This document shows positions 1 to 64,000 of a stretch of 64,000 nucleotides of DNA, one piece after another (the stretch's first letter is position 1; each line of letters starts with the position of its first letter). The stretch is taken from NCBI RefSeq assembly GCF_037078405.1, contig NZ_JAYMGZ010000003.1:310001-374000 (forward strand), read 5' to 3'. Under the pieces are notes generated by a model. That model saw only the letters and a program-made list of their open reading frames with translations. It made no database searches and was not told the DNA's origin. This DNA comes from Haloarcula sp. DT43. GTDB taxonomy: Archaea; Halobacteriota; Halobacteria; Halobacteriales; Haloarculaceae. A program made the translations under genes and the position numbers.

Positions 1-152
1 CGCGCATAGACTGCTTTCTCGCTCCCGACGTCATGTTATCGCCGGTGCCAGCGACGGTCGATACCGAGTAGCCGGCCGCGCCACCGGTCCCGCTCCGGGG
101 GCCGTCTGTCAGTACCCGTGTGTACATACGCCTCCGGCGGGAAACGGTCGTG

Positions 153-1076
153 ATGACTGCGCTGGACCACGCCAACGCCGGCTATCGACGACTCTTCGAG
201 CAGGACGGCCTCTCGTTTGGCCTCGGGTTCCCGCTCACGGGGGAGAAGGAGTCGACGCCCGACGTGGACGCGGAGCTCCGGCTGGCGAGCCACGCCGAAT
301 CGGTCGGGTTCGACGCGCTCTGGGCCCGGGACGTGCCGACGTACTGGCCGCGGTTCGGGGACGCCGGCGGGGCCTTCGACCCGTGGGGGCTGCTGTCCCA
401 CGTCGCCGCCACCACCGAGTCGGTCGCGCTCGGCACCGCGAGCATCGTCCTCCCGCTGCGCCACCCAATCCACGTGGCGAAGTCGGCCGCGACCGTCGAC
501 CGGCTCTCCGACGGCCGGCTCGTGCTGGGCGTCGCCTCGGGCGACCGCGACCCCGAGTACCCGGCGTTCGGTGTCGACCCCGAGAACCGGGGGCACCTCG
601 TCCGCGAGAGCGTCGACGCGCTCCGCGTGCTCTGGCGCGAGGCGTACCCGACCCTCGACGGCTCCTGGGGCCACGTCGACGGCGACCTCGACGTGCTCCC
701 GAAACCGACGACGGACACGCTCCCGCTGTTCCCGACCGGCAACGCCAGGCAGTCGACGGAGTGGATAGCCGAGAACGGCGATGGCTGGATATTCTACCAC
801 CTCCCCGAATCGACGCTGGAGTCGTATCTCGACACCTGGCGGAGCCACGCGCCCGAGAAGCCGTTCACGATTGCCGTCCAGGTCGCGCTCGCCGACGACC
901 CGACGGCCGACCCCGAACCGCTCCACCTGGGCTACCGGGCCGGCGTCGAGTGGTTCCGCGAGTACTTCCGGCGGCTCGACGGCTACGGGCTGGACCACGT
1001 CATCGTCGGGCTTCGCGCCGCGGACCCCGAGGCGGCGATGGCGACGTTCGCGGACGAAATCATCGACGAGCTGTAG
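153..1076 (+). CDS. Luciferase-like (LLM class) flavin-dependent oxidoreductase
   Basis: A 307-residue TIM-barrel protein of the bacterial luciferase-like monooxygenase family, which uses reduced flavin (FMN or F420). The N-terminal part has the family pattern of a substrate pocket strand followed by FDALWARDVP, then the VALGTASIVLPLRHP and DGRLVLGVASGD stretches typical of this superfamily. It most resembles the short subgroup annotated as luciferase-type oxidoreductases of unknown substrate. The ATG at 153 is preferred over an upstream GTG at 120, because the family begins near the NAGYRRLF segment. It stands alone, convergent with the cupin gene downstream. Cofactor (FMN versus F420) and substrate cannot be told from sequence. 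Confidence 0.85.
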   Translation: MTALDHANAGYRRLFEQDGLSFGLGFPLTGEKESTPDVDAELRLASHAESVGFDALWARDVPTYWPRFGDAGGAFDPWGLLSHVAATTESVALGTASIVLPLRHPIHVAKSAATVDRLSDGRLVLGVASGDRDPEYPAFGVDPENRGHLVRESVDALRVLWREAYPTLDGSWGHVDGDLDVLPKPTTDTLPLFPTGNARQSTEWIAENGDGWIFYHLPESTLESYLDTWRSHAPEKPFTIAVQVALADDPTADPEPLHLGYRAGVEWFREYFRRLDGYGLDHVIVGLRAADPEAAMATFADEIIDEL

Positions 1077-1237
1077 TGGAGCGATGTTCGCGGACAGGGC
1101 CGTCGATGGGGCGGACGATACACAGCGGTCCGCCGTCGGCGACGTGGGCGGCGCGACCTGCCATTCGTGGACGTGCGAATCCGAGGCTCCACTGCTCCTC
1201 CGTCGTCGAGTGACTGCGGTCCCCGTTTTGCCGCCCC

Positions 1238-1606
1238 TCACGGGTCGAACTCGTCCTTCCTGAGCCCCTCCCGGACGGGGCCGTGCTCGGCGTCGGTCGG
1301 CGGCGGCGCGGTCACCAGCAACGCCTCCAGCCGACCGTCCGTCGCCCTGACGCCGCGCTCGGTGTCGGCCTCGACGACCACCACGTCGCTCGGCTCGACC
1401 GTCCGCTCTGTGTCCCCGTCGCGGACGACGCCGGTCCCGGACTGGACGTGTATCGCCACGTCGCTCGCGGGCGCGTGGACCGGGATGAACTGTCCCGGCT
1501 CGAAGTAGCCACAGACGACTTTCATCCGGTCGCTGCAGAACACCTCGACGGCCGAGAACCGGTCGTCGTTGTATTCACGGGCGGCGTCGAAGTCGGTCGC
1601 CGTCAT
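1238..1606 (-). CDS. Small cupin-domain protein
   Basis: A 122-residue single-domain cupin. The GYFEPGQFIPVHAPASDVAI segment resembles cupin motif 1 with a His near residue 44, and GTGVVRDGD is the usual inter-motif turn. The metal-binding His/Glu set is reduced, so metal binding is uncertain. Such small cupins bind small ligands or act as isomerases or dioxygenase-like proteins; nothing here selects one. It is transcribed away from the methyltransferase region and is not in an obvious operon. Confidence 0.7.
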   Translation of the reverse strand: MTATDFDAAREYNDDRFSAVEVFCSDRMKVVCGYFEPGQFIPVHAPASDVAIHVQSGTGVVRDGDTERTVEPSDVVVVEADTERGVRATDGRLEALLVTAPPPTDAEHGPVREGLRKDEFDP

Positions 1607-1789
1607 CGCCGGCCCCCGTTCGTTTCCGACGGCCCTGGGCGCGTCGTCACGCTGTGCCGAGACAGTCCAGGTCGACTGAGCGGTCCCGCTCCACGTCGCT
1701 GTCGGTGCATACGCGGCTGGTCCGACCGCACAACGGAAAGCGTCGGTCCCGAACGGCTTCGTCTCCCCGTCGCCGACGGCGCTTCCGAT

Positions 1790-2392
1790 TCACTCCCCGA
1801 TGTCGGGATAGGACTGGCTGCTCCCGTGGGACTTCCTGGCGACCAGTTGCGCGGTGGCCGCGGTCGTCCCGTCCGTCGTCGCCGTCCGCTCGTCGTAGTG
1901 GAGCACGGTCAGGCCGAGTCCGGCCCTGAGCAGTTCGTTCGAGGCGAACCGATACCGGTCCCCGGACGGTCCGCCGTCCACGTCGTCCGTCGTCCGGAGG
2001 TGGTGCTGGACGAACAGATAGCCGCCGTCGGCCAGCGACTCGACGATATCGGGGAGGCGGTCGACGGGGCGATAGAAGCTAATCGTGACGAGGTCGTACG
2101 TCGCCGCCGGGAAGGCAAACGAGTCGAGGTCCGCCTGTAGCCACTCGATGCTGTCCTCGACGCCCGCCGCCCGGGCGTTCTCGCGGGCGATGCGGAGGCC
2201 CTCGCGGGACTGGTCGACCGCATCGACGCGGTGGCCGGCCGCCGCGACCGGGAGCGCGTTCCGCCCGGTCCCGGTCGCCACGTCGAGCGCCCGGCCCGTC
2301 GGGACGGCCGGCAGGTACCGCTCCAGCACCGGATGTGGGTCCGGACGCCGCGGGTACGTCCCCGTTCGGTATCGCTCGTCCCAGGTCGTCAT
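1790..2392 (-). CDS. Class I SAM-dependent methyltransferase (TehB-like)
   Basis: A 200-residue Rossmann methyltransferase. Motif I is RALDVATGTGRNALPVA, followed by a GHRVDAVDQS acidic ribose-binding loop and a WLQADLDSF adenine-binding segment. The N-terminal WDERYRTGTYP matches the TehB/tellurite-resistance-like subgroup of small-molecule methyltransferases. The ATG at 2392 is chosen because this WDERY element normally lies at the N terminus; the open frame continues 17 codons upstream without family similarity. It diverges from the hydrolase gene at 2514. The substrate is unknown. Confidence 0.8.
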   Translation of the reverse strand: MTTWDERYRTGTYPRRPDPHPVLERYLPAVPTGRALDVATGTGRNALPVAAAGHRVDAVDQSREGLRIARENARAAGVEDSIEWLQADLDSFAFPAATYDLVTISFYRPVDRLPDIVESLADGGYLFVQHHLRTTDDVDGGPSGDRYRFASNELLRAGLGLTVLHYDERTATTDGTTAATAQLVARKSHGSSQSYPDIGE

Positions 2393-2513
2393 GGCTCCGA
2401 TGACCGCCCGCCGGGACATGAAAGGTGTGGGTCGGCCAGGCACTCGCGTCGCGGTCCGTTTCAGCGGACGGCAATCTCTTGCCCGACCGCTACATACGCC
2501 CGAACGGATTGCT

Positions 2514-3359
2514 ATGGAGAGCCAAGGCGGTGTGACGAGGCGGCGCTTGCTCGTGGCCCTCGGAAGCGCCCTCAGTCTGGTCAGTGGCGGCGGTGCCTAC
2601 GTGTACTGGTCGCTCCAGGGCGACTCCGGCGGGTACACCGCGCCGGAGTCACACCCCGTCGTCAGCACGCGGGGCCTGCTCGGCGACGCGGCGGGACCGG
2701 CCGTCGAGACTGCCGGCACGTGGGCGTTCGAGGACGCGCCGGCGGTGTTCCTGTTCGCCCACGGGTTCAGCACCGACGCGGAGACGGCACGGGACAACGC
2801 CTACACGGCCCAGCTAGCGCTCGAAGGGACGCGGTCGGCCCCGGTCATCGCGTACAGTTGGGACTCCGACGTCGAGTGGGAGCGAGCGAAGGACAACGCC
2901 GAGGCCAACGCGACGCGCCTCGCCGCGTGGCTGGTCGAGTGGGCCGACGCCGACGGCCGCCCCGTCCACCTGCTCGCTCACTCGCTCGGCGCACGGGTGA
3001 CCGGCGAGACGCTCCGGGTGCTCGCCGAGCGAGGGGCGACGGACGCCCTCGCCTCGGTGTCACTGCTCGGCGGGGCCATCCCGTACGACAGCGTGACGCG
3101 AGGCGGTCGGTACGGCGACGCCATCGGGGCCGTCGACGCCCCGGTGTCGAACTTCCACAGCTACGACGACACGGTCCTCGCGTGGGTGTACCGCGCGGCC
3201 GACCGGACACACGCCGTGGGCCACGGCGGGACCCGCGGTGCGGGGCCGCTTCCCGACGGCTACCGGGACGTTGATGTCACCGACCGCGTCGCGGACCACT
3301 ACTCGTATTTCGAACCGGGCGAGGGCTGTCTCCCGCTGGTCGTCGCCGAAATCGAGTGA
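2514..3359 (+). CDS. Probable Tat-exported alpha/beta hydrolase
   Basis: A 281-residue protein with an N-terminal TRRRLLVALG twin-arginine-like signal and a hydrophobic stretch (about residues 10-32), suggesting export or membrane anchoring. The body has the alpha/beta-hydrolase order: FLFAHGF oxyanion strand, a nucleophile elbow HLLAHSLGARV with the serine in AHSLG, and a late histidine segment near VADHYSYF. It looks like the esterase/lipase-like DUF900/DUF726 set. The start is the ATG at 2514; upstream codons belong to an open frame antisense to the methyltransferase. The substrate is not predictable. Confidence 0.75.
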   Translation: MESQGGVTRRRLLVALGSALSLVSGGGAYVYWSLQGDSGGYTAPESHPVVSTRGLLGDAAGPAVETAGTWAFEDAPAVFLFAHGFSTDAETARDNAYTAQLALEGTRSAPVIAYSWDSDVEWERAKDNAEANATRLAAWLVEWADADGRPVHLLAHSLGARVTGETLRVLAERGATDALASVSLLGGAIPYDSVTRGGRYGDAIGAVDAPVSNFHSYDDTVLAWVYRAADRTHAVGHGGTRGAGPLPDGYRDVDVTDRVADHYSYFEPGEGCLPLVVAEIE

Positions 3360-3395
3360 CGCGGTCCCCGTCCGGTCAGCCGGTCCCTGCCTTGC

Positions 3396-4031
3396 CTACG
3401 ATTCGGGGTAGAACAGGTACGAGTGCCGGATGTCGCTGTCGTACATGAGCGACCCCGACGGCGTCCTGAGCAGCGTTGCGACCAGATAGAGGTCGCCCGC
3501 GGCCCCGGCCGTGTTGAACAGCAGGGCGACGAAGGCCGCCAGCGCCACCAGCGGGACCGGGGCGAACAACAGGGGGAGCAGCAACGTATCGAGCACGACG
3601 AGCGGCGCGATACCGGCGACGACGTTGTGGTCCCGCCGCTGGAACTGGTGGAACGTCGCCGCGTAGAACGCGCCGAGTTGGGGCGCAACGCCGTAGGAGA
3701 CGCGATAGCCGTACCACCGATAGACGAGCCCGTGCACCAGTTCGTGCGCCACCGTGACGCCGACCACTGCACCGACGCACGCGACCGCCGCCCCGGGGGT
3801 GAGCGTGACCGTCACGCTCGTCGCGGTCTCCTCGACCGGGAACACGGTCCCGAGCGCGGCCCCCTGGGCGTACCAGAGCACGCCGCCGAACACCACCGCG
3901 GTGACCGGCAGCAGGACGGCCACGAGACCGAGTACCGCCACGAGCGAGTACCGGAACTGTCGGGGCGGCTCGTAGCCCGCGGGCGTCGCCGGACGCAGCG
4001 TGTCGGACGGGTCGTGCTTGCTCGTCGGCAC
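3396..4031 (-). CDS. DUF3267-type membrane metalloprotease-like protein
   Basis: A multi-pass membrane protein with a zinc-protease-like HELVHGLVYRWYGYR motif (HExxH) in a transmembrane context, as in the DUF3267 putative metalloprotease family. Other hydrophobic segments are near the N terminus (SLVAVLGLVAVLLPVTAVVF) and in the C-terminal half. The GTG at 4031 (211 residues) is favoured: a minus-strand CTTTTTCAC box at about 4052-4062 lies 26 bases ahead, as for a leaderless transcript. An ATG at 4082 would give 228 residues. It diverges from the phosphatase/ppk operon. The substrate is unknown; a general membrane protease role is inferred only from the motif. Confidence 0.75.
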   Translation of the reverse strand: MPTSKHDPSDTLRPATPAGYEPPRQFRYSLVAVLGLVAVLLPVTAVVFGGVLWYAQGAALGTVFPVEETATSVTVTLTPGAAVACVGAVVGVTVAHELVHGLVYRWYGYRVSYGVAPQLGAFYAATFHQFQRRDHNVVAGIAPLVVLDTLLLPLLFAPVPLVALAAFVALLFNTAGAAGDLYLVATLLRTPSGSLMYDSDIRHSYLFYPES

Positions 4032-4134
4032 GGCCGTGTTTCGCCGGCCCGAGTGAAAAAGCCAGAGGCCCCCGGCGGCCACGACCGCTGGGCGGCGAGT
4101 GTCTACGTTGGCTCCCGTACGGCTATATACCCCT

Positions 4135-4145
4135 CATATAAAACG
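4135..4145 (+). promoter_or_regulatory. TATA-like box ahead of the phosphatase-ppk operon
   Basis: CATATAAAACG lies in the divergent intergenic space about 45-54 bases before the ATG at 4189. It is a good archaeal TATA-box match and would place transcription start near 4165, giving a short leader. A second AT-rich string sits just upstream (4124-4130). Confidence 0.45.
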
Positions 4146-4188
4146 CCTATACCGAACTCACCGACGTGTCGCCAACGACTCTACAGCG

Positions 4189-4899
4189 ATGGTCTCAGCA
4201 CCGACGTTTCACCCGGACCTCGACGCATCACACCAGCGAATCCACAGCCACAGGTGGGAGGAAATCTACGTCGTGGGCGACGTCCACGGCTGTCGTCCGA
4301 CGCTCGAACGGCTGTTGGACCGGCTGGACCCGACCGCGGACGACCTCGTCGTCTTCGTCGGCGACCTCGTTCGCAAAGGCCCGGACAGCGCCGGCGTGGT
4401 CGACGTCGTCCGGCAGACGCCGAACTTCGTGACCGTCCGGGGCAACAACGAACAGAAGCTCATCGACGGCCGCAAGTCGATTCCTTCGCTGACCGACGAC
4501 GACCTCTCGTGGCTCGCCTCGCTCCCCGCGGCGATATCCTGGGACGATTCGCTCGTCGTCCACGGCGGCCTCGACCACCGGAAGCCCATCGTGGAACACG
4601 ACCTGACCGAACTGCTGAACATGCGCTCGCTGGTCCCCGACGGGAGCTCCGACCGCCCGTACTGGTTCGAGACGCGCAGCGAGCGCCCGCGCGTCTTCTT
4701 CGGCCACACGGTGCTCTCGGAGCCGTTCGAGACGCCCAGCGCGGTCGGTCTGGACACCGGTTGCGTGTACGGCGGGCAACTGACGGCCTACCGGTGCTCG
4801 ACGGGCGAGTTCGTTACCGTCGACCCGGAGACAGTCCACGAGGACCGGTCCGCCGACAGCATCGTCGACCCAGACCGGAACGCGCCGGTCTCGCCGTAA
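4189..4899 (+). CDS. Calcineurin-like metallophosphoesterase (PP1-type)
   Basis: A 236-residue protein with the complete binuclear metallophosphatase motif set: VVGDVHGCRPT (GDxHG), FVGDLVRKGPDS (GDxxxxG), VRGNNEQK (GNxE), and C-terminal VVHGG and FFGHTV histidine motifs. This is the serine/threonine phosphatase / diadenosine-tetraphosphatase (ApaH-like) fold. The ATG at 4189 starts the conserved region; an upstream in-frame ATG at 4099 lies before the TATA box. The stop is 3 bases before the ppk start, so both genes are probably one transcript. The pairing with polyphosphate kinase suggests a role in phosphate or nucleotide polyphosphate turnover, but protein phosphatase activity is equally possible. 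Confidence 0.88.
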   Translation: MVSAPTFHPDLDASHQRIHSHRWEEIYVVGDVHGCRPTLERLLDRLDPTADDLVVFVGDLVRKGPDSAGVVDVVRQTPNFVTVRGNNEQKLIDGRKSIPSLTDDDLSWLASLPAAISWDDSLVVHGGLDHRKPIVEHDLTELLNMRSLVPDGSSDRPYWFETRSERPRVFFGHTVLSEPFETPSAVGLDTGCVYGGQLTAYRCSTGEFVTVDPETVHEDRSADSIVDPDRNAPVSP

Positions 4900-4902
4900 C
4901 GC

Positions 4903-7401
4903 ATGGACGGCTCCGAATCCCCGGACATCGAGGCGTACCAGCCGGACGACGTCGACCTGACCGACTCGTCGCTGTATCTCAACCGGGAACTGAGCGAACT
5001 CGCCTTCCAGCGACGGGTGCTCCACGAGGCGCTCGACGAGCGCAATCCGCTGCTCGAACGGGTCCGCTTTCTCTCCATCGTCACCCGGAACGTGGACGAG
5101 TTCGTGATGAAACGCGTCGGTGGCCTCAAACAGCAAATCGAGGCCGGCGTGACGGAGACGGCCCCGGACGGCCGGACGCCCCGCGAGCAGTGGGACGCGG
5201 TCCACGAGACGCTCCGGCCGATGCTGGCGACGCAGGCCCGGTGTTACCGCGACGCGATTCGCCCGGCCCTCGCTGACGAAGGCATCCACGTCCTTGAGTA
5301 CGAGGAACTCGGCGACGGCGACCAGGCGTCGATGCGCGAGTACTTCGAGGACTCCGTGTTGCCGACGCTGACGCCGCTCTCGTTCGACCCCGCCCACCCG
5401 TTCCCGTTCATCTCGAACCGGTCGCTGTCGCTGGCGGTCCTCACTCGGCACCCGAACGCCGACGAGCCGACGTTCACCCGCATCAAGATTCCGCCGAACC
5501 GGCCCCGGCTGATACAGGTCGACGACGCTCGCTACGTCCGAATCGAAGACGTGATTCGGGCGAACCTGGACCTGCTGTTGCCCAACGTCGACATCGTCGA
5601 CACGGCGCTGTTCCGACTGACGCGCAACGCCGAGGTGCGGCGCAACGAGGAGGTCGCCGAGGACCTCATCGACATGGTCGAGGACGTGCTCGAACAGCGC
5701 CGGTTCGCCACGGTCGTCCGGATGGAGATATCCGCCGACGCCGACCCGCGCATCCGGGCGACGCTCACAGAGCAACTCGGCCTCGACGAGCGCGAGATAT
5801 ACGACCTCCACGGGCCACTGGACTACCGCGACTTCGCGGAACTGACCGACCTCGACCGGCCGGACCTCTCGCTCGACGAGTGGACGCCACAGCCCCACCC
5901 TCGCCTCGACACCCGGAATCAGCGCCCGCTCCGCAACGCCGACCAGACCGCGGACCGCGACATCTTCGAGCGTATCCGGGAAGGCGACATCCTGTTGCAC
6001 CACCCGTACCACGACTTCACGGACACAGTCCAGCGGTTCCTCTCGGCGGCCGCCGAAGACCCCGACGTGTTGGCGGTCAAGGCGGCCATCTACCGGACCG
6101 CCAGCGACTCGCAGGTCATCCAGTCGCTCATCGACGCCGCGGAGAACGGCAAGCAGGTGGCGGTGATGGTCGAACTGAAGGCCCGCTTCGACGAGCAGAA
6201 CAACCTCGAGTGGGTGCGCAAACTGGAGGAGAACGGCATCCACGTCGCCTACGGCACCGTCGGCCTCAAGACCCACACGAAGACGGCGCTGGTCGTCCGA
6301 GAGGAGGACGACGGCGTCGAACTGTACTCCCACGTCGGGACCGGCAATTACCACTCCGAGACGGCGAAAGGCTACGTCGACCTCGGCCTGCTGACCGCCG
6401 ACCGGAACATCGGCCGCGACCTGACGAAGGTGTTCAACTTCTTCACCGGCCCGTCGCTGGACGAGGACTTCCGCGAACTGCTCATCGCGCCGGTGACGAT
6501 GCGCCGGGAGTTCACCCGCTGTATCCGCCGCGAGGCCCGGCACGCCCAGGCCGGCCGCCCCGCCCGCATCGTCGTCAAGGTCAACGGCCTCGAAGACCCC
6601 GCCATCGTCGAGGAACTGTATCGCGCGTCGATGGCCGGCGTCGACATCGACCTCGTCGTCCGGGACATCTGCCGGCTCAGGCCCGGTCTCGACGGTATCA
6701 GCGAGAACGTCTCGGTGTACTCGCTCGTGGGTCGCTTCCTCGAACACTCCCGAATCTTCTACTTCGAGAACGGCGCGCGGGCCGACCCCGACGAGGACGA
6801 CGACTGGGGCGAACCGGAGTACTACATCGGCAGCGCCGACTGGATGACGCGGAACCTCGACTACCGCGTCGAGGCCGTCACGCCCGTCACGAGCCCCGAA
6901 ATACAGCGACAGCTCCGGTTCACCCTCGAACTCGTCCTCGCTGACAACCGCAAGCTCTGGGAGATGGACAGCGACGGGGAGTACCACCAGCGGTACCCGG
7001 ACGACGGCGGACAAGTCGTCAGCGCACAGGACGTCCTGATGCGAGAGGCGCTGAAGGCCGGCCGCGCGGACGACTCCGTCGCGGGCATCCCTGGCGACTA
7101 CCCGCTGGCCGGCGACCTCTGCATCGCGGGCGACGCCACCCGCCGGGCGTCCACGGACCGGCTGTCGAACCCGGACGACGCCGACGACGCGGCTCCGACA
7201 GCCGACCCGAGTGGCGAGACGTTCGAAGTCACGGACGGCGGCGAGGACGACCTCCTGTCGACGCACAGCGACCGGTGGTACGTCCCCGACAGTGTCGTCT
7301 ACGACTACGCCGTCCGGACGCCCGACGGGGAGCGGCGCTACTTGAAGACCAAAGCCGGCGTCGCGGACCTCCTCGGCCGACTGTACGATAATACTGAATA
7401 G
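4903..7401 (+). CDS. ppk1: Polyphosphate kinase 1
   Basis: An 832-residue polyphosphate kinase, reversibly making polyphosphate from ATP. The N-terminal domain begins with the family signature YLNRELSELAFQRRVLHEA. Two phospholipase-D-like catalytic domains follow. The histidine phosphorylated during catalysis is expected at His458 in THTKTALVVR, and the second conserved histidine at His615 in FLEHSRIFYFEN. Length slightly exceeds the bacterial norm (about 690-720), because of an acidic C-terminal tail of about 130 residues with an Asp/Ala-rich linker, ending in a YAVRTPDGERRYLKTKAG module. It follows the metallophosphatase by 3 bases, forming a likely polyphosphate/phosphatase operon. Confidence 0.95.
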   Translation: MDGSESPDIEAYQPDDVDLTDSSLYLNRELSELAFQRRVLHEALDERNPLLERVRFLSIVTRNVDEFVMKRVGGLKQQIEAGVTETAPDGRTPREQWDAVHETLRPMLATQARCYRDAIRPALADEGIHVLEYEELGDGDQASMREYFEDSVLPTLTPLSFDPAHPFPFISNRSLSLAVLTRHPNADEPTFTRIKIPPNRPRLIQVDDARYVRIEDVIRANLDLLLPNVDIVDTALFRLTRNAEVRRNEEVAEDLIDMVEDVLEQRRFATVVRMEISADADPRIRATLTEQLGLDEREIYDLHGPLDYRDFAELTDLDRPDLSLDEWTPQPHPRLDTRNQRPLRNADQTADRDIFERIREGDILLHHPYHDFTDTVQRFLSAAAEDPDVLAVKAAIYRTASDSQVIQSLIDAAENGKQVAVMVELKARFDEQNNLEWVRKLEENGIHVAYGTVGLKTHTKTALVVREEDDGVELYSHVGTGNYHSETAKGYVDLGLLTADRNIGRDLTKVFNFFTGPSLDEDFRELLIAPVTMRREFTRCIRREARHAQAGRPARIVVKVNGLEDPAIVEELYRASMAGVDIDLVVRDICRLRPGLDGISENVSVYSLVGRFLEHSRIFYFENGARADPDEDDDWGEPEYYIGSADWMTRNLDYRVEAVTPVTSPEIQRQLRFTLELVLADNRKLWEMDSDGEYHQRYPDDGGQVVSAQDVLMREALKAGRADDSVAGIPGDYPLAGDLCIAGDATRRASTDRLSNPDDADDAAPTADPSGETFEVTDGGEDDLLSTHSDRWYVPDSVVYDYAVRTPDGERRYLKTKAGVADLLGRLYDNTE

Positions 7402-7523
7402 CTATACGGATAGACTATACCACCCGGACGCGGCGACCGCCGATGTGGGACCCGTTCGCACAAAATCCGTTTTCATTCTCCGCGGGGCCTATCTGTCTCC
7501 CCCGCGAGTCGGTCGCTGTAGCT

Positions 7524-8195
7524 ATGGACTTACAGGAATTCGCCAGCGCCAACGCCCCCACGGACGGCGGCGATGGGTTCCAGAAGGAGAACAACAGGCT
7601 CCTCGACGTCCCGCTCGACGGCACCGTGATGGTCAAGGCCGGTTCGATGGTCGCCTACACCGGCGAGGTCACGTTCACCGGTCGGTCCTCGGCGGAGGGC
7701 GGTATCACGGGCTTCGTCAAGGAAGCCGTCAGCGGCGAGGGGACGCCGATAATGGAGGCCGAGGGGAGCGGTCACCTCTACGTCGCCGAGAACGGCAAGA
7801 AAGTGCAGGTGCTGGACCTCGACGACGGGGAATCGATATCGGTCAACGGCACGGACGTGCTCGCGTTCGAATCGAGCGTCGACTACGAAATCAACACCGT
7901 CAGCAGCCTCTCCGGTATGGCCGCCGGCGGCCTGACGAACGTCTACCTGACCGGCCCCGGCGAAATCGCGCTGACGACCCACGGCGACCCGCTGGTGATG
8001 ACCCCACCGGTCTTTACCGACCCGGACGCGACCGTGGCGTGGAGTTCGAACCTCTCGCCCTCTTTCGAGATGAACAAGGCGTTCGAAATCGGCCAGACCT
8101 CCGGCGAGTCGATACAGATGGAGTTCACCGGCGACGACGGGTTCGTCGTCGTCCAGCCCAACGAGGAAGGTTCGGTCACCCAGAGCCGGAACTAG
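7524..8195 (+). CDS. AIM24 / DUF124 family protein
   Basis: A 223-residue beta-rich protein of the AIM24 (TIGR00266-like) family. Recognisable elements are the N-terminal VPLDGTVMVKAGSMVAYTGE, the central GSGHLYVAENGKKVQVLDL, and ITTHGDPLVM-like C-terminal beta strands ending in PNEEGS. The family is widespread but its biochemical role is unclear; yeast AIM24 is mitochondrial. The ATG at 7524 matches the family N terminus. Its stop overlaps the stop of the convergent methyltransferase gene by three bases. Confidence 0.85.
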   Translation: MDLQEFASANAPTDGGDGFQKENNRLLDVPLDGTVMVKAGSMVAYTGEVTFTGRSSAEGGITGFVKEAVSGEGTPIMEAEGSGHLYVAENGKKVQVLDLDDGESISVNGTDVLAFESSVDYEINTVSSLSGMAAGGLTNVYLTGPGEIALTTHGDPLVMTPPVFTDPDATVAWSSNLSPSFEMNKAFEIGQTSGESIQMEFTGDDGFVVVQPNEEGSVTQSRN

Positions 8196-8851
8196 TCCCG
8201 CGTCGGGACCGCCGTTCGCCTGCGGAGCCGTCCCCTGACGAACGGCCGAACCGGCGTCACGCCCAGATGCAGCCGCTCGATTTCGACGACGTCGAACGAC
8301 CGGTCGGCGACGAGCTGCGACCCCGTCTGCCGGGTCAGGTGACACCCGCCGGCGAGGCGCTCCCACAGCGGCGCGAGCAGCGATTGCACGCGGGCGCGCC
8401 ACCCGTCGTCGACGACGTGTTCGAAGAACCGGAGTTCGCCGCCCGGCCTGAGCACACGGGCGACCTCGCCCATCGCGGCGTCGACGTCCGGAACCGTACA
8501 GAACACCATCGAGGCGACGACGGCGTCGAAGGTGTCGTCGCCGTAGGGTAGCGCCTGGGCCGGGGCGGACTCGATGTGAATCGGCGTGGCAAGCGCCGCC
8601 GCGGCCTCCGCCGCCTGCCGGCGCATGTGGGGGTCCGGCTCGGTCGCGTGGAACTCCGTCGACGCGCCTGCGACGCGTTCGAAGTACGGGAACATCGCCC
8701 CCGTGCCAGCGCCGAGGTCCAGCACTTTTCCGTCCAGTCCCGACGCCAGGTACTCGCGGTGTGGCGGCAGGAGTGCGCGTTCGAGCACCGCCGTCGCCGG
8801 GTCGTAGATAGCCGCAAACAGCGGCGCGGACGGGCTAGGGGTCGAAGGCAT
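8192..8851 (-). CDS. Class I SAM-dependent methyltransferase (UbiE/type-11 like)
   Basis: A 219-residue methyltransferase with GKVLDLGAGTGAMFPYF (motif I), FHATEPDPHMRRQA (acidic loop), FDAVVASMVFCTVPD (motif II) and GEVARVLRPGGELRFFEHV (post-I motif), typical of the Methyltransf_11 / UbiE-COQ5 group. The start ATG at 8851 precedes PLFAAIYDP, the usual N terminus; a longer frame runs upstream. The C terminus has a basic RGRLRRRT tail. It is convergent with AIM24 and divergent from aldehyde dehydrogenase. The substrate (quinone, lipid or other) is not determinable. Confidence 0.83.
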   Translation of the reverse strand: MPSTPSPSAPLFAAIYDPATAVLERALLPPHREYLASGLDGKVLDLGAGTGAMFPYFERVAGASTEFHATEPDPHMRRQAAEAAAALATPIHIESAPAQALPYGDDTFDAVVASMVFCTVPDVDAAMGEVARVLRPGGELRFFEHVVDDGWRARVQSLLAPLWERLAGGCHLTRQTGSQLVADRSFDVVEIERLHLGVTPVRPFVRGRLRRRTAVPTRD

Positions 8852-9020
8852 GGCAGTACCGACGGCGGCCCCGCTGAAAGCGCTGCTCCCTGTCGGTCCC
8901 TCGCCGGTCGACTGCCCTTCCGACCGACGGTGGCCCACCGGTCCGGCTCAGCGCGGGGGCCGCCAGTCGTGTCAGCGTCACGGTAACCGGCGTTTTTCTC
9001 CCCCTCTCGCCCCCTTTTCC

Positions 9021-9038
9021 GTATTCTACCATTTGGTA
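9021..9038 (+). promoter_or_regulatory. Promoter and small palindrome ahead of aldehyde dehydrogenase
   Basis: GTATTCTAC (9021-9029) lies about 25 bases before the ATG at 9048 and may be a weak TATA box. Overlapping it is the 12-base perfect palindrome TACCATTTGGTA (9027-9038) between box and start, where a repressor could bind. The operator role is an inference from position alone. Confidence 0.3.
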
Positions 9039-9047
9039 AAAACACAG

Positions 9048-10538
9048 ATGTCGAACGACCTGTCCATCGACGCCGACTGGAGCAGACAGTACATCGACGG
9101 CGAGTGGGTGCCGGCCGACGACGGCGGGACCATCGCCGTCGAGGACCCCTCGACGCGGGAGGCCGTCGCCACGGTCCCCGCCGCGACCGAACGCGACGTC
9201 GACGCAGCCTACGAGGCCGCCAGCGAGGCACAGACCGAGTGGGAGACGGCCCCGCCGGCCCACCGCGCGGAGGTCGTCCAGCAGTTCCTGGCGGCGCTCC
9301 AGGAACACAGCGACGCAGTCGTCGACCTGCTGGCTCACGAGGTGGGTGGCTCCGCCATCATGGGCGAGACGTCCATCCAGATAGCCTCCGACCACGCCGG
9401 CGAGGCGGCGACGCTGCCCCGGCGGATGAAGGGTGAACACGCCGAGTCGAACATCCCCGGCAAGGAGAACACCGTCGAACGCGGACCGAAGGGCGTCGTG
9501 ACGGTCATCTCCCCGTGGAACTTCCCGCTGAACCTCTCGGCGCGGGCGGTCCTGCCCGCCATCGCCGCCGGGAACAGCGTCGTCCTCAAGCCCTCGACAA
9601 ACTCGCCGATTACGGGCGGGCTCCTGTTCGCCAGGCTCTTCGAGCAGACCGACCTGCCCGACGGCGTGCTCAACGTCGTGACCGGGCGCGGCTCGGACAT
9701 CGGTGATCGCGTCGCCAGCCACCCCGAGAGCGACGTCGTCTCTTTCACCGGCTCGACGGAAGTCGGGCAACACGTCGCCGGCCTCGCCGGGGAGAACCTC
9801 GCCGTGCCCGCGATGGAACTCGGCGGCAACAACCCGTTCGTCGTCACGAGCGACGCCGACGTCGACCGCGCCGTCGACGCGGCGACGTTCGGCTCGTTCG
9901 TCCACCAGGGGCAGGTCTGTATCTCCATCAACCGACACATCGTCCACGAGGACATCTACGACGAGTACGTCCGGAAACTGACCGAACGCGCCGCGTCGCT
10001 CACGGTCGGGAGCGCCCACGACCCGGCGACCGAAGTCGGCCCCATCATCGACGAGTCCCAGCGCGACGAGATGCTCGACTACGTCGAGGAGACCGTTGCG
10101 GCTGGAGCCACGCTCGAAACCGGCGGCGAGACGGTGGCTATCGACGGCGTCGAGGACTCGCTGGTCGTGAAGCCGACGGTGCTGTCGGGCGTGACCAACG
10201 ACATGGCGGCGGCCTGCAACGAGCACTTCGGTCCCATCGCGCCGGTCATCCCGTTCTCGGACGTCGACGAGGCCGTCGAAATCGCAAACGACACCGAATA
10301 CGGCCTCTCCGGGGCCGTCCACGCCGACGACCTCTCGGTCGCCAAGGACATCGCCAGCCGACTGGAGACCGGGAACGTCCACATCAACGACCAGCCCATC
10401 AACGACGAGGCCCACGTGCCCTTCAGCGGCATCGGGGCTTCCGGCGTCGGCGAGTACAACAGCGACGCGTTCCTCCGTGAAATCACCGAGACGAAGTGGA
10501 TTTCGGTCCAGCACGAGCCCCGCGACTACCCGCTGTAA
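9048..10538 (+). CDS. NAD(P)-dependent aldehyde dehydrogenase
   Basis: A 496-residue aldehyde dehydrogenase superfamily enzyme. Visible are the cofactor-binding ISPWNFPLNLSARAVLPA and KPSTNSPITGG, the VSFTGSTEVG Rossmann turn, general base Glu257 in MELGGNNPFVV, and catalytic Cys291 in GQVCISINRHIV. The C-terminal NDTEYGLSG and PFSGIGASGVG motifs are intact. It resembles the benzaldehyde/succinate-semialdehyde/vanillin dehydrogenase side of the family. The start is ATG 9048, just after a likely promoter. It is apparently monocistronic. The substrate is uncertain. Confidence 0.93.
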   Translation: MSNDLSIDADWSRQYIDGEWVPADDGGTIAVEDPSTREAVATVPAATERDVDAAYEAASEAQTEWETAPPAHRAEVVQQFLAALQEHSDAVVDLLAHEVGGSAIMGETSIQIASDHAGEAATLPRRMKGEHAESNIPGKENTVERGPKGVVTVISPWNFPLNLSARAVLPAIAAGNSVVLKPSTNSPITGGLLFARLFEQTDLPDGVLNVVTGRGSDIGDRVASHPESDVVSFTGSTEVGQHVAGLAGENLAVPAMELGGNNPFVVTSDADVDRAVDAATFGSFVHQGQVCISINRHIVHEDIYDEYVRKLTERAASLTVGSAHDPATEVGPIIDESQRDEMLDYVEETVAAGATLETGGETVAIDGVEDSLVVKPTVLSGVTNDMAAACNEHFGPIAPVIPFSDVDEAVEIANDTEYGLSGAVHADDLSVAKDIASRLETGNVHINDQPINDEAHVPFSGIGASGVGEYNSDAFLREITETKWISVQHEPRDYPL

Positions 10539-10588
10539 CGTCGGCTGACGGCTGCGACCTCACGGTCGGACCACGCGGCCGGCGGCGC

Positions 10589-10978
10589 TCAGGCGAGCCC
10601 GTCGGACTGGCGATACTCGTAATCACCGAAGCCCAGCAGCGGGAAAAACAGGACGCCCAGGAACGCGAGCCCGAGCCCGAAGCCGATGCCGCGACCGAAG
10701 GCTCTGGCCACGCCGGCGTGAATCCTGTACAACGCGTAGATGTTCAGGATGGGGACCAACAGCAGGACCAGCCACCACCACGCGTTCCCGCCGATTTTGA
10801 GCATGACGTAGAAGTTGTATATCGGGACGATTGCCTTCCAGCCCGCGTGACCGGCCTTCCGGAACACCAGCCACATCCCGGCTATCTGGACGGCGACCAC
10901 CAGGAGCTGGAACAGGACATACACGATGTCACCCGCACCGCCGCTCTGGAGGGGTGCTATCAGTTCGATGGGGACCAT
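10589..10978 (-). CDS. DUF5684-type small membrane protein
   Basis: A 129-residue protein with three or four hydrophobic helices. The GWKAIVPIYNFYVMLKIGG and WWWLVLLLVPILNIYALY segments match the DUF5684 pattern, often found beside signal peptidase-like domains in bacteria. The ATG at 10978 gives the family N terminus; the longer frame upstream has no support. Function is unknown. It converges on the aldehyde dehydrogenase gene. Confidence 0.7.
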   Translation of the reverse strand: MVPIELIAPLQSGGAGDIVYVLFQLLVVAVQIAGMWLVFRKAGHAGWKAIVPIYNFYVMLKIGGNAWWWLVLLLVPILNIYALYRIHAGVARAFGRGIGFGLGLAFLGVLFFPLLGFGDYEYRQSDGLA

Positions 10979-11122
10979 ACCGGCAGTGACTCCGGGGCTC
11001 TGAAAAAAATGGCGAAGGGCGGCCACGTATCGGGCCAGCCCACCCACTCTGGGGCACACGGTGAAGCCCACTGGCCACTGGTCCGTGGACCGCGGCCGTC
11101 GGCTTGCCCCGCCCGGACCCGC

Positions 11123-11401
11123 CTACGAATCCACGGCGTCGCCGCCCGTCGGGCGCTGCTCTGCCGGCGGCTGGATGGTCAGGTGGTCACGCATCGACTC
11201 GATGAGCGTCGCCGGCAACCGGATGTGCCCGTCGGCGTCGCGCTCGACGCTGAATATCTCGGCGACGTCACTGTCGATGACGACCGTCTGCAGTTCGCCC
11301 GTCGCCGTATCGATGGTGAGGTTTTCCACTGTGCCGACTTCGCGGCCGTCGGTACTCACGACTCGAACGTTGGAGAGCTCGCTTGCGAGGACCGTTCGCA
11401 T
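11123..11401 (-). CDS. PRC-barrel domain protein
   Basis: A 92-residue PRC-barrel protein. The pattern SNVRVVSTDGREVGTVENLTI is the PRC beta barrel core, followed by a LQTVVIDSD strand and an FSVERDADGHIRLPATLI segment. Archaeal PRC-barrel proteins include CdpB-type cell division factors and RimM-like folds; which this is cannot be settled by reading alone. The start ATG 11401 has an AT-rich stretch about 11424-11437 upstream on the minus strand, consistent with a promoter. Confidence 0.75.
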   Translation of the reverse strand: MRTVLASELSNVRVVSTDGREVGTVENLTIDTATGELQTVVIDSDVAEIFSVERDADGHIRLPATLIESMRDHLTIQPPAEQRPTGGDAVDS

Positions 11402-11665
11402 ACCGGCCTCTTGTCCCGAAATTATCATAAAAATACTGGATTTCTCACCGCTCACAGTGCCCTGTCGCCGCACGTCGCATGCCTACTGGGTGTGTGGTGG
11501 TCGGGGCCGACGGTCCCGCTCCGTTCAACGTGGCTTTAAGCTATCGCCGGCTGTTTTTCGACCCCACTGCAACTGCTACCCGTATGCCAGCGAACTGCCC
11601 TCCACTTGCGGTACGGAACTGCCGACGGCATAGCGACCGAGTGTCCGCGCGACTGTCTCCGCTTC

Positions 11666-11674
11666 GGGAGGTGA
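11666..11674 (+). promoter_or_regulatory. Strong Shine-Dalgarno site of the BGTF gene
   Basis: GGGAGGTGA lies 4 bases ahead of the GTG start at 11679 and is a near-perfect complement of the 16S 3' end. It decides the start codon and implies a leadered mRNA. Confidence 0.6.
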
Positions 11675-11678
11675 TTCC

Positions 11679-13022
11679 GTGAACCGTCGCTCGGTGGTGC
11701 TGGCCGCGGTACTCGTCGCCTCGGCGGCGGGGCCGGGGCTGGCCGCTGCACAGCAGACCGCCACGCTCTCGGAGGAGAGCGTCCCGCTCTACGCCGCCGA
11801 ACAGCAGGTGGTCACCGGCGAGACCTCGCTCGACCCCGGGACCGAGTTGACCGTCAGAATCCAGTCGACCGACGCCCAAACTCCGTTCGTTCGACAGTCA
11901 CACGTCAGGGTCCGGTCCGACGGGACCTTCGCCGCCCGGTTCGACCTGTCCATGGTGCCGCCGAACACGACCTACGAACTGCACGGTCACGCCGACGGCG
12001 ACCCGCTGTTCGAACGCCGCGGCACCATCGCTCAGTGTGACGCCGACTGCACCGACCCGGTCCCGGAGACCCCGGAGCGGACCGAACGCGGCGAAAACGT
12101 CGTCGCCGTCTCACAGGGCGAGACGGCCGAAATCCCGCTCTCGATGAGCGACGGCGGGAGCAAGACACTCTCCGTCGGCAGCGAGGCGACCAACTACCGC
12201 ATCAATGCGACTGTCAGCGACGACGACGGCGACGGCGAGGTGCTGGTCCTCTTCGACACCGCAGCCGCCGGCACGGACGGGGCGACCCTGGGCGTGGCGG
12301 ACGACGGCGACTCGCTGACCGTGACCGAGCCGGAGCCCGCCCTCCCGTCGACGCTCGACCCCGCCGCCTACCCCTACCGCGTGTACGACGGCCGGACGAC
12401 CGATGGCACGCCGACTCTCGGCCAGCTCGTCATCGAGGCCAACGGGTCGGCAAACGAGCGGTTCGAGGTCGAGGAGTCGGCCGACTTCGGCTTCGGGGAA
12501 TCGGTGGTCCAGGGTCGACAGGGCGAGACCGTTCGAATCCCCGTCGTCCTGGCGACCGCTGACGCGGCCACCGTCTCCATCGGGAGCCCCGCCACCAACT
12601 ACGAAATCAACGCGACCGTCCGCGACGGGAACGGCGATTCCCGCGTCGTGCTCCTGTTCGACACCGCGGCGGCCGGCCACGACGAGCCCACCCTCGAACC
12701 CGCCGCGGACGCCGACGCCGTGGCGGTCGAATCCGGCTCCGAGGTCGCGCTCGACTCGCAACTCGCCGCGACCAACTACGACCTGTCGCTGTACCGCGGC
12801 ACGGAGGCGACCGGCCAGCCCGACGCCATCGGAACGCTGGCCGTCCGCGACGGCAACGCGTCCACCACCGCCTCCGACGACGTGGATTCGGTGACCGGCG
12901 AAACGTCGGCCGCCCAGCAGTCCCGGGCCGGCGATTTCGGCGTTGGTACCGGCGCTCTCGCCGTCGGTGGCGTGCTCGCCATCGCCGGCGTCGGAATCTG
13001 CCTCCGAGCGATTATGAACTGA
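11679..13022 (+). CDS. Secreted/membrane-anchored BGTF-type surface protein
   Basis: A 447-residue extracellular protein: signal peptide at residues 1-25 ending at LAAAQ, a beta-rich body and a C-terminal helix (about 420-444) that would anchor it. Two internal repeats are visible (about 142-255 and 277-390): TNYRINATVSDDDGD...LVLFDTAAAG recurs as TNYEINATVRDGNGD...LLFDTAAAG. These match the haloarchaeal BGTF surface domain family found in S-layer-related proteins. The GTG start at 11679 is preceded by a strong GGGAGGTGA (11666-11674), unusual in a genome where most genes appear leaderless. It is convergent with the regulator gene. Confidence 0.8.
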   Translation: MNRRSVVLAAVLVASAAGPGLAAAQQTATLSEESVPLYAAEQQVVTGETSLDPGTELTVRIQSTDAQTPFVRQSHVRVRSDGTFAARFDLSMVPPNTTYELHGHADGDPLFERRGTIAQCDADCTDPVPETPERTERGENVVAVSQGETAEIPLSMSDGGSKTLSVGSEATNYRINATVSDDDGDGEVLVLFDTAAAGTDGATLGVADDGDSLTVTEPEPALPSTLDPAAYPYRVYDGRTTDGTPTLGQLVIEANGSANERFEVEESADFGFGESVVQGRQGETVRIPVVLATADAATVSIGSPATNYEINATVRDGNGDSRVVLLFDTAAAGHDEPTLEPAADADAVAVESGSEVALDSQLAATNYDLSLYRGTEATGQPDAIGTLAVRDGNASTTASDDVDSVTGETSAAQQSRAGDFGVGTGALAVGGVLAIAGVGICLRAIMN

Positions 13023-13087
13023 GACTGTCCGGGCTCCGAAGCAGTATCGACCACCGTCCCTTCTCGGCTCGACTCCGTTCTCCGGGC

Positions 13088-13699
13088 TCACCCGTCAGCG
13101 AGCAGGGCCGCCATCCCGAGCACGGTGAGACACAGGCAGAAAAACAGGAGGCCTGGCTCGACGACCTCGAACACGACCCTGGCGAGGGCGTCGGTCCCCT
13201 GTACCGGCCCCGAGCCCGGACTCGCCGGGGCCAGGACCCCGCTCCCGGCCGCGGTGTTCGCCAGCCGCTCCGCGCCCCACTGGACGAAGAGGCTGGCGAG
13301 GCCAATCAGCCCCAGCCCGGCGACGACGTCGGCCAGGGACTGCCGGAGGCGGGGGACCATCTCCCGGTCGCCGACCAGCACAATCGGGTCGCTCGCCGGG
13401 CCGTACACAGTCATCTCGTTGCCCTTCGAGGAGTAGACCGTCTCGACCGGTTCGATGAGCTCCGCCTCTTCGAGGTTCGAGACGTGGTAGTGGACGTTTT
13501 GGACCGACGTGTCACACCGGTCGGCTATCTCAGACGGCGTCCCGGGCTCGTCGTACAGCGTGCGAAACAGCGACCGACCGGTGTCCGACGCGAGGGCGTC
13601 GAGCACGTCGTCGGTCTCGGTCGCCGCGACGCCGAGCACTCGCGGTGATTCGTCGGCGGTCCCCGTCCGCTCCTGTATCCGTTCGATGAGACTCGACAT
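13088..13699 (-). CDS. Membrane-anchored ArsR-like HTH transcriptional regulator
   Basis: A 203-residue protein with an N-terminal winged helix: ALASDTGRSLFRTLYDEPGT, then SEIADRCDTSVQNVHYHVSN (recognition helix) and LEEAELIEPVETVYSSKG (wing). Two C-terminal hydrophobic segments (about residues 120-140 and 175-200) suggest a membrane-tethered regulator, a common haloarchaeal arrangement. The ATG at 13699 begins the conserved MSSLIERI. It lies between a BGTF surface gene (convergent) and a subtilase transcribed in the same direction, so regulation of surface or secreted proteins is a reasonable guess. Confidence 0.8.
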   Translation of the reverse strand: MSSLIERIQERTGTADESPRVLGVAATETDDVLDALASDTGRSLFRTLYDEPGTPSEIADRCDTSVQNVHYHVSNLEEAELIEPVETVYSSKGNEMTVYGPASDPIVLVGDREMVPRLRQSLADVVAGLGLIGLASLFVQWGAERLANTAAGSGVLAPASPGSGPVQGTDALARVVFEVVEPGLLFFCLCLTVLGMAALLADG

Positions 13700-13762
13700 G
13701 CGTCCGTATCGGGTACGTGACCGGGCCGTTCGCAAAACGCTGTGGCTGGGTTAAAACGAGCT

Positions 13763-15064
13763 TTAACCCTCGGTCCGGTTCCGCGCGGCTCGGACCGCAC
13801 GCACCGGGTCGACCGCCCCGTGGCCGGTCCCGTTGTCGAGTCCCGGCTCGCTCACGTCCCTGGCGGTCCGCTCCAGCACCCGTTCGGTCCGGCGCGGGGA
13901 CAGGGACTCGTTCGCGTCGAGTAGCAGGGCCACGGTCCCGCCGACGTAGGGGACCGCCGCCGAGGAGCCGACGAAGCCGTCGGGCGCGGCGGCGGCGAAC
14001 TGTCGGTCCGGGGCGACGACGTCGACGCCGGGCCGGCCGTCGACCGTCGGGCCGTGGGAACTGAACGGTTCGAGCTGGTCGACGCGGCTGTTGTACGCGC
14101 CGACGGTGACGGCACCGCGTGCGGTCCCCGGCGCGACGACGCTGTTTCGGGTCGTCGCGTGCTGGAGGTCGTGTGTCGGTGAGACGAGCCGGAGCCGCGT
14201 GCCGGTCGGGGACGCCGGCCCGCGAACGACGAGGTAGTAGTCGCCGGGCCTGACGTCGGCGACGATGCGCTCGTTCGGCACGCTGTCGCCGTGATAGGGC
14301 TGCGAGCGGGCGACCAGCCGCGAGTCGGTTCCGTTCGTCCGGTACAGCTCGACCGTGTACTCCTCGTCCGCGTGGTCGCGCTCCCAGGAGAGCCAGACCG
14401 TGATTTCGGTCCCGCCCCGGACGTAACTCCGCCGGCTCCCGCCCGCGAAGGCGACCGTCCGGTTCTCGACGGCCTCTGCGGTGTACCGGCCCGACCAGTG
14501 TGACTGTGCGAGGTTCCCGGCCGGGGCGACGAACACCGCCCCGCGCCTCGTCGCTCGGGTCGCGCTCCGGGCGACCGGCCCGGTCCCGTCGCCCGGTTGC
14601 CCGTAGAACGAGACCGGCGCGACGATTACGTCGACGTCCGCCCGGACGAGCCAGGCCACGGCCCGCCGGTAGCTGTCGACGCTGTCTATCCGTGCGAGGT
14701 ACAGGTCGGCGTCCGGGGCGGTCCGGGCCACGACGGCCGCCGTCGCGGTGCCGTGTGCCTCGTCGGTCCCGTGTGCGGGACCGGCCCCGAACGCCCGCGT
14801 CGCGGCGACGCGCCCGGCAATCGCGTCCGACTCCGTGTCGAACCCCGTCGGGTCGACGACGCCGACCGAGACGTTCGACCCCGCGATACCGGTCGCGTGG
14901 AGTTCGGCGAACCGACCGGCCGTCCCGTTCGACACCGCTACCGGGTCGCCGTCAGTCGCGGCCGGGCGCGGCTCCGCCGGAGCCGTCACCGCGAGCACAG
15001 CGATGCCGGCCGTCAGCGACCCGACAGCCACGACGGCCAACAGCCAGACGGCGGCGTTACGCAC
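13763..15064 (-). CDS. Membrane-anchored subtilisin-like serine protease (S8)
   Basis: A 433-residue subtilase with an N-terminal membrane helix (about residues 5-28) and no classical pro-region. The triad is visible: Asp71 in GVVDPTGFD, His104 in DEAHGTATAAVV, and Ser368 in GSSAAVPYVGG; the oxyanion Asn is in APAGN. The serine motif deviates from the usual GTSMAAP. Between His and Ser is a pre-peptidase-like insert (TEITVWLSWERD, YYLVVRGP). The GTG start at 15064 overlaps the stop of a short upstream frame as TAGTG, suggesting coupling. The helix would place the domain outside the cell. The substrate is unknown. Confidence 0.8.
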   Translation of the reverse strand: MRNAAVWLLAVVAVGSLTAGIAVLAVTAPAEPRPAATDGDPVAVSNGTAGRFAELHATGIAGSNVSVGVVDPTGFDTESDAIAGRVAATRAFGAGPAHGTDEAHGTATAAVVARTAPDADLYLARIDSVDSYRRAVAWLVRADVDVIVAPVSFYGQPGDGTGPVARSATRATRRGAVFVAPAGNLAQSHWSGRYTAEAVENRTVAFAGGSRRSYVRGGTEITVWLSWERDHADEEYTVELYRTNGTDSRLVARSQPYHGDSVPNERIVADVRPGDYYLVVRGPASPTGTRLRLVSPTHDLQHATTRNSVVAPGTARGAVTVGAYNSRVDQLEPFSSHGPTVDGRPGVDVVAPDRQFAAAAPDGFVGSSAAVPYVGGTVALLLDANESLSPRRTERVLERTARDVSEPGLDNGTGHGAVDPVRAVRAARNRTEG

Positions 15065-15207
15065 TACCGACCACCCGCCGCGAGGCCGTCCGTGACGCCG
15101 TGGCCGACCGCCCGCTTCCGAGTGCTGTCTTGGGGATTCAGCGACCGCTGGAAGCCCCACTGTCGGCAGTAGCGAAAGAACTGTTCGGCGCGTACCTCCG
15201 GTTTCAT
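15064..15207 (-). CDS. Possible 47-residue leader ORF coupled to the subtilase
   Basis: A short frame starting MKPEVRAEQFFRYCRQWGFQ whose TAG stop shares one base with the GTG start of the protease (TAGTG). About 80 percent of third positions are G or C, as in coding DNA here. No family is recognised, and it could be extended to an ATG at 15309 (81 residues). The overlap is the main support; it may be chance in GC-rich sequence. Confidence 0.3.
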   Translation of the reverse strand: MKPEVRAEQFFRYCRQWGFQRSLNPQDSTRKRAVGHGVTDGLAAGGR

Positions 15208-15500
15208 GAGTTCGACGGCGCTTGGCGGAGCGGCCGGCAACGGAAAGGGGGAGGGCTGTGTCCGTTGCCGGTCGGACAGTCGAGCGTGGCGGATTCCGGT
15301 TCGTGGCAACGGTGTGGCGATGTGGGTGGCAGCCGGGGACCGGCGCAGGCGGCCTCCGGCATGTGATCCGTCGGGCGGATGCGTAGTAAAGCCACCTCAG
15401 ACTAAAATCTGAGTTTAAACGACCCGCACAGACGGTGGCTTCTGCCGCGGTCGCGGCGACATGGAAGAGAATTTCAGTCCGTCCCGAGAACTCCGACGGG

Positions 15501-16352
15501 ATGTTGCGCCCTCCACTGGGCCTGCCGGAGTTCGACGGCGGGCCGCTGGTCCCTGTCGCAACGTACCTCCTGACGATTGCCGTCCTGTCCGGCCTGGTCG
15601 CGCTCTCTCCCGGGGCGTCCCCGCCGCCGCTCCTGGGGATGGCCTGGGGCGGCTTTCTCGTCGTCCTCACGGCCGCCGCACTCAGGGTCGAGGCCCTCAG
15701 CTTGCGCCCGCTCCTCCCGCCCCGTCGAACGCTCGGGCCCGTATTCGGCGTCGTCGCCGCGTTCTGGGCGCTGTACAACCTGGTCGCGGCCGCGCTCGCG
15801 CTGGGCGGCGTCTCCGGCTTCGAGGCGACGCTGTCGCGGACAGCGACCCGTCCGCTGCTGTATCTCGCGGCCCTGCTCAGTTCGCTTCTGTTCACCGCCA
15901 TCCCGGAAGAACTCCTCTTCCGAACGTACCTCCAGCAGAAGTGCACGTCGCTGGCCGGGGGCGCGACACGCCGCGGCGCTCTCCTCGGCATCGGGCTCGT
16001 GGCGGTCCTGTTCGCGCTCTTTCACCTCCCCCGGTGGTTCCTCGCGTCGGGCCACGGGGTCGGTACCCCACTCGCGGGCCGGCTCCTCGGACTGGCACTC
16101 GTGGGGGTCGCCTACGGGAGCGTGTACGCGCTCACGGGGAACCTCTGGCTCGTCGCGGTGTTCCACGCCTCGATGAACTACCCACCGCTCGCGGTCACGA
16201 CGAGCGTCCCGTCCGAACTCCACCTCGCTGTGGGCGTCGTGGAATGCGCCGCCATGGTCTCGCTGGTCTACCTGGCCGTCCGGCTCTCGGGGCGGGACGG
16301 CCACCCGCTCGCCTGGTCCCCGAGGGAGACGTCCCCCTCGACCGGGGACTAG
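15501..16352 (+). CDS. CPBP family intramembrane metalloprotease
   Basis: A 283-residue polytopic membrane protein with the three CPBP (Rce1/Abi) motifs: IPEELLFR (Glu136, Glu137, Arg141), FALFHLP (His175) and FHASMNYPP (His222, Asn226). These form the presumed metal site of CAAX-protease-like enzymes. Seven or eight hydrophobic helices fit the family. The ATG at 15501 is chosen; an in-frame GTG at 15435 would add 22 residues and lies 20 bases after a TTTAAAC box (15413-15419), so that start remains possible. It diverges from the subtilase. Role in prenyl-protein or bacteriocin-type processing is unproven in archaea. Confidence 0.88.
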   Translation: MLRPPLGLPEFDGGPLVPVATYLLTIAVLSGLVALSPGASPPPLLGMAWGGFLVVLTAAALRVEALSLRPLLPPRRTLGPVFGVVAAFWALYNLVAAALALGGVSGFEATLSRTATRPLLYLAALLSSLLFTAIPEELLFRTYLQQKCTSLAGGATRRGALLGIGLVAVLFALFHLPRWFLASGHGVGTPLAGRLLGLALVGVAYGSVYALTGNLWLVAVFHASMNYPPLAVTTSVPSELHLAVGVVECAAMVSLVYLAVRLSGRDGHPLAWSPRETSPSTGD

Positions 16353-16447
16353 GGGTCACTACTGCGGCCCGCCCGCTGCGGGTCACGGACTGACCCTCCG
16401 GTCGCGCCGTCGAGTGCTGTCCCGAATCGTCCATAATAATTGACTAG

Positions 16448-16454
16448 TTATAAG
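16448..16454 (+). promoter_or_regulatory. TATA box of formaldehyde dehydrogenase gene
   Basis: TTATAAG sits 39-45 bases before the ATG at 16493, inside an AT-rich island (about 16430-16492) that contrasts with the GC-rich surroundings. Transcription should start near 16478, giving a short leader. Confidence 0.5.
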
Positions 16455-16492
16455 TGACAGCCATACTATGGGAAATATGGTTGTGCTAACCA

Positions 16493-17656
16493 ATGTCAAT
16501 GAACGCTGTTGTGTACAAGGGCCCGAAGGAAGTGGCCGTCGAAGAGGTAGACGAACCGGAGATAGAGCACCCGAACGACGTACTTATCGACATCACGACC
16601 TCGTGTATCTGCGGGTCCGACCTCCACATGTACGAGGGGCGGACGGCGGCGGAACCCGGCATCGTGTTCGGACACGAGAACATGGGTATCGTCACAGCGG
16701 TCGGCGACGCCGTGTCCTCGCTGGAAGTGGGCGACCGCGTCGTCGCGCCCTTCAACGTCGCCTGTGGGTTCTGTGAGAACTGCGAGAACGGATACACAGG
16801 GTTCTGTACGAACGTGAATCCTGGCTTCGCTGGCGGGGCTTACGGCTACGTCGCCATGGGGCCGTACAAGGGCGGCCAGGCCGAGAAGCTCCGCATCCCC
16901 TATGCGGACTTCAACGCCCTCAAACTCCCGGAGGGCGACGAACACGAGGACGCCTTCTCCCTGCTCGCGGACATCTTCCCGACAGGCTGGCACGGGACAG
17001 AACTCGCCAACCTCGAACCGGGCGACTCCGTCGCTATCTACGGGGCCGGCCCGGTCGGGCTGATGGCCGCCTACAGCGCGAAAATCAAGGGCGCGGCGGA
17101 GATTTACTCCGTCGACCGCGTTCCGAGCCGGCTCGAACTCGCCGAAGAACACTGCGACGCGACCCCGATAAACTTCGAGGACGGCAACCCGGTCGAACAG
17201 ATAAAGGAGCGACACGGCGGCGGCGTCGACAAGGGCGTCGACGCCGTCGGCTACCAGGCAATCGACCCCGACAAGGAAGCCGCCGATGCCTACGACCCGG
17301 CGCGTGAGAACCCGGCCGTCGTCATCAACAACCTCATCCGGACGGTGAAACCGACCGGCGAACTCGGGATTCCGGGACTCTACGTGCCCGAAGACCCCGG
17401 CGCGCCGGACGACATGGCCGCACAGGGCCGTCTCGGCATCGACTTCGGGCTGCTCTTCGAGAAGGGCCAGGCGCTCGGGACCGGCCAGTGTAACGTCAAG
17501 TCCTACAACCGGGAGCTGCGGGACCTCATCATCGAGGGACGAGCCGACCCCAGCTGGGTTGTCTCCCACCGCGTCGACTTGGAGCAGGCCCCGGAGATGT
17601 ACGAGGCCTTCGACAACCGGGAGGAGGGCGTCACGAAGGTGCTGCTGGAGCCCTGA
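16493..17656 (+). CDS. fdhA: Glutathione-independent formaldehyde dehydrogenase (Zn-ADH family)
   Basis: A 387-residue medium-chain zinc dehydrogenase. Catalytic zinc ligands are Cys40 in CICGSD and His61/Glu62 in GHEN; structural zinc ligands are Cys91, Cys94, Cys97 and Cys105 in CGFCENCENGYTGFC. The Rossmann loop is YGAGPVGLMAA. The GGAYGYVAMGPYKGGQAE and LADIFPTGWHG elements are shared with Pseudomonas formaldehyde dehydrogenase, which oxidises formaldehyde (or dismutates aldehydes) with tightly bound NAD and no glutathione. In this genome it would detoxify formaldehyde from demethylation reactions. A start at ATG 16499 is also possible. The fdhA symbol here refers to formaldehyde, not formate, dehydrogenase. 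Confidence 0.9.
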   Translation: MSMNAVVYKGPKEVAVEEVDEPEIEHPNDVLIDITTSCICGSDLHMYEGRTAAEPGIVFGHENMGIVTAVGDAVSSLEVGDRVVAPFNVACGFCENCENGYTGFCTNVNPGFAGGAYGYVAMGPYKGGQAEKLRIPYADFNALKLPEGDEHEDAFSLLADIFPTGWHGTELANLEPGDSVAIYGAGPVGLMAAYSAKIKGAAEIYSVDRVPSRLELAEEHCDATPINFEDGNPVEQIKERHGGGVDKGVDAVGYQAIDPDKEAADAYDPARENPAVVINNLIRTVKPTGELGIPGLYVPEDPGAPDDMAAQGRLGIDFGLLFEKGQALGTGQCNVKSYNRELRDLIIEGRADPSWVVSHRVDLEQAPEMYEAFDNREEGVTKVLLEP

Positions 17657-17712
17657 GGCCAGCCCCACCGAATGGCGATAGCTATACGTCCCACTGCCCG
17701 GTACTGACGGGT

Positions 17713-17874
17713 ATGTGCCAGTACTGTAGTTACCGTTTCCACGACGGCTGGACCCAGCTCCTGTCCTACGACGACGTCTACCAGGCCGCGATGGGCGGCG
17801 GGTCCGAGTCCACCTACGGGTTCCACGAGTCCTGGGACGAACTCCGCGAGGAGGTCGGCTACGGCGCGACCTGA
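17713..17874 (+). CDS. 53-residue CxxC micro-protein
   Basis: A short gene starting MCQYCSYRFHDGW and ending EEVGYGAT. It carries a CxxC pair (Cys2, Cys5) and a Trp/Tyr-rich body, as in the one-zinc-ribbon micro-proteins common in haloarchaea. Codon third positions are overwhelmingly G/C, and its stop lies one base before the stop of the convergent CobW gene, so the space is used tightly. It follows formaldehyde dehydrogenase by 56 bases in the same direction. Function is unknown; only two cysteines mean metal binding would need a dimer or His help. Confidence 0.6.
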   Translation: MCQYCSYRFHDGWTQLLSYDDVYQAAMGGGSESTYGFHESWDELREEVGYGAT

Positions 17875-17875
17875 G

Positions 17876-18991
17876 TCAGCCGTCCCGCGGGAACGGGTCG
17901 CTGTCGAACGTCTGGGTTCGCTCCGCGTCCGTGACCAGACAGTCGTCGAGTCCGGCCACGATGCCGTCCTTGTCCATCTCCCGGCCGATGAAGACCAGTC
18001 GGGTGGCGGGGTCGTCGTCGCCCCACTCGCCGATGGGGCCGGCCCGGACCGACGGGCCGGCCTGACTCACGCCCACGACCGTCTCCGGCCGGCTTGCGAC
18101 CCACGCGAACCCCTTCGCGCGGACGATTGTGCCGTCCCAGTCGTCGAGCCAGTCGTCGAACCGACCCGGGTGAAACGGCGTCTCGCGGCGATAGGTGAAC
18201 GAGTCGACGCCGTGGGCCGCTGCCGCCGATGCCCCGTCGTGTTCGTGGCCCTCGTGCCCGTCCGACCCGGCTAACGCCTCCTTCCAGCCCTGCCGTCGCT
18301 TGGCGGCCTCGAAGTCGAACCGGCCGGTCCCGAGCACGTCGCCTGGGTCGACTTCGCTGTAGGTCGTCCGGTGGACGGTCGCCCGGGGCTGGAGCGCTCT
18401 CACCGCGGCCGCGACGGCGTCGAGCGCGTCGTCGGGCACCATGTCGCACTTGTTCAGCAGGAGCACGTCGCAGAACTCTATCTGGTCGACCAGCACCTCT
18501 GTGAGCGGTCGCTCGGGGTCGGGCGCGGCGTCCGGCAGCGACTCCTCGGGGTCGAACGCCTTCCAGAACCCGTAGGCGTCGACGACCGACACCGTCGTAT
18601 CGAGATGGAACCCCGCCGGCGGCTCGCCCCCGTCCGGCCCGACTGTCAGCGTCCGCGCGATGGGAATCGGCTCGCTGATGCCGGAAGCCTCGACGACGAG
18701 GTAGTCGAACGACCGCTCTTCGGCGAGCCGCGTCACCTCGGTCACGAGGTCGTCCTGGAGCCGGCAACAGATACACCCGTTCGAGAGGTCCACGACACCC
18801 TCTTGGCCCGCGTCCGCCTCGTCCGCGACGAGCTCCGCGTCGACGTTTATCTCCCCCATATCGTTGACGACGACGGCGATTCGCCTGTCCCCGGGCTCGC
18901 TCAACAGCCTGTTGACTAGTGTCGTCTTCCCCGCACCGAGGGGCCCGCTGATGACTGTCATCGGAATCGAATCCGAGCCAGTGTCGATCAT
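17876..18991 (-). CDS. CobW/COG0523 family GTPase (metal chaperone type)
   Basis: A 371-residue G3E P-loop GTPase. Walker A is GPLGAGKTT (16-24), the metal-binding CICC motif is at 73-76 (SNGCICCRL), and the guanine-specificity motif is LLNKCDM. A His-rich linker (GHEGHEHDGA) and a C-terminal CobW_C domain with RAKGFAW and LVFIGREMD follow. COG0523 proteins insert or deliver Zn, Co or Fe to client enzymes, and the ZNG1-type clients include metallo-enzymes; the neighbouring zinc dehydrogenase and CxxC protein are possible clients by proximity only. The ATG at 18991 fits the family N terminus. Confidence 0.9.
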   Translation of the reverse strand: MIDTGSDSIPMTVISGPLGAGKTTLVNRLLSEPGDRRIAVVVNDMGEINVDAELVADEADAGQEGVVDLSNGCICCRLQDDLVTEVTRLAEERSFDYLVVEASGISEPIPIARTLTVGPDGGEPPAGFHLDTTVSVVDAYGFWKAFDPEESLPDAAPDPERPLTEVLVDQIEFCDVLLLNKCDMVPDDALDAVAAAVRALQPRATVHRTTYSEVDPGDVLGTGRFDFEAAKRRQGWKEALAGSDGHEGHEHDGASAAAAHGVDSFTYRRETPFHPGRFDDWLDDWDGTIVRAKGFAWVASRPETVVGVSQAGPSVRAGPIGEWGDDDPATRLVFIGREMDKDGIVAGLDDCLVTDAERTQTFDSDPFPRDG

Positions 18992-19190
18992 GGTACCACA
19001 ACACACGTGTCAGCAGGTAATAAATACGGGTCCGGAACCGACTCGCTATCGCAAACAGTGATTGCCGACACGATTTCTTTGTTCCATGCCAGAACTGCAA
19101 CGCCCGGTCAGTACAGACAATGCAGTAATCGAATCTTGCCTTTACGACAAGTCGGTACTACTGATTCCCGGGCGAAACCACTAACCCAGC

Positions 19191-19207
19191 CGAATACATT
19201 GTATTCG
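19191..19207. promoter_or_regulatory. Palindromic operator of vapBC
   Basis: CGAATACA-T-TGTATTCG is a perfect 8-base inverted repeat ending 2 bases before the vapB ATG at 19210. Type II antitoxins commonly autorepress through such palindromes, so this is likely the VapB binding site. Confidence 0.6.
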
Positions 19208-19209
19208 AT

Positions 19210-19437
19210 ATGAGCTCATCAATTCGAATCTCGGATGAAACAAAAGCGAAACTGGAAGCGGTGAAGCGTGAAGACGAAACGTTCGACGAGTTGCTGGACC
19301 GGCTCGCAGTCACTCGGACTGAGGAAGACGTTCGTGAAATGGCTGGATTCGCTGAGGAGGGGATCGAGGAACACATGAAACAGAAACGTGAGGACCTCAA
19401 CGACTCGTTTGAAACCCGGGCAACGGGCCCAGAATGA
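19210..19437 (+). CDS. vapB: VapB-type antitoxin
   Basis: A 75-residue antitoxin. The N-terminal SSIRISDETKAKLEAVKRED followed by ETFDELLDRL is the haloarchaeal VapB/RHH-like (DUF7557) DNA-binding pattern; the acidic C-terminal tail (EEGIEEHMKQKREDL) would neutralise the toxin. Its TGA overlaps the toxin ATG (ATGA), giving coupled translation. The palindrome immediately upstream is probably its operator. Confidence 0.88.
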   Translation: MSSSIRISDETKAKLEAVKREDETFDELLDRLAVTRTEEDVREMAGFAEEGIEEHMKQKREDLNDSFETRATGPE

Positions 19438-19841
19438 TTCTCCTCGACAATAACATCATCCGAAAGTACGCCCGCCCGGACCCGGATGCGGCTGTTCTCA
19501 ACTATTTATCCGAGCATCGAACTGAACCATGGGGTATCTCAGCACTCGTCCTCTTCGAATTTCTGTCCTACTACGACACGCAGTCAAAACAGCGCACGCG
19601 GCGAAGCCAGCTGACACGGGCTGTTGACACCGTAATCAGCTTCGATGGCGATACTGCTGCTGAAGCGGCCAGCATGGAAACCGCGCTCGAAGCTGCCGGT
19701 GTCTCACTCGGCGATGTCGATCTACTCATAGCCGCGACAGCGCGCCAACACCAAGCGACGCTGGTGACTGCCGACAAGACTGATTTCGACAAGGCGGCGT
19801 TACACGAGTTCATGGATGTCGACATAGTCGACGCGTCCTAA
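19434..19841 (+). CDS. vapC: VapC-type PIN-domain ribonuclease toxin
   Basis: A 135-residue PIN domain. The acidic active-site set is visible: Asp5 in ILLDNNIIR, Glu42 in LVLFEFLS, Asp94/Asp96 in LGDVDLLIAATA and Asp114/Asp117 in VTADKTDFD. Such toxins cleave tRNA or rRNA unless bound by VapB. It overlaps vapB by 4 bases. All catalytic positions look intact, so the module is probably functional. Confidence 0.9.
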   Translation: MILLDNNIIRKYARPDPDAAVLNYLSEHRTEPWGISALVLFEFLSYYDTQSKQRTRRSQLTRAVDTVISFDGDTAAEAASMETALEAAGVSLGDVDLLIAATARQHQATLVTADKTDFDKAALHEFMDVDIVDAS

Positions 19842-20014
19842 CGCTATTCTTTTCGCGCCAAAGCATTTGAGCTATCTGTTCACTATGCATATCTACTAAC
19901 CGATCTGGCTGTTCGAGTTTCAGGGACGCTCCTGAGTGACGGAATCGCGCCAGCAACCCTTGTAAAAGCCGCCGAGAGAACGGGCTTTATCTCGCCGCCG
20001 TCGGAGATGTGACT

Positions 20015-20746
20015 ATGGACCTACAGACGGAGACCTGGACCGACATGGCGGATGTAGAGACGGACCTGGCCCTCCTCCCCGTCGGAAGCACGGAGCAACA
20101 CGGGCCACACGCACCGCTCGGGACGGACACGCTCGACGCCGAGGCGGTCGCCGAACGCGGGGCCGAGCGCTACGACGACCCCGTCGTCGTCGCGCCGCCG
20201 GTTCCCGTCGGCGTCGCCGAGGAGCACCGGGCGTTCTCCGGAACGCTGTGGGCCTCCGAGTCGACGTTCCGGGCATACGTCCGGGACATCGTCCGGAGTC
20301 TCGCCAGCCACGGCTGGGACCACGTGGTGCTGGTCAACGGCCACGGCGGCAACATCGACGCACTGCGGGAGGTCTCTGGCCGGATTACCCGCCACGACGA
20401 GGCCTTCGCCGTCCCGTTCACGTGGTTCGACGCGGTCGGCGACCACAGCGCCGACATGGGTCACGGCGGGCCGCTGGAAACGTCGCTGCTCCAGCATACG
20501 AACCCGGAGTCCGTCCACGAGGACCGACTGGACGAGGCCGCAGACGGTGGCAGCGACGGCTGGGGGGAGTGGCAAAGCGGCGTCAACCTCGCGTTCGATT
20601 CCGACGAGTTCACCGAGAACGGCGTCGTCGGCGACCCGCGAGAGGGCAGCGCCGAACGCGGGGAGACGCTGCTGGAACTGGCGACGCGGTCGCTCGTCGA
20701 CCTCCTTGATGAAATTGCGGATCGACCGGTCGGACCGCGTGAGTAG
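20015..20746 (+). CDS. Creatininase-family amidohydrolase
   Basis: A 243-residue member of the creatininase superfamily, which includes creatininase, the F420/riboflavin FAPy deformylase ArfB and MftE. Metal ligands are visible in GSTEQHGPH (Glu27, His29) and LGTD (Asp38), and the family NGHGGN motif and MGHGGPLETS are present. The ATG at 20015 lies 27 bases after a TTTAT box (19985-19989), fitting a leaderless transcript. Archaeal ArfB acts in riboflavin/F420 synthesis, so that role is as likely as creatinine hydrolysis. It precedes an AT-rich non-coding stretch. Confidence 0.85.
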   Translation: MDLQTETWTDMADVETDLALLPVGSTEQHGPHAPLGTDTLDAEAVAERGAERYDDPVVVAPPVPVGVAEEHRAFSGTLWASESTFRAYVRDIVRSLASHGWDHVVLVNGHGGNIDALREVSGRITRHDEAFAVPFTWFDAVGDHSADMGHGGPLETSLLQHTNPESVHEDRLDEAADGGSDGWGEWQSGVNLAFDSDEFTENGVVGDPREGSAERGETLLELATRSLVDLLDEIADRPVGPRE

Positions 20747-20983
20747 TGAGGCAAGCACAAACCAATTATATTAAAATCACACTATCTGGATACTTTTCAA
20801 AATATTTCTTATTCTTCCAACCAGAAAATATCTTCATTGAATTTATCATAGAGTAAAGTACACTCAGAAATAGGATATAGAGCTAGATATTAACTAAATG
20901 GTCTTGTATATGTCGCACCTGTCTGGACCTGTCACGACACTATCCCACGATTTCATATGCTGGCGAAAAGCAACCGGATCGAC
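20747..20983. other. AT-rich intergenic stretch
   Basis: About 150 bases (20760-20910) are very AT-rich, in contrast to the flanking GC-rich genes, with several TATA-like strings (AAATATTT, TATATGTC). It separates two convergent genes (creatininase and formate dehydrogenase), so no promoter is expected. I see no ORF or hairpin that explains it. Confidence 0.35.
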
Positions 20984-23900
20984 TCAGTCGTCGCCCGCGC
21001 CTCGCTTCCGGATCTGTTTCCCGCCGGCGTCCGGCGTTCGGAGCACCGCTTCGTCGGTCTCCGGCCCCAGCACTTCGACGCGGACGCTCGATACTTTGTA
21101 CTCGGGGATGCCGGCGGTCGGGTCAAACGTCTCGCCGGTGAGCTTGTTGACCGCGCCCGCAGCGAAGTGCATCGGGATGAACAGCGTCCCCGGACCGACG
21201 CGGTCGGTGACTTGCGCCTTAACGACGATGTCGCCCCGGCGGGACTCGACGCGGACGTACTCACCGTCGGCGATACCGAGGTTCTCCGCGGTCTCGGGAT
21301 GCACCTCGACGAAGCTCTCCCCGACGTGGCTCATCAGCCCCTCGACGCGGCGCGTTATCTGGCCCGTGTGCCAGTGATACAGCACGCGCCCGGAGGTGAG
21401 TGTCAGCGGATACTCCTCGTCCGGAATTTCGCCGGGGTGGCCCCCGTCCGCGGGGACGAAGCGGGCCTTCCCGTCTTCGAAGTTGAAGTTCCCCTCGTCG
21501 TAGTCGTAGAGGTACGGCGTGCCTTCGTGGTCCTCGTCCCAGCAAGGCCACTGCAGGCCGTGCTCCTCGCCGGATTCGAGACGGTCGTAGGTGACGCCGC
21601 CGTAGATGGGGGCGAGCGAATTGATCTCGTCCATCACCTCCCGCGGGTGGTCGTAGTCCCAGTCGTAGCCCAACCGGCGGGCCAGGGCCTGCGTTATCTC
21701 CCAGTCCTGGCGGGCCTTGCCCGGCGGCTCAGACGTGGGACGGACCCGCTGGACCCGGCGCTCGGTGTTCGTGAACGTGCCGTGTTTCTCCGGCGAGGTG
21801 GCCGCCGGCAACACCACGTCGGCGTACTCGGCCGTCTCGGTCATGAAGATGTCCTGGACGACGAGGAACTCCATGTCCTCCAGGGCCTCGGCGGCGTGCT
21901 GGATGTCCGGTTCGGAGAGCGCGGGGTTCTCGCCGACGACGTACATCCCGCGGAGATTCCCCGCGTGGGCCTCGGCGAGCATCTCCGGCACTTTGAGCCC
22001 GGGCTCTTCGGGCGGTCGCTCGCCCCATTTGTCGGCGAACTTCTCGGCGACTTCATCGTCTGCTGGGTTTTGATAGCCCGGCAGACTTCCCGGAAGGGTG
22101 CCCATGTCACCGCCGCCGCCCTGGACGTTGTTCTGGCCGCGGAACGGCGAGAGGCCGGCTCCGGGCTTGCCGACCTGCCCCAAGACGAGCGCGAGGTCGG
22201 CCATGGCGATGAGGTTCTCCGTGCCGTGGCTCTGCTGGGTCATCCCCATCGCCCAGCCGAAGACGACGCTGTCAGCCTCGGCGAGTGTCTCGGCCGCCGA
22301 GGCGAGTTCCTCGGGCGAGACGCCCGCCAGTTCCTCGACCTTCTCGGGGGTGAAGGCCTGGACCTTCTCTCTGACCTCCTCGAAGTTCTTCGTGTTGCGC
22401 TCGATGAAGTCCTCGTCGTGGAGGTCGTTCTCGACGATGTACCGGATGAGGCCGTTGAGCCAGGCCACGTCGTAGCCGGGGTTGGTGCGGGTGTACTGGT
22501 CGGCGTGTTCGGCGATGCCGACTTTCCGCGGGTCGAACACGACGAGGTCGGCCCCGTCCCGGACGTTCTGCTTGATTCGCGTGGCGAGCACCGGATGGGA
22601 CTCGGTGGTGTTGGAGCCGCTGATGAGGTAGGCGTCGGCCTCGCCGATGTCCTCGTTGATGCGGTTGGTCATCGCGCCGTAGCCCAGCGTCTGCTGGAGC
22701 GCGGCGACAGTCGACGAGTGACACAGCCGGGCGCAGTTGTCGATGTTCTTCGTCCCCAGCACCTGCCGGGCGAACTTCTGGACGAGGTACGCCTCCTCGT
22801 TGCTCCCCTTCGAGGAAGCGAGACAGCCCAGCGCGTCGATGCCGTGCCGGTCCTGAATCTCGGTGAAGCGCTCGGCGACGTGCTCGAGTGCCTCGTCCCA
22901 GCTTGTGGGTTCGAGTTCGCCGTCGTCGTTGCGGACGAGCGGTTCGGTGACCCGCCGCTCGCTGTTGGCGAACTCGTGGCCGAACTTCCCTTTCACGCAG
23001 GTCGAGAAGTTGTTCGCGGGCGCGTCGTCGGGGTCCTCGACCGGGACGACGCCGAGCGAGTCCCCGTCCTTGCCCCACATCTCGAACCGGCAGCCGACGG
23101 CACAGAAGCCACAGGTCGTCTCCTGCTTGTCGATCTTCGAGAGGCGGTAGTCGCTGACCGCGCTGGCGATGTCGAACAGTCGGCCCTCGGGCATCGTGTT
23201 CGCCGCGATGCTCTCGGCGGTGTGTTCGCCGGCGAGGAACGCCTTCCTGCCGTACTCTTTCGCCAGGTCGCCGGCCCGGCGCTTGGCCGCCGATGCGAAC
23301 CTGGCGAGTCCCTCCTTCTCCTCCGCCCTCGGGTCGCCGGGCTCGAACCCGCGGTTGGGGGCGGTGGTGTCGTCGATGGTCTCGGCGTCCTCGTGTTCGA
23401 TGACTTTCCCGATGGAGTTGCGCTGGGTGAAGCCCGGCAGCGGGAGCGTGGCCGCGCCGCCGATGCCCTTCTCGGTCAGCGAGCCGGTCGGACAGACCGT
23501 TGCGCAGTGGCCACAGGAGACACATTCGGAGTCGTGCATCGTCTCGGCGTCGGACTGGAAGCCGATGCGGGTGTCCTCGCCGTGGCCCTCGACCCGGAGG
23601 ACGCCTTCGACCTGCACGTCGTTGCAGGCGTCGACACAGCGGTTACAGAGGATGCACTTGTTGCGGTCTATCTGGATGAACGAGGAGGTGTCGTCGATTG
23701 GCTCGTACTGGTCGCGCTCGTCGAAGACGCCGTATCGGGGGTGGTCGACGCCCTCGCTGATGGCGGCGTCCTGCAGTTCACAGCGGCCGTTGCCGTTGCA
23801 GGTGGTACACCGGAGGTTGTGGTTCGACAGCACGAGGTCGAGGTTGACGCTGCGGGCCTCCTCGGCGTCGGGCGCGTCCGTTGAGACGGTGAGCCCGTCC

Positions 23901-24292
23901 TCGGCGGGGAACGAACACGACGGGACGAGGCCGTGTTGCTCGGTCTCGACCATGCAGGTGCGACACTCGCTCCGCGGGCCGATTTCGTCGCTGCAGTCGC
24001 CGTCGCGGTCGTAGTAACACAGCGCCGGCACGTCCGCGTCGTCTTCGACCCCCTCCGCGCCGGGGTCGACGCTGACGACCTCGTCGTCGAGGTCCTGCAA
24101 GGCGTCGATGATGGTCGACCCCGGGGCGACGGTGACGGGATGACCGTCGACGGTGAGCGTCGTCGGAGCGTCGGTGGCGGTCCTCACGTCGGGGTCGTTG
24201 GCGGTGCCGGTCTCGAACTCGCGGGAGACTGGCGTTTCAGGCTGTGGGTCGTCCAGGTCGGGCACTCGCGGAATCGATTTGTCTGTGTTCAT
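20984..24292 (-). CDS. fdhF: Formate dehydrogenase large subunit (Mo/W-bisMGD)
   Basis: An 1102-residue molybdopterin oxidoreductase with an NADH-dehydrogenase-like front end. In order: a [2Fe-2S] domain with Cys92, Cys110, Cys113 and Cys126; a NuoG-like His/Cys cluster (HNLRCTTCNGNGRC); two [4Fe-4S] ferredoxin motifs (CILCNRCVDAC, CVSCGHCATVC); the Mo/W-domain cluster TCGFCAVGC; and the catalytic loop NCARLCHSSTV, with Cys rather than selenocysteine. The C-terminal MGD domain has SGRVLYHWHTG. It oxidises formate to CO2 (or could reduce CO2). Its ATG overlaps the stop of the upstream NuoF-like gene (ATGA). Role in C1 disposal is suggested by context. Confidence 0.92.
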   Translation of the reverse strand: MNTDKSIPRVPDLDDPQPETPVSREFETGTANDPDVRTATDAPTTLTVDGHPVTVAPGSTIIDALQDLDDEVVSVDPGAEGVEDDADVPALCYYDRDGDCSDEIGPRSECRTCMVETEQHGLVPSCSFPAEDGLTVSTDAPDAEEARSVNLDLVLSNHNLRCTTCNGNGRCELQDAAISEGVDHPRYGVFDERDQYEPIDDTSSFIQIDRNKCILCNRCVDACNDVQVEGVLRVEGHGEDTRIGFQSDAETMHDSECVSCGHCATVCPTGSLTEKGIGGAATLPLPGFTQRNSIGKVIEHEDAETIDDTTAPNRGFEPGDPRAEEKEGLARFASAAKRRAGDLAKEYGRKAFLAGEHTAESIAANTMPEGRLFDIASAVSDYRLSKIDKQETTCGFCAVGCRFEMWGKDGDSLGVVPVEDPDDAPANNFSTCVKGKFGHEFANSERRVTEPLVRNDDGELEPTSWDEALEHVAERFTEIQDRHGIDALGCLASSKGSNEEAYLVQKFARQVLGTKNIDNCARLCHSSTVAALQQTLGYGAMTNRINEDIGEADAYLISGSNTTESHPVLATRIKQNVRDGADLVVFDPRKVGIAEHADQYTRTNPGYDVAWLNGLIRYIVENDLHDEDFIERNTKNFEEVREKVQAFTPEKVEELAGVSPEELASAAETLAEADSVVFGWAMGMTQQSHGTENLIAMADLALVLGQVGKPGAGLSPFRGQNNVQGGGGDMGTLPGSLPGYQNPADDEVAEKFADKWGERPPEEPGLKVPEMLAEAHAGNLRGMYVVGENPALSEPDIQHAAEALEDMEFLVVQDIFMTETAEYADVVLPAATSPEKHGTFTNTERRVQRVRPTSEPPGKARQDWEITQALARRLGYDWDYDHPREVMDEINSLAPIYGGVTYDRLESGEEHGLQWPCWDEDHEGTPYLYDYDEGNFNFEDGKARFVPADGGHPGEIPDEEYPLTLTSGRVLYHWHTGQITRRVEGLMSHVGESFVEVHPETAENLGIADGEYVRVESRRGDIVVKAQVTDRVGPGTLFIPMHFAAGAVNKLTGETFDPTAGIPEYKVSSVRVEVLGPETDEAVLRTPDAGGKQIRKRGAGDD

Positions 24293-25809
24293 AGTCTCTC
24301 AGTGCAGGTATCGGCCGGACAGCGGCCGTTCGTGTGGGCGCGGAACTCGGGTTCGAACTCGTCGATGGCGGTGGTCACCGGTCGCGGTGCGTGCGCGCCG
24401 GTCTGGCAGTTGCTCGATTGGCGCATCACGCGGGCGAGTTCCCGTATCTTGTCGCTCTCGAAGGAGCCATCGTAGACGTCACGCAGGAGCTCGGTGAGCT
24501 GTTTCGTCCCCTCGCGGCCGGGGACACACCGGCCGCTGTTCTCCACCGACGCGAACCGGGCCCGTTTCCCGGCCGTCTCGACGGCACACCGGCCGCCGTC
24601 GAACAGTTCGACGACGCCGTCGGTCCCGAGCCCGGCCGCCCGGAGCGACTGGGCGGTCGGCGCGACGTCGAGGCTCCGAGTGATACCGCCGAGGACGCCG
24701 CCGACGCAGGCCATCTTGAACGAGCCGTCCATCTCGACCGCCTCACGGGCCGTCGAGAGGCTGGCGCTTGACCCGAGTTCGACCGTCGCCGGAGCGGCCA
24801 CGTCGCCGGTGACGGTCACGAGCCGCGTTCCGGGGTCCGCGGCGTCGGCGTCGAGGCTCCCGGGGTCGGCGACGGCCCGCTGGACCTGCGCGAACGTCCG
24901 CGGCGTGTGGACGACCGTCGGGCGGCCGTACAGGCCGTGCTCGGCTGGCGTTGGGGGCTGGAGCCGCGGCTCGACGCGGTCGGCCCCCTCCAGCGCTTCG
25001 AGCGCCGCCGTCGGTTCGCCGGCGCGGAACTCGTCCGGGCCGGCCACCAGTTGCGGAACGACGGGCAGGGCGCCGGCGGTCGCATCGATGGCCGCTTGGA
25101 GGTGGGCCTGCAAGCCGGTGCGGGACTCGTTGACGTAGACGACGGCGTCCTCGGCGTCGACGTGCTCGGCGACCGCCGCGATGCCGTCCAGCACCGCCAT
25201 CGGCGCGCCAGAGAGGAGCGTGTCGTCGCCCGTCGGGTGGTCGCTGGCGTCGTTAGCGTTACAGACGACCACCGGGTCGCCGTCGGCCGCGCGGGCCGTC
25301 TCCCACGCGTCGGCGACCGGTTCGTCGGTGGCGGCGTCCCCGCGGCCCCGGCCCAGCAGACCCACTTCCGCCATGGCGGCGGGCCGCTCGGTCGAGACGA
25401 ACGACCAGTCGGCCGGTTCGAGCGGAGCCACCCAGCCGCAGGGACCCAGCACGTCGCGGCGGCCGACAGAGAGCGGGCCGCGCTCCGGGATGGGAAGCGA
25501 TGCCGTTTCGGGGTCGTGTTCGACGACGGCGTCCGCGTCGGTCGTCGGTACGGTCCCCGCTTCCAGTTCGTCGACGATGTCGCGGACGGTCGCTAGCGAC
25601 GGGTCGCCGTAGAAGGCTGTGCGTCCGTCACTCGTGACCATCACGAGCGGTGTGGCCGCCGTGATACCCGTCGGCCCCGTCTCGACGACCGGGACCGAGT
25701 CCGTTGCTGCCCGCGCCGCGGAGCGGACCCGGTCCCCGCGCTGTGATCGCCCGTCCATCGACACCCGGATGACGGTCGAATGAGCGAGAGCCGTGGTTTC
25801 CTGTGTCAT
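24289..25809 (-). CDS. NuoF-like formate dehydrogenase partner with degenerate cofactor motifs
   Basis: A 506-residue protein resembling the NADH/FMN-binding 51 kDa subunit (NuoF/HoxF/FdhB). A SLBB-like FYGDPSLATVRDI region, a Rossmann-like part (GLLGRGRGDAATD, VVVCNANDA) and a C-terminal helical cluster domain can be aligned. The FMN loop usually GRGGAGFPTG is GRGRGDAATD. The cluster motif usually CGKCTPCREG is SGRCVPGREG: first Cys is Ser, third is Gly, only Cys428 and a later Cys468 (SSNCQTG) remain. It may therefore not carry a normal N3 cluster or FMN. The start ATG 25809 has a leaderless-type TATA (GTTTTTAATC) 27 bases upstream. It overlaps fdhF by 4 bases. Confidence 0.78.
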   Translation of the reverse strand: MTQETTALAHSTVIRVSMDGRSQRGDRVRSAARAATDSVPVVETGPTGITAATPLVMVTSDGRTAFYGDPSLATVRDIVDELEAGTVPTTDADAVVEHDPETASLPIPERGPLSVGRRDVLGPCGWVAPLEPADWSFVSTERPAAMAEVGLLGRGRGDAATDEPVADAWETARAADGDPVVVCNANDASDHPTGDDTLLSGAPMAVLDGIAAVAEHVDAEDAVVYVNESRTGLQAHLQAAIDATAGALPVVPQLVAGPDEFRAGEPTAALEALEGADRVEPRLQPPTPAEHGLYGRPTVVHTPRTFAQVQRAVADPGSLDADAADPGTRLVTVTGDVAAPATVELGSSASLSTAREAVEMDGSFKMACVGGVLGGITRSLDVAPTAQSLRAAGLGTDGVVELFDGGRCAVETAGKRARFASVENSGRCVPGREGTKQLTELLRDVYDGSFESDKIRELARVMRQSSNCQTGAHAPRPVTTAIDEFEPEFRAHTNGRCPADTCTERL

Positions 25810-25830
25810 ACTCTGTGCGTCGTGCTGAAC

Positions 25831-25840
25831 GATTAAAAAC
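25831..25840 (-). promoter_or_regulatory. TATA box of the formate dehydrogenase operon
   Basis: On the minus strand GTTTTTAATC is centred 27 bases before the ATG at 25809, the spacing expected for a leaderless archaeal mRNA. Confidence 0.55.
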
Positions 25841-25940
25841 CCCGGCTGAGTGGTCCGGATGCAATGTCCACTGCCGCTACAAAACACCACGTGTTTATAA
25901 ATTGATGAGATAGCGATGGCCGGCTCGTTCCGTCGAAACA

Positions 25941-26243
25941 ATGAGGGAGCGGAACGGTCCTACAATCGAGATCATGAATCCACGATTCGAGGAAGTCAAA
26001 ACTGAGGCGTCAGCCGCGATAACCGAGGCCGACCTGCGCTCGGTGTACACAGGTATCATCCACGAGGACGGCCGCCACGAGTACTACTTCGGTAACGACA
26101 CTGAAGAGGCGGCCGAACTCCGCGAGGCGGCGGCGATACAGCTCGGGATGGTGCTCCGCGTCCTTGCGGACCGCTCGGACAGCAGCGTCGACGAATTGAC
26201 GGCCCTGGCGGCTGAACGGGCCGAACAGATGGAGCTACGGTAG
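25941..26243 (+). CDS. Small acidic hypothetical protein
   Basis: A 100-residue, alpha-helical acidic protein (or 89 residues from the ATG at 25974). The core reads YTGIIHEDGRHEYYFGNDTE, followed by two helices ending in a VDELTALAAERAEQ motif. A TTTATAAA box at 25894-25901 could start transcription near 25922, favouring the first ATG. No function is recognised; such proteins are common in haloarchaea. It is divergent from the formate dehydrogenase operon and may share its control region. Confidence 0.6.
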   Translation: MRERNGPTIEIMNPRFEEVKTEASAAITEADLRSVYTGIIHEDGRHEYYFGNDTEEAAELREAAAIQLGMVLRVLADRSDSSVDELTALAAERAEQMELR

Positions 26244-26264
26244 GAAACGGAACGGCCGCCTTCG

Positions 26265-26645
26265 CTAGTCGGTGGTGGCGATAGCTTCGATTTCGACCGC
26301 TGCGCCCTTCGGGACCGCACCCACGCCGACGGCGCTCCGTGCTGGTGGGTCCGATTCGAAGAACTCGCTGTAGGCCTCGTTGAACGAGTCGAAGTCGTCG
26401 ATCTCGTCGAGGTAAACAGTTGTCTTGAGCACATCGTCGAGCGAGAGCCCTTCGGACTCCAGAATCGCTTCGACGTTGTGCAGACACTGTCGCGTCTGGT
26501 CGGCGACTGGCTCGTCGTCGAGCAGTTCGCCGTCTGTTGTTAGCGGGAGCTGTCCGGCAGTGATGAGGAGGTCGCCGTTCGACGTAGCCTGACTATACGC
26601 GCCGACCGCGGCCGGTGCCTCGTTGGTGCTGATTACGCGCTTCAT
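26265..26645 (-). CDS. ridA: RidA family enamine/imine deaminase
   Basis: A 126-residue RidA (YjgF) protein, which hydrolyses reactive 2-aminoacrylate-type intermediates from PLP enzymes. Family landmarks are the AYSQA substrate loop, LLITAGQLPL, the TRQCLHNVEAIL helix, and active-site Arg103 in PPARSAVGVGAVPKGAAVEI. All expected residues are present. It is convergent with the preceding small gene, with the EamA gene transcribed in the same direction 90 bases further upstream. Confidence 0.9.
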   Translation of the reverse strand: MKRVISTNEAPAAVGAYSQATSNGDLLITAGQLPLTTDGELLDDEPVADQTRQCLHNVEAILESEGLSLDDVLKTTVYLDEIDDFDSFNEAYSEFFESDPPARSAVGVGAVPKGAAVEIEAIATTD

Positions 26646-26735
26646 GTCCGGCCATACCTACCCCGGTCGGATAAACCCCTGTCGTGCCGGGACGCGCTCG
26701 CACAACGTTCTCGGGCGCTTACCAGTTGTGTCCGG

Positions 26736-27146
26736 TCATTGGTTGATGATGACAATCGCAGTCAGCGCCAGCCCGAGGCCCGCGGCTTTCGTCAGGGTCA
26801 TCGACTCTCCGAAGGCGATGACGCCGATGATTGCGGCAGTGATGAAGTACATCCCGCCGATGGTAGAGACCACCGATGTCGGCCCCACAGTTACGCCGAC
26901 GAACGTCGAAACCACGCCGATAGCTGCCGCGATACCGGCCGCGCCCGCGAACAACAGGCCTCGATTCGTGACGACGAACGACGCGTCGGAGACGGCGACG
27001 TATATGCCCGTGACGACCGTCGCGACTGCATACGACACGAACGCCGCGGTTTCCGGGTCTATTGTACTCGACGCGACGTTGCCAAGCGCGATCCAGAACC
27101 CCCACGCGATCATCGTCCCCAGCCCGAACATGACGGCGGCGTTCAT
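26736..27146 (-). CDS. EamA-type half-transporter (4-5 TM)
   Basis: A 136-residue membrane protein with four or five hydrophobic helices (MFGLGTMIAWGFWIALGNVA, IGGMYFITAAIIGVIAFGE, GLALTAIVII) matching a single EamA domain. Full DMT transporters have two such domains; half-size ones act as dimers. The ATG at 27146 matches a typical N terminus; the frame extends 10 codons upstream. The substrate is unknown. Confidence 0.78.
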   Translation of the reverse strand: MNAAVMFGLGTMIAWGFWIALGNVASSTIDPETAAFVSYAVATVVTGIYVAVSDASFVVTNRGLLFAGAAGIAAAIGVVSTFVGVTVGPTSVVSTIGGMYFITAAIIGVIAFGESMTLTKAAGLGLALTAIVIINQ

Positions 27147-27286
27147 CTGTTTTTCCTCCGCGTAAGTCGGTTCCAACTCTCTCTAAGCATCCCTGGCGAA
27201 CAGCGGCATCTAGGGCTGTACGATTGACGCATTGATCACGTCGTACGGGCCCCACTGTCTTGAGTGCGGTGTCCGCTCGCCGCGTG

Positions 27287-27296
27287 TTTTTTTATG
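27287..27296 (+). promoter_or_regulatory. TATA box of K+ channel gene
   Basis: TTTTTTTATG is centred about 27 bases before the ATG at 27320, the leaderless-promoter spacing; this also supports that start over an upstream in-frame start at 27260. Confidence 0.5.
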
Positions 27297-27319
27297 CCGA
27301 CTCTGAGAATACCGTGACA

Positions 27320-28564
27320 ATGGATAACGTCCCAAAAGACTCGTCGGACCGGACACTTGAGGACGTGTTCTACCCGGCCGACAGGGTTCCGTTCGTCGAA
27401 TGGGACGAGCTATCCGGTGCCAAGCCGACGGTCGTCCTGACCGGCGTCGTCACGCTCTTGGCGTTCGTGACCGGCCTTTCGAACCTCAGCCAGGCGTCGC
27501 TTGCGATCACTGGTCCACTGACCGCAGTGGTCGACCTTCCGTTACCTGCCGTCCGGTTCGGCGGCGTGTTGTTCGCGTTCGTCCTCGGTCTCGTCACGGT
27601 CGGCCTCCAGCGGCGGAAGCGCCTCGCCTGGCGCGCTGGGACCGTCGTCCTGCTGGGCCTGGTCCTGTTGCCCCTTGCCACGTTTCAGCCCACGGACGTG
27701 CCCCTGCTGATGACGACGCTGGTCACGTACCCGCTCCTGGTCCGGAACCGCCACCGCTTCGACCAGTCACTGGACCTCTCGCCGATTCAGATTGCGTCGC
27801 TGTCAGCGATTTTCGGCGTCATTCTCTACGGGACTGTGGGCGCGTACGGACTGCGTGGCCAGTTTCTCGAACTCGACAGTTGGGGAGACGCCGTCTACTA
27901 CGTCATCGTCACTATTGCGACGGTCGGGTACGGCGACATCACCCCCGTGACGGCGGAGGCACGGTGGTTTTCCCTCTCGATCATTCTGTTCGGGACCGGC
28001 GCGTTCACCGTTGCCGTCGGCGCGCTCATCGGACCAGCTATCGAATCCAGAATGGCAACAGCGTTCGGAGTCATGACTGCATCAGAGCTCACACTTCTCG
28101 AGGACCACGTTGTGGTTCTCGGGTACGGAGACGTTACGGCATCGTTGCTTGAGGAACTGGGCGACGAGACCGAGGTCGTCGTCGTCACGCCCGACGAGGA
28201 AACGGTCGCGTCGCTGCAGCGCGACGGCGTGAACCTGCTTACCGGCGACCCCACCGACGAGGCTGTTCTCAGAGATGCCCGTGTCGGAACTGCGAGCGGT
28301 GTTGTGGTGGGGAGTAACGACGACGCACGCGATGTACTGGCCGTCATCGCGACGAAGAACGTCAATCCGGGCATTCGAACGGTCGCGGCGGCGACAGACG
28401 AGAAGCACGTCGAAAAGTTCCGTGCGGTCGGTGCGGACGAGGTTATCAACCCCCGTTCCATCGGCGGGCGGCTTCTGGGACAGTCGGTGCTGGGCCACGA
28501 GTCAACGGACTCGTTGCTGACCGGACTCGGGAGCGACGACAGCGACCCTGCCAACTCTGAGTAA
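27320..28564 (+). CDS. Potassium channel with cytosolic RCK (TrkA-N) domain
   Basis: A 414-residue ion channel. An N-terminal set of four or five hydrophobic helices precedes a pore loop with selectivity filter TVGYGD (201-206) and an inner helix. A Rossmann TrkA-N/RCK domain follows, with the nucleotide-binding VVVLGYGDVTASLL (about 264-277) and acidic strand end VVVVTPDEE. This architecture is found in Kch/MthK-like archaeal K+ channels gated by ligands such as NAD or Ca2+. The extra N-terminal helices are more than the two-TM MthK plan. It sits alone before the BCCT gene; K+ and osmolyte transport go together in halophiles. Confidence 0.9.
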   Translation: MDNVPKDSSDRTLEDVFYPADRVPFVEWDELSGAKPTVVLTGVVTLLAFVTGLSNLSQASLAITGPLTAVVDLPLPAVRFGGVLFAFVLGLVTVGLQRRKRLAWRAGTVVLLGLVLLPLATFQPTDVPLLMTTLVTYPLLVRNRHRFDQSLDLSPIQIASLSAIFGVILYGTVGAYGLRGQFLELDSWGDAVYYVIVTIATVGYGDITPVTAEARWFSLSIILFGTGAFTVAVGALIGPAIESRMATAFGVMTASELTLLEDHVVVLGYGDVTASLLEELGDETEVVVVTPDEETVASLQRDGVNLLTGDPTDEAVLRDARVGTASGVVVGSNDDARDVLAVIATKNVNPGIRTVAAATDEKHVEKFRAVGADEVINPRSIGGRLLGQSVLGHESTDSLLTGLGSDDSDPANSE

Positions 28565-28622
28565 CCCGGCGACCACTCCAGCGACGATAGTCTCGGCCGT
28601 TTCAACGGCGTTCTGGGATAGT

Positions 28623-28630
28623 AATATATG
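28623..28630 (+). promoter_or_regulatory. TATA box of BCCT transporter gene
   Basis: AATATATG is centred 27 bases ahead of the ATG at 28654, as expected for a leaderless haloarchaeal mRNA. Confidence 0.5.
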
Positions 28631-28653
28631 TTTCCGATACTGAATATTGAGGC

Positions 28654-30510
28654 ATGGCCACCTCGGACGCAAGTGGCATTGCGGAGATTGTCGGCCGGCT
28701 ACTGATCCCACTGTGTGCCGCGTCCGGGGCGCTCGTGCTTGCGGGGTTCTTTTTTCCGACGCTCGTCGGCGAAGCCGTGACTGGCCCGGTCTGGCTGACC
28801 GTCGCGCTCGTGTTTTTTACCTCGGCGCTGTGTTACATTGCGCTGCTCCCGTACTCAGAGGACACCACCGCGCCAGCTGCGGCCGATGTTTTCCTCCGGG
28901 TCCGACAGACTGATCTCCGGCAGGCCGTCCGGGAGTTTCTCGCCCAGCACGAGCCGAGCATCCTCGCGTTCCCGGTGCTCGTATTCGCCGTGTTCTTCGG
29001 GCTCCAGATCGCATTCCCTGCACGGACGACAGGTGCTGTTGACGCTGCCGCCGCTACCGTCCTTCGCGGCGGCGGTCCACTGTTTCTCGCCGCCGTCTTC
29101 CTCTCCGTCTGTTACTGTGTGGTCCTGCTGTTGGGGCCCTGGGGCGACATCAAACTCGGCGGTTCGGACACGGAGCCCAGCTACACCTATCCGACGTACT
29201 TCACGCTCGTGTTCACGGCCGGTATCGCGGCCGGACTGGTGTTCTGGGGGCCCACAGAGGCCCTGTTTCACTACAACCAGCCGCCGCCGTACATCGGGGC
29301 TACCGCTGGGTCCCAGAACGCTATCGACGGCGCGCTGGTGTACACGCTCTTTCACTGGGGCGTCTCGGCCTGGAGCGCGTACGCCGTCATCGGCGTTCCG
29401 ATAGCGTACTTCGCGTTCACGCGAGGCGCACCGCTCCGGGTCTCGACGGTGCTCGCACCGGTGCTGGGCACTGACGGGCTGGATTCGGCCTGGACCAAAC
29501 TGGTCGATACGCTGGCCGTCTTTGCCACTATCGGCGGCATCGCTACCTCCGTCGCACTCGTGAGCGAGCAGTTCCTCGCCGGCATCAATTACCAGTGGGG
29601 CGTGGCGGCCGGCGAGGTCGGACCGGTCCTGTTCGTCGGCGGACTGACGCTGATATTCGTCGTCTCCAGCGCGACCGGGATTCACCGCGGCATCCGTCGC
29701 ATTGCCGGCCTCAACGTTGTTCTGTTCGCTCTGTTCACACTCCTCATGGTCGCTGTCGGTCCACGGTCGTTCGTCCTCGACCGTGGGACACAGGCCCTCG
29801 GAACCTACATGCTGGAGTTCGTTCCGTTGAGTCTCCACACAGGCGGACAGTGGGTCGCGGAATGGACCGTCTGGAACTGGTCGTGGTGGTTCTCTTGGGC
29901 CCCATTCGCGGGGCTGTTCGTGGCCGCACTCTCCCGCGGTCGGCGGGTCAGAACTGTCGTGTTCACGACCGTCGTCGCAACCTCGGCGGCGACGATGGTC
30001 TGGTTCCTCCTGCTCGGTGGCACATCGCTGTTCATCCAGCACACGGGTCGGGCCGATCTCCTCGCCGCTATCGCACAGCGTGGGGGTTCAGAGGCCGTCG
30101 CCGGATTCCCGCTGTTGTCGTCGCTGGCGCTGGGGCAGCTCCTGTTGTTCCTGTTTCTTGCGCTCATTATCGTGTTCATCGCCACGTCAGCGGACACCTC
30201 GACGCTCGTCGTCTCAGTACTGGCGACGCGCCGGGGCGTGGCACCGTCAACGACGCATATCGTCTTCTGGGGGGTTTTTCAGGGTGTGGTCGCCGTCTCG
30301 GTGTTGCTTCTCGGTGGCGCAGAGACGTTACAGGCGCTGGCTGTCCTGACTGGCGGCCCGTTCGCCGTAATCTCGCTCGTGGCGGCTGGCGGGCTGGCTG
30401 TGACTTGGCTCCGCGACGAGCGAGGCCACACGTCACTCCTCAGACGTGCTGTCAGGAAACTGCCTGCCATTCAGACCCATCACGACGTGGACCCACCGGA
30501 AGAGAAGTAG
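28654..30510 (+). CDS. BCCT family betaine/choline/carnitine transporter
   Basis: A 618-residue secondary transporter with about 12 helices. The tryptophan-rich BCCT signature WTVWNWSWWFSWAPFAGLF in helix 8, followed by ALSRGR, and FTAGIAAGLVFWGPTEALFH (the G-rich sodium/substrate region of helix 3) are diagnostic. The N terminus carries additional hydrophobic helices (two to three) before the core, making it longer than typical BetP (about 595). BCCT carriers import quaternary ammonium compounds such as glycine betaine, driven by Na+ or H+. In this window it could supply the demethylation enzymes encoded at 56-64 kb. Confidence 0.93.
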   Translation: MATSDASGIAEIVGRLLIPLCAASGALVLAGFFFPTLVGEAVTGPVWLTVALVFFTSALCYIALLPYSEDTTAPAAADVFLRVRQTDLRQAVREFLAQHEPSILAFPVLVFAVFFGLQIAFPARTTGAVDAAAATVLRGGGPLFLAAVFLSVCYCVVLLLGPWGDIKLGGSDTEPSYTYPTYFTLVFTAGIAAGLVFWGPTEALFHYNQPPPYIGATAGSQNAIDGALVYTLFHWGVSAWSAYAVIGVPIAYFAFTRGAPLRVSTVLAPVLGTDGLDSAWTKLVDTLAVFATIGGIATSVALVSEQFLAGINYQWGVAAGEVGPVLFVGGLTLIFVVSSATGIHRGIRRIAGLNVVLFALFTLLMVAVGPRSFVLDRGTQALGTYMLEFVPLSLHTGGQWVAEWTVWNWSWWFSWAPFAGLFVAALSRGRRVRTVVFTTVVATSAATMVWFLLLGGTSLFIQHTGRADLLAAIAQRGGSEAVAGFPLLSSLALGQLLLFLFLALIIVFIATSADTSTLVVSVLATRRGVAPSTTHIVFWGVFQGVVAVSVLLLGGAETLQALAVLTGGPFAVISLVAAGGLAVTWLRDERGHTSLLRRAVRKLPAIQTHHDVDPPEEK

Positions 30511-30530
30511 GCCCGACTCGCGCTGTGTGA

Positions 30531-31103
30531 TCAGGCCTCAGCGATCCCGGTACAGAAGTTCTCGACTAATTGTTTCCCCGCGTCGGTGAGGATACTTTCG
30601 GGGTGGAACTGCACGCCGATGTGTGGCTTCTCGGTGTGCTGGACGCCCATTACGATGCCCTGCTCGTCGTTGGTGTGGGCTGTCTCCTCGAGCGTGTCCG
30701 GAAGGGCCGTGGCCTCGACGGCCAGCGAGTGATACCGCCCGACCTCGAACGGGTCGTCGACCCCGTCGTACAGCTCCGTCCCGTCGTGGCGGACTTCCGA
30801 GGGTTTCCCGTGGACGACACTCGGTGCGTGGCCGACGGGGGTTCCGTGGGCCGCACAGAGCGCCTGATGGCCCAGACAAACGCCCAGGGCCGGGTACTCT
30901 GTCTCAGCGAAAACGTCGATTGACACGCCGGCCTCCGCCGGCGTCCCGGGGCCCGGAGAGACGACGATGCCGTCCGGGTCGAGGTCGTGAATGCCGTCCA
31001 CGTCGATAGCGTCGTTCCGGCGGACGGTTACCTCGTCGAACTCGCCGACGTACTGGACCAGATTGTAGGCGAAGGAGTCGTAGTTATCTATGATGAGTAT
31101 CAT
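30531..31103 (-). CDS. trpG: Anthranilate synthase component II (glutamine amidotransferase)
   Basis: A 190-residue class I glutamine amidotransferase. It begins [20 protein letters not shown], has the oxyanion PGPGTP, nucleophile Cys76 in GVCLGHQ and the HPES His/Glu dyad near residue 168. It supplies ammonia to TrpE. Its start overlaps the trpE stop by 4 bases (ATGA), so the two are translated together. The pair is not followed by other trp genes here, so a role as aminodeoxychorismate synthase (PabAB, folate synthesis) is an alternative; folate genes are close by. Confidence 0.9.
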
Positions 31104-32611
31104 CGCATCTTCTCCATCGGTTCGGTCCCGGACTCGACCGCGAACGACCCCTGTTCGCCGAGTGCCTCGTCGACGGCGGTGACGAGCGCTCGGGCCTTGT
31201 CCAGCGTTTCCTGATACTCCGCCTCCGGCTCCGAGTCGTGGACGATGCCGCTCCCGACGCGGAGCCGGTACTCGCCGTCGGAGCGGACCAGCGTCCTGAT
31301 GGTGATGTTCAGTGTCGCCCGGTCGTCGAAGCCGAACATCCCAATACTGCCGGTGTATGGTCCCCGTCGGGTCTGTTCCACCTCGTCGATAATCTCCATC
31401 GTTCGCGGTTTCGGCGCGCCGGTGATGGTTCCGCCGGGGAACACCGCAGCGACCGCGTCGGCGATACGCACGTCGTCGCGCAACTGTCCTTCGATGAGAG
31501 AGACGAGGTGCATCACCTCCGAATAGCGGTCGACGCGGCGGTACTCGGCGACATCAACGGTCCCGTACTCGCTGACCTTCCCGAGGTCGTTCCGTTCGAG
31601 ATCGACCAGCATCGCGTGTTCGGCCCGCTCCTTCTCGTCACTGCAGAGGTCCGACTCGAGTGCCTCGTCTTCAGCCGGTGTCGCACCGCGCGGACGCGTC
31701 CCGGCAATCGGCTCCGTGAGCAGTCGGTCGCCGTCGACGTCCAGCAACAGTTCCGGGCTGGCGCTGACGAGGTCGACGCCGGGGAACTCAAGTAGCGCCG
31801 AGTACGGGGCGGGATTCACCCGGCGGACAGCGTCAAAGGTATCCACCGGGTGGACGGCCGCCGGGGCGGTCAGCCGGTGCGAGACGTTCGTCTGGAACGT
31901 GTCGCCGTCCCTGACGTACTGCTTTATCTGCCGAACGCGGTCGGCAAACGCCGCTTCGCCGCACTCGCTCTCGAACGTGGCCTGACTTGCAGCGGTCGGC
32001 TGGGACTGGACGTGGCGCTCGCCGTGGACGGCGTCCTCGGCCAGCTCGCGGGCCATCTCTCGGCCCCGCTCGTACGCCGTCTCGGGCGATCCGTCGATGA
32101 CTGGACACGCCGTCACGTACAGTTCGACCTCTCCATCATGTGGTTCCTCCCATGCGGCGACACAATCGAAGACGCCCAACTGGAGCCGTGGGAGACCGTC
32201 CGATGCAGTCGTCTCCGGGATGTCTTCGAGTTCCCGTGCGACGTCGTACGACAGCCAGCCAAACGCGCCGCACGGATATGGAACCGTACAGTCACCCCGC
32301 TCTAGGTGTTCGCGGTCGAGTAGCTCGCCGATAGCTTCGATGCTTGGACTGGCGCTGTCCTGTGCGGGCGTCGCCCCCGCGGCGATCTCGATTTGCTCGA
32401 CCGGCTCGACGCCGAAATACCCCCACCCGGACTGCCCGCCTGTCGTCTCGAGATAGAACCCGTCTCTGTTCCCGTCACGGACGCGGCGATACGCCTCAAA
32501 TGGGTCGGTGACCGTGAGGCGTGCTTCGACCGGCACGCGAGCGCCATCGGGGGCCCGTTCTGCAGTTTCGAGGAACGATTCTCTGTCGGTGCTGAACCGG
32601 ATATCAGTCAT
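31100..32611 (-). CDS. trpE: Anthranilate (or aminodeoxychorismate) synthase component I
   Basis: A 503-residue chorismate-utilising enzyme. Diagnostic segments are [45 protein letters not shown] and [13 protein letters not shown]. The N-terminal region where tryptophan-regulated enzymes carry an LLES motif reads FYLET (52-56), so feedback control may differ. It forms an operon with trpG. The ATG at 32611 is taken; 19 bases ahead in the leader lies a strong hairpin. It could be PabB instead: TrpE and PabB cannot be separated by reading, and the neighbouring folate genes make PabB attractive. Confidence 0.88.
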
Positions 32612-32928
32612 AGTGCAGTTGCTCCCGGACGAGAGGCGCATGCCTCTCGGTATGGTTGTGTAGACCAAGCATGGGTCATGACAAAAACTTTCGGTCCCCT
32701 GGCCCGCTGCCAGATCTGCTGTCGAATCGTCGACCGATTGTGGTTGCTCGCTGGACGAATAGCCGATGGTATTTCAACGGTTGGACTATTCCGCATCACC
32801 CACTATACCCGCTGGGTTTGAGACGGGTATCGAACGCTTGCCCGGCCTCGACCGCTGACTGACAGCAACGATTTCCATTCCCGAACACCTTTTCGGGAAG
32901 TCCCGGGCTGAGAACGGATATAACAACA
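32612..32928. other. Divergent control region between trpE and folD
   Basis: About 320 bases without a gene. Besides the trpE hairpin it holds GGATATAAC (32916-32924), 5 bases before the folD ATG, too close to be a TATA for a start there, and several AT-poor spacers. No RNA gene was seen. Confidence 0.4.
32630..32649. promoter_or_regulatory. Hairpin in the leader of trpEG
   Basis: CGAGAGGC-GCAT-GCCTCTCG is a perfect 8-base inverted repeat with a four-base loop, ending 19 bases before the trpE start. It could be an operator or an RNA element controlling the operon; no other trp attenuator is seen. Confidence 0.4.
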
Positions 32929-33822
32929 ATGACAACGATAATCGACGGGAACGAAATCGGCGACCAGATCACAAAGGGCGTTGCGGCGTGTACGGACACG
33001 CTCGTCAGCGAAGGCGTCACACCGGGGCTGGCGACTGTGCTGATGAGCGACGACGGCGCGAGTGAGACGTACGTCTCGATGAAACAACAGGCCTGTGAGG
33101 AGATCGGCATCGAGGGGTTCCATTACGAAATCGACGCGGACGAACCGGCCGAGACACTGTTTGCGACCATCGACGACCTGAACGCGGACCCGGCCGTCCA
33201 CGGGATACTCGTCCAGATGCCGGTCCCCGACCACGTGAACAAGCGTGACGTGCTGGAGCGCATCGACCCGATGAAGGACGTCGACGGATTCCACCCCGAA
33301 AACGTCGGTCGACTCGTTGCAGGGAACGCACGGTACAAACCTTGCACGCCCCACGGAATACAGAAAATACTGGCCGAAACTGGGGTTGAGACGGAGGGGA
33401 AAGACGCTGTCGTCGTCGGTCGCTCAGACATCGTCGGCAAACCGATGACGAACCTGCTCATACAGTACGGGCCGGGCGGCAATGCGACGACGACCGTGTG
33501 TCACTCACGGACTGACGATCTCGCAGAAAAGACTCGCAATGCCGACATCGTGATCGCCGCTGCCGGCGTTCCAGAGATGATAGACGGGTCGATGCTATCG
33601 GACGGCACGACGGTCATCGACGTGGGTATCAACCGAGTTGATGCTGACACGGATAAGGGGTACAAACTCGTCGGGGACGTAGACTTCGAGAGCGCCAGAG
33701 AGAAAGCAGACGCCATCACGCCGGTCCCCGGTGGGGTCGGACCGCTCACCATTGCGATGCTGATGTACAATACAGTAAAAGCAGCTAGCCTCCAGTCCGG
33801 CGTCGATATTACGCTCCCGTAG
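32929..33822 (+). CDS. folD: Bifunctional methylene-THF dehydrogenase / methenyl-THF cyclohydrolase
   Basis: A 297-residue FolD that interconverts 5,10-methylene-THF and 10-formyl-THF with NAD(P). Catalytic Lys52 is in TYVSMKQ, the dehydrogenase domain has VVGRSDIVGKP and the C-terminal PVPGGVGPLTIAML motif is intact, with PCTPHGI between. FolD in haloarchaea shows they use tetrahydrofolate rather than only methanopterin for C1 transfer. Near trpE/G, dihydrofolate reductase, a folate-dependent demethylase and GlyA, it likely helps process C1 units released by demethylation. Confidence 0.95.
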   Translation: MTTIIDGNEIGDQITKGVAACTDTLVSEGVTPGLATVLMSDDGASETYVSMKQQACEEIGIEGFHYEIDADEPAETLFATIDDLNADPAVHGILVQMPVPDHVNKRDVLERIDPMKDVDGFHPENVGRLVAGNARYKPCTPHGIQKILAETGVETEGKDAVVVGRSDIVGKPMTNLLIQYGPGGNATTTVCHSRTDDLAEKTRNADIVIAAAGVPEMIDGSMLSDGTTVIDVGINRVDADTDKGYKLVGDVDFESAREKADAITPVPGGVGPLTIAMLMYNTVKAASLQSGVDITLP

Positions 33823-33855
33823 GACGGAACTACTGTCGTCTACAGGGAGTCTGTG

Positions 33856-34056
33856 TTACACTGTCTCGACTTCGCCACATTCCGGGCACGTAATCAGGAG
33901 TTCACCGGCTGTGTTCTGCCCTCCTTCGATGACGTTGTGGCCACTGGCACACTGTTCGTGCATGTACACTTCGTGGCTGTCGTGCTCACACAGCCAGATG
34001 TGGCCTTCCTCCGGTGCTGAAACGATGCCGTGACAGAAGTAGCACTCGCCGTTCAT
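33856..34056 (-). CDS. 66-residue zinc-ribbon protein
   Basis: A small protein with two Cys/His clusters: CYFCHGIV near the N terminus, WLCEHDSHEVYMHEQC in the middle, and CPECGEVETV at the end. The CxxC pairs would bind one or two zinc ions. The ATG at 34056 begins the conserved cluster; the longer frame upstream is unsupported. It is convergent with folD and divergent from cysE. Function is unknown; such proteins are common haloarchaeal micro-proteins. Confidence 0.65.
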   Translation of the reverse strand: MNGECYFCHGIVSAPEEGHIWLCEHDSHEVYMHEQCASGHNVIEGGQNTAGELLITCPECGEVETV

Positions 34057-34207
34057 ACAGAGACGGTGACAAGCCAGTATCAAATAGCTACCTCTCACTG
34101 TGGAATTTCGCTCGTTTCCAGCGTGATTGCGCCAACGAAAACACAACATATAGCAACAATGATAGCTGTTGTTTCAATACTAAGGTGGTTCAGGGCAACC
34201 ATTCGAT

Positions 34208-35071
34208 ATGGACTACTGTTACACAGGTGATGCACACGAGAAACTGTTCGCAGCGTACCGGGCAGATGAAGAGCCATTTCCCACCCAGACACAGATGGAG
34301 TTCCCACGACGGGAACACCGAAGGCCCGAAGTCGACATCCTCAAACGATTATTTTTCCCAACCTGCTGGAACGCCGTTGAACTGGTCCGGGACGAACTCG
34401 CTGTTTTGGATAGTCTCGACACCCTGGGCGGCCTCTTCTTTGCCGGCATCAGACCGTACTCCGGATCGGACCCCGCTGAAACAGTCGATGCCGTCATTGA
34501 GCAACTCCCAGCGGTTCGCAGGCGACTCAAAAAAGACGTCGAGGCCGCGTTCAAAGGCGATCCGGCGGCGAAGACGTACATGGAGATAATCCGGTCCTAT
34601 CCGGGGTTCATGGCGATACTCGTACAACGGGTCGCACACACCCTCTACGAGGCCGATGCCTCCGAGTACGCTCGCGAACTCACCGAATACGCGAAGACTG
34701 AGACCGGCATCGACATCCACCCCGGAGCCGAAATCGGCGACCATTTCTTCATCGACCACGGAACCGGTGTCGTCATCGGTGAAACAACCACCGTGGGGGA
34801 GTGGGTCCGCCTCTATCAGGACGTGACGCTTGGCGCACTCCACTTCGAGGCCGACGAGAGCGACGAACACAGATTAAAAAAGGGATACAAACGACACCCC
34901 GATATCGGCGACCATGTCGTCATCGGCGCGGGAACGAAAGTGCTGGGCGCTATTACGGTTGGTGACCACGTCAGCATCGGGGCGAACTCTTGGGTCACCG
35001 ACGACGTTCCGGACGATACGAAAGTGTACGTCACAGACCACCCGACTCAGGAGCGGAAACGAACCAAGTGA
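34208..35071 (+). CDS. cysE: Serine O-acetyltransferase
   Basis: A 287-residue hexapeptide-repeat acyltransferase. The N-terminal helical domain ends at LTEYAKTETGIDIHPGAEIGDHFFIDHGTGVVIGE; the left-handed beta helix includes GEWVRLYQDVTLGAL and HPDIGDHVVIGAGTKVLG, ending in IGANSWVTDDVP. This is the EpsC-type serine acetyltransferase subfamily, making O-acetylserine from serine and acetyl-CoA. Serine is also the product of the SHMT encoded nearby, so this gene may draw off serine for cysteine. No O-acetylserine sulfhydrylase gene is adjacent. Confidence 0.93.
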   Translation: MDYCYTGDAHEKLFAAYRADEEPFPTQTQMEFPRREHRRPEVDILKRLFFPTCWNAVELVRDELAVLDSLDTLGGLFFAGIRPYSGSDPAETVDAVIEQLPAVRRRLKKDVEAAFKGDPAAKTYMEIIRSYPGFMAILVQRVAHTLYEADASEYARELTEYAKTETGIDIHPGAEIGDHFFIDHGTGVVIGETTTVGEWVRLYQDVTLGALHFEADESDEHRLKKGYKRHPDIGDHVVIGAGTKVLGAITVGDHVSIGANSWVTDDVPDDTKVYVTDHPTQERKRTK

Positions 35072-35274
35072 ACTGAAACTGCCACTGCGCGGTTTCCGAG
35101 ACTGCGCTGCTCGTACGAATCGACCGGACAAACGGTTCTGAAACGCGTAGCCCGCACGGGACCCGCTCAGCCTGATCTCATCAGTCCAGATACAGGACGT
35201 GTCTCTGGTTTTCTAGATTAGAATAACAACTGTACCAGCATTAGGTTCTGTTTCAATCGCTCTCGCCGTTTTCC

Positions 35275-36361
35275 CTAATCGTCACCGGGAACGAACTCAG
35301 CAACACTGTTCAGGTTTCGTGACCAGACGCCCTCACCACGGTCGAGTCCGTCGTTCCACTTCCCCACAACGGTCGAAACTGCGAAGTCGCCAGTGACGTT
35401 GTTCATCGTCGCAATCCGTCCGAGGATTGGGTCCACGCCGGTGACGAACCCAACGAGCGTGAACGAATACACCCGCTCGGCAATCTGCAGGTCTTCGTCC
35501 GCATTACGCATCGTGACGGGGAGCGTTCCGCTCGACGACCGAGTTGCGAATGCAGTCACTATCGCGTCCTTCGCCCCGCTGAGGAACGCAATCGAGGAGA
35601 CATCAGCGACCACGCCCATCAAGAAAACGAGATAGGTGAAGCCGATGTGAATGACGATTGCGATTGTGACTGCCAGCACGAGCTCGCCCAGCGAAGAAAA
35701 CAGGCCGATGCCTTCGGTACCGATTCCGGACGCCATCAACGCGAAGACGCCGAGGACACCGAATTCGAGCACCTCTCGGACGATGACGAACATCGCTTCA
35801 GCACCCACTTCAAAGGCCTCGAACACTGAATCGACGCTCTCGGCGAGCGCGTCTTTCTGGGAGCGGACATACGTCAGCGCAATTCCAAACACGATGACGA
35901 AAAACACCGTCGCCAGCAGATTCCCCCTCCGCGAGCGCCCCAATTGGATTGTTCGGCACGATACCGAGAATCACATCCAGCAACGACGGCGGCGCTTTCG
36001 ATTGTGCTTCACCGCCGCCGAATTCGAGCCCACGGCCCGGCTGAAGCACGGTTGCAACTGCAAGGCCAATGATTCCTGCGAGGGTCGTCGTCAGGGCGTA
36101 GAGGCCGACTGTCGCACCACCAATCTTCCCAAGCTTCGAGGGGGAGAGCTGTCGAATCCCGGTCAGTAGTGTGAAGACGAGAATCGGGATGACCAGCATC
36201 TTGAGCAGTCGAAGGAAGCGGTCGCCCACTGGCCTGACAACGGCCATCTGCTCCCCAAACGCGATCCCGGCACCTGTTCCCAGTACGAAGGCGACGAAGA
36301 TGCACCAGATGAGTGGGATGGCACGATACCGGCTCCATAGTGTCTGAGCGGATCGTATCAT
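35275..36361 (-). pseudogene. Dicarboxylate/amino acid:cation symporter, frameshifted and internally deleted
   Basis: A DAACS (GltP-like) transporter remnant. The N-terminal half (36361 to about 35928) reads VFALLTGIRQ-like helices through VPNNPIGALAEG; the C-terminal half continues in another frame as NLLATVFFVIVFGIALT. Restoring one base in the G5 run (plus-strand C5 at 35923-35927) joins them. A second lesion: where the family has the helix 7 NMDGT signature and the second hairpin loop, the sequence jumps from AERVYSFT straight to LVGFVTGVDPILGR, so about 75 residues are missing in frame. Total reading length is about 362 instead of about 430. It is therefore very unlikely to be active. 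Confidence 0.85.
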
Positions 36362-36658
36362 TCGGCAACGGGCGATCTTATAAAAACCCGTCAGCCCCGC
36401 CAGTATGTGCGACCGGCTATGATGCGGTCTTCGCCTACAAGATTCCGTTTGCAGACGCGTTTCTCGGCAAATGGCAAGTGCTGACGCTGAGCCGCTGAAA
36501 AGATAGCAGAATAACGGTTGCAGTTCGCTTGTTTTCAGAAGTACGACGCCGTTGTCACTCCTGCCTGACGGCCATACTTACTGTTTCCCGCTTCGCTGTC
36601 GATTTTCTCGATCCCAGCAACAGGGTCCAGTCGGGGCTGTTCAGCAGACCGGTCTCGG

Positions 36659-37590
36659 TCAGTCGGCCGGTGGACTGGCTTTCGGTTCGACGACCCGACG
36701 AAGCTCCGCTCGCAGCGCCGTCCACTTCGCCGCAATGAATCCCAGTAGGATGCACACGAACCCGCCGATGGTAGCGAGCGTGACCTGCTGATCGAGCACG
36801 ATCCAGCCGGCGATCGCGGCGAACAGCGGAATAACGTACTCGATGAAACTCATCTCGATAGGCCCCAGCTGGTCAAGTAACCGGAAGTACAGCAAGAAGC
36901 CACCGATGCCGGCGATAGCCGACAGATACAGAAGCGCCGCAACTGCGGACGGCGTCCACGATGCGTCCGCGAACGACTGTCCGGGAAGCACGAGTACGGT
37001 GAGATGGAGCACCGCGGCCCCGATACCCATCAACCACGCCTGGTGGCCAGAAACGACATCGACGGGCTGGTGGTGTGCGTGATGACCGCTGGGATGGCGA
37101 AAGCCAGCGCTGACGCGAACACGAGCGCGATCCCGATAGTACTGCTGAAGAGGTTCGCCGGGTCAGGGTCAGCAATCACGACGACGCCGGTGAACCCGAG
37201 TACCACGCCAACACCAGTATTTGCGGTAAATTTGTCGTCGCTGGATGCGAGTTTCGTGAGTGCGGGCGTTACGACGGGAACGAGACCGAGCAGCACGGCG
37301 GCGACGGCCCCGGTGACGTACTGTTGCCCGGTGAACAGGAATACGTGATGTATCCCGATCATAAGCGTCCCACCCGTGAGGACGTACACGTAATCGTCGT
37401 GGGTCTGTGGCCGTTCTAGAGACCCTGTGACACCCAGCGCGGCAAACAGGAGAACGGAGGCGATGTCGAAGCGTGCGGCGGCGAACGGTACCGGCGGCAG
37501 GTCAGCGAGGCCGACATCTGTCGCCATGAATGCAGTACCCCAGATCGCAGCCAGAAGGAGAAAGCAACCGGTCGTTCGATAGCGACTCAT
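36659..37590 (-). pseudogene. EamA (DMT) transporter disrupted by a frameshift
   Basis: A ten-helix drug/metabolite transporter broken in two frames. The first frame (37590 to 37030) starts TTGCFLLLAAIWGTAFMATD and contains the first EamA domain; it ends abnormally as SFLATRRG. The second continues with QAWLMGIGAAVLHLTVLV through the second EamA domain to 36659. The break is around 37060-37068, where one base missing from AGCCCGTCGATG would restore ITHTTSPVDVVSGHQAWLM. Both domains otherwise look intact, so the mutation seems recent, or could be a sequencing error. Confidence 0.8.
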
Positions 37591-37646
37591 TCAGCTGTCG
37601 GTCACCACCCGATGGTAAAAGCACCGTCGAAGCCTGTCGCAAATGG

Positions 37647-37732
37647 CTATAGTAGCCATTGAAAATCAATGCACACCTGATCGCACGAGAGCAGTGCGAT
37701 CAGTGTGTAAATCGTTTCAATTGTTACTATAG
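37647..37732. repeat. Imperfect long inverted repeat / hairpin (MITE-like)
   Basis: The outer arms CTATAGTAGCCATTGAAA (37647-37664) and TTTCAATTGTTACTATAG (37715-37732) are inverted copies with three mismatches. Inside is a perfect 10-base stem (CTGATCGCAC/GTGCGATCAG, 37677-37703) with a seven-base loop. The whole 86-base unit could fold on itself. It resembles the ends of a miniature transposable element or IS remnant; I cannot name the element. A 71-codon minus-strand frame through it looks like chance. Confidence 0.6.
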
Positions 37733-37739
37733 ATGTTGC

Positions 37740-37768
37740 CACTGCGTCAGCGAACACCTGACGCAGTG
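37740..37768. repeat. Second perfect hairpin next to the inverted repeat
   Basis: CACTGCGTCAG and CTGACGCAGTG are perfect 11-base arms with a seven-base loop, starting 8 bases after the previous element. Two strong stem-loops in a row suggest subterminal hairpins of a degraded IS200/IS605-like or MITE element. Confidence 0.55.
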
Positions 37769-38537
37769 CTAATTGCTGGGCGGCATCTGTTCGTGGCATG
37801 CTCGCTCGGGCTGAGTACGTCAGTGAGTACCGTCGAATGGGTCCTGTTCTCACACCGAACACAGCGTCTTCTTTCGAACAGATATCTGGATATCGTGGCC
37901 GATATCTGAAACAGGATCTGCTGCTTCTGGGAACCCACCACGGATCATATACTGAGATACTGCGTGATTTTGAGGGTATATACTTGCAGATGGATATGAG
38001 GCCACGCTGTCGGAATGTGTTTTAAACAGCCTAAAACTGCACGTTTGCGATCGACTATGTGCGCCAGATTTGCTCGAAAAACACGTTTCTGGGCATCTCC
38101 TGCACAGTTCTCATGAATATGCACCGAACACATTTGAGTATAGACTAGCGGGAAGTATACCAGAGACACAACGCGAGACTCAGAAAATACTTGATTCTAT
38201 TTCCAGGTCTGTGGCCACACTTTCGGGCAGTGTCTCCCTGCCCTGTTCCGTTCCTGTTTCTTGGTGACTGTCGTGCCACGCATTCCACGTTCACACTCCT
38301 CCGTGCTTAGTGACGACTCTGTTGTATCGGCCGCTTCGAGTCCCATGGTTTCAATACGCCCTGTTATTTCATCCGCACATAGTGTGTCTCAGCCGCCAAT
38401 GTTACTCGCTAGACCGTTTTTCGGTGTCGTCCGAGAATCGCCTGCTGGCCGTTCGCTACCCGAATTGACTGCGTTTTTGAGTTCCAGCTTCGATACCAGT
38501 ACTACACTACGATGAGCAAACGATCTCCTCCGACAGA
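37769..38537. other. Degenerate stretch with no credible gene
   Basis: About 770 bases of lower GC. Reading frames are short and lack haloarchaeal codon bias. A run on the plus strand through 37995-38120 resembles an eroded reading frame (CVLNSLKLHVCDRLCA...) interrupted by stops, which could be a transposase or helicase remnant, but no family is recognised. It separates the hairpins from the MFS pseudogene. Confidence 0.4.
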
Positions 38538-39170
38538 ATGACACCACAGGCTACTGATTCCGATGTTTCGGATGCCACTGCTGGGACAGCTATCCCAACA
38601 GCCAACTCGACGTGATGGCTCGTGGCTGGCGCGAGCCTGATCTCGATAGGACTGGCCGCATACGAGATCGTTCCTGTGAGCGTCACACCGCTAATTCAGG
38701 ACTCACTACGGGTCGGGCCGACAGCGGCCGGCCTCCCCGTCGGGGTCATGTTCGGGTCCGCCGTCGTCGTCAGCCTTCCTGCCGGTGCTGTACTGGATCG
38801 GGTCTTCGATGGCAGACGGCGACCGGTCGTGCTGTGGTCGTTCGGCCTTGCTGCTCCGCTTCTTCTCGGGTTTATGCAGCTTCGCTCGCTGGCGCTGCTC
38901 GTCGCCATCCTTCTGCTGATCGGATTTGCCGTCCAACTGACGCTTGGCCTCTCGTTTACGTACGTCCGAGAGGTCGTTGACCTGCGGGTCGCTGCAACGG
39001 CGGTCGCATTCCAGACTAGTATCGGCCTTGCGGGTGCGTTCGTTGCACCGATAGCCGGCGGAATCGTGATGAACAGAGCCGGATTCGATCCGGCGTTTCT
39101 ACTGGCTGGTGCGGTCGCTGTCGCCGGTATCATTGTCACCTGGCAGGCCCCAGAGCCGGGACGCAAGTAG
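38538..39170 (+). pseudogene. MFS transporter with premature stop and large internal deletion
   Basis: From the ATG at 38538 the frame reads MTPQATDSDVSDATAGTAIP and stops at a TGA (38613-38615) exactly where TGG (Trp) would be expected before WLVAGASLISIGLAAYEIVP, the first helix. After the stop the frame continues in phase to 39170. Helices 1 and 2 are then joined directly, at GAVLDRVFDGRRRP, to what look like the last four helices, so about 200 residues of a 390-residue antiporter-like protein are missing. Both lesions make it inactive. Confidence 0.75.
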
Positions 39171-39473
39171 GGTCGGACGCGTTGAACTCCGTCGTTCACG
39201 GGTCGGTTCCGAGACCGCGGTTTGCGATGTCGGTCCAACTGATCTGTCGTTAAACTGTGTAGTGCAACCGAATGTCACCAGAGATGACGAACGGCGGGCG
39301 ACAAAAGCGTAGCAGTCGCTGGAGATGGTTCGATCTCAGAAGCACAGACAAGCGGTAGCCGACGAGGACGACGTTCCCATTGGGGCTGTCGAAGCGGTCG
39401 CCGACGAACTGCCAGATTACTCACGGATAATCAGATATATATCAAATACCCTATGCAGCGCTGGACGGCTGGA

Positions 39474-39641
39474 TTACTTATTGTAGCTATCCGGAATCAG
39501 CACGACGCCGTGGAGGTCAAAGAGGTCGGAAACAACCGACTCGATGCGACTGAAGTTCGGTGGCAGCGCGACTGCCGGCAGATAGAAATCGTCGTTTGAG
39601 AACTTGCTGTCCCTGGTGGATTGGGTTTGTGTTTCGATCAT
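39474..39641 (-). CDS. 55-residue hypothetical protein
   Basis: A short acidic ORF starting MIETQTQSTRDSKFSNDDFY and ending DLHGVVLIPDSYNK. Codon use looks coding, and a purine-rich GGAGG sits about 25 bases upstream within an AT-rich region. It has no recognised domain and may be a fragment of a longer lost gene. A 53-codon plus-strand frame (39325-39486) overlaps its end and is equally unproven. Confidence 0.35.
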   Translation of the reverse strand: MIETQTQSTRDSKFSNDDFYLPAVALPPNFSRIESVVSDLFDLHGVVLIPDSYNK

Positions 39642-40049
39642 ATCAATATAAGATATTGCGTATAGCCTCCTAAGCTCATTGGGGGATAATTACGGGTCTT
39701 TATCACAGATAATTATAGATTATTGTTAATGCATATCCTCCACAATACGCGTGCTACTCAACGAATTTAGTGGATAGCTGACACACAGCTTCTGAGTTGT
39801 TTTAGGTTTCTTCGGCGTTTTGACTACGCTCGTACTCATGTTCTCATTGGTGAAAATACAATCTCCTACCGCAATCGGTACTATTTGGGTCGGCAGCCAT
39901 CTTTTTATTTTTGCCCTCGTGTGTGGACCTGTGCATGTAAACATTGACGTAGTGTACCTGCGTATATCCGGTAGTTCACATACGATGACGCCCAGCTATC
40001 GAACTGGCACTCGTCTTTGACGCTTCGACAGCAGTCTCCGTACCACAAC
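39642..40049. other. AT-rich non-coding stretch before the Bat-type regulator
   Basis: About 400 bases rich in A/T with several possible TATA strings (for example TTTATCACAGATAATT near 39700 and CTTTTTATTTTTGC near 39901). I see no ORF with haloarchaeal codon bias and no RNA structure; it probably holds the promoter of the regulator at 40050 and remains of lost genes. Confidence 0.35.
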
Positions 40050-40703
40050 ATGTCAATAACGACTAAGATACAGATCGAACACGAACGCCTCGCTCTGGTT
40101 CCAACCTTACAGAACCTCGAAGATGTAACAATCCGTGTCATCACGCAGGGGAACACCGATCCGGGGTCGACTGTGTTCCCGTTCCTCATCGAGTATCACG
40201 ACCGGGAACGACTTGAGAAGATGCTCGCGACCGACCCGACAGTCCAGAGCTACGAACTTGTCGATTGGACCGACCAGACCGGCATCTACTACATCGAACA
40301 CACCCCCGAAACGAAGCTCATCAGTTCTGTCGTTACCGATGTCAACGGCTTTCTCGTCCATACAGAGACGAAGGGCAACGGGTGGCTCGTCCGACTCTTG
40401 CTCCCCGACCGTGAGGCACTGAATACCATCTGGGAGTACGCAAACGAGAACGACATTTCCCTCGATATCATCGAAATATACGGAAACACGGACAGCGGCG
40501 GCGAGTCGTCGTACGGATTAACCGATGAACAGCGGACCGCCCTGACAACCGCATACGAAAACGGCTATTTCGGAGAGCCCAGGGACATCTCCTTGAACGA
40601 AGTTGCCGATGAAATCGGGTTGTCCTCGACAGCAATGAGCGGCCGGCTCCGCCGCGGGATGCGGAACCTCATTGCGGCAACAATAATTGACAGAGAGAAG
40701 TGA
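40050..40703 (+). CDS. Bat/HTH_10-type transcriptional regulator
   Basis: A 217-residue regulator of the bacterioopsin-activator type. The N-terminal domain (about 1-150) has alternating sheets with SYELVDWTDQTGIYYIEH and the C-terminal helix-turn-helix (about 160-215) reads LTDEQRTALTTAYENGYFGE with NEVADEIGLSSTAMSGRLRR, the HTH_10 signature. Such regulators act in response to oxygen, light or redox. It lies just upstream of the C1 region and may be unrelated. The ATG at 40050 is preferred over an upstream start at 40017. Confidence 0.88.
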   Translation: MSITTKIQIEHERLALVPTLQNLEDVTIRVITQGNTDPGSTVFPFLIEYHDRERLEKMLATDPTVQSYELVDWTDQTGIYYIEHTPETKLISSVVTDVNGFLVHTETKGNGWLVRLLLPDREALNTIWEYANENDISLDIIEIYGNTDSGGESSYGLTDEQRTALTTAYENGYFGEPRDISLNEVADEIGLSSTAMSGRLRRGMRNLIAATIIDREK

Positions 40704-40876
40704 GTTCACAGATCTGATCTCAGCGGGCGCTTGGAAGGAACTCTCATTCGATGTACCAGCTTGTACCCATTTTGTGGCACATATTATATCTGAATATGTA
40801 GATCTGTTGATATCCTATTCTTCAGACATATTCTCATCTGAAACAGTCAGTAGTTGAGAGCTGCATACAGAGTATA

Positions 40877-41086
40877 ATGGTTTTACTTCCATCAGATAAA
40901 AGAATACGTATGGAATGGAACAAACTATCTATTATCGCTTTTTTACAGTTTATTTTCGGTTCCTTTCTCGCCATTCAGAACTTTCTTAACTCGAAAATGA
41001 TCTTTGCAGCCGCTTGGGCAGTCGTTGCAGGTGTTGGGATCATTCAGGCTTGGAAATTCCGCAGCTCGGAGCCTCTCCAAGTCTAA
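40877..41086 (+). CDS. Small membrane protein, low GC
   Basis: A 69-residue protein (58 from the ATG at 40910) with two hydrophobic helices (LSIIAFLQFIFGSFLAIQNFL and MIFAAAWAVVAGVGIIQAW). GC content is clearly lower than in neighbouring genes, suggesting recent acquisition. No function is recognised. Confidence 0.45.
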   Translation: MVLLPSDKRIRMEWNKLSIIAFLQFIFGSFLAIQNFLNSKMIFAAAWAVVAGVGIIQAWKFRSSEPLQV

Positions 41087-41193
41087 ACTCTATCTTCATT
41101 CACCGCCTGTATTGACCGCAGGAGGGGGCAAAATATGTCACCTATTGAGGGTTTCAACAGAGCCGAATATGTGACTTGTCTAGCGGTACGACT

Positions 41194-41469
41194 CTACTTT
41201 GATCGCCCCCTCGAATCTTTTTGACGATAGACTGGCCGTAGCGCAGTCGCGTCTTTATTATATCCCAACCACACGCTCAACGCTGTCGCGGCGAAGACGA
41301 GGTACACGGGGAACAGGAGGACGAGGGCGTATCCAGCAAACAGCGGAGTCAGAATGTCTAGCCAGTAGAGGGTCGTAATTCCCGCGAGCCCACCGACAGC
41401 GCTCGTGACGATCCCCAAGCGAAACGCCTGCGCGGCGGCGGGTCCGGGCGACAGGTGAATTGTATCCAT
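41194..41469 (-). CDS. Hypothetical two-helix membrane protein
   Basis: A 91-residue protein with two hydrophobic helices (LGIVTSAVGGLAGITTLYWL and LFAGYALVLLFPVYLVFAAT) and a basic C-terminal tail. A TTATGA box on the minus strand near 41494-41499 lies 27 bases before the ATG at 41469, which supports this start over the longer open frame. Function is unknown; divergent from the DHFR gene. Confidence 0.55.
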   Translation of the reverse strand: MDTIHLSPGPAAAQAFRLGIVTSAVGGLAGITTLYWLDILTPLFAGYALVLLFPVYLVFAATALSVWLGYNKDATALRPVYRQKDSRGRSK

Positions 41470-41715
41470 ACGATGTTTTATATGGCTGACCCTCATAAGT
41501 CGCGCGCGAGGGACGGTATCAAGGTCCGGGTTAGCATTGGTATGCCGATATCGTACTGATGCGGTCGCAAACGGCGGAACTACGATACCCGAAAGTAGCC
41601 TGAAACCCCACTGTGTATCCAGCTCGTCAGCGGGACTGATGTGTGTGTTTCGAGCGGTGGCCGCACTCATCGACTGGGACGGACTTATTACCAGCAGCGC
41701 GACAAAGTGGTGTCT

Positions 41716-42213
41716 ATGAAGGTCTCGTTGATCGCCGCCGTCGCAGCTAACGGCGTGATCGGCGCTGGCGGCGACATTCCGTGGCAGTATCCCGAAGACC
41801 TGAACCACTTCAAACAGACAACAGTCGGTCATCCCGTGATTATGGGGCGGCGAACCTTCGAAAGTATTCGGCGTGACCTCGATGGCCCGCTGCCAAAGCG
41901 ACTGAACATCGTCTTGACCACGACACCGAATCGGCTTCCCGACAGTGTCACGGCCGTTACCTCGACGACGACAGCGTTGACAGAAGCGGCCGATAGTGGT
42001 GCATCTACGACATACGTCATCGGTGGGGCGACGGTGTATGAGCAGTTTCTCCCGCGGGCCGACGAGCTAATTCTGACCGTGCTAACCGAACCTTTCGACG
42101 GCGACACGGTTTTTCCGACAGTCGACTGGTCGTGCTGGATTGAGACGGAACGAACGACACACAGCGAGTTTGCTATCGTTAGATACACTCGCACCAGCGG
42201 TGACTCGGAGTGA
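41716..42213 (+). CDS. folA: Dihydrofolate reductase
   Basis: A 165-residue DHFR that reduces dihydrofolate to tetrahydrofolate with NADPH. Typical segments are [21 protein letters not shown] (Trp23), the DLNHFKQTT helix, the MGRRTFESI nucleotide loop and [14 protein letters not shown]. All conserved active-site features are present. A TTATTA box at 41685-41690 is about 27 bases before the ATG, a leaderless-type promoter. The position beside folate-dependent demethylation enzymes is in keeping with a folate-heavy region. Confidence 0.95.
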
Positions 42214-42397
42214 GCCTTGTCTGCGCAGTTACAACGGCTCTGTGCCGGTCGACCGCCCCTTCCAGTTTCAGCCGCGTACTGCGAGGACGCATTCTAGTGA
42301 ATATTCCTGCTCAGTAGATGTTACACAGCGGCTCAGAGCGTCTTCGCTCCCGCTAAACTCTACCCGGTACATAAAACCCAGAAGCAAGTAACAATAT

Positions 42398-42407
42398 CTT
42401 TTATTAG
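42398..42407 (+). promoter_or_regulatory. TATA box of the DmdA/GcvT-like gene
   Basis: CTTTTATTAG lies 25-34 bases ahead of the ATG at 42432, in an AT-rich window, giving an almost leaderless transcript. Confidence 0.5.
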
Positions 42408-42431
42408 CATTTCACATCTCCTTTCAGAGGC

Positions 42432-43808
42432 ATGACCGGTAACGAGGAACATCCCAACCATCCCAGTGTCGACCAGTCAGACCGGACCGTCCCCCGTAAC
42501 CTCCGCCAGACTGGTGACCCCAACATCGAGATGTTGGTGTCGACGCGCGTTCGAAAGTCCCCGTTCTTCCACAAGTCCTTCAACGAGGAGGGTGCGTGGC
42601 GGGCAACCGTCTACAACCGCCTCTATCACCCGCGCGGCCTCATCGAACCCGAAGACGGCGGCGTGATGAAAGAGTACGACGCACTGACCAACACTGTCAC
42701 CCTTTGGGACGTCGCCGTCGAGCGACAGATCCGTGTCAAAGGACCTGACGCCGAGGCGCTGACGAACTACGTTGTCACACGCGACGTGACGGGTATGGAC
42801 GCCATGGACGGGAAGTACGTCATCCTCTGTAACGAGGACGGCGGCGTCCTGAACGATCCTGTCCTCCTGCGCCCCGAAGAAGACGAGTTCTGGTTCTCCA
42901 TCTCGGACTCGACGCTGATGCAGTGGCTCCAGGGAGTCAACGTCGACAACGACTTCGACGTCGAAATCGACGAGATCGATGTCGCACCGATGCAGATTCA
43001 GGGCCCGAGGGCGCTCGACGTGATGGTCGACGTCGTCGGCGAGGAAGTCAAAGACGTCCCGTACTACGGCCTGATGGACGCCGAAATCAACGGTGCCGAC
43101 GTGCTCATCAGCCAGACCGGCTTCTCCGGTGAGAAAGGGTTCGAGATTTACGTCCGAAACGCCCACGAAGACGCCGAGCGGGTGTGGGACCCCGTCATGG
43201 CGTCCGTCAAAGACCACGACGGCCGTCAGATCGCGCCGGGACACCACCGCCGGATTGCCGCCGGTATCATGTCCTGGGGACAGGACCTCGACCACGAGAC
43301 CTCCCCGTTCCAGGTCAATCTGGGCTATCACGTCCCTGACGACAAGGAAGCCGACTACATCGGCAAAGAGGTTCTCGAAGAGCAGAAAGAACAGATCGAG
43401 AACGGCAACTACCCGTTCGAACACAAACTCATCGGCCTGAAGATCGCCGGCGAGCCGATCCGCGACTACGCCCCCGACTTCTGGCTCATCTCCGACCCGG
43501 ACACGGGCGAGGAATGCGGGTACCTCACCTCGCCGTGGTGGAACCCGGATCTGGAGACCAACATCGGCATGGGCTTTGTCCCGGCTGAGAAGATTCAGGA
43601 AGTCACCGACACGCCGCTCAACGACGAAATCTACGACGAGGAACTGGATCTGGAGTTCCAGGTCCATCTCCCAGACGAGTACGCCGACGAGCCCGGTGAG
43701 CCGGTGTTTGCCACCGCTGCGAAAGTGCCGTTCAAGGAGTCGGTCAATCCGAGCGCCCGCGAGCAGGCGAAACTCAACGCCCGTAAAGAGGCCGAAAGCG
43801 ACGACTAA
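42432..43808 (+). CDS. DmdA/GcvT-like folate-dependent demethylase
   Basis: A 458-residue aminomethyltransferase-fold protein closer to DMSP demethylase (DmdA) than to glycine-cleavage T protein: the start KSPFFHKSFNEEGAWRATVY and YNRLYHPRG, then VTLWDVAVERQIRVKGPDAE, GVLNDPVLLRPEED, MQIQGPRALDVM and GEKGFEIYV follow the DmdA order. Such enzymes transfer a methyl from DMSP (or a similar methyl-sulfonium/methyl-amine donor) to THF. The GlyA gene follows 450 bases away on the other strand. The substrate is not proven; DMSP, betaine or another methyl donor are all possible. Confidence 0.82.
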   Translation: MTGNEEHPNHPSVDQSDRTVPRNLRQTGDPNIEMLVSTRVRKSPFFHKSFNEEGAWRATVYNRLYHPRGLIEPEDGGVMKEYDALTNTVTLWDVAVERQIRVKGPDAEALTNYVVTRDVTGMDAMDGKYVILCNEDGGVLNDPVLLRPEEDEFWFSISDSTLMQWLQGVNVDNDFDVEIDEIDVAPMQIQGPRALDVMVDVVGEEVKDVPYYGLMDAEINGADVLISQTGFSGEKGFEIYVRNAHEDAERVWDPVMASVKDHDGRQIAPGHHRRIAAGIMSWGQDLDHETSPFQVNLGYHVPDDKEADYIGKEVLEEQKEQIENGNYPFEHKLIGLKIAGEPIRDYAPDFWLISDPDTGEECGYLTSPWWNPDLETNIGMGFVPAEKIQEVTDTPLNDEIYDEELDLEFQVHLPDEYADEPGEPVFATAAKVPFKESVNPSAREQAKLNARKEAESDD

Positions 43809-43890
43809 CACCACTCCGTCTGTCCCACTTTCGAGCCGTAGCCCTACGCTTTCGGCTATCGCGCCGCTCGTTTTCGTGCAATCTGGCCAG

Positions 43891-44130
43891 TCAGGAATCG
43901 AATCTTTCTCGCTTGAGCGTCGTCGAGACACTGTCCGTCGGGTCCGACGTTGTTTCTACGGTCGCCGCAAGCTCTGCACAGACCTGTTCGAGCTCTCTGA
44001 GCATGGACATCACGAGCCACGAATCATCGTGAGAGGGCCCGCGTTCGTAAGCGATCTGCGTGGACTCGGCTCCCTCGTATCGATGGTAGTTCCGGACGCC
44101 ACGCTTGGTGAGCGAGCACTTGGCGTCCAT
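43891..44130 (-). CDS. 79-residue hypothetical protein downstream of glyA
   Basis: Starts MDAKCSLTKRGVRNYHRYEG and has a helical middle (SWLVMSMLRELEQVCAELAA). It lies 130 bases after glyA on the same strand and could be co-transcribed. No family is recognised. The open frame extends 14 codons further upstream. Confidence 0.4.
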   Translation of the reverse strand: MDAKCSLTKRGVRNYHRYEGAESTQIAYERGPSHDDSWLVMSMLRELEQVCAELAATVETTSDPTDSVSTTLKRERFDS

Positions 44131-44260
44131 CGCTTTGGGTCCCAGAAACGAGCCCGCGAAGGCGTGGGCCACCGGGTCGCGGAGTCAGGTTGCAGGCCTC
44201 CACCGGGATGGCCGGCGGGACCACACCACGGTTCTACCGATCTGCCCGCCTCGTTCGGTC

Positions 44261-45508
44261 CTACTCGTACAGCGTGTACTCGTCGGTCAGTTCGTCCACG
44301 CGGTCGCTGACCTCCGCGACGACCTCGTCGTCGTGTGGTGCGTCGATGACCTCACAAATGAGATCCGCGACTTCTCGACAGGCGTCTTCGCCGAACCCGC
44401 GCGTCGTCAGTGCCGGTGTCCCCGCACGGATGCCCGAGGGGTTGAACGCCGAGCGGGTCTCGCCCGGGACGGTGTTGGCGTTGAGGACGATACCGGCTTC
44501 CTCCAATGCTTCCTCGACCTCCTTTCCGGTCGTATCTGGGTGCGACGGTCGGAGATCGATGAGCACGAGGTGGTTGTCCGTGCCGCCGGAGACCAGCGAG
44601 AGGCCGTGCTCCTCCAGTCGTTCACCGAGTGCGATTGCGTTGTCGACGGTCTGCTGTGCATACTGCTCGAACTCCGGGGTTAGTGCCTCGCCGAAGCCGA
44701 CGGCCTTGCCGGCGACGTTGTGCATCGCGGGCCCGCCCTGGGCGCCGGGGAAGACGGCAGCGTCGATGCCGTCAGCGTACTCCTCATCGCACATGATGAT
44801 GCCACCGCGCCCGGCACGGATGGTCTTGTGCGTCGAGCCGGTGACAAAATCGGCGATGCCGACAGGCGACTCGTGGACGCCAGCGGCGACCAGCCCGGTG
44901 ATGTGGGCGATGTCCGCGAGGTGGTAGGCGTCGACTGCGTCGGCGGCTTCCTGAATCCGTTCGAAGTCGACCTCCCTGGGATATGCCGAATACCCCGAGA
45001 CGATGATGTCCGGGTCGAAGGATTCGGCTGACTCACGGAGTCCCTCGTAGTCGATGTACCCGGTATCCTCGTCGACCTTGTACTGTTCGACCTCGTACAC
45101 CTGACCGGCGAAGTTCGCCGGGTGGCCGTGCGAGAGGTGGCCGCCGTGTGTCAGGTCAAGCGAGAGGATTTTGTCGCCGGGTTCGAGTGCGGCGAGATAC
45201 ACGCCCATGTTCGCTTGCGAGCCCGAGTGTGGCTGGACGTTGACGTGGTCCGCGCCCCACAGCTCTGTCGCGCGGTCGATGGCGAGGTCCTCGACATCGT
45301 CGGCGTACGCACAGCCGCCGTAGTACCGCTCGCCGGGATACCCTTCCGCGTAGTTGTTCGTCAGCTCGGAGCTCTGGGCCTCCATCACAGCCTCGCTGAC
45401 GTGGTTCTCGCTGGCAATCATCGCCAGTGTGTCGTTTTGCCGCTGGCGCTCGCCGTCGAGCGCGTCAGCTACCGCTGGGTCCGCTTCACGAACAGTCTCG
45501 TACGTCAT
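44261..45508 (-). CDS. glyA: Serine hydroxymethyltransferase
   Basis: A 415-residue PLP enzyme that interconverts serine plus THF with glycine plus 5,10-methylene-THF. Family signatures are TLAMIASENHVSEAV near residue 30, YAEGYPGERYYGGCAYADDVE, QPHSGSQANMGVYLA, the PLP lysine segment VTGSTHKTIRAGRGGIIM and DNHLVLIDLRP. All are intact. In this region it would combine glycine and methylene-THF from demethylation into serine, linking the methylated-compound route to central metabolism. Confidence 0.96.
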   Translation of the reverse strand: MTYETVREADPAVADALDGERQRQNDTLAMIASENHVSEAVMEAQSSELTNNYAEGYPGERYYGGCAYADDVEDLAIDRATELWGADHVNVQPHSGSQANMGVYLAALEPGDKILSLDLTHGGHLSHGHPANFAGQVYEVEQYKVDEDTGYIDYEGLRESAESFDPDIIVSGYSAYPREVDFERIQEAADAVDAYHLADIAHITGLVAAGVHESPVGIADFVTGSTHKTIRAGRGGIIMCDEEYADGIDAAVFPGAQGGPAMHNVAGKAVGFGEALTPEFEQYAQQTVDNAIALGERLEEHGLSLVSGGTDNHLVLIDLRPSHPDTTGKEVEEALEEAGIVLNANTVPGETRSAFNPSGIRAGTPALTTRGFGEDACREVADLICEVIDAPHDDEVVAEVSDRVDELTDEYTLYE

Positions 45509-45722
45509 ACTGCGTTCAACGGCCTGGTAACGTAATAATCTGCGTACCGACGCAACCTATCAGAACAGTGGCTGATTGTGGTGACTGGTACGCAGCTACG
45601 GTCTCTGGTGGCGACTGGAGGGGACAGGACTAGCACAACTGGCTCCACCCGCCGCTGTCGTGAGGCCAATATTGCATCTCAACATAGATTCATATGTGAA
45701 TTGTTCATACATTCCAATGAAC

Positions 45723-47048
45723 ATGTCTGAACAGACCAGACGTGACCTTCTGAAACGGCTCGGAGTCGGAAGTACAGCCGGTGTCGTGTCGCTAGCTGGG
45801 TGCGCTCAGCAGTCAGACGATGGCGGTGGTGACGGAGAGGCAACGACCACGGAAGCCGGTGACGAGTCGACCAACACGGAGAGCGGCGATGGTGACAGTG
45901 GTGGCGGTGAATCGATTACAATCGGGACGCTGTTCCCTGTCACGGGCACCAACAGCGCATACGGCGGTGGCCATCAGGAGGCAGCCAATTTAGCCGCCGA
46001 GGAAATCAACGAGGCAGGTGGTCCGCTGGACCGTGAGGTCGAAACTATCAACCGCGACACGGAAGGGAACCCCTCTCGGGCGGCCCAGAAGTTCCGGACG
46101 ATGATAAACGAAGAAGGCATCGTTGGACTCGTGGGCCCGTACTCAAGTGGTATCGGGACCACGCTCGCGCCGGTCGCTCGCGACAACCGGGTGATGGAAG
46201 TGAGCAACGGGAACACGTCCCCGGCACTCGCAACTGCGGGCGTCAACGAAGACAACGGCGTGAAATACTACGGCCGGACCGCACCGAACGATGTCCAGCA
46301 AGCGCTCGTGATGGGGCGGATACTGAACCAGCGCGTCGAAGCCGAGACGGCAGCGTTCCTCTACGTCGACAATCCCTATGGGCAGGGGCTCGCTGAGCAG
46401 GCCAGCGAGAACTTCGAGGGTGAGACACTGAGCATGGTCGGCTACTCCCAGCAGACGAACGACTACACGTCGACGCTGGATTCAGTATTCGAGGGCGACC
46501 CCGACGCCGTGGGAGCGGTGATGTACCCGGGGAACGGTCGGACGATACTGAACCAGTGGAGCCAGGGCGGCTACGGCGGACAGTGGGTCGCCGCCGAGGC
46601 TATCCTCGCACCGCAACTCCTGTCGGATCTCTCCGACATCGTCGAGGGCATGTATATCACGTCCCCACAGACTGCCAACAGTGAGACGTTTATCAGCAAT
46701 ATGGGTGGTGAGAGCGCAGTCACACAGTTCGCACCCCACGCCTACGACGCGACCTACCTGGAGGCGCTGGCGATACAGCAGGCCGGGGAAGCCAGCGGAA
46801 CGGGTATCGCGGAGAACATCCGCAGTGTCTCCCGGGGCGACGGGACGACGGTCGGAGTCGATGAGTTCGGGGCCGGCAAGGAGGCCCTCGCAAACGGCGA
46901 GAGCGTCAACTACGACGGGGCCTCCGGCTCGGTTGACCTCAACGAAAACCTCGAGCCGGTCGTTCCCTACCGCATCCTCGAAGTGACAAGCGGTGAGGCC
47001 GAAGTCATCGAGGAAGTTCCCCTGAGCTACTTCGAGGGCAAGATGTAG
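45723..47048 (+). CDS. livK: LivK-like ABC transporter substrate-binding lipoprotein
   Basis: A 441-residue periplasmic-type binding protein. The N terminus has a Tat motif (TRRDLLKRL, Arg6-Arg7) and a lipobox ending at Cys27 (SLAGC), so it is exported folded and lipid-anchored outside the membrane. A Gly/Asp/Thr-rich linker follows, then the type I binding fold: TIGTLFPVTGTNSAYGGGH, IVGLVGPYSSGIG, VEVSNGNTSPALA. The permeases and ATPases are encoded convergently beyond the next gene. An alternative start is ATG 45717. The ligand is probably an amino acid or related zwitterion; it cannot be specified. Confidence 0.9.
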   Translation: MSEQTRRDLLKRLGVGSTAGVVSLAGCAQQSDDGGGDGEATTTEAGDESTNTESGDGDSGGGESITIGTLFPVTGTNSAYGGGHQEAANLAAEEINEAGGPLDREVETINRDTEGNPSRAAQKFRTMINEEGIVGLVGPYSSGIGTTLAPVARDNRVMEVSNGNTSPALATAGVNEDNGVKYYGRTAPNDVQQALVMGRILNQRVEAETAAFLYVDNPYGQGLAEQASENFEGETLSMVGYSQQTNDYTSTLDSVFEGDPDAVGAVMYPGNGRTILNQWSQGGYGGQWVAAEAILAPQLLSDLSDIVEGMYITSPQTANSETFISNMGGESAVTQFAPHAYDATYLEALAIQQAGEASGTGIAENIRSVSRGDGTTVGVDEFGAGKEALANGESVNYDGASGSVDLNENLEPVVPYRILEVTSGEAEVIEEVPLSYFEGKM

Positions 47049-47093
47049 CCGGCCGCGCTCGCCCCGTCGCCCGCTACTGGGGCGGCGTGTGGC

Positions 47094-47100
47094 TTTATTT
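47094..47100 (+). promoter_or_regulatory. TATA box of the unknown gene at 47123
   Basis: TTTATTT centred 26 bases ahead of the ATG at 47123 fits a leaderless promoter and fixes the start. Confidence 0.5.
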
Positions 47101-47122
47101 CGCCGACAGCTATACTACCGGT

Positions 47123-48325
47123 ATGAGCGTCGATATCGAACCGGAGTGGCAGCCGGCGACCAAGCTGAACGTCATCGGCGGAGCGGTCGATTTCACGGCC
47201 ATAGATCCGCTCCCCGATGGCGTCACCCGCGACCAGATCGAGGAGATTTGCTACACGGTCCGTGAACTCTACGGCGACTACGTCGATGAAATCGTCGCTG
47301 AGACGACCCTCTCACAGCGAGAGGCCCAGACGTGGGTACTCCGGACTCTCGCTCACGACGGCACCGACCCGCTCTCCTATGAGGCGATTGGACTGTACAT
47401 CTGGGCCATTGGCCGTGCGACGGAGGGCGACCCGCTCTCGCGGACCATCGTGACGGAGTATTACGACCGGGCCGAGACGAAGGTCGAGCGTGCCGAGGCG
47501 ACGGTCAAGCGGACCGGGCCACCGCCGTATCCGGATGACGTGTATGATACCCCCGCGCTGCTCTGGGTCGATGCACCGGTCGCCGAGCGGCTCCAGCGAC
47601 ACCGGCAACCGAACGAAACGTTCAGTGACTGCCTCGCCCGACTGCTGGACGAGTCCGTTTCAGCGGTCACCATCGAAGCGTTCGTCGAGGCCTACCTGAC
47701 CGAACGGGACGCCGACTATGTAGCGGTCGACACCGTCTACCCCGACTGGGATGCCAAACTGCACGTGGTCGTCGGGGTGCCGGCGGAGGGTCCGAAACCC
47801 GACGCGGTCGCTGACGCCACGATGTTACGAGTGGACGACCGCACATATGATTTTACCGTCAGCGAGGAGGTCGGTCCCATCCACGCGGACTCTCACCTCG
47901 TCGTGTCAGCTGAGACAGCGGACACGTCGGTTGCAGTCGCGGACGGAGCTGACAGACTCGGAACGGCACTTGCGGGCGTCGAGCGTTCGCTCCCGGACCT
48001 GGTATCCCATCTCCGCTCCGTGGGCGCAACAGCACTCGCCGTCGGGACTGAACCTGCCGGCGCTGGCGCACACCTGTTCCCGGTTTTCGAGGGGGAGCCG
48101 GCTGCGGAACCGCTAGCTTCGCTCGAACGGATAACGCTAGACGAACGGACGCTGGACGTGGGTCGGGTCTCGCCGCTGAGGATGGCTGCATATCGGGACC
48201 GAAGCGAGACAACAAGACTGCTGTGGGCGCGCGATGACGGGCCTCTGGAACAACGGGCGCTCCCTGATGACCCACTCGGCCGGCGGGAACTGCTCCCGGA
48301 CGCAGTGCTCAGAACGAGCACTTAA
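47123..48325 (+). CDS. Conserved-looking hypothetical with embedded VapB-like motif
   Basis: A 400-residue protein of unknown function between livK and livF. The N-terminal third is helical. Residues about 150-180 read DAPVAERLQRHRQPNETFSD-CLARLLDE, which follows the same pattern as VapB antitoxins in this window (KAKLEAVKREDETFDELLDRL), so a ribbon-helix-helix-like DNA-binding or dimerisation module may be embedded. The C-terminal half has VVVGVPAEGPKP and repeated beta strands. It could regulate the neighbouring transporter; that is a guess. It converges on livF with a 4-base overlap of ends. Confidence 0.6.
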   Translation: MSVDIEPEWQPATKLNVIGGAVDFTAIDPLPDGVTRDQIEEICYTVRELYGDYVDEIVAETTLSQREAQTWVLRTLAHDGTDPLSYEAIGLYIWAIGRATEGDPLSRTIVTEYYDRAETKVERAEATVKRTGPPPYPDDVYDTPALLWVDAPVAERLQRHRQPNETFSDCLARLLDESVSAVTIEAFVEAYLTERDADYVAVDTVYPDWDAKLHVVVGVPAEGPKPDAVADATMLRVDDRTYDFTVSEEVGPIHADSHLVVSAETADTSVAVADGADRLGTALAGVERSLPDLVSHLRSVGATALAVGTEPAGAGAHLFPVFEGEPAAEPLASLERITLDERTLDVGRVSPLRMAAYRDRSETTRLLWARDDGPLEQRALPDDPLGRRELLPDAVLRTST

Positions 48326-49029
48326 CCGCCGAGATACAGCTCACCGACCTCGTCGCTGTCGAGCAGGTCCTGTCCGCTCCCGGCGAACTCGTTCTCTCCC
48401 ATATCCAGTACGTAGCCTCTGTCCGAGACTGACAGCGCTTGACGCGCGTTCTGTTCGACCATGAGAATCGCCGTCTCGGTTTCGTCACGGATTCGAACGA
48501 GGCGGTCAAACATGTCGTCTACAAGGTCCGGAGCCAGACCGGCCGAGGGCTCGTCGACGAGGAGCAGTTCTGGGTCGAGCATCAGCGCCGAGGACAGGGC
48601 GAGCATCTGCTGTTGTCCCCCGGACATGGTTCCGGCCTTCTGGTTCTGTCGCTCACGGAGAACCGGGAACCGCTCGAAGGCGTCCTGGAAGTCAGCTTCA
48701 CTCACGTCCGCGTCGATGTACGCCCCCATTTCGAGGTTCTCCCGGACGGTGAGTGTCGGGAAGACGTTCTCCCGCTGGGGGACGTAACACAGCCCCTGTT
48801 CGGTCACCTCGTCGGCCCGGAGGTCGGTAATGTCGGTTCCGTCGAACGTGACTCGCCCTGCCCAGCAGTCGATGAGGCCGTAGATAGCCTTCATCAGCGT
48901 CGACTTCCCTGCCCCGTTCGGACCGATGATAGTGACGATCTCCTCCGCACCGACATCTATGTCGACGCCGTGGAGAATTTCCGCGTCACCGTATCCGGAG
49001 ACAACGCCCCGTGCTTCGAGCAGTGCCAT
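48322..49029 (-). CDS. livF: Branched-chain amino acid type ABC ATPase LivF
   Basis: A 235-residue ATPase. Walker A is IIGPNGAGKSTLM, Q-loop VPQRENVFPTL, signature MSGGQQQMLALSSALMLDP and Walker B LLLVDEPSAGLAPDL, with the terminal switch His replaced by the usual MVEQNAR Gln context of LivF. It energises the uptake of amino acids or related compounds with LivG, LivH and LivM. It is last in the livHMGF operon; one base separates it from the livG stop. The ATG at 49029 is used in preference to an upstream ATG. Confidence 0.93.
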   Translation of the reverse strand: MALLEARGVVSGYGDAEILHGVDIDVGAEEIVTIIGPNGAGKSTLMKAIYGLIDCWAGRVTFDGTDITDLRADEVTEQGLCYVPQRENVFPTLTVRENLEMGAYIDADVSEADFQDAFERFPVLRERQNQKAGTMSGGQQQMLALSSALMLDPELLLVDEPSAGLAPDLVDDMFDRLVRIRDETETAILMVEQNARQALSVSDRGYVLDMGENEFAGSGQDLLDSDEVGELYLGG

Positions 49030-49030
49030 C

Positions 49031-49999
49031 TCAGTCCACCCCCAGGTAGGCGTCGATGACACGCTGGTCGTCCCGAATCGTAGCCGGTTCGCCTGCGACC
49101 AGTTTCTTGCCCTCGTTCATGACGATGATTGTATCACAGAGATCCATGATGACTTCCATGTCGTGTTCGACGATACAGAAGGTGTATCCCTCGTCCCGCA
49201 ACGCTCTGATGCGGTCGGTCAGCTTCTCGGTCAGCGCCGGATTGACGCCCGCGACCGGTTCGTCGAGGAGGACGAGTTTCGGGTCGAGCATCAGCACCCG
49301 GCCCAGTTCCAACAGTTTCCGCTGGCCGCCCGAGAGATTGCCGGCCAGTTCTTCGGCGACGTGGTCGATTTCGAGCAGTTCCAGCATCTCCGTCGCCCGC
49401 TCGTACAGTTCCCTCTCTTCCTCGGCGACGGCGTCACGGCGGAACCACGCGTTGGCGAGGTTCTCCCCGGCCTGTTGCTGGGGGGCGAGCATCAGGTTCT
49501 CCCGGGCGGTCATATCGCTCAGCTCCCGCGTAATCTGGAATGTCCGGGCCAGTCCCTCTCGAGCCAGCATGAACGGCCGACTGAATTTGTGGCCTTCATA
49601 TGTGGCTTTGAATTGCTCCTGTCCGAGGTAGACGCCGGCGCCGAGGCCCGCACCAAGCGCGCCAGCGCCCAGACTGGCCGCGGTGCCGAGCCCGGCGGCC
49701 CCGAAGGCCGCGACAGCACCGATGCTCCCGAAGGTGAGTCCTGACGCACCCCCCCAGATGAGCTGTTCGTCGCTGCTTGCCGTCATCAGATCCTGTAGCG
49801 ACCGCCCGTCGTAACGAACGGTCCCGCTGTCGGGCTTGTAAAACCCGCTGATGAGATTAAACGTCGTTGTCTTGCCGGCGCCGTTAGGCCCGATAAGCCC
49901 CGTTATCGAGCCTTCCTCGATGTCGAAGGTGGCACCGTCGACGGCAACGATGCCACCGAAGGTCTTCCGGAGGTCCTCTACTTCGAGAAGTGCGCTCAT
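49031..49999 (-). CDS. livG: LivG-type ABC ATPase with GA-rich hydrophobic insertion
   Basis: A 322-residue ATPase with intact Walker A (GLIGPNGAGKTT, 35-46), Q-loop (ARTFQITREL), signature (LSGGQRKLLELG) and Walker B (LVLLDEPVAGVNP). Between the GRSLQDL strand and ARTFQ it has about 70 extra residues (about 72-145), including a Gly/Ala-rich hydrophobic run (81-126) that could form a helical hairpin. Normal LivG proteins (about 255 residues) have only a short PHKIARLGL loop there. The start overlaps the livM stop by 4 bases. Confidence 0.9.
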   Translation of the reverse strand: MSALLEVEDLRKTFGGIVAVDGATFDIEEGSITGLIGPNGAGKTTTFNLISGFYKPDSGTVRYDGRSLQDLMTASSDEQLIWGGASGLTFGSIGAVAAFGAAGLGTAASLGAGALGAGLGAGVYLGQEQFKATYEGHKFSRPFMLAREGLARTFQITRELSDMTARENLMLAPQQQAGENLANAWFRRDAVAEEERELYERATEMLELLEIDHVAEELAGNLSGGQRKLLELGRVLMLDPKLVLLDEPVAGVNPALTEKLTDRIRALRDEGYTFCIVEHDMEVIMDLCDTIIVMNEGKKLVAGEPATIRDDQRVIDAYLGVD

Positions 50000-51777
50000 T
50001 CGTCGTCACCTCCGTCGGCACGGGCGGCCACGTCGCCTTCCCGCTGTGGGGCCTGGGATTCGTTGGCCCCTACAGGCGTGCTGTAGTTCGCTTTCCCCAG
50101 CAGTCCGTCCGGCAAATAATACAGCACGATGAGGAACAGAATCCCCATGACGACGAGACGGAAGGCGACCACGTTGACGCGCAGTGCTGGTGGGAAAAAC
50201 GACGCGATTTGGGTCGTCGCCTGCTGGAAGGCCCAGAACACGGCGGCCCCGAGGACCGTCCCCTTGTTGTTGCTGGGCCCGCCGATGAAGACGATGAGCA
50301 GGGCGATGAACGTCACCCGCGGCGCAAACGTGACGAAGGTGAGCCCCTGAGTGTACATCGCCCACAGCGCCCCCGCGAAACCGGCCAGCGCCGAGCCGAT
50401 GACCATGCTCTGTATCTTGTACACGAAGGGGTCCTTGCCCAGCGAGCGCACCACGTCTTCGTCGTTCCGGACTGCCCGAAGCACGCGGCCGAACGGCGAC
50501 CGGGCGGTTAGTTCCAGCACGTAGTAGGCCCCGATCAGGAACAGGACAAAACCGGCCAACAGGAAGCGCTGGTAGTCGACCTGCACAGTCAGATTCCCGA
50601 CAACAGCCGCGATGTAGTCCACGCCGACATCCCCGCCGAAAGCCAGTATCCACACGAGGTTCTGTAGCAACGCTTTGAGCGCCGGCCCGAGTTGCCCGCT
50701 ACTGAGGGGTCCGACTAGCGGAATGACGAAGTACCAGAGAGCGACAAACCACAGCGCCGCGACGCCGACTATCTGGACTTTCGCCGCGGCGAACCAGTCC
50801 CGCGACTGAACGGCACGGTAGAACCCGCCGACGACGAGTCCGAGCAGGAGCAGGCCCCCGGCGATCTTGACTGCCACGGCATCGGCGTAGGGGACCGGCA
50901 GCAAGGCGACGAGGAATCCAGTCCCGAGGGCGATACCACTCAGCCACTCACGACGCGTGAGTCGTCCGAACTGTCGAACCAGAACCACAGTAAGCACGAG
51001 CCAGGTGAACGCGGAGACAAACACGCCGACCAGCAGGATGCGGTCTGCGACAGCTAGCAACACCGCCATGAGGACGGCGGCGATGACGCCGCCGCCGGCG
51101 GCAACCTGAATGGGAGTCGCTAGCGGGCCGTCAGAGCGACTGAGTGTCGAGAGTCCGAACGAGCCCGCGAGGTACAGCGTCGACACTGGTAGCGGGGAGC
51201 TGTAATCGCACTCCCCAGCGAGCACTGCCAGGGCGACACCCCAGACGACGGCTGTGATAACGCCGAACAGAACCGGTGTGGCCGGCAGCGACACGCCGAG
51301 GAACGGCACGCTAACCTGCCCTTCCAGCAACAGCGGGAAGCTGCTTTGTAACGGTGGGCTGTATCCGCGCAGCGCGTCGGGGCCGTTTGCGAACCACGTC
51401 TCGGCCTGAATGAACCGCTGGAAGATGACGGACACGCCCAGAACCGTGATCGCGAGGTAGTCCTCCCGCAGGCGGATGGTCGGCAGCGCGACCAGCCCAC
51501 CGATTATTCCCGACAGCAGCGTTGCGACCGCGATGCCGACGATCCACGTTCCGACAATGGGGATGTCGCCGAGTCCGACGACGTAGGCGGTGAAGTCCCC
51601 CGGGTCGTCCGGTGGGAGAACGAACAGGACCGACGTGTACGCGCCCACGAGGAAGAATCCCACATGACCGAAGTCCAACAGCCCGGTGTGGCCATACTTC
51701 AGGGTCAGCCCGTACGAGAGGATGCCGTAGATTGCGACCAGCACCATAAACGAGATGACGACGTCTGATACTGCCAT
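49996..51777 (-). CDS. livM: LivM-type ABC permease, enlarged
   Basis: A 593-residue permease, almost twice the usual LivM (about 320-360). The N-terminal half is standard: SYGLTLKYGHTGLLDFGHVG (the LivM start), then GGLVALPTIRLREDYLAI. After the WFANGPDALRGY region, about 220 residues with extra transmembrane helices are inserted, and the core resumes with FGRVLRAVRNDEDVVRSLGK (the EAA-like loop) and PRVTFIALLIVFIGGPSNN. The inserted block has no recognised domain. It is in an operon with livH (3-base gap) and livG (4-base overlap). Confidence 0.9.
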   Translation of the reverse strand: MAVSDVVISFMVLVAIYGILSYGLTLKYGHTGLLDFGHVGFFLVGAYTSVLFVLPPDDPGDFTAYVVGLGDIPIVGTWIVGIAVATLLSGIIGGLVALPTIRLREDYLAITVLGVSVIFQRFIQAETWFANGPDALRGYSPPLQSSFPLLLEGQVSVPFLGVSLPATPVLFGVITAVVWGVALAVLAGECDYSSPLPVSTLYLAGSFGLSTLSRSDGPLATPIQVAAGGGVIAAVLMAVLLAVADRILLVGVFVSAFTWLVLTVVLVRQFGRLTRREWLSGIALGTGFLVALLPVPYADAVAVKIAGGLLLLGLVVGGFYRAVQSRDWFAAAKVQIVGVAALWFVALWYFVIPLVGPLSSGQLGPALKALLQNLVWILAFGGDVGVDYIAAVVGNLTVQVDYQRFLLAGFVLFLIGAYYVLELTARSPFGRVLRAVRNDEDVVRSLGKDPFVYKIQSMVIGSALAGFAGALWAMYTQGLTFVTFAPRVTFIALLIVFIGGPSNNKGTVLGAAVFWAFQQATTQIASFFPPALRVNVVAFRLVVMGILFLIVLYYLPDGLLGKANYSTPVGANESQAPQREGDVAARADGGDDE

Positions 51778-51780
51778 CTG

Positions 51781-53199
51781 TCAGTCCCCCACTATTCCTT
51801 CGGGCTTGATGAGCAAGACGAGCAGTAAGACGACGAACGCGACAGGGACTCGGTATGTGGCACTCAGACCCGGGATAGCGAAGATACCGACTTCCATCGC
51901 AAGCCCGACGACGTAACTCCCGAGGATAGCCCCATACACTGATATCCCGCCGAGAATGACGCCAGCGAACATCGGGAGCAAGAGGAAGAAGCCGAGGTTG
52001 ATCGTGATGTTGCTGAACAGGAAGCCAAGCAACACACCGGCGACCGCGGCGAACATCCCCGCGAGTATCCAGACGACCATCATCACACGGCGCGTGTTTA
52101 TGCCGCGAATCATCGCCAGTTCCCGGTTGTCGCTGGTCGCCCGCATCGCCTTCCCGAGCGTCGTCGCCTGTAGCAGGTAGTGGAGGAATCCCATGAGGCC
52201 GGCCGCGATGAGGATGATCCCCAGCCTGAGCGGCGACGTTCGCAGGCGCGTCTCGTACAGTGTGTCCGACGGGACCGTCCCGCCACCGGCGAACAGTGCG
52301 CCGCCGACCAGCAGGACGGCGACCCCACCGAGTCCAGCAGCCAGGCGCGGACCGACCACACCTGCAGTGTCACGTCGGCGTCGGTACCCCGCACCTGCGA
52401 CCACGGCGGCAACGCCCAGGATACCAATCACTTCCAGCCACCCATAGCCCAGGGTGAACAGCTGGAGGTTCTCTGCGCCGCGCGTGTCGAGAACGTTGAC
52501 AACGACGCCATTGCTCGACACCAGAAGGTCGATCAACTTCGCGAACGTGAAGTTGACGCTCGACCCGGCCGCCTGAATCGTCGTGTCCACCTCGTAGAAC
52601 CGAATGTCGCCGCCGAAGACAGTCTGGATACTGAACCGGATAATAAATGCCATCGCGAGGGAGACGATGAGCATCATCGCTAGTTCGACGTCTTTCTCCC
52701 GGAATTTGCGGAACACGAACGATTCGGTCAGCGGTACCACGGCACCGAGAACAACGACGGCGAACAGGAGTGCGGCGGGATAGGACGGGAGACCGGCCAC
52801 AATGAGCGCGCCGACAATCACTGCGAGGCCAACGTGCGTTGCGGTCCCTACTGTCGGTGATACGTCAATTGCCCACCACCCCCCGCGTATCGCGTCGACG
52901 CCACCGAGATGGTACACCGACCCGAGAATCCCCGCGGCCGAGACGGCGAACAACAGCCCGGCTCCCGTGAGACCGACCGCACGCGGTCCCGTGGCGAACA
53001 CGTCGAACAGCGGGACGGACTGTGGCTTGTTCACAAGAAGCGCGGCATAAGCACCCAGTGTCAGAAGGTCCCCGTGTGCGAAGTTCGGAACCTCGGCGAT
53101 GTCGTAGACGAGCGACAGCCCGATTGCACCCAGTGAGATAATACTACCCGTGACCAACCCAGTCAGAATTGCGTTCAACAGTCCGGCAGACGGGGCCAT
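51781..53199 (-). CDS. livH: LivH-type ABC permease, enlarged
   Basis: A 472-residue permease, compared with about 290 in typical LivH. It starts in the usual way with GLVTGSIISLGAIGLSLVYD and NFAHGDLLTLGAYAAL. Extra helical segments occur after NKPQSVPL and again in the middle (VLLVGGALFAGGG), before the conserved GKAMRATSDNRELAMIRGIN loop, and the C-terminal ISVYGAILGSYVVGL. It is first in the livHMGF operon. Its promoter on the minus strand is AT-rich around 53215-53235. Confidence 0.9.
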   Translation of the reverse strand: MAPSAGLLNAILTGLVTGSIISLGAIGLSLVYDIAEVPNFAHGDLLTLGAYAALLVNKPQSVPLFDVFATGPRAVGLTGAGLLFAVSAAGILGSVYHLGGVDAIRGGWWAIDVSPTVGTATHVGLAVIVGALIVAGLPSYPAALLFAVVVLGAVVPLTESFVFRKFREKDVELAMMLIVSLAMAFIIRFSIQTVFGGDIRFYEVDTTIQAAGSSVNFTFAKLIDLLVSSNGVVVNVLDTRGAENLQLFTLGYGWLEVIGILGVAAVVAGAGYRRRRDTAGVVGPRLAAGLGGVAVLLVGGALFAGGGTVPSDTLYETRLRTSPLRLGIILIAAGLMGFLHYLLQATTLGKAMRATSDNRELAMIRGINTRRVMMVVWILAGMFAAVAGVLLGFLFSNITINLGFFLLLPMFAGVILGGISVYGAILGSYVVGLAMEVGIFAIPGLSATYRVPVAFVVLLLVLLIKPEGIVGD

Positions 53200-53307
53200 A
53201 CGGAGGACATGTATCTCCCAAATAAATATTGTTTTTCCATCAGGTAATTGTGCCGCTGACCAGTGACCGCGACGGATTTGCCGCGAACGTCGCTGGGTCG
53301 CTGTCGA

Positions 53308-54168
53308 CTATCTGTCCAGTCGGTTGTGCCGCCACTGCTCCGTGTCGGGCGTCTGATTGAAGGTGTATATGTGGACGCCGCGGATGTTGTACTCGTCGTC
53401 TCCGACGTGGGGGGCGAGGCCGTCGATGAGTTCGTCGGGTTTGTACGTCCCGCGAGAGCCGACCAGTTGCTTGACAAACCCAAGAATGCCGGTCGTCTTC
53501 CGGAGGAATTTAATCGAATCACCGACGCCGACCTTTTGAGAGATTTGCATCAGGCGCTGGTAGTTCATCACCCCCGGGATACCGACTTCTACCGGGAGTT
53601 CGATACCGCGGGCGCGGATGTCTTCGACCCACTCTAGCACGGTGTCCGGGTCGTAACAGAGCTGGGTGACGATGTATGTCGCGTACGGTGCTTTCTGTGC
53701 CATCGACTCCGCCAGCGTCTCGTCATCGATGAAATCGTGACCCTCGGGGTAGCCCGTGATGCCGACTTCTTCGAAAGAGTACTCTGTCTCTGCGAGCACT
53801 TCGAGCAGGTCCAGTGCCGACCCATACTCGCCAGCCGGTTCCTCGCGGTCACCACCCGGGACGAAGATGTCCGTAATGCCTGCCTGCTCCAGACGCTCAG
53901 CGATTGCTTTGAGTTGCTCCCTGTCCTCGATGTACCGGGCCGCAATATGTGGCACGACATCGAACCCCATCTCGGCGGCTTCTTCCGTCTTTTCGACGGT
54001 CTTCTCGATGCCGAGCTGTGGCGATGTCGTGATTGCGATGGTCGCGTCGTCGGGGAGGTGGGTGATCTCCTCGTCGAAGCTCTCGAACGGCATCAGTTCG
54101 AACCGAGCGCTCGTCAGTAGCGTCTGGACACCCTGACTGTCTGAGACAGCACGCGTTCCGAGGGCCAT
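53308..54168 (-). CDS. metF: Methylene-THF reductase-like protein
   Basis: A 286-residue TIM-barrel protein of the MTHFR superfamily. Segments include TSPQLGIEKTVEKTEEAAEM, PHIAARYIEDREQLKAIAER, IFVPGGDREEPAGEYGSALD and ATYIVTQLCYDPDTVLEWV. In the bacterial enzyme FAD binds such loops and 5,10-methylene-THF is reduced to methyl-THF. The family also includes divergent oxidoreductases in folate-dependent demethylation, which may run in the oxidative direction. A TTATAAACGGG promoter lies at 54219-54233. The next gene on the same strand, further upstream, is a regulator; both share a promoter motif. Confidence 0.85.
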   Translation of the reverse strand: MALGTRAVSDSQGVQTLLTSARFELMPFESFDEEITHLPDDATIAITTSPQLGIEKTVEKTEEAAEMGFDVVPHIAARYIEDREQLKAIAERLEQAGITDIFVPGGDREEPAGEYGSALDLLEVLAETEYSFEEVGITGYPEGHDFIDDETLAESMAQKAPYATYIVTQLCYDPDTVLEWVEDIRARGIELPVEVGIPGVMNYQRLMQISQKVGVGDSIKFLRKTTGILGFVKQLVGSRGTYKPDELIDGLAPHVGDDEYNIRGVHIYTFNQTPDTEQWRHNRLDR

Positions 54169-54218
54169 GATTTAGCTGGAATTAGGCATACCCGTACTTC
54201 GCTTTGTGGGTGGGGCAT

Positions 54219-54233
54219 CGAACCCGTTTATAA
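54219..54233 (-). promoter_or_regulatory. metF promoter with shared TTATAAAyGGGTTCG motif
   Basis: On the minus strand TTATAAACGGGTTCG contains a TATA box about 60 bases ahead of the metF ATG (54168), giving a leader of about 35 bases. Fourteen of 15 bases match the box ahead of the HTH regulator gene at 55478-55492. Confidence 0.55.
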
Positions 54234-54245
54234 GTGACCCCACTG

Positions 54246-55427
54246 TCACGCGCTATGAGGCGTACACTGTCGGATTCGACTGGCCACCCGCTCGAAGGTG
54301 ACGGTGTGGTTCGGTTCGTCCGTGAGCCTGCACAGGACGAGGTCCAACAGATTGAGTTCCTCGAGCAGGTTCCGGGTCTGGCCCCGTTCGAGATTCAGAC
54401 AGCGCTGGACTTCGTATACCGTGTCCGCATCGGCCACGGCGTCCGCGACATCGCGCAGGTGGACGTCGGCCGGCAGTCCGAGCCCGTCAGTGACCAGTTG
54501 CTCGTCGGGGAGTTCCCCGACCGATTCGCTGGTGGGGCCTGCTGAGTCTGGTGCGGTAGGTTCTGCCGCGCTAGCTTGGCTGTCCTCGTCGCCGGCTTCA
54601 GTCTGGTTCGCGTCGTCGTCGCACTCCCTCGCCTCGCTGTTGTCACTGGAGGTGTTGTACCTGTTCGGGGTGTGGATATCCGCTTCTATCATGTACCGTC
54701 GGACCGTCTCGGAGGAGACGTCCATCTGTATCTGCTCGGCGATTTCTCTGAAGTTGTCGCACTCGTCGTACAGTGCTTGCAGGTAGTCGGTGTCCTCATA
54801 CGGCGGCACGGAGTCGTCGCGGACGGCGGCGAATGGATCGGATTCAAAGTCGGTCTCGCGACCCGACTGTATCTCTGTCGATGCCGCACCGTCTGACTGT
54901 GGGGTTTTCTGTGCCCCGTCGTCTTCGTCACCGACACGCTCCGAATCCGGCACAGCCGACCCGTCTAGCGATGCACCACCGTCAGTATCAGCCGGACTCA
55001 CTGCGCTGACTGTCGCTGTGTCGCTAGAGCCAGCCCTCTCTGGCTCACAGTCGGCGCTAGCTGTCTCATCTGATGCAACTGTGGCGTCGATTGTCAGGTC
55101 CACCGTCAGGAGCAAGCCGTCATCGGCGACCGTCACCGAGGCGTCACCAACCGAGAGTGAGGCACCGGTAGTTGACGGAAGGGTGGTGGCTGACGGTGAG
55201 AATGTGACTTCGAGATCCCCACTCTCCGTCAGCCGTGCCGTCTCCGGCGTGAGATTTCCATCAGCGCCGCCGCCGGACCGCAGTGAGACCGGCATCGCCA
55301 CCGTCACATCGAGGACTGCAGCACCGGTATCGGCCGGCGATGCTTCGACGGTCTTGATGGACCGGCCGCGGGATTCGTACGCATCGATGACCTCCGCGAG
55401 TGCCGTGAACGCGTCGTGAAGTCCCAT
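54246..55427 (-). CDS. Putative HTH transcriptional regulator
   Basis: A 393-residue acidic regulator. The N-terminal 110 residues are beta-rich; a long Ser/Asp/Thr-rich linker follows; an HTH occurs at 215-257 (LYDECDNFREIAEQIQ-MDVSSETVRRYMIEADI); and a second helical domain at 310-370 (HLRDVADAVADADTVYEV) resembles a winged-helix type. This layout occurs in haloarchaeal regulators found beside metabolic clusters. It lies next to metF and shares a promoter motif with it, so it may control the folate/demethylation genes. The effector is unknown. Confidence 0.65.
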   Translation of the reverse strand: MGLHDAFTALAEVIDAYESRGRSIKTVEASPADTGAAVLDVTVAMPVSLRSGGGADGNLTPETARLTESGDLEVTFSPSATTLPSTTGASLSVGDASVTVADDGLLLTVDLTIDATVASDETASADCEPERAGSSDTATVSAVSPADTDGGASLDGSAVPDSERVGDEDDGAQKTPQSDGAASTEIQSGRETDFESDPFAAVRDDSVPPYEDTDYLQALYDECDNFREIAEQIQMDVSSETVRRYMIEADIHTPNRYNTSSDNSEARECDDDANQTEAGDEDSQASAAEPTAPDSAGPTSESVGELPDEQLVTDGLGLPADVHLRDVADAVADADTVYEVQRCLNLERGQTRNLLEELNLLDLVLCRLTDEPNHTVTFERVASRIRQCTPHSA

Positions 55428-55477
55428 GTTATTGATTGACTATGACACGTTATGGTGTAGAGATAGGTGTGGAATAG

Positions 55478-55502
55478 CGAACCCATTTATAAACCCCCCC
55501 CC
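55478..55502 (-). promoter_or_regulatory. Regulator promoter with shared motif and G9 tract
   Basis: On the minus strand TTATAAATGGGTTCG (55478-55492) repeats the metF promoter motif with one mismatch. A run of nine G (55494-55502) lies directly upstream of the TATA box, at the position of a BRE element. The run might vary in length. Confidence 0.5.
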
Positions 55503-55566
55503 TAAATGACGGTCCCCAAAACACGGCTGAAACAGAACGTATCGACGACTACCGGACTCGTGCAGG

Positions 55567-56523
55567 TCATCGCGGTCTCGCGATACCCGCGAGCCGCTCT
55601 CCCTGCACGACGACAGACTCCCTAGCGAGCGAGAATATCACTCCTCGTTCTGTCGCTGAGACAACCTGTTGTTGCTCGAACGAGGCGGGTTCGTAGACTG
55701 TCCCCAGTCGCTCACCAGCGGCAACGGTGTCGCCGACGGCGATGTCCGGCTGACATTCGAACAGCCCCGATTCCGACGCGGTGACTGGCTCCGCATCGTT
55801 TCGGAGTACCGTCTGTGCAGCCTTTGATTCTGGCTCTTCCGGGAGGAGTGCCTGTTCGCGCAGGAGATTGTGTATCCCGTCGACACCAGCCGCAACCGCG
55901 TCCTCTGCAATTCGGCGACTGTTCGATAGTTCTGCGGTGATAACCGGAATCCCGGCTGCCGCAGCCGCAGCCCGGAATGTCCTGCCGGACCCGTCGTCGT
56001 CCGTATCCTTGGGTGCGTCGGTGAGCCTGTATGCAGTGCCGAACGCTTCGGCGAGGCCCTCGGCGGCTGGGTCGTCTGCCCGGCATCGGACGTGTTCCAG
56101 CATATCTGCTGTGCCGGTGTGGAGGTCGACCGCCGCGTCGGCGTCTTTTACGAGTTCCCACAGGCGAGCGGCGAACTGTTCCTGTAGACTGCCATTCACG
56201 TCGCCTGGCCACACGCGGTTCAGGTTCGGGTTCATCACGTCGTACTCGCCCGGAGTCATGTAGGACCGGTGATCGAACGCGAGCTGATTCACTACCGGAA
56301 CGACGAGCACTGTCCCGGCGATGGCCGCGTCAGTCAGGCGGTCATGTAGTCGACGTAACGCGGCTGGACCGTTGAGTTCGATGCCGTGTTGGGCCGCCTG
56401 AATATACACGGTCGGTCCGGAGCCGCCGTCGTATCGGTGGACAGTCACAGACACGTCTCGCCCCGACGGCAATCGTCCGAGCTGTCGGTCAGTCGTCGTG
56501 TGCGTGACGGCCCTGTAGTCCAT
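55567..56523 (-). CDS. Aspartoacylase / succinylglutamate desuccinylase-like hydrolase
   Basis: A 318-residue zinc carboxypeptidase-fold amidohydrolase. Zinc ligands are His46 and Glu49 in AAQHGIELNG and His135 in AVDLHTG; NLNRVWPG fits the substrate-binding N-R-x-x-P-G pattern, and Glu198 in TAELSNS is the presumed catalytic Glu. A C-terminal beta-rich domain (ending near the GERLAGIARP segment) follows. Family members deacylate N-acyl amino acids or ectoine-type compounds, so it might remove an acyl group from a compatible solute. The ATG at 56523 is taken; the longer frame is unsupported. Confidence 0.82.
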   Translation of the reverse strand: MDYRAVTHTTTDRQLGRLPSGRDVSVTVHRYDGGSGPTVYIQAAQHGIELNGPAALRRLHDRLTDAAIAGTVLVVPVVNQLAFDHRSYMTPGEYDVMNPNLNRVWPGDVNGSLQEQFAARLWELVKDADAAVDLHTGTADMLEHVRCRADDPAAEGLAEAFGTAYRLTDAPKDTDDDGSGRTFRAAAAAAGIPVITAELSNSRRIAEDAVAAGVDGIHNLLREQALLPEEPESKAAQTVLRNDAEPVTASESGLFECQPDIAVGDTVAAGERLGTVYEPASFEQQQVVSATERGVIFSLARESVVVQGERLAGIARPR

Positions 56524-56891
56524 ATCAAACCCCGGCGACGCGAAGACAAAAACGCTGGGAGTTGGAGCGTCGCTGGATAACACGGAGTGGGGCTGTGATT
56601 CCTCTCAGAACAGAGCCACTGGCCGATACGGCGATCATCGCTGATCTGAAATCATCCTGTTGGAAATATCACACAGGGATGGTAACACATTACTTGACAG
56701 TACAATCGGACTGTTTGAACTCACTCGAAATCTCTGAATAGCGGCGATAATCACCGTAGGGAATCCAGATTTATTAACAATGGTACTCCTGTTATCCTGA
56801 AACACTACCTGACACTCCTACAATATATTGCAAAAGAACCCGGGCAGGCGGTAACTATATTGCCACGCCATCGTACGGTCTACCCAGAGTT
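56524..56891. other. AT-rich control region ahead of the demethylation genes
   Basis: About 370 bases without a gene, markedly AT-rich between 56640 and 56840. TAACTATATTG (56852-56862) about 35 bases before the ATG at 56892 may be the TATA box of the first dehydrogenase. Several inverted fragments exist, but I see no strong repeat. Confidence 0.45.
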
Positions 56892-59465
56892 ATGGAGCCT
56901 ACCGATAGCCTGCCGACTCAGGCCGACACTGTCATCGTCGGCGCTGGAATCGTCGGCTGCAACGTTGCTTACCAATTGACGGAGCTTGGCCGGGAAGACG
57001 TCGTCGTGGTCGACCAGGGACCGATGCCAACCACGGGCGGGTCGTCGACGCACGCCCCCGGTATCATGTTTCAGACCGCCGAACCGAAGGTACTCAGCCA
57101 ATTTGCGGACTACAGCCGCCGGCTGTACTCTGACCTCGAAGGCGCGGACGGTCGCCAGGCGTACAGCGAAACGGGCGGTATCGAAGTCGCACGCAGCGAG
57201 GAGCGCATGGACTTCCTCCAGCGGCGCGTCGAGTACGCCGAGGCGTGGGGCATCGAGGACCCGCAGTTGCTCTCGCCGGAGGAAGTCACCGAGCATCTCC
57301 CGCTTGTCGACGCCGACCAGATCGAGGGCGGCTACTACTCCCCGACGGACGGGCAGGTATCTGGCGTCGTCGCCTGTGACGCACTGGCCAGAGAAGCGAT
57401 GGACAGAGGCGCGAAGTTCGTCCCGCACACGCGCACCGAGGACGTGGAAGCGGAGGACGGCGACGTACAGGCCGTCGTCACCGAGAACGGCACCATCGAG
57501 TGTAACGAGGTCGTCGTCGCGACGAACATCTGGGCCCGACAGCTCGGTGAGAAACTGGACGTGCACCTGCCGGTCACGCCAGTCGAGCATCAGTACACGA
57601 TGACGGAACCGCTCGACGAACTGGCCGATAGCGCGGTCGACATCACCGACCACCCGCTGTTCGAGAACTACGAGAACGTCTCCGGCGAGAAGGCCAAGCG
57701 GCTCCTCGTGGGTCCGGACCGGCCGATTCTCCGCGACCAGGACAACGCCATGTACTACCGGAACCATGGGGACGCCTACGGCATCGGCTCGTACAACCAC
57801 GAGCCGATTGTGCCCGACCCGCAGGACCTCGGCGGCAACGACCCCGACGGCGAGCAGGGGTCCGTCCACGAGTTCACCGACTACCACATGGACAACGCGA
57901 CCCATCCGGATCGGCCGGACAAAGCCCCGCGTCAGGCCAGCGACGAACTGCTCCCCGCGACGGCCGGCAAGGAACTCGAACACAAGTACAACGGCATGTT
58001 CGCGGAATCACCGAACGGGCTCCCCGTGATGGGGCCGGTCCAGGAGTACGACGGCCTCTGGACGGCGGCGGCCATCTGGGTCACCCACGCCGGTGGTGCC
58101 GGGAAGGCCCTCGCCGAGTGGATGGAAAACGGCGTTCCGCGGCTCCCTGACGGGCCTATCGACCTCGCACACTGCGATGTGAACCGCTTCGACGAGCACG
58201 AGGGCAGTTGGGACTTCGCCCGGGACATCGGCGGCGAGGAGTACCGCATCGTCTACAACATCATGCATCCCAAGTGGGTCTGGACCGACAAACAGCGGGA
58301 CATCCGCCGGACCCCGATGTACCACACCCACAAGAAGTACGACGCCGAACTGTGGGCCGAGGCCGGCTGGGAGGAACCACACTGGTTCGACTCCAACGCC
58401 GACCTGCTGGCGGAGTTCGGCGACCAGATTCCGGACCGAGAGGGCTGGGAAGCGAAGTACTGGTCGCCAATCGAGGGCGCGGAGGCGCTGAACGTCCGCG
58501 AGAACGTCGGGCTTCACGACATGACCTCCTTCAACAAGATGGAGGTCATCGGAAGCGACGCCGGCGAGTTCGTCCAGTACCTCTGTACGAACGACATGGA
58601 CATCGACGTGGGCGACGTGAAGTACACGCTGATGTGCAACGAAGGCGGCGGCGTCCGGGCCGACATCACGGTCACGCGGACTGATGAGGACCGTTACCTC
58701 CTGCTGACGACGGGCCGGGAGGTCGGGAACAACCACGTCGCGTGGGTGCGCGAGCAGTCCCCCGACGACGTGGTCGTCAACGACGTGACCTCCAGCCTCG
58801 CGGCGATGGTCTGTACGGGCCCGAACGCTCGGAAGGTTCTGTCGAAGCTCACTGACGTCGACCTCTCGGACGACGCCTTCCCGTTCTTCACGAGCCAGCA
58901 GTTCTTCGTGAAGAACATTCCAGTCACTGCGCTCCGTGTCTCCTATGCGGGCGAACTCGGCTGGGAGTTCTATACGCCCTCGGAGTACGGCGAGCGCCTC
59001 TGGGAGCACATCATGGAGGCCGGCGAGGAGTACGGTATCCGCCCGTACGGCAACGGCGCGCTCGACTCGCTCCGTATCGAGAAAGGGTTCCGGCTCTGGG
59101 GCAAGGACCTCCACACGGAGCACAACCCCTACGAGGCCGGCCTCGGCTGGGCTGTTGACCTCGAAACCGACTTCATAGGGAAAGAGGCAGTCGCGGCGGC
59201 CGCCGACGGCGACAACATCGACCACAAAGTCGCGTGCCTGACGCTCGACGACGAGGACGCCGTCGTGCTCGACAACAAGCCGGTCCTCGACGGCGATGAG
59301 ACCATCGGCTACCTCCACAGCGCCGAGTACGGCTACACCGAAGGTGCGTGTGTCGCTTACACGTACCTCCCGCCGGAGTACGCCGAACCCGGCACTAGCG
59401 TCGAAATCCTCTACGAAGGGGAGCGCTACGACGCAACGGTCCGCGAGGAACCGCTGGTCTCCTGA
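56892..59465 (+). CDS. FAD-GcvT fusion dehydrogenase (dimethylglycine/sarcosine dehydrogenase type), first copy
   Basis: An 857-residue two-part enzyme. The N-terminal flavoprotein domain has VIVGAGIVGCNVAYQL and, at residues 50-57, GSSTHAPG; in DMGDH the matching His forms a covalent bond with FAD, here His54. The C-terminal half is a GcvT-like domain that transfers the released C1 unit to tetrahydrofolate, with TSFNKMEVIGS, NEGGGVRADITV, VSYAGELGWEFYTP and RIEKGFRLWGKDL. Mammalian and bacterial dimethylglycine and sarcosine dehydrogenases have this layout. The order of demethylation by this and the second copy is not known. Confidence 0.88.
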   Translation: MEPTDSLPTQADTVIVGAGIVGCNVAYQLTELGREDVVVVDQGPMPTTGGSSTHAPGIMFQTAEPKVLSQFADYSRRLYSDLEGADGRQAYSETGGIEVARSEERMDFLQRRVEYAEAWGIEDPQLLSPEEVTEHLPLVDADQIEGGYYSPTDGQVSGVVACDALAREAMDRGAKFVPHTRTEDVEAEDGDVQAVVTENGTIECNEVVVATNIWARQLGEKLDVHLPVTPVEHQYTMTEPLDELADSAVDITDHPLFENYENVSGEKAKRLLVGPDRPILRDQDNAMYYRNHGDAYGIGSYNHEPIVPDPQDLGGNDPDGEQGSVHEFTDYHMDNATHPDRPDKAPRQASDELLPATAGKELEHKYNGMFAESPNGLPVMGPVQEYDGLWTAAAIWVTHAGGAGKALAEWMENGVPRLPDGPIDLAHCDVNRFDEHEGSWDFARDIGGEEYRIVYNIMHPKWVWTDKQRDIRRTPMYHTHKKYDAELWAEAGWEEPHWFDSNADLLAEFGDQIPDREGWEAKYWSPIEGAEALNVRENVGLHDMTSFNKMEVIGSDAGEFVQYLCTNDMDIDVGDVKYTLMCNEGGGVRADITVTRTDEDRYLLLTTGREVGNNHVAWVREQSPDDVVVNDVTSSLAAMVCTGPNARKVLSKLTDVDLSDDAFPFFTSQQFFVKNIPVTALRVSYAGELGWEFYTPSEYGERLWEHIMEAGEEYGIRPYGNGALDSLRIEKGFRLWGKDLHTEHNPYEAGLGWAVDLETDFIGKEAVAAAADGDNIDHKVACLTLDDEDAVVLDNKPVLDGDETIGYLHSAEYGYTEGACVAYTYLPPEYAEPGTSVEILYEGERYDATVREEPLVS

Positions 59466-59615
59466 CTTCGGCCACTCGACCGTTGCCCTCGGCGCTTTTC
59501 TAGCGGACAGTGCGGCCGCGCTCGGCGCGGGCAGCCAGTTCCGTTCGCTGTCGTTTAAACGGGTGTACTATCCGTGGCCAACGGTGATGTAGTCTACGAG
59601 CGGAAAATCACACGT

Positions 59616-60755
59616 ATGACAAGGTGGAACGCGTCTAGCGATGAAGTTACTGCAGTAAGCCCAGATATAACCGACGAAAAGAACGCTTTGCCTGCCAAAT
59701 ATTTCACAGACCCTGCGGTTCACGAGCTCGAAAAGGAGAAAGTATTCGGCCAGTACTGGGTCTACGCCGGACACGCCAACGCTATCTCCGAGCCCGGAGC
59801 GTACTTCACGCGAACTATCGGCGACAAGCAGGTGATCATCGTCCGCGACCACGACGACGACATTCGCGCATTCTTTAACGTCTGCGCACACCGTGGCTCG
59901 AAGATGGTCGAAGATACGCCCATGACCAACCCCGGAAACATGGGTCGTATCCGCTGTCCGTATCACATGTGGTCGTATGATCTGGACGGCGACCTGGAAA
60001 GCACGCCAAAGAGCTTCGAGGAGGCGGGGCTCAACCCGGACCTGGATGACGACGAGGTCTGCAGTTTGGATGCCAGCGAAAACGGACTCAACGAGGTCCA
60101 GACTGACCGGATCGGACCGTTTGTCTTCCTCAACTTCGCCGACGACCCGATGCCACTGGCTGAGCAGGCGGGGTCGCTGAAAACGGAACTGGAAGACATG
60201 CCTCTCGAGGAGTACGAACACGCAGCGCGATACGTGTCGGAAGTCGACTGCAACTGGAAGACCTTCGCGGGCAACTACTCCGAGTGTGACCACTGTCACG
60301 CGAACCACCAAGACTGGATAACCGACATCGAACTCGACGAGTCAAACCTCGAAGTCAACGACTACCACTGGATTCTCCACTACACCCACGACGAGGATGT
60401 CGACGACGAACTACGCATCCACGAGGAAAAGGAGGCGAAGTTCTACTACTTCTGGCCGAACTTCACGGTGAATATGTACGGGACTGCTGACGGGTACGGT
60501 ACGTACATCATCGACCCAATCGATGAGGGGCGGTTCCAGTTGATCGCGGACTACTACTTCAGTTCTGCGGAGATGACTGACGCAGAACAGGAATTCGTCC
60601 GGACGAGCCGGCAGCTACAGGAAGAGGACTTCGAACTCGTCGAACGCCAGTACGAGGGGTTACAGTCCGGGGCGCTCGCCCAGGCACAACTGGGGCCGAA
60701 CGAACACACCGTCCACAAACTGCATCGACTCGCACAGGAGGCCTACGAATCTTGA
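59616..60755 (+). CDS. Rieske non-heme iron oxygenase, alpha subunit (betaine demethylase type)
   Basis: A 379-residue Rieske oxygenase. The [2Fe-2S] ligands are Cys90, His92, Cys114 and His117 (CAHRG and CPYHMW). The bridging Glu223 and mononuclear iron His226 and His231 are in NYSECDHCHANH, the arrangement of GbcA-like glycine betaine and stachydrine demethylases. These add oxygen to an N-methyl group, releasing formaldehyde. No reductase (GbcB-like) gene is in the window. The position between two dimethylglycine dehydrogenase-type genes supports glycine betaine or a similar methylated amine as substrate. The ATG at 59616 is used; upstream frames have no family similarity. Confidence 0.87.
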   Translation: MTRWNASSDEVTAVSPDITDEKNALPAKYFTDPAVHELEKEKVFGQYWVYAGHANAISEPGAYFTRTIGDKQVIIVRDHDDDIRAFFNVCAHRGSKMVEDTPMTNPGNMGRIRCPYHMWSYDLDGDLESTPKSFEEAGLNPDLDDDEVCSLDASENGLNEVQTDRIGPFVFLNFADDPMPLAEQAGSLKTELEDMPLEEYEHAARYVSEVDCNWKTFAGNYSECDHCHANHQDWITDIELDESNLEVNDYHWILHYTHDEDVDDELRIHEEKEAKFYYFWPNFTVNMYGTADGYGTYIIDPIDEGRFQLIADYYFSSAEMTDAEQEFVRTSRQLQEEDFELVERQYEGLQSGALAQAQLGPNEHTVHKLHRLAQEAYES

Positions 60756-60760
60756 ATTCG

Positions 60761-61132
60761 GTGTCACGGACAGACCCGCAAGAGGACGTGTCCTTCGTCG
60801 CTCGCTCGACCGAGACAGGGGCCCGCGTGGAGGCGTCGACAGCGAACGAGGTGATTGGGTTCTATCGACGCCAGCAGGAACTGCTAGACACGGATCTCGA
60901 ATGGGTGTTCGCGGAGCATCCGGCCGTCACTGCGGCCCCAGACTCAGACAGTATCGACGCCGTCCTCCGTGAGTTAGACGACTACTTCGAGAACGGCGTC
61001 CCGCTTGGTATTCTCGCCGCCGCGATGAGTAAACAGGGCTGGACCGTCGGAGACACGTTAGCCGAAGTGTACGAACTCCGAATGAGCGGCTCCCTCTGGG
61101 AACCACGCGCCGATCACCTCCGGCCGGTCTGA
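60761..61132 (+). CDS. Unknown small protein next to the Rieske oxygenase
   Basis: A 123-residue protein from the GTG at 60761 (126 residues if a TTG at 60752, overlapping the oxygenase stop, is used). It has a helical core (ANEVIGFYRRQQELLDTDLE) and a C-terminal region (LAAAMSKQGWTVGDTLAEVYEL); no known domain is seen. The tight spacing suggests co-translation with the oxygenase. It may be a subunit, chaperone or regulator of the demethylase; I would not guess further. Confidence 0.6.
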   Translation: MSRTDPQEDVSFVARSTETGARVEASTANEVIGFYRRQQELLDTDLEWVFAEHPAVTAAPDSDSIDAVLRELDDYFENGVPLGILAAAMSKQGWTVGDTLAEVYELRMSGSLWEPRADHLRPV

Positions 61133-61390
61133 CGGGTCGCCAACCGTCACGCTGGTCGGCTATTACTTGCCGTGAACCACTCTATTCGCTCACTCACTCA
61201 CAGCAGCAGTCACGGTTGTTCGCAGCGGCCAGTCGCTTCAGTGGGCTGCCAGAAACTGTAAGCTGGGTAGAATGCTGAGGTTCGGCGCAATCTGAGCGCC
61301 GAGTCGTCGTCCGACTCCTCATTCAAGTAAATATGTGCCACAGAGCCTCTCTACTATCGGAATCCTCAAAACAAATACTCGGGCCACCGA

Positions 61391-61400
61391 TGTTTTTATA
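61391..61400 (+). promoter_or_regulatory. TATA box of the second dehydrogenase gene
   Basis: TGTTTTTATA is centred about 26 bases ahead of the ATG at 61423, matching a leaderless promoter and supporting that start rather than the ATG at 61432. Confidence 0.55.
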
Positions 61401-61422
61401 CCTGTGACAGAAGCAGTCCCGA

Positions 61423-63984
61423 ATGAGATACATGAGCACAGAGACTCCCCCATCTCGGGCGGATACCGTTATTATCGGTGCTGGTGCCGTCGGGTGTAGT
61501 GTCGCATACCACCTGACGGAGCTTGGCGCGGAGGATGTCGCCGTCATTGACCAGGGACCACTCCCGGTAACGGGCGGCTCGTCCGTCCACGCCCCCGGCA
61601 TCATGTTCCAGACGTCGCCATCAAAGATTCAGACGAAGGCCGCCCACTACACCAGCCGATTGCTTTCTGATGCTGGCGTGTACGACGAGGTCGGTGGCAT
61701 CGAAATCGCCCGCAGCGAGGACCGGATGGACTTCCTCCGGCGGCGCGTCGAGTGGGCCACTTCCTATGGCTTGCCAGAACCGCAACTACTCTCGCCGGAG
61801 GAAGTGACCGAGCATCTCCCGCTGGTCAATGAAGAGGAAATCCTCGGCGGTTACTACTCACCGACCGACGGACGTGTCGACGGTATCGGCGCCCTTCAGT
61901 GGTACATGGAGAACTCGTCGGCGTCGTTCTATGGAGACACGGAGGTCACCGATCTAGACGTGTCGGGCGGGGAAATCAACGCTGTCGAGACCGACCAGGG
62001 CCGCATCGACTGCGAGCGAGCGGTCATCGCAACGAACAACTGGGGCTACCAGACTGGCCAGCTAGCCGGACTGGACCTGCCGATTGCACCGGTCGAACAC
62101 CAGTACGTCGTCACCGAACCGATGGACGAACTCGCCGACGCCGAGACCTCGGTCGGCGACAACACGACCGGGCTGGACGTGCCCGGAGATCGCTCTATCG
62201 CGGAGTACATGAGCGAGGGGCCACACCAGCCCGTCGGCCGCGACCAGGACCACTCGCTGTACTTCCGGACCCACGGCGACGCGCTCGGACTGGGGTCGTA
62301 CAACCACGAGACGCTCTCGGTCGACCCCGAGGCGATGGGGAAAAACACCGAGGAACACCAGGCTTCGGTCAGGGGGTTCACGAAGGAACACTGGGAGACG
62401 CCGACCCACCGCGGACGGGACAAGTCGGCCAAGCAGGCCTTCGACGAACTACTACCGGCGACCCAGGACGTAGAGTACGAAGCAACCGAGAACGGCATCT
62501 TCGTGTTCACGCCTGACGGCATGCCGGCCGTCGGCGAGACGGCGCAGGTCGACGGGCTCTGGACCGGGCTGGCCATCTGGTGGACCCACTCTGGCGGCTA
62601 CGGTCGCATCCTCGCGGAGTGGATGGAGAACGGCACGCCCCGACTGCCGTCCGGACCGGTCGACACCGGCGGCATCCACGTCCGGCGGTTCGAACCCCAC
62701 GCGGGCGAGAAAGAGTACTTTGTCGACCGTGGGGCCAAACGGTACGAACAGGTCTACAGCATCGTCGAGCCACGGTGGCAGCCCGACGACCACCGGGGGC
62801 TCCGGACGAGTCCGTTCTACCACCAGCAGAAGGAACTCGGCGCGGAGTTCTACCAGAGCGGCGGCTGGGAGACGCCACAGTGGTACGAGTCCAACAGCGA
62901 CCTGGTCGAGCGCTACGAGGACCAGATCCCCGACCAGGACGGCTGGCAGGGCGTCAATCGCTCGAAAATCGAGGCCGCCGAACACCTCCACACCCGCGAG
63001 AAGGTGTCGATGTTCGACATGACGACCTTCAGTTCGATCATGGTCGAAGGCGAGGGGAGCCAGGCGTTCCTCCAGCGGGTCTGTAGCAACGACATGGACC
63101 TCGATGTCGGACAGGTCCGCTACTCGCTGCTGCTGAACGAAGGCGGCGGCATCCTCGCAGATATCACCGTCGTCAAACTCGATGACGAGGAGTTCATGGT
63201 GACGACCGGCGGCGGGAACTCCCCCGGTATCCACGGCGGGCACCTCGAAGAGGAGGCTCCTGCGACGGTGTCAGTCCACGTCGAGGAGGGTGCGAAGTCC
63301 ACAATCGGCCTCTGGGGGCCGAACGCGCGGCTCCTCCTCCAGCGGTGTACTGACGAGGACGTGACAAACGATGGCTTCCCGTACTTCCGTGCCAAGCAGA
63401 TATATGTCGGCGACGTGCCGGTCATCGCGCTGCGGGTCTCGTACGTCGGCGAACTCGGCTGGGAACTGTGGGCCCCGACGGAGTACGGCCAGCGCCTCTG
63501 GGAGACGCTGTGGGAGGCCGGACAGGACCTCGGCGTCCGACCGATGGGCGGCGGCGCGCTCAGTTCCATGCGACTAGAGAAGGGCTTTCGGCTCTGGGGG
63601 ACGGACATCGATACGGACTCGAACCCCTTCGAGGCCGGACTGCCTTTCGCTGTCGACATGGATACCGAATTCATCGGCAAGGAAGCGCTGGAGACCGCAC
63701 GCGACGAGGGTATCGACAGCAAGATCACGCCGCTCACGCTTGATGACTCGACCGACATCATGCTCAGTGGCCGCCCGGTGCTGAAAGATGGAGAGGCAAT
63801 CGGCTACGTGCAGGCCGGGAACTACGGCTACAGCATCGGCGAATCGATTGCGTACACGTATGTCCCATCCGAATACACCGAAGCCGGAACGTCGGTTCAG
63901 ATACAGTGCGAGGGCGAGACCTACGATGCGACGGTGCGTGACGAACCGCTGTTTGACCCTGGCCGGAACCGAATCCTCAAGTGA
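61423..63984 (+). CDS. FAD-GcvT fusion dehydrogenase (dimethylglycine/sarcosine dehydrogenase type), second copy
   Basis: An 853-residue paralogue of the gene at 56892. It has VIIGAGAVGCSVAYHL, GSSVHAPG (His56, presumed covalent FAD residue), and the GcvT-like C-terminal half with TTFSSIMVEG, NEGGGILADITV, VSYVGELGWELWAP and RLEKGFRLWGTDI. Both copies keep the folate domain, so both should deliver C1 units to THF. The divergence between them is clear through most of the length, so they probably take different substrates (for example dimethylglycine versus sarcosine). Its own promoter suggests separate control. The stop overlaps the start of the next gene. Confidence 0.9.
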   Translation: MRYMSTETPPSRADTVIIGAGAVGCSVAYHLTELGAEDVAVIDQGPLPVTGGSSVHAPGIMFQTSPSKIQTKAAHYTSRLLSDAGVYDEVGGIEIARSEDRMDFLRRRVEWATSYGLPEPQLLSPEEVTEHLPLVNEEEILGGYYSPTDGRVDGIGALQWYMENSSASFYGDTEVTDLDVSGGEINAVETDQGRIDCERAVIATNNWGYQTGQLAGLDLPIAPVEHQYVVTEPMDELADAETSVGDNTTGLDVPGDRSIAEYMSEGPHQPVGRDQDHSLYFRTHGDALGLGSYNHETLSVDPEAMGKNTEEHQASVRGFTKEHWETPTHRGRDKSAKQAFDELLPATQDVEYEATENGIFVFTPDGMPAVGETAQVDGLWTGLAIWWTHSGGYGRILAEWMENGTPRLPSGPVDTGGIHVRRFEPHAGEKEYFVDRGAKRYEQVYSIVEPRWQPDDHRGLRTSPFYHQQKELGAEFYQSGGWETPQWYESNSDLVERYEDQIPDQDGWQGVNRSKIEAAEHLHTREKVSMFDMTTFSSIMVEGEGSQAFLQRVCSNDMDLDVGQVRYSLLLNEGGGILADITVVKLDDEEFMVTTGGGNSPGIHGGHLEEEAPATVSVHVEEGAKSTIGLWGPNARLLLQRCTDEDVTNDGFPYFRAKQIYVGDVPVIALRVSYVGELGWELWAPTEYGQRLWETLWEAGQDLGVRPMGGGALSSMRLEKGFRLWGTDIDTDSNPFEAGLPFAVDMDTEFIGKEALETARDEGIDSKITPLTLDDSTDIMLSGRPVLKDGEAIGYVQAGNYGYSIGESIAYTYVPSEYTEAGTSVQIQCEGETYDATVRDEPLFDPGRNRILK

Positions 63985-64000
63985 TGAGCCAGCGCACTGA
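63984..64000 (+). CDS. Start of a downstream gene, cut by the window end
   Basis: An ATG (63984-63986) overlaps the stop of the dehydrogenase (TGATGA), and the frame reads MSQRT before the window ends. The overlap implies an operon; it could encode the missing reductase or another demethylation protein, but nothing can be said of its identity. Confidence 0.4.

Follow-up and report, generated by a model that had tools for sequence, protein, structure and literature searches.

In ABC importers the ATPase subunits are regarded as peripheral, meeting the membrane part of the transporter mainly through coupling helices. Among importers of the Liv/HAAT kind, the closest solved ATPase to the one described here is MJ1267, a LivG (PDB 1g6h, 1gaj and 1g9x) with the same fold and motifs (VIA Z 28.5–30.2 over ~238 residues), and such systems have in common a BCA_ABC_TP_C tail on the ATPase and an operon with LivF, LivM, LivH and LivK. 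The next closest solved fold is that of LptB, the ATPase of LptB2FG (Z ~28), whose chains of ~235–240 amino acids lack the insertion that we describe below. NBD1 of CFTR, also an ABC nucleotide-binding domain, likewise carries an insertion specific to its lineage, but at a different position, before Walker A, where it is polar and regulatory. In a passage of PMC7350234 the CFTR insertion is called a dynamic region. The open-licence papers searched yielded nothing that matches this feature, whether under ABC ATPases with hydrophobic insertions or membrane hairpins, under haloarchaeal LivG or under MJ1267 insertions, and no earlier description of a haloarchaeal Liv-type importer subfamily with three enlarged subunits.

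In this study we analyse a 64,000-nucleotide stretch of the genome of Haloarcula sp. DT43 (contig NZ_JAYMGZ010000003.1, positions 310,001 to 374,000), hereafter the window, in which a gene on the reverse strand (49031–49999) encodes a LivG-type ABC ATPase of 322 amino acids, recognized by motif, profile and structure matches. No catalytic motif is missing: the protein has Walker A (GPNGAGKT, residues 37–44; 49868–49891), the Q-loop glutamine Q155 (49535–49537), LSGGQ (222–226), Walker B (242–247) and H279, and residues G37–T46, Q155, S223–Q226, D246–E247 and H279 are invariant in an alignment of 54 LivG sequences. It matches the ABC transporter ATPase family (PF00005) with 102 bits, the match being split into two stretches of which the best covers residues 21–75, and its C-terminus scores 27.9 against BCA_ABC_TP_C (PF12399; cut-off 25.5), as expected of a LivG/HAAT ATPase. 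MJ1267 is the top PDB match and PRK11300 LivG the top NCBIfam model; because the latter score, 230.9 bits in two pieces, falls below the curated cut-off of 362, we file the protein as a LivG-type subunit and not as an equivalog of the E. coli type. It is an intact ABC ATPase of the Liv/HAAT importer kind, a known class with an unusual insertion.

It had been predicted from the window alone that about 70 extra residues, including a Gly/Ala-rich run, split the loop ahead of the Q-loop of this LivG, and the insertion is confirmed. Residues 4–69 align with residues 7–72 of the 1g6h chain and residues 142–320 with residues 76–256, leaving ~69 residues extra; the insertion is 72 residues long (70–141; 49577–49792, reverse strand) where MJ1267 has ~3. 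It is preceded by the strand that follows Walker A and lies ahead of the Q-loop, with Q155 coming 14 residues past its end. The Gly/Ala-rich run spans residues 81–126, and glycine and alanine make up 42% of the insert; the length of 72 residues counts the polar flanks, the apolar portion being ~46 residues long. At this place the genome's other two LivG proteins, L208 ('GESITGLPPYTLANRGLVRTFQ') and L209, have an ordinary short linker and no insertion.

Five parts can be told apart within the insertion, all read on the reverse strand: an N-terminal polar flank (residues 70–80; 49760–49792), a first apolar arm (81–98; 49706–49759), a tip (99–109; 49673–49705), a second arm (110–124; 49628–49672) and a C-terminal flank rich in lysine, arginine and glutamine (125–141; 49577–49627). 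Counting D, E, K, R, N, Q and H as polar over the 54 aligned LivGs, we find none in the 949 residue cells of the first arm and none in the 810 of the second, or 0 of 1,759 together. The tip tolerates them (17 of 593 cells, in 12 of the 54 sequences and from several lineages), and they are frequent in the N-terminal (254/594, 43%) and C-terminal (467/860, 54%) flanks. Six positions of the region are invariant, M72 and E78 in the first flank, G120 and Y124 in the second arm, R141 at the end of the last flank and P142 directly after it; W82 is present in 52 of the 54 sequences, and it and Y124 both lie at one and the same end of the arm pair. Along the arms a small residue returns at intervals of about 3–4 positions, as in GxxxG-like ladders.

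The arms being rich in glycine, their hydrophobicity is marginal. Kyte-Doolittle maxima of 1.25–1.84 straddle the usual cut-off of 1.6, with the second arm lower, and the best 19-residue sums on the biological scale, computed with central-residue values and serving for relative comparison only, are about +2 to +5 for the hairpin, which places it between the transmembrane segments of LivH and LivM (about -2 to +3) and the soluble core of LivG (+11 to +14).

AlphaFold2 predicts two helices of 27–29 residues (76–102 and 106–134), each containing one of the arms, joined by a three-residue turn (103–105), with a pLDDT that rises from 33–43 for a mixed alignment to about 56–66 when only insertion-bearing homologues are used; disorder, which would have spoken against the original prediction, is not what the model returns. 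The order of the helices suggests an antiparallel packing and an orientation for the two arms. The arrangement of apolar, small-residue-rich helices about a short turn presumably resembles the two-helix glycine-zipper membrane hairpins of the Pfam Gly-zipper and Rick_17kDa type. The window hairpin differs from these in sitting inside an ATPase domain and in matching no Pfam glycine-zipper family: none was among the 14 weakly matching families (32 members searched), and the insertion has no significant Pfam match at all, the best weak one being DUF6861 (E 0.0016). Matches to the insertion among PDB profiles, led by a HEAT repeat protein (6veh, E 3e-4) and then a ketoacyl synthase, look driven by composition and were set aside. 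The structural matches from Foldseek and VIA extend over the ATPase core, and among the matches listed no chain with a similar hairpin was noticed.

Polar flanks, apolar arms near bilayer length, a tip that tolerates polar residues and aromatics at one end are most simply read together as a membrane hairpin. We put at roughly 60% the probability that the insertion is a membrane hairpin of the glycine-zipper type which anchors LivG next to the permease, where membrane insertion, orientation and contacts are what we infer. Judging from ABC importers in general, the surface of the ATPase on which the insertion stands may face the membrane. The arms, with 18 and 15 residues that are all apolar and with polar helical stalks extending them, would enter or span the membrane beside LivH and LivM. 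Both ends of the hairpin would be cytosolic, the turn would be on the far side, and Trp82 and Tyr124 would sit at the inner interface. The small faces (84, 87, 91, 94/95 and 98; 111, 116, 120 and 122) would pack the arms together or onto a permease helix and the aliphatic faces would look toward lipid or partner helices. Beyond the usual coupling-helix contact, such a hairpin would tie the ATPase to both the membrane and the permeases, and may stabilize the complex or tune Q-loop coupling at high salt. We count in favor of this reading that the two weak profile matches outside LivG that were examined both lie in membrane proteins, and against it that the pLDDT of the hairpin is no more than moderate and that, since LivF has no hairpin, the anchor would be one-sided. 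Of the membrane hairpin originally proposed for this cytosolic ATPase, then, the helical, charge-free, membrane-like pattern stands, while its hydrophobicity is marginal.

The operon of the insertion-bearing gene has the composition of a HAAT system: two BPD_transp_2 permeases, another ATPase and a binding protein of the Peripla_BP_6 family. On the same strand as livG lie the partner ATPase of LivF type (48322–49062), identified by profile matches and without an insertion, a LivM-type permease of 593 amino acids (49996–51777), the stop of which overlaps the livG start directly after it, and a LivH-type permease of 472 amino acids (51781–53199); the LivK-type substrate-binding protein, also identified by profile matches, is on the opposite, forward strand (45660–47048). 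Both permeases are enlarged. The main stretch absent from ordinary LivM is discontinuous, at residues ~149–405 (50563–51333), and holds several TM-like segments, and LivH has two extra segments, at residues ~58–134 (52798–53028) and ~215–318 (52246–52557); the extra stretches of both proteins are rich in TM-like segments. Apparent LivM–LivG fusions at other loci (LivG ORFs of 700–900 amino acids in L037, L040, L044, L052 and L062) were rejected as upstream extensions running over LivM in another frame. In the Halorussus-type loci L040, L041, L044, L154, L156–L158, L162–L165, L167 and L168, LivM is larger still (633–657 amino acids), and two or three LivK-like binding proteins often stand next to one operon. 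Elsewhere LivH of L037 (from 3952) is split into ORFs of 285 and 138 amino acids and LivK of L061 into ORFs of 270 and 179, by frameshift or assembly error.

The proposed tie between the insertion and the enlarged permeases holds in large part, though not strictly. Enlarged LivH and LivM accompany the insertion in 51 of 53 evaluable systems and occur in none of 45 controls without it: in the 51 systems LivM has 546–673 amino acids and LivH, a few truncated or split genes excepted, 468–487, against at most 449 and 396, and mostly ~300–355, in the 45. As the enlarged subunits descend from one or a few events, this is an association of lineages and not dozens of independent cases. The two exceptions, L060 (Halorubrum persicum) and L184, keep the insertion with a LivH of 298 and a LivM of 318–319 amino acids, which shows that the hairpin can do without enlarged permeases; the linkage is strong but not obligatory. 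Their permeases group with ordinary ones in the tree, whereas their LivG and LivF nest inside the enlarged group (support 95). A tree constrained to keep the enlarged group in one piece is not rejected (AU p 0.16), and hairpin and permease enlargement may have come in either order. A module swap is possible at these two loci, where a hairpin LivG and its LivF stand beside ordinary LivH and LivM. In both, the tip is polar (ASQSTPSTAIQ and AGQSDPSMAVE) and W82 is replaced, as expected of a membrane hairpin whose surroundings differ, and the tip may respond to the enlarged permeases.

In the main rival reading the hairpin stays out of the lipid and is a clamp that docks on protein, in all likelihood on those extra parts of the enlarged LivH and LivM that lie in the cytosol or at the membrane edge. 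Its marginal hydrophobicity and very high glycine content would suit this, as would the near-perfect co-occurrence with those permeases and the change in tip character where the permeases are of normal size. Yet hairpin and length persist in L060 and L184 without the permease extras, and polar residues are avoided at every position of the arms and not of the tip, a pattern that suits lipid better than a boundary between protein and water; we regard the clamp as unlikely, if the most serious competitor. A bolder form of the membrane reading, to which we give somewhat less than even odds, would make this ABC importer ATPase an integral membrane protein, its transmembrane glycine-zipper hairpin beside the Q-loop giving the motor another direct means of sensing or moving the permease and co-evolving with the extra TM helices of both permeases.

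GxxxG-like ladders also mediate packing in soluble oligomers, and together with the AlphaFold2 helices they would fit a cytosolic glycine-zipper module for self-association, either pairing LivGs between transporters or stabilizing the ATPase dimer. Such a module would, however, expose 46 apolar residues in a salt-in cytoplasm unless they were always buried, and comparable runs are absent from the soluble proteins of our control sample of ~800 haloarchaeal ORFs from the same loci: runs of at least 44 residues free of D, E, K, R, N, Q and H occur in 27 of the 674 ORFs without a predicted TM segment, 26 of them being LivG hairpins and the remaining one a proline-rich ORF that is probably spurious. 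The charge-free run is more than chance, and we consider self-association improbable.

A whole-protein scan of 84,980 species' genomes finds ~30 loci in haloarchaea with an alignment from end to end (in Haloarcula mannanilytica, Halopenitus, Halorussus, Haloplanus, Haloquadratum, Halobellus, Natrinema, Halopiger, Halorubrum persicum and MAGs), and in the LivGs ranked after them the alignment breaks sharply at the insertion. Only two of 32 genomes of the window's genus carry it, its own and one other. Of 392 Halobacteriales genomes, 41 have a match to a profile of the insertion, in one case by chance (membrane protein G010), and in a 393-genome sample of the phylum it finds nothing outside Halobacteriales except a chance match in a DMT-type membrane protein. 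The weak matches G695 and G010, considered as occurrences of the hairpin elsewhere, were rejected as unrelated membrane proteins, and a plasmid search for the hairpin gave no match. With a few added by family searches, 54 distinct haloarchaeal LivGs were compared, and in a LivG tree built without the insertion columns one branch (support 99) parts the insertion-bearing proteins from all others; the LivF tree gives the same split with weaker support (90) and the joint LivG and LivF tree supports it at 98. The insertion is apparently of single origin, and it is patchy among species yet conserved in one transporter subfamily.

A neutral, lineage-specific insertion without function would find a permissive site here, in a loop whose length differs among other ABC ATPases, and would account for an insertion that evolves faster than the core (31–79% against 61–96% identity to the window protein). 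Selection argues otherwise. In the codon comparison, the insertion has dN/dS of 0.19, 0.18 and 0.18 for the window against L033, L034 and L037, the three pairs with enough changes to be informative (core 0.05–0.14), and is under purifying selection; its length is nearly fixed (70–75 residues in 51 of 51 measured, in agreement with the insertion alignment), M72, E78, G120, Y124 and R141 are invariant, and no loss was seen among the 54 members, which were partly found through the insertion itself. We hold neutrality to be very improbable, and of the objection that this might be a lineage-wide variant with no link to function only half applies: the insertion is a conserved, apparently single-origin feature of one subfamily, but it is patchy and under selection. 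Least probable of all is a co-translational signal bringing nascent LivG to the membrane or an insertase for assembly with LivH and LivM, with no role in transport, which a membrane-like hairpin in the subunit encoded right after LivM, with overlapping stop and start, might suggest but which ordinary Liv systems assemble without and for which marginal hydrophobicity would make a poor signal.

Import of branched-chain amino acids by the window system is putative. The transporter is flanked by genes for a DmdA/GcvT-family methyltransferase-like protein (42432–43808, forward), serine hydroxymethyltransferase (44261–45508, reverse), a MetF-like reductase (53308–54168, reverse) and a DoeB-like deacetylase (55567–56583, reverse). 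The first three are kept in the three nearest relatives (L033–L035) and are absent from the other clade members within the stretches examined; these neighbors, one-carbon genes among them, may point to a methylated, C1-linked or osmolyte-type substrate. A 412-amino-acid protein (47087–48325, forward) with no Pfam or NCBIfam match accompanies LivK and the operon of the insertion type at loci of Haloarcula, Haloplanus, Haloquadratum and Halopenitus and was not found in the Halorussus loci examined.

The insertion marks a haloarchaeal Liv-type importer subfamily with three enlarged subunits. An ATPase with a membrane hairpin of its own would be unusual and easily tested: if the membrane reading is true, a hairpin in the nucleotide-binding domain would be an extra and removable mechanical link between ATPase and permease, through which the transmission of motion from one to the other could be tested by deletion, with L060 and L184, which combine the hairpin with ordinary permeases, as a built-in natural control.
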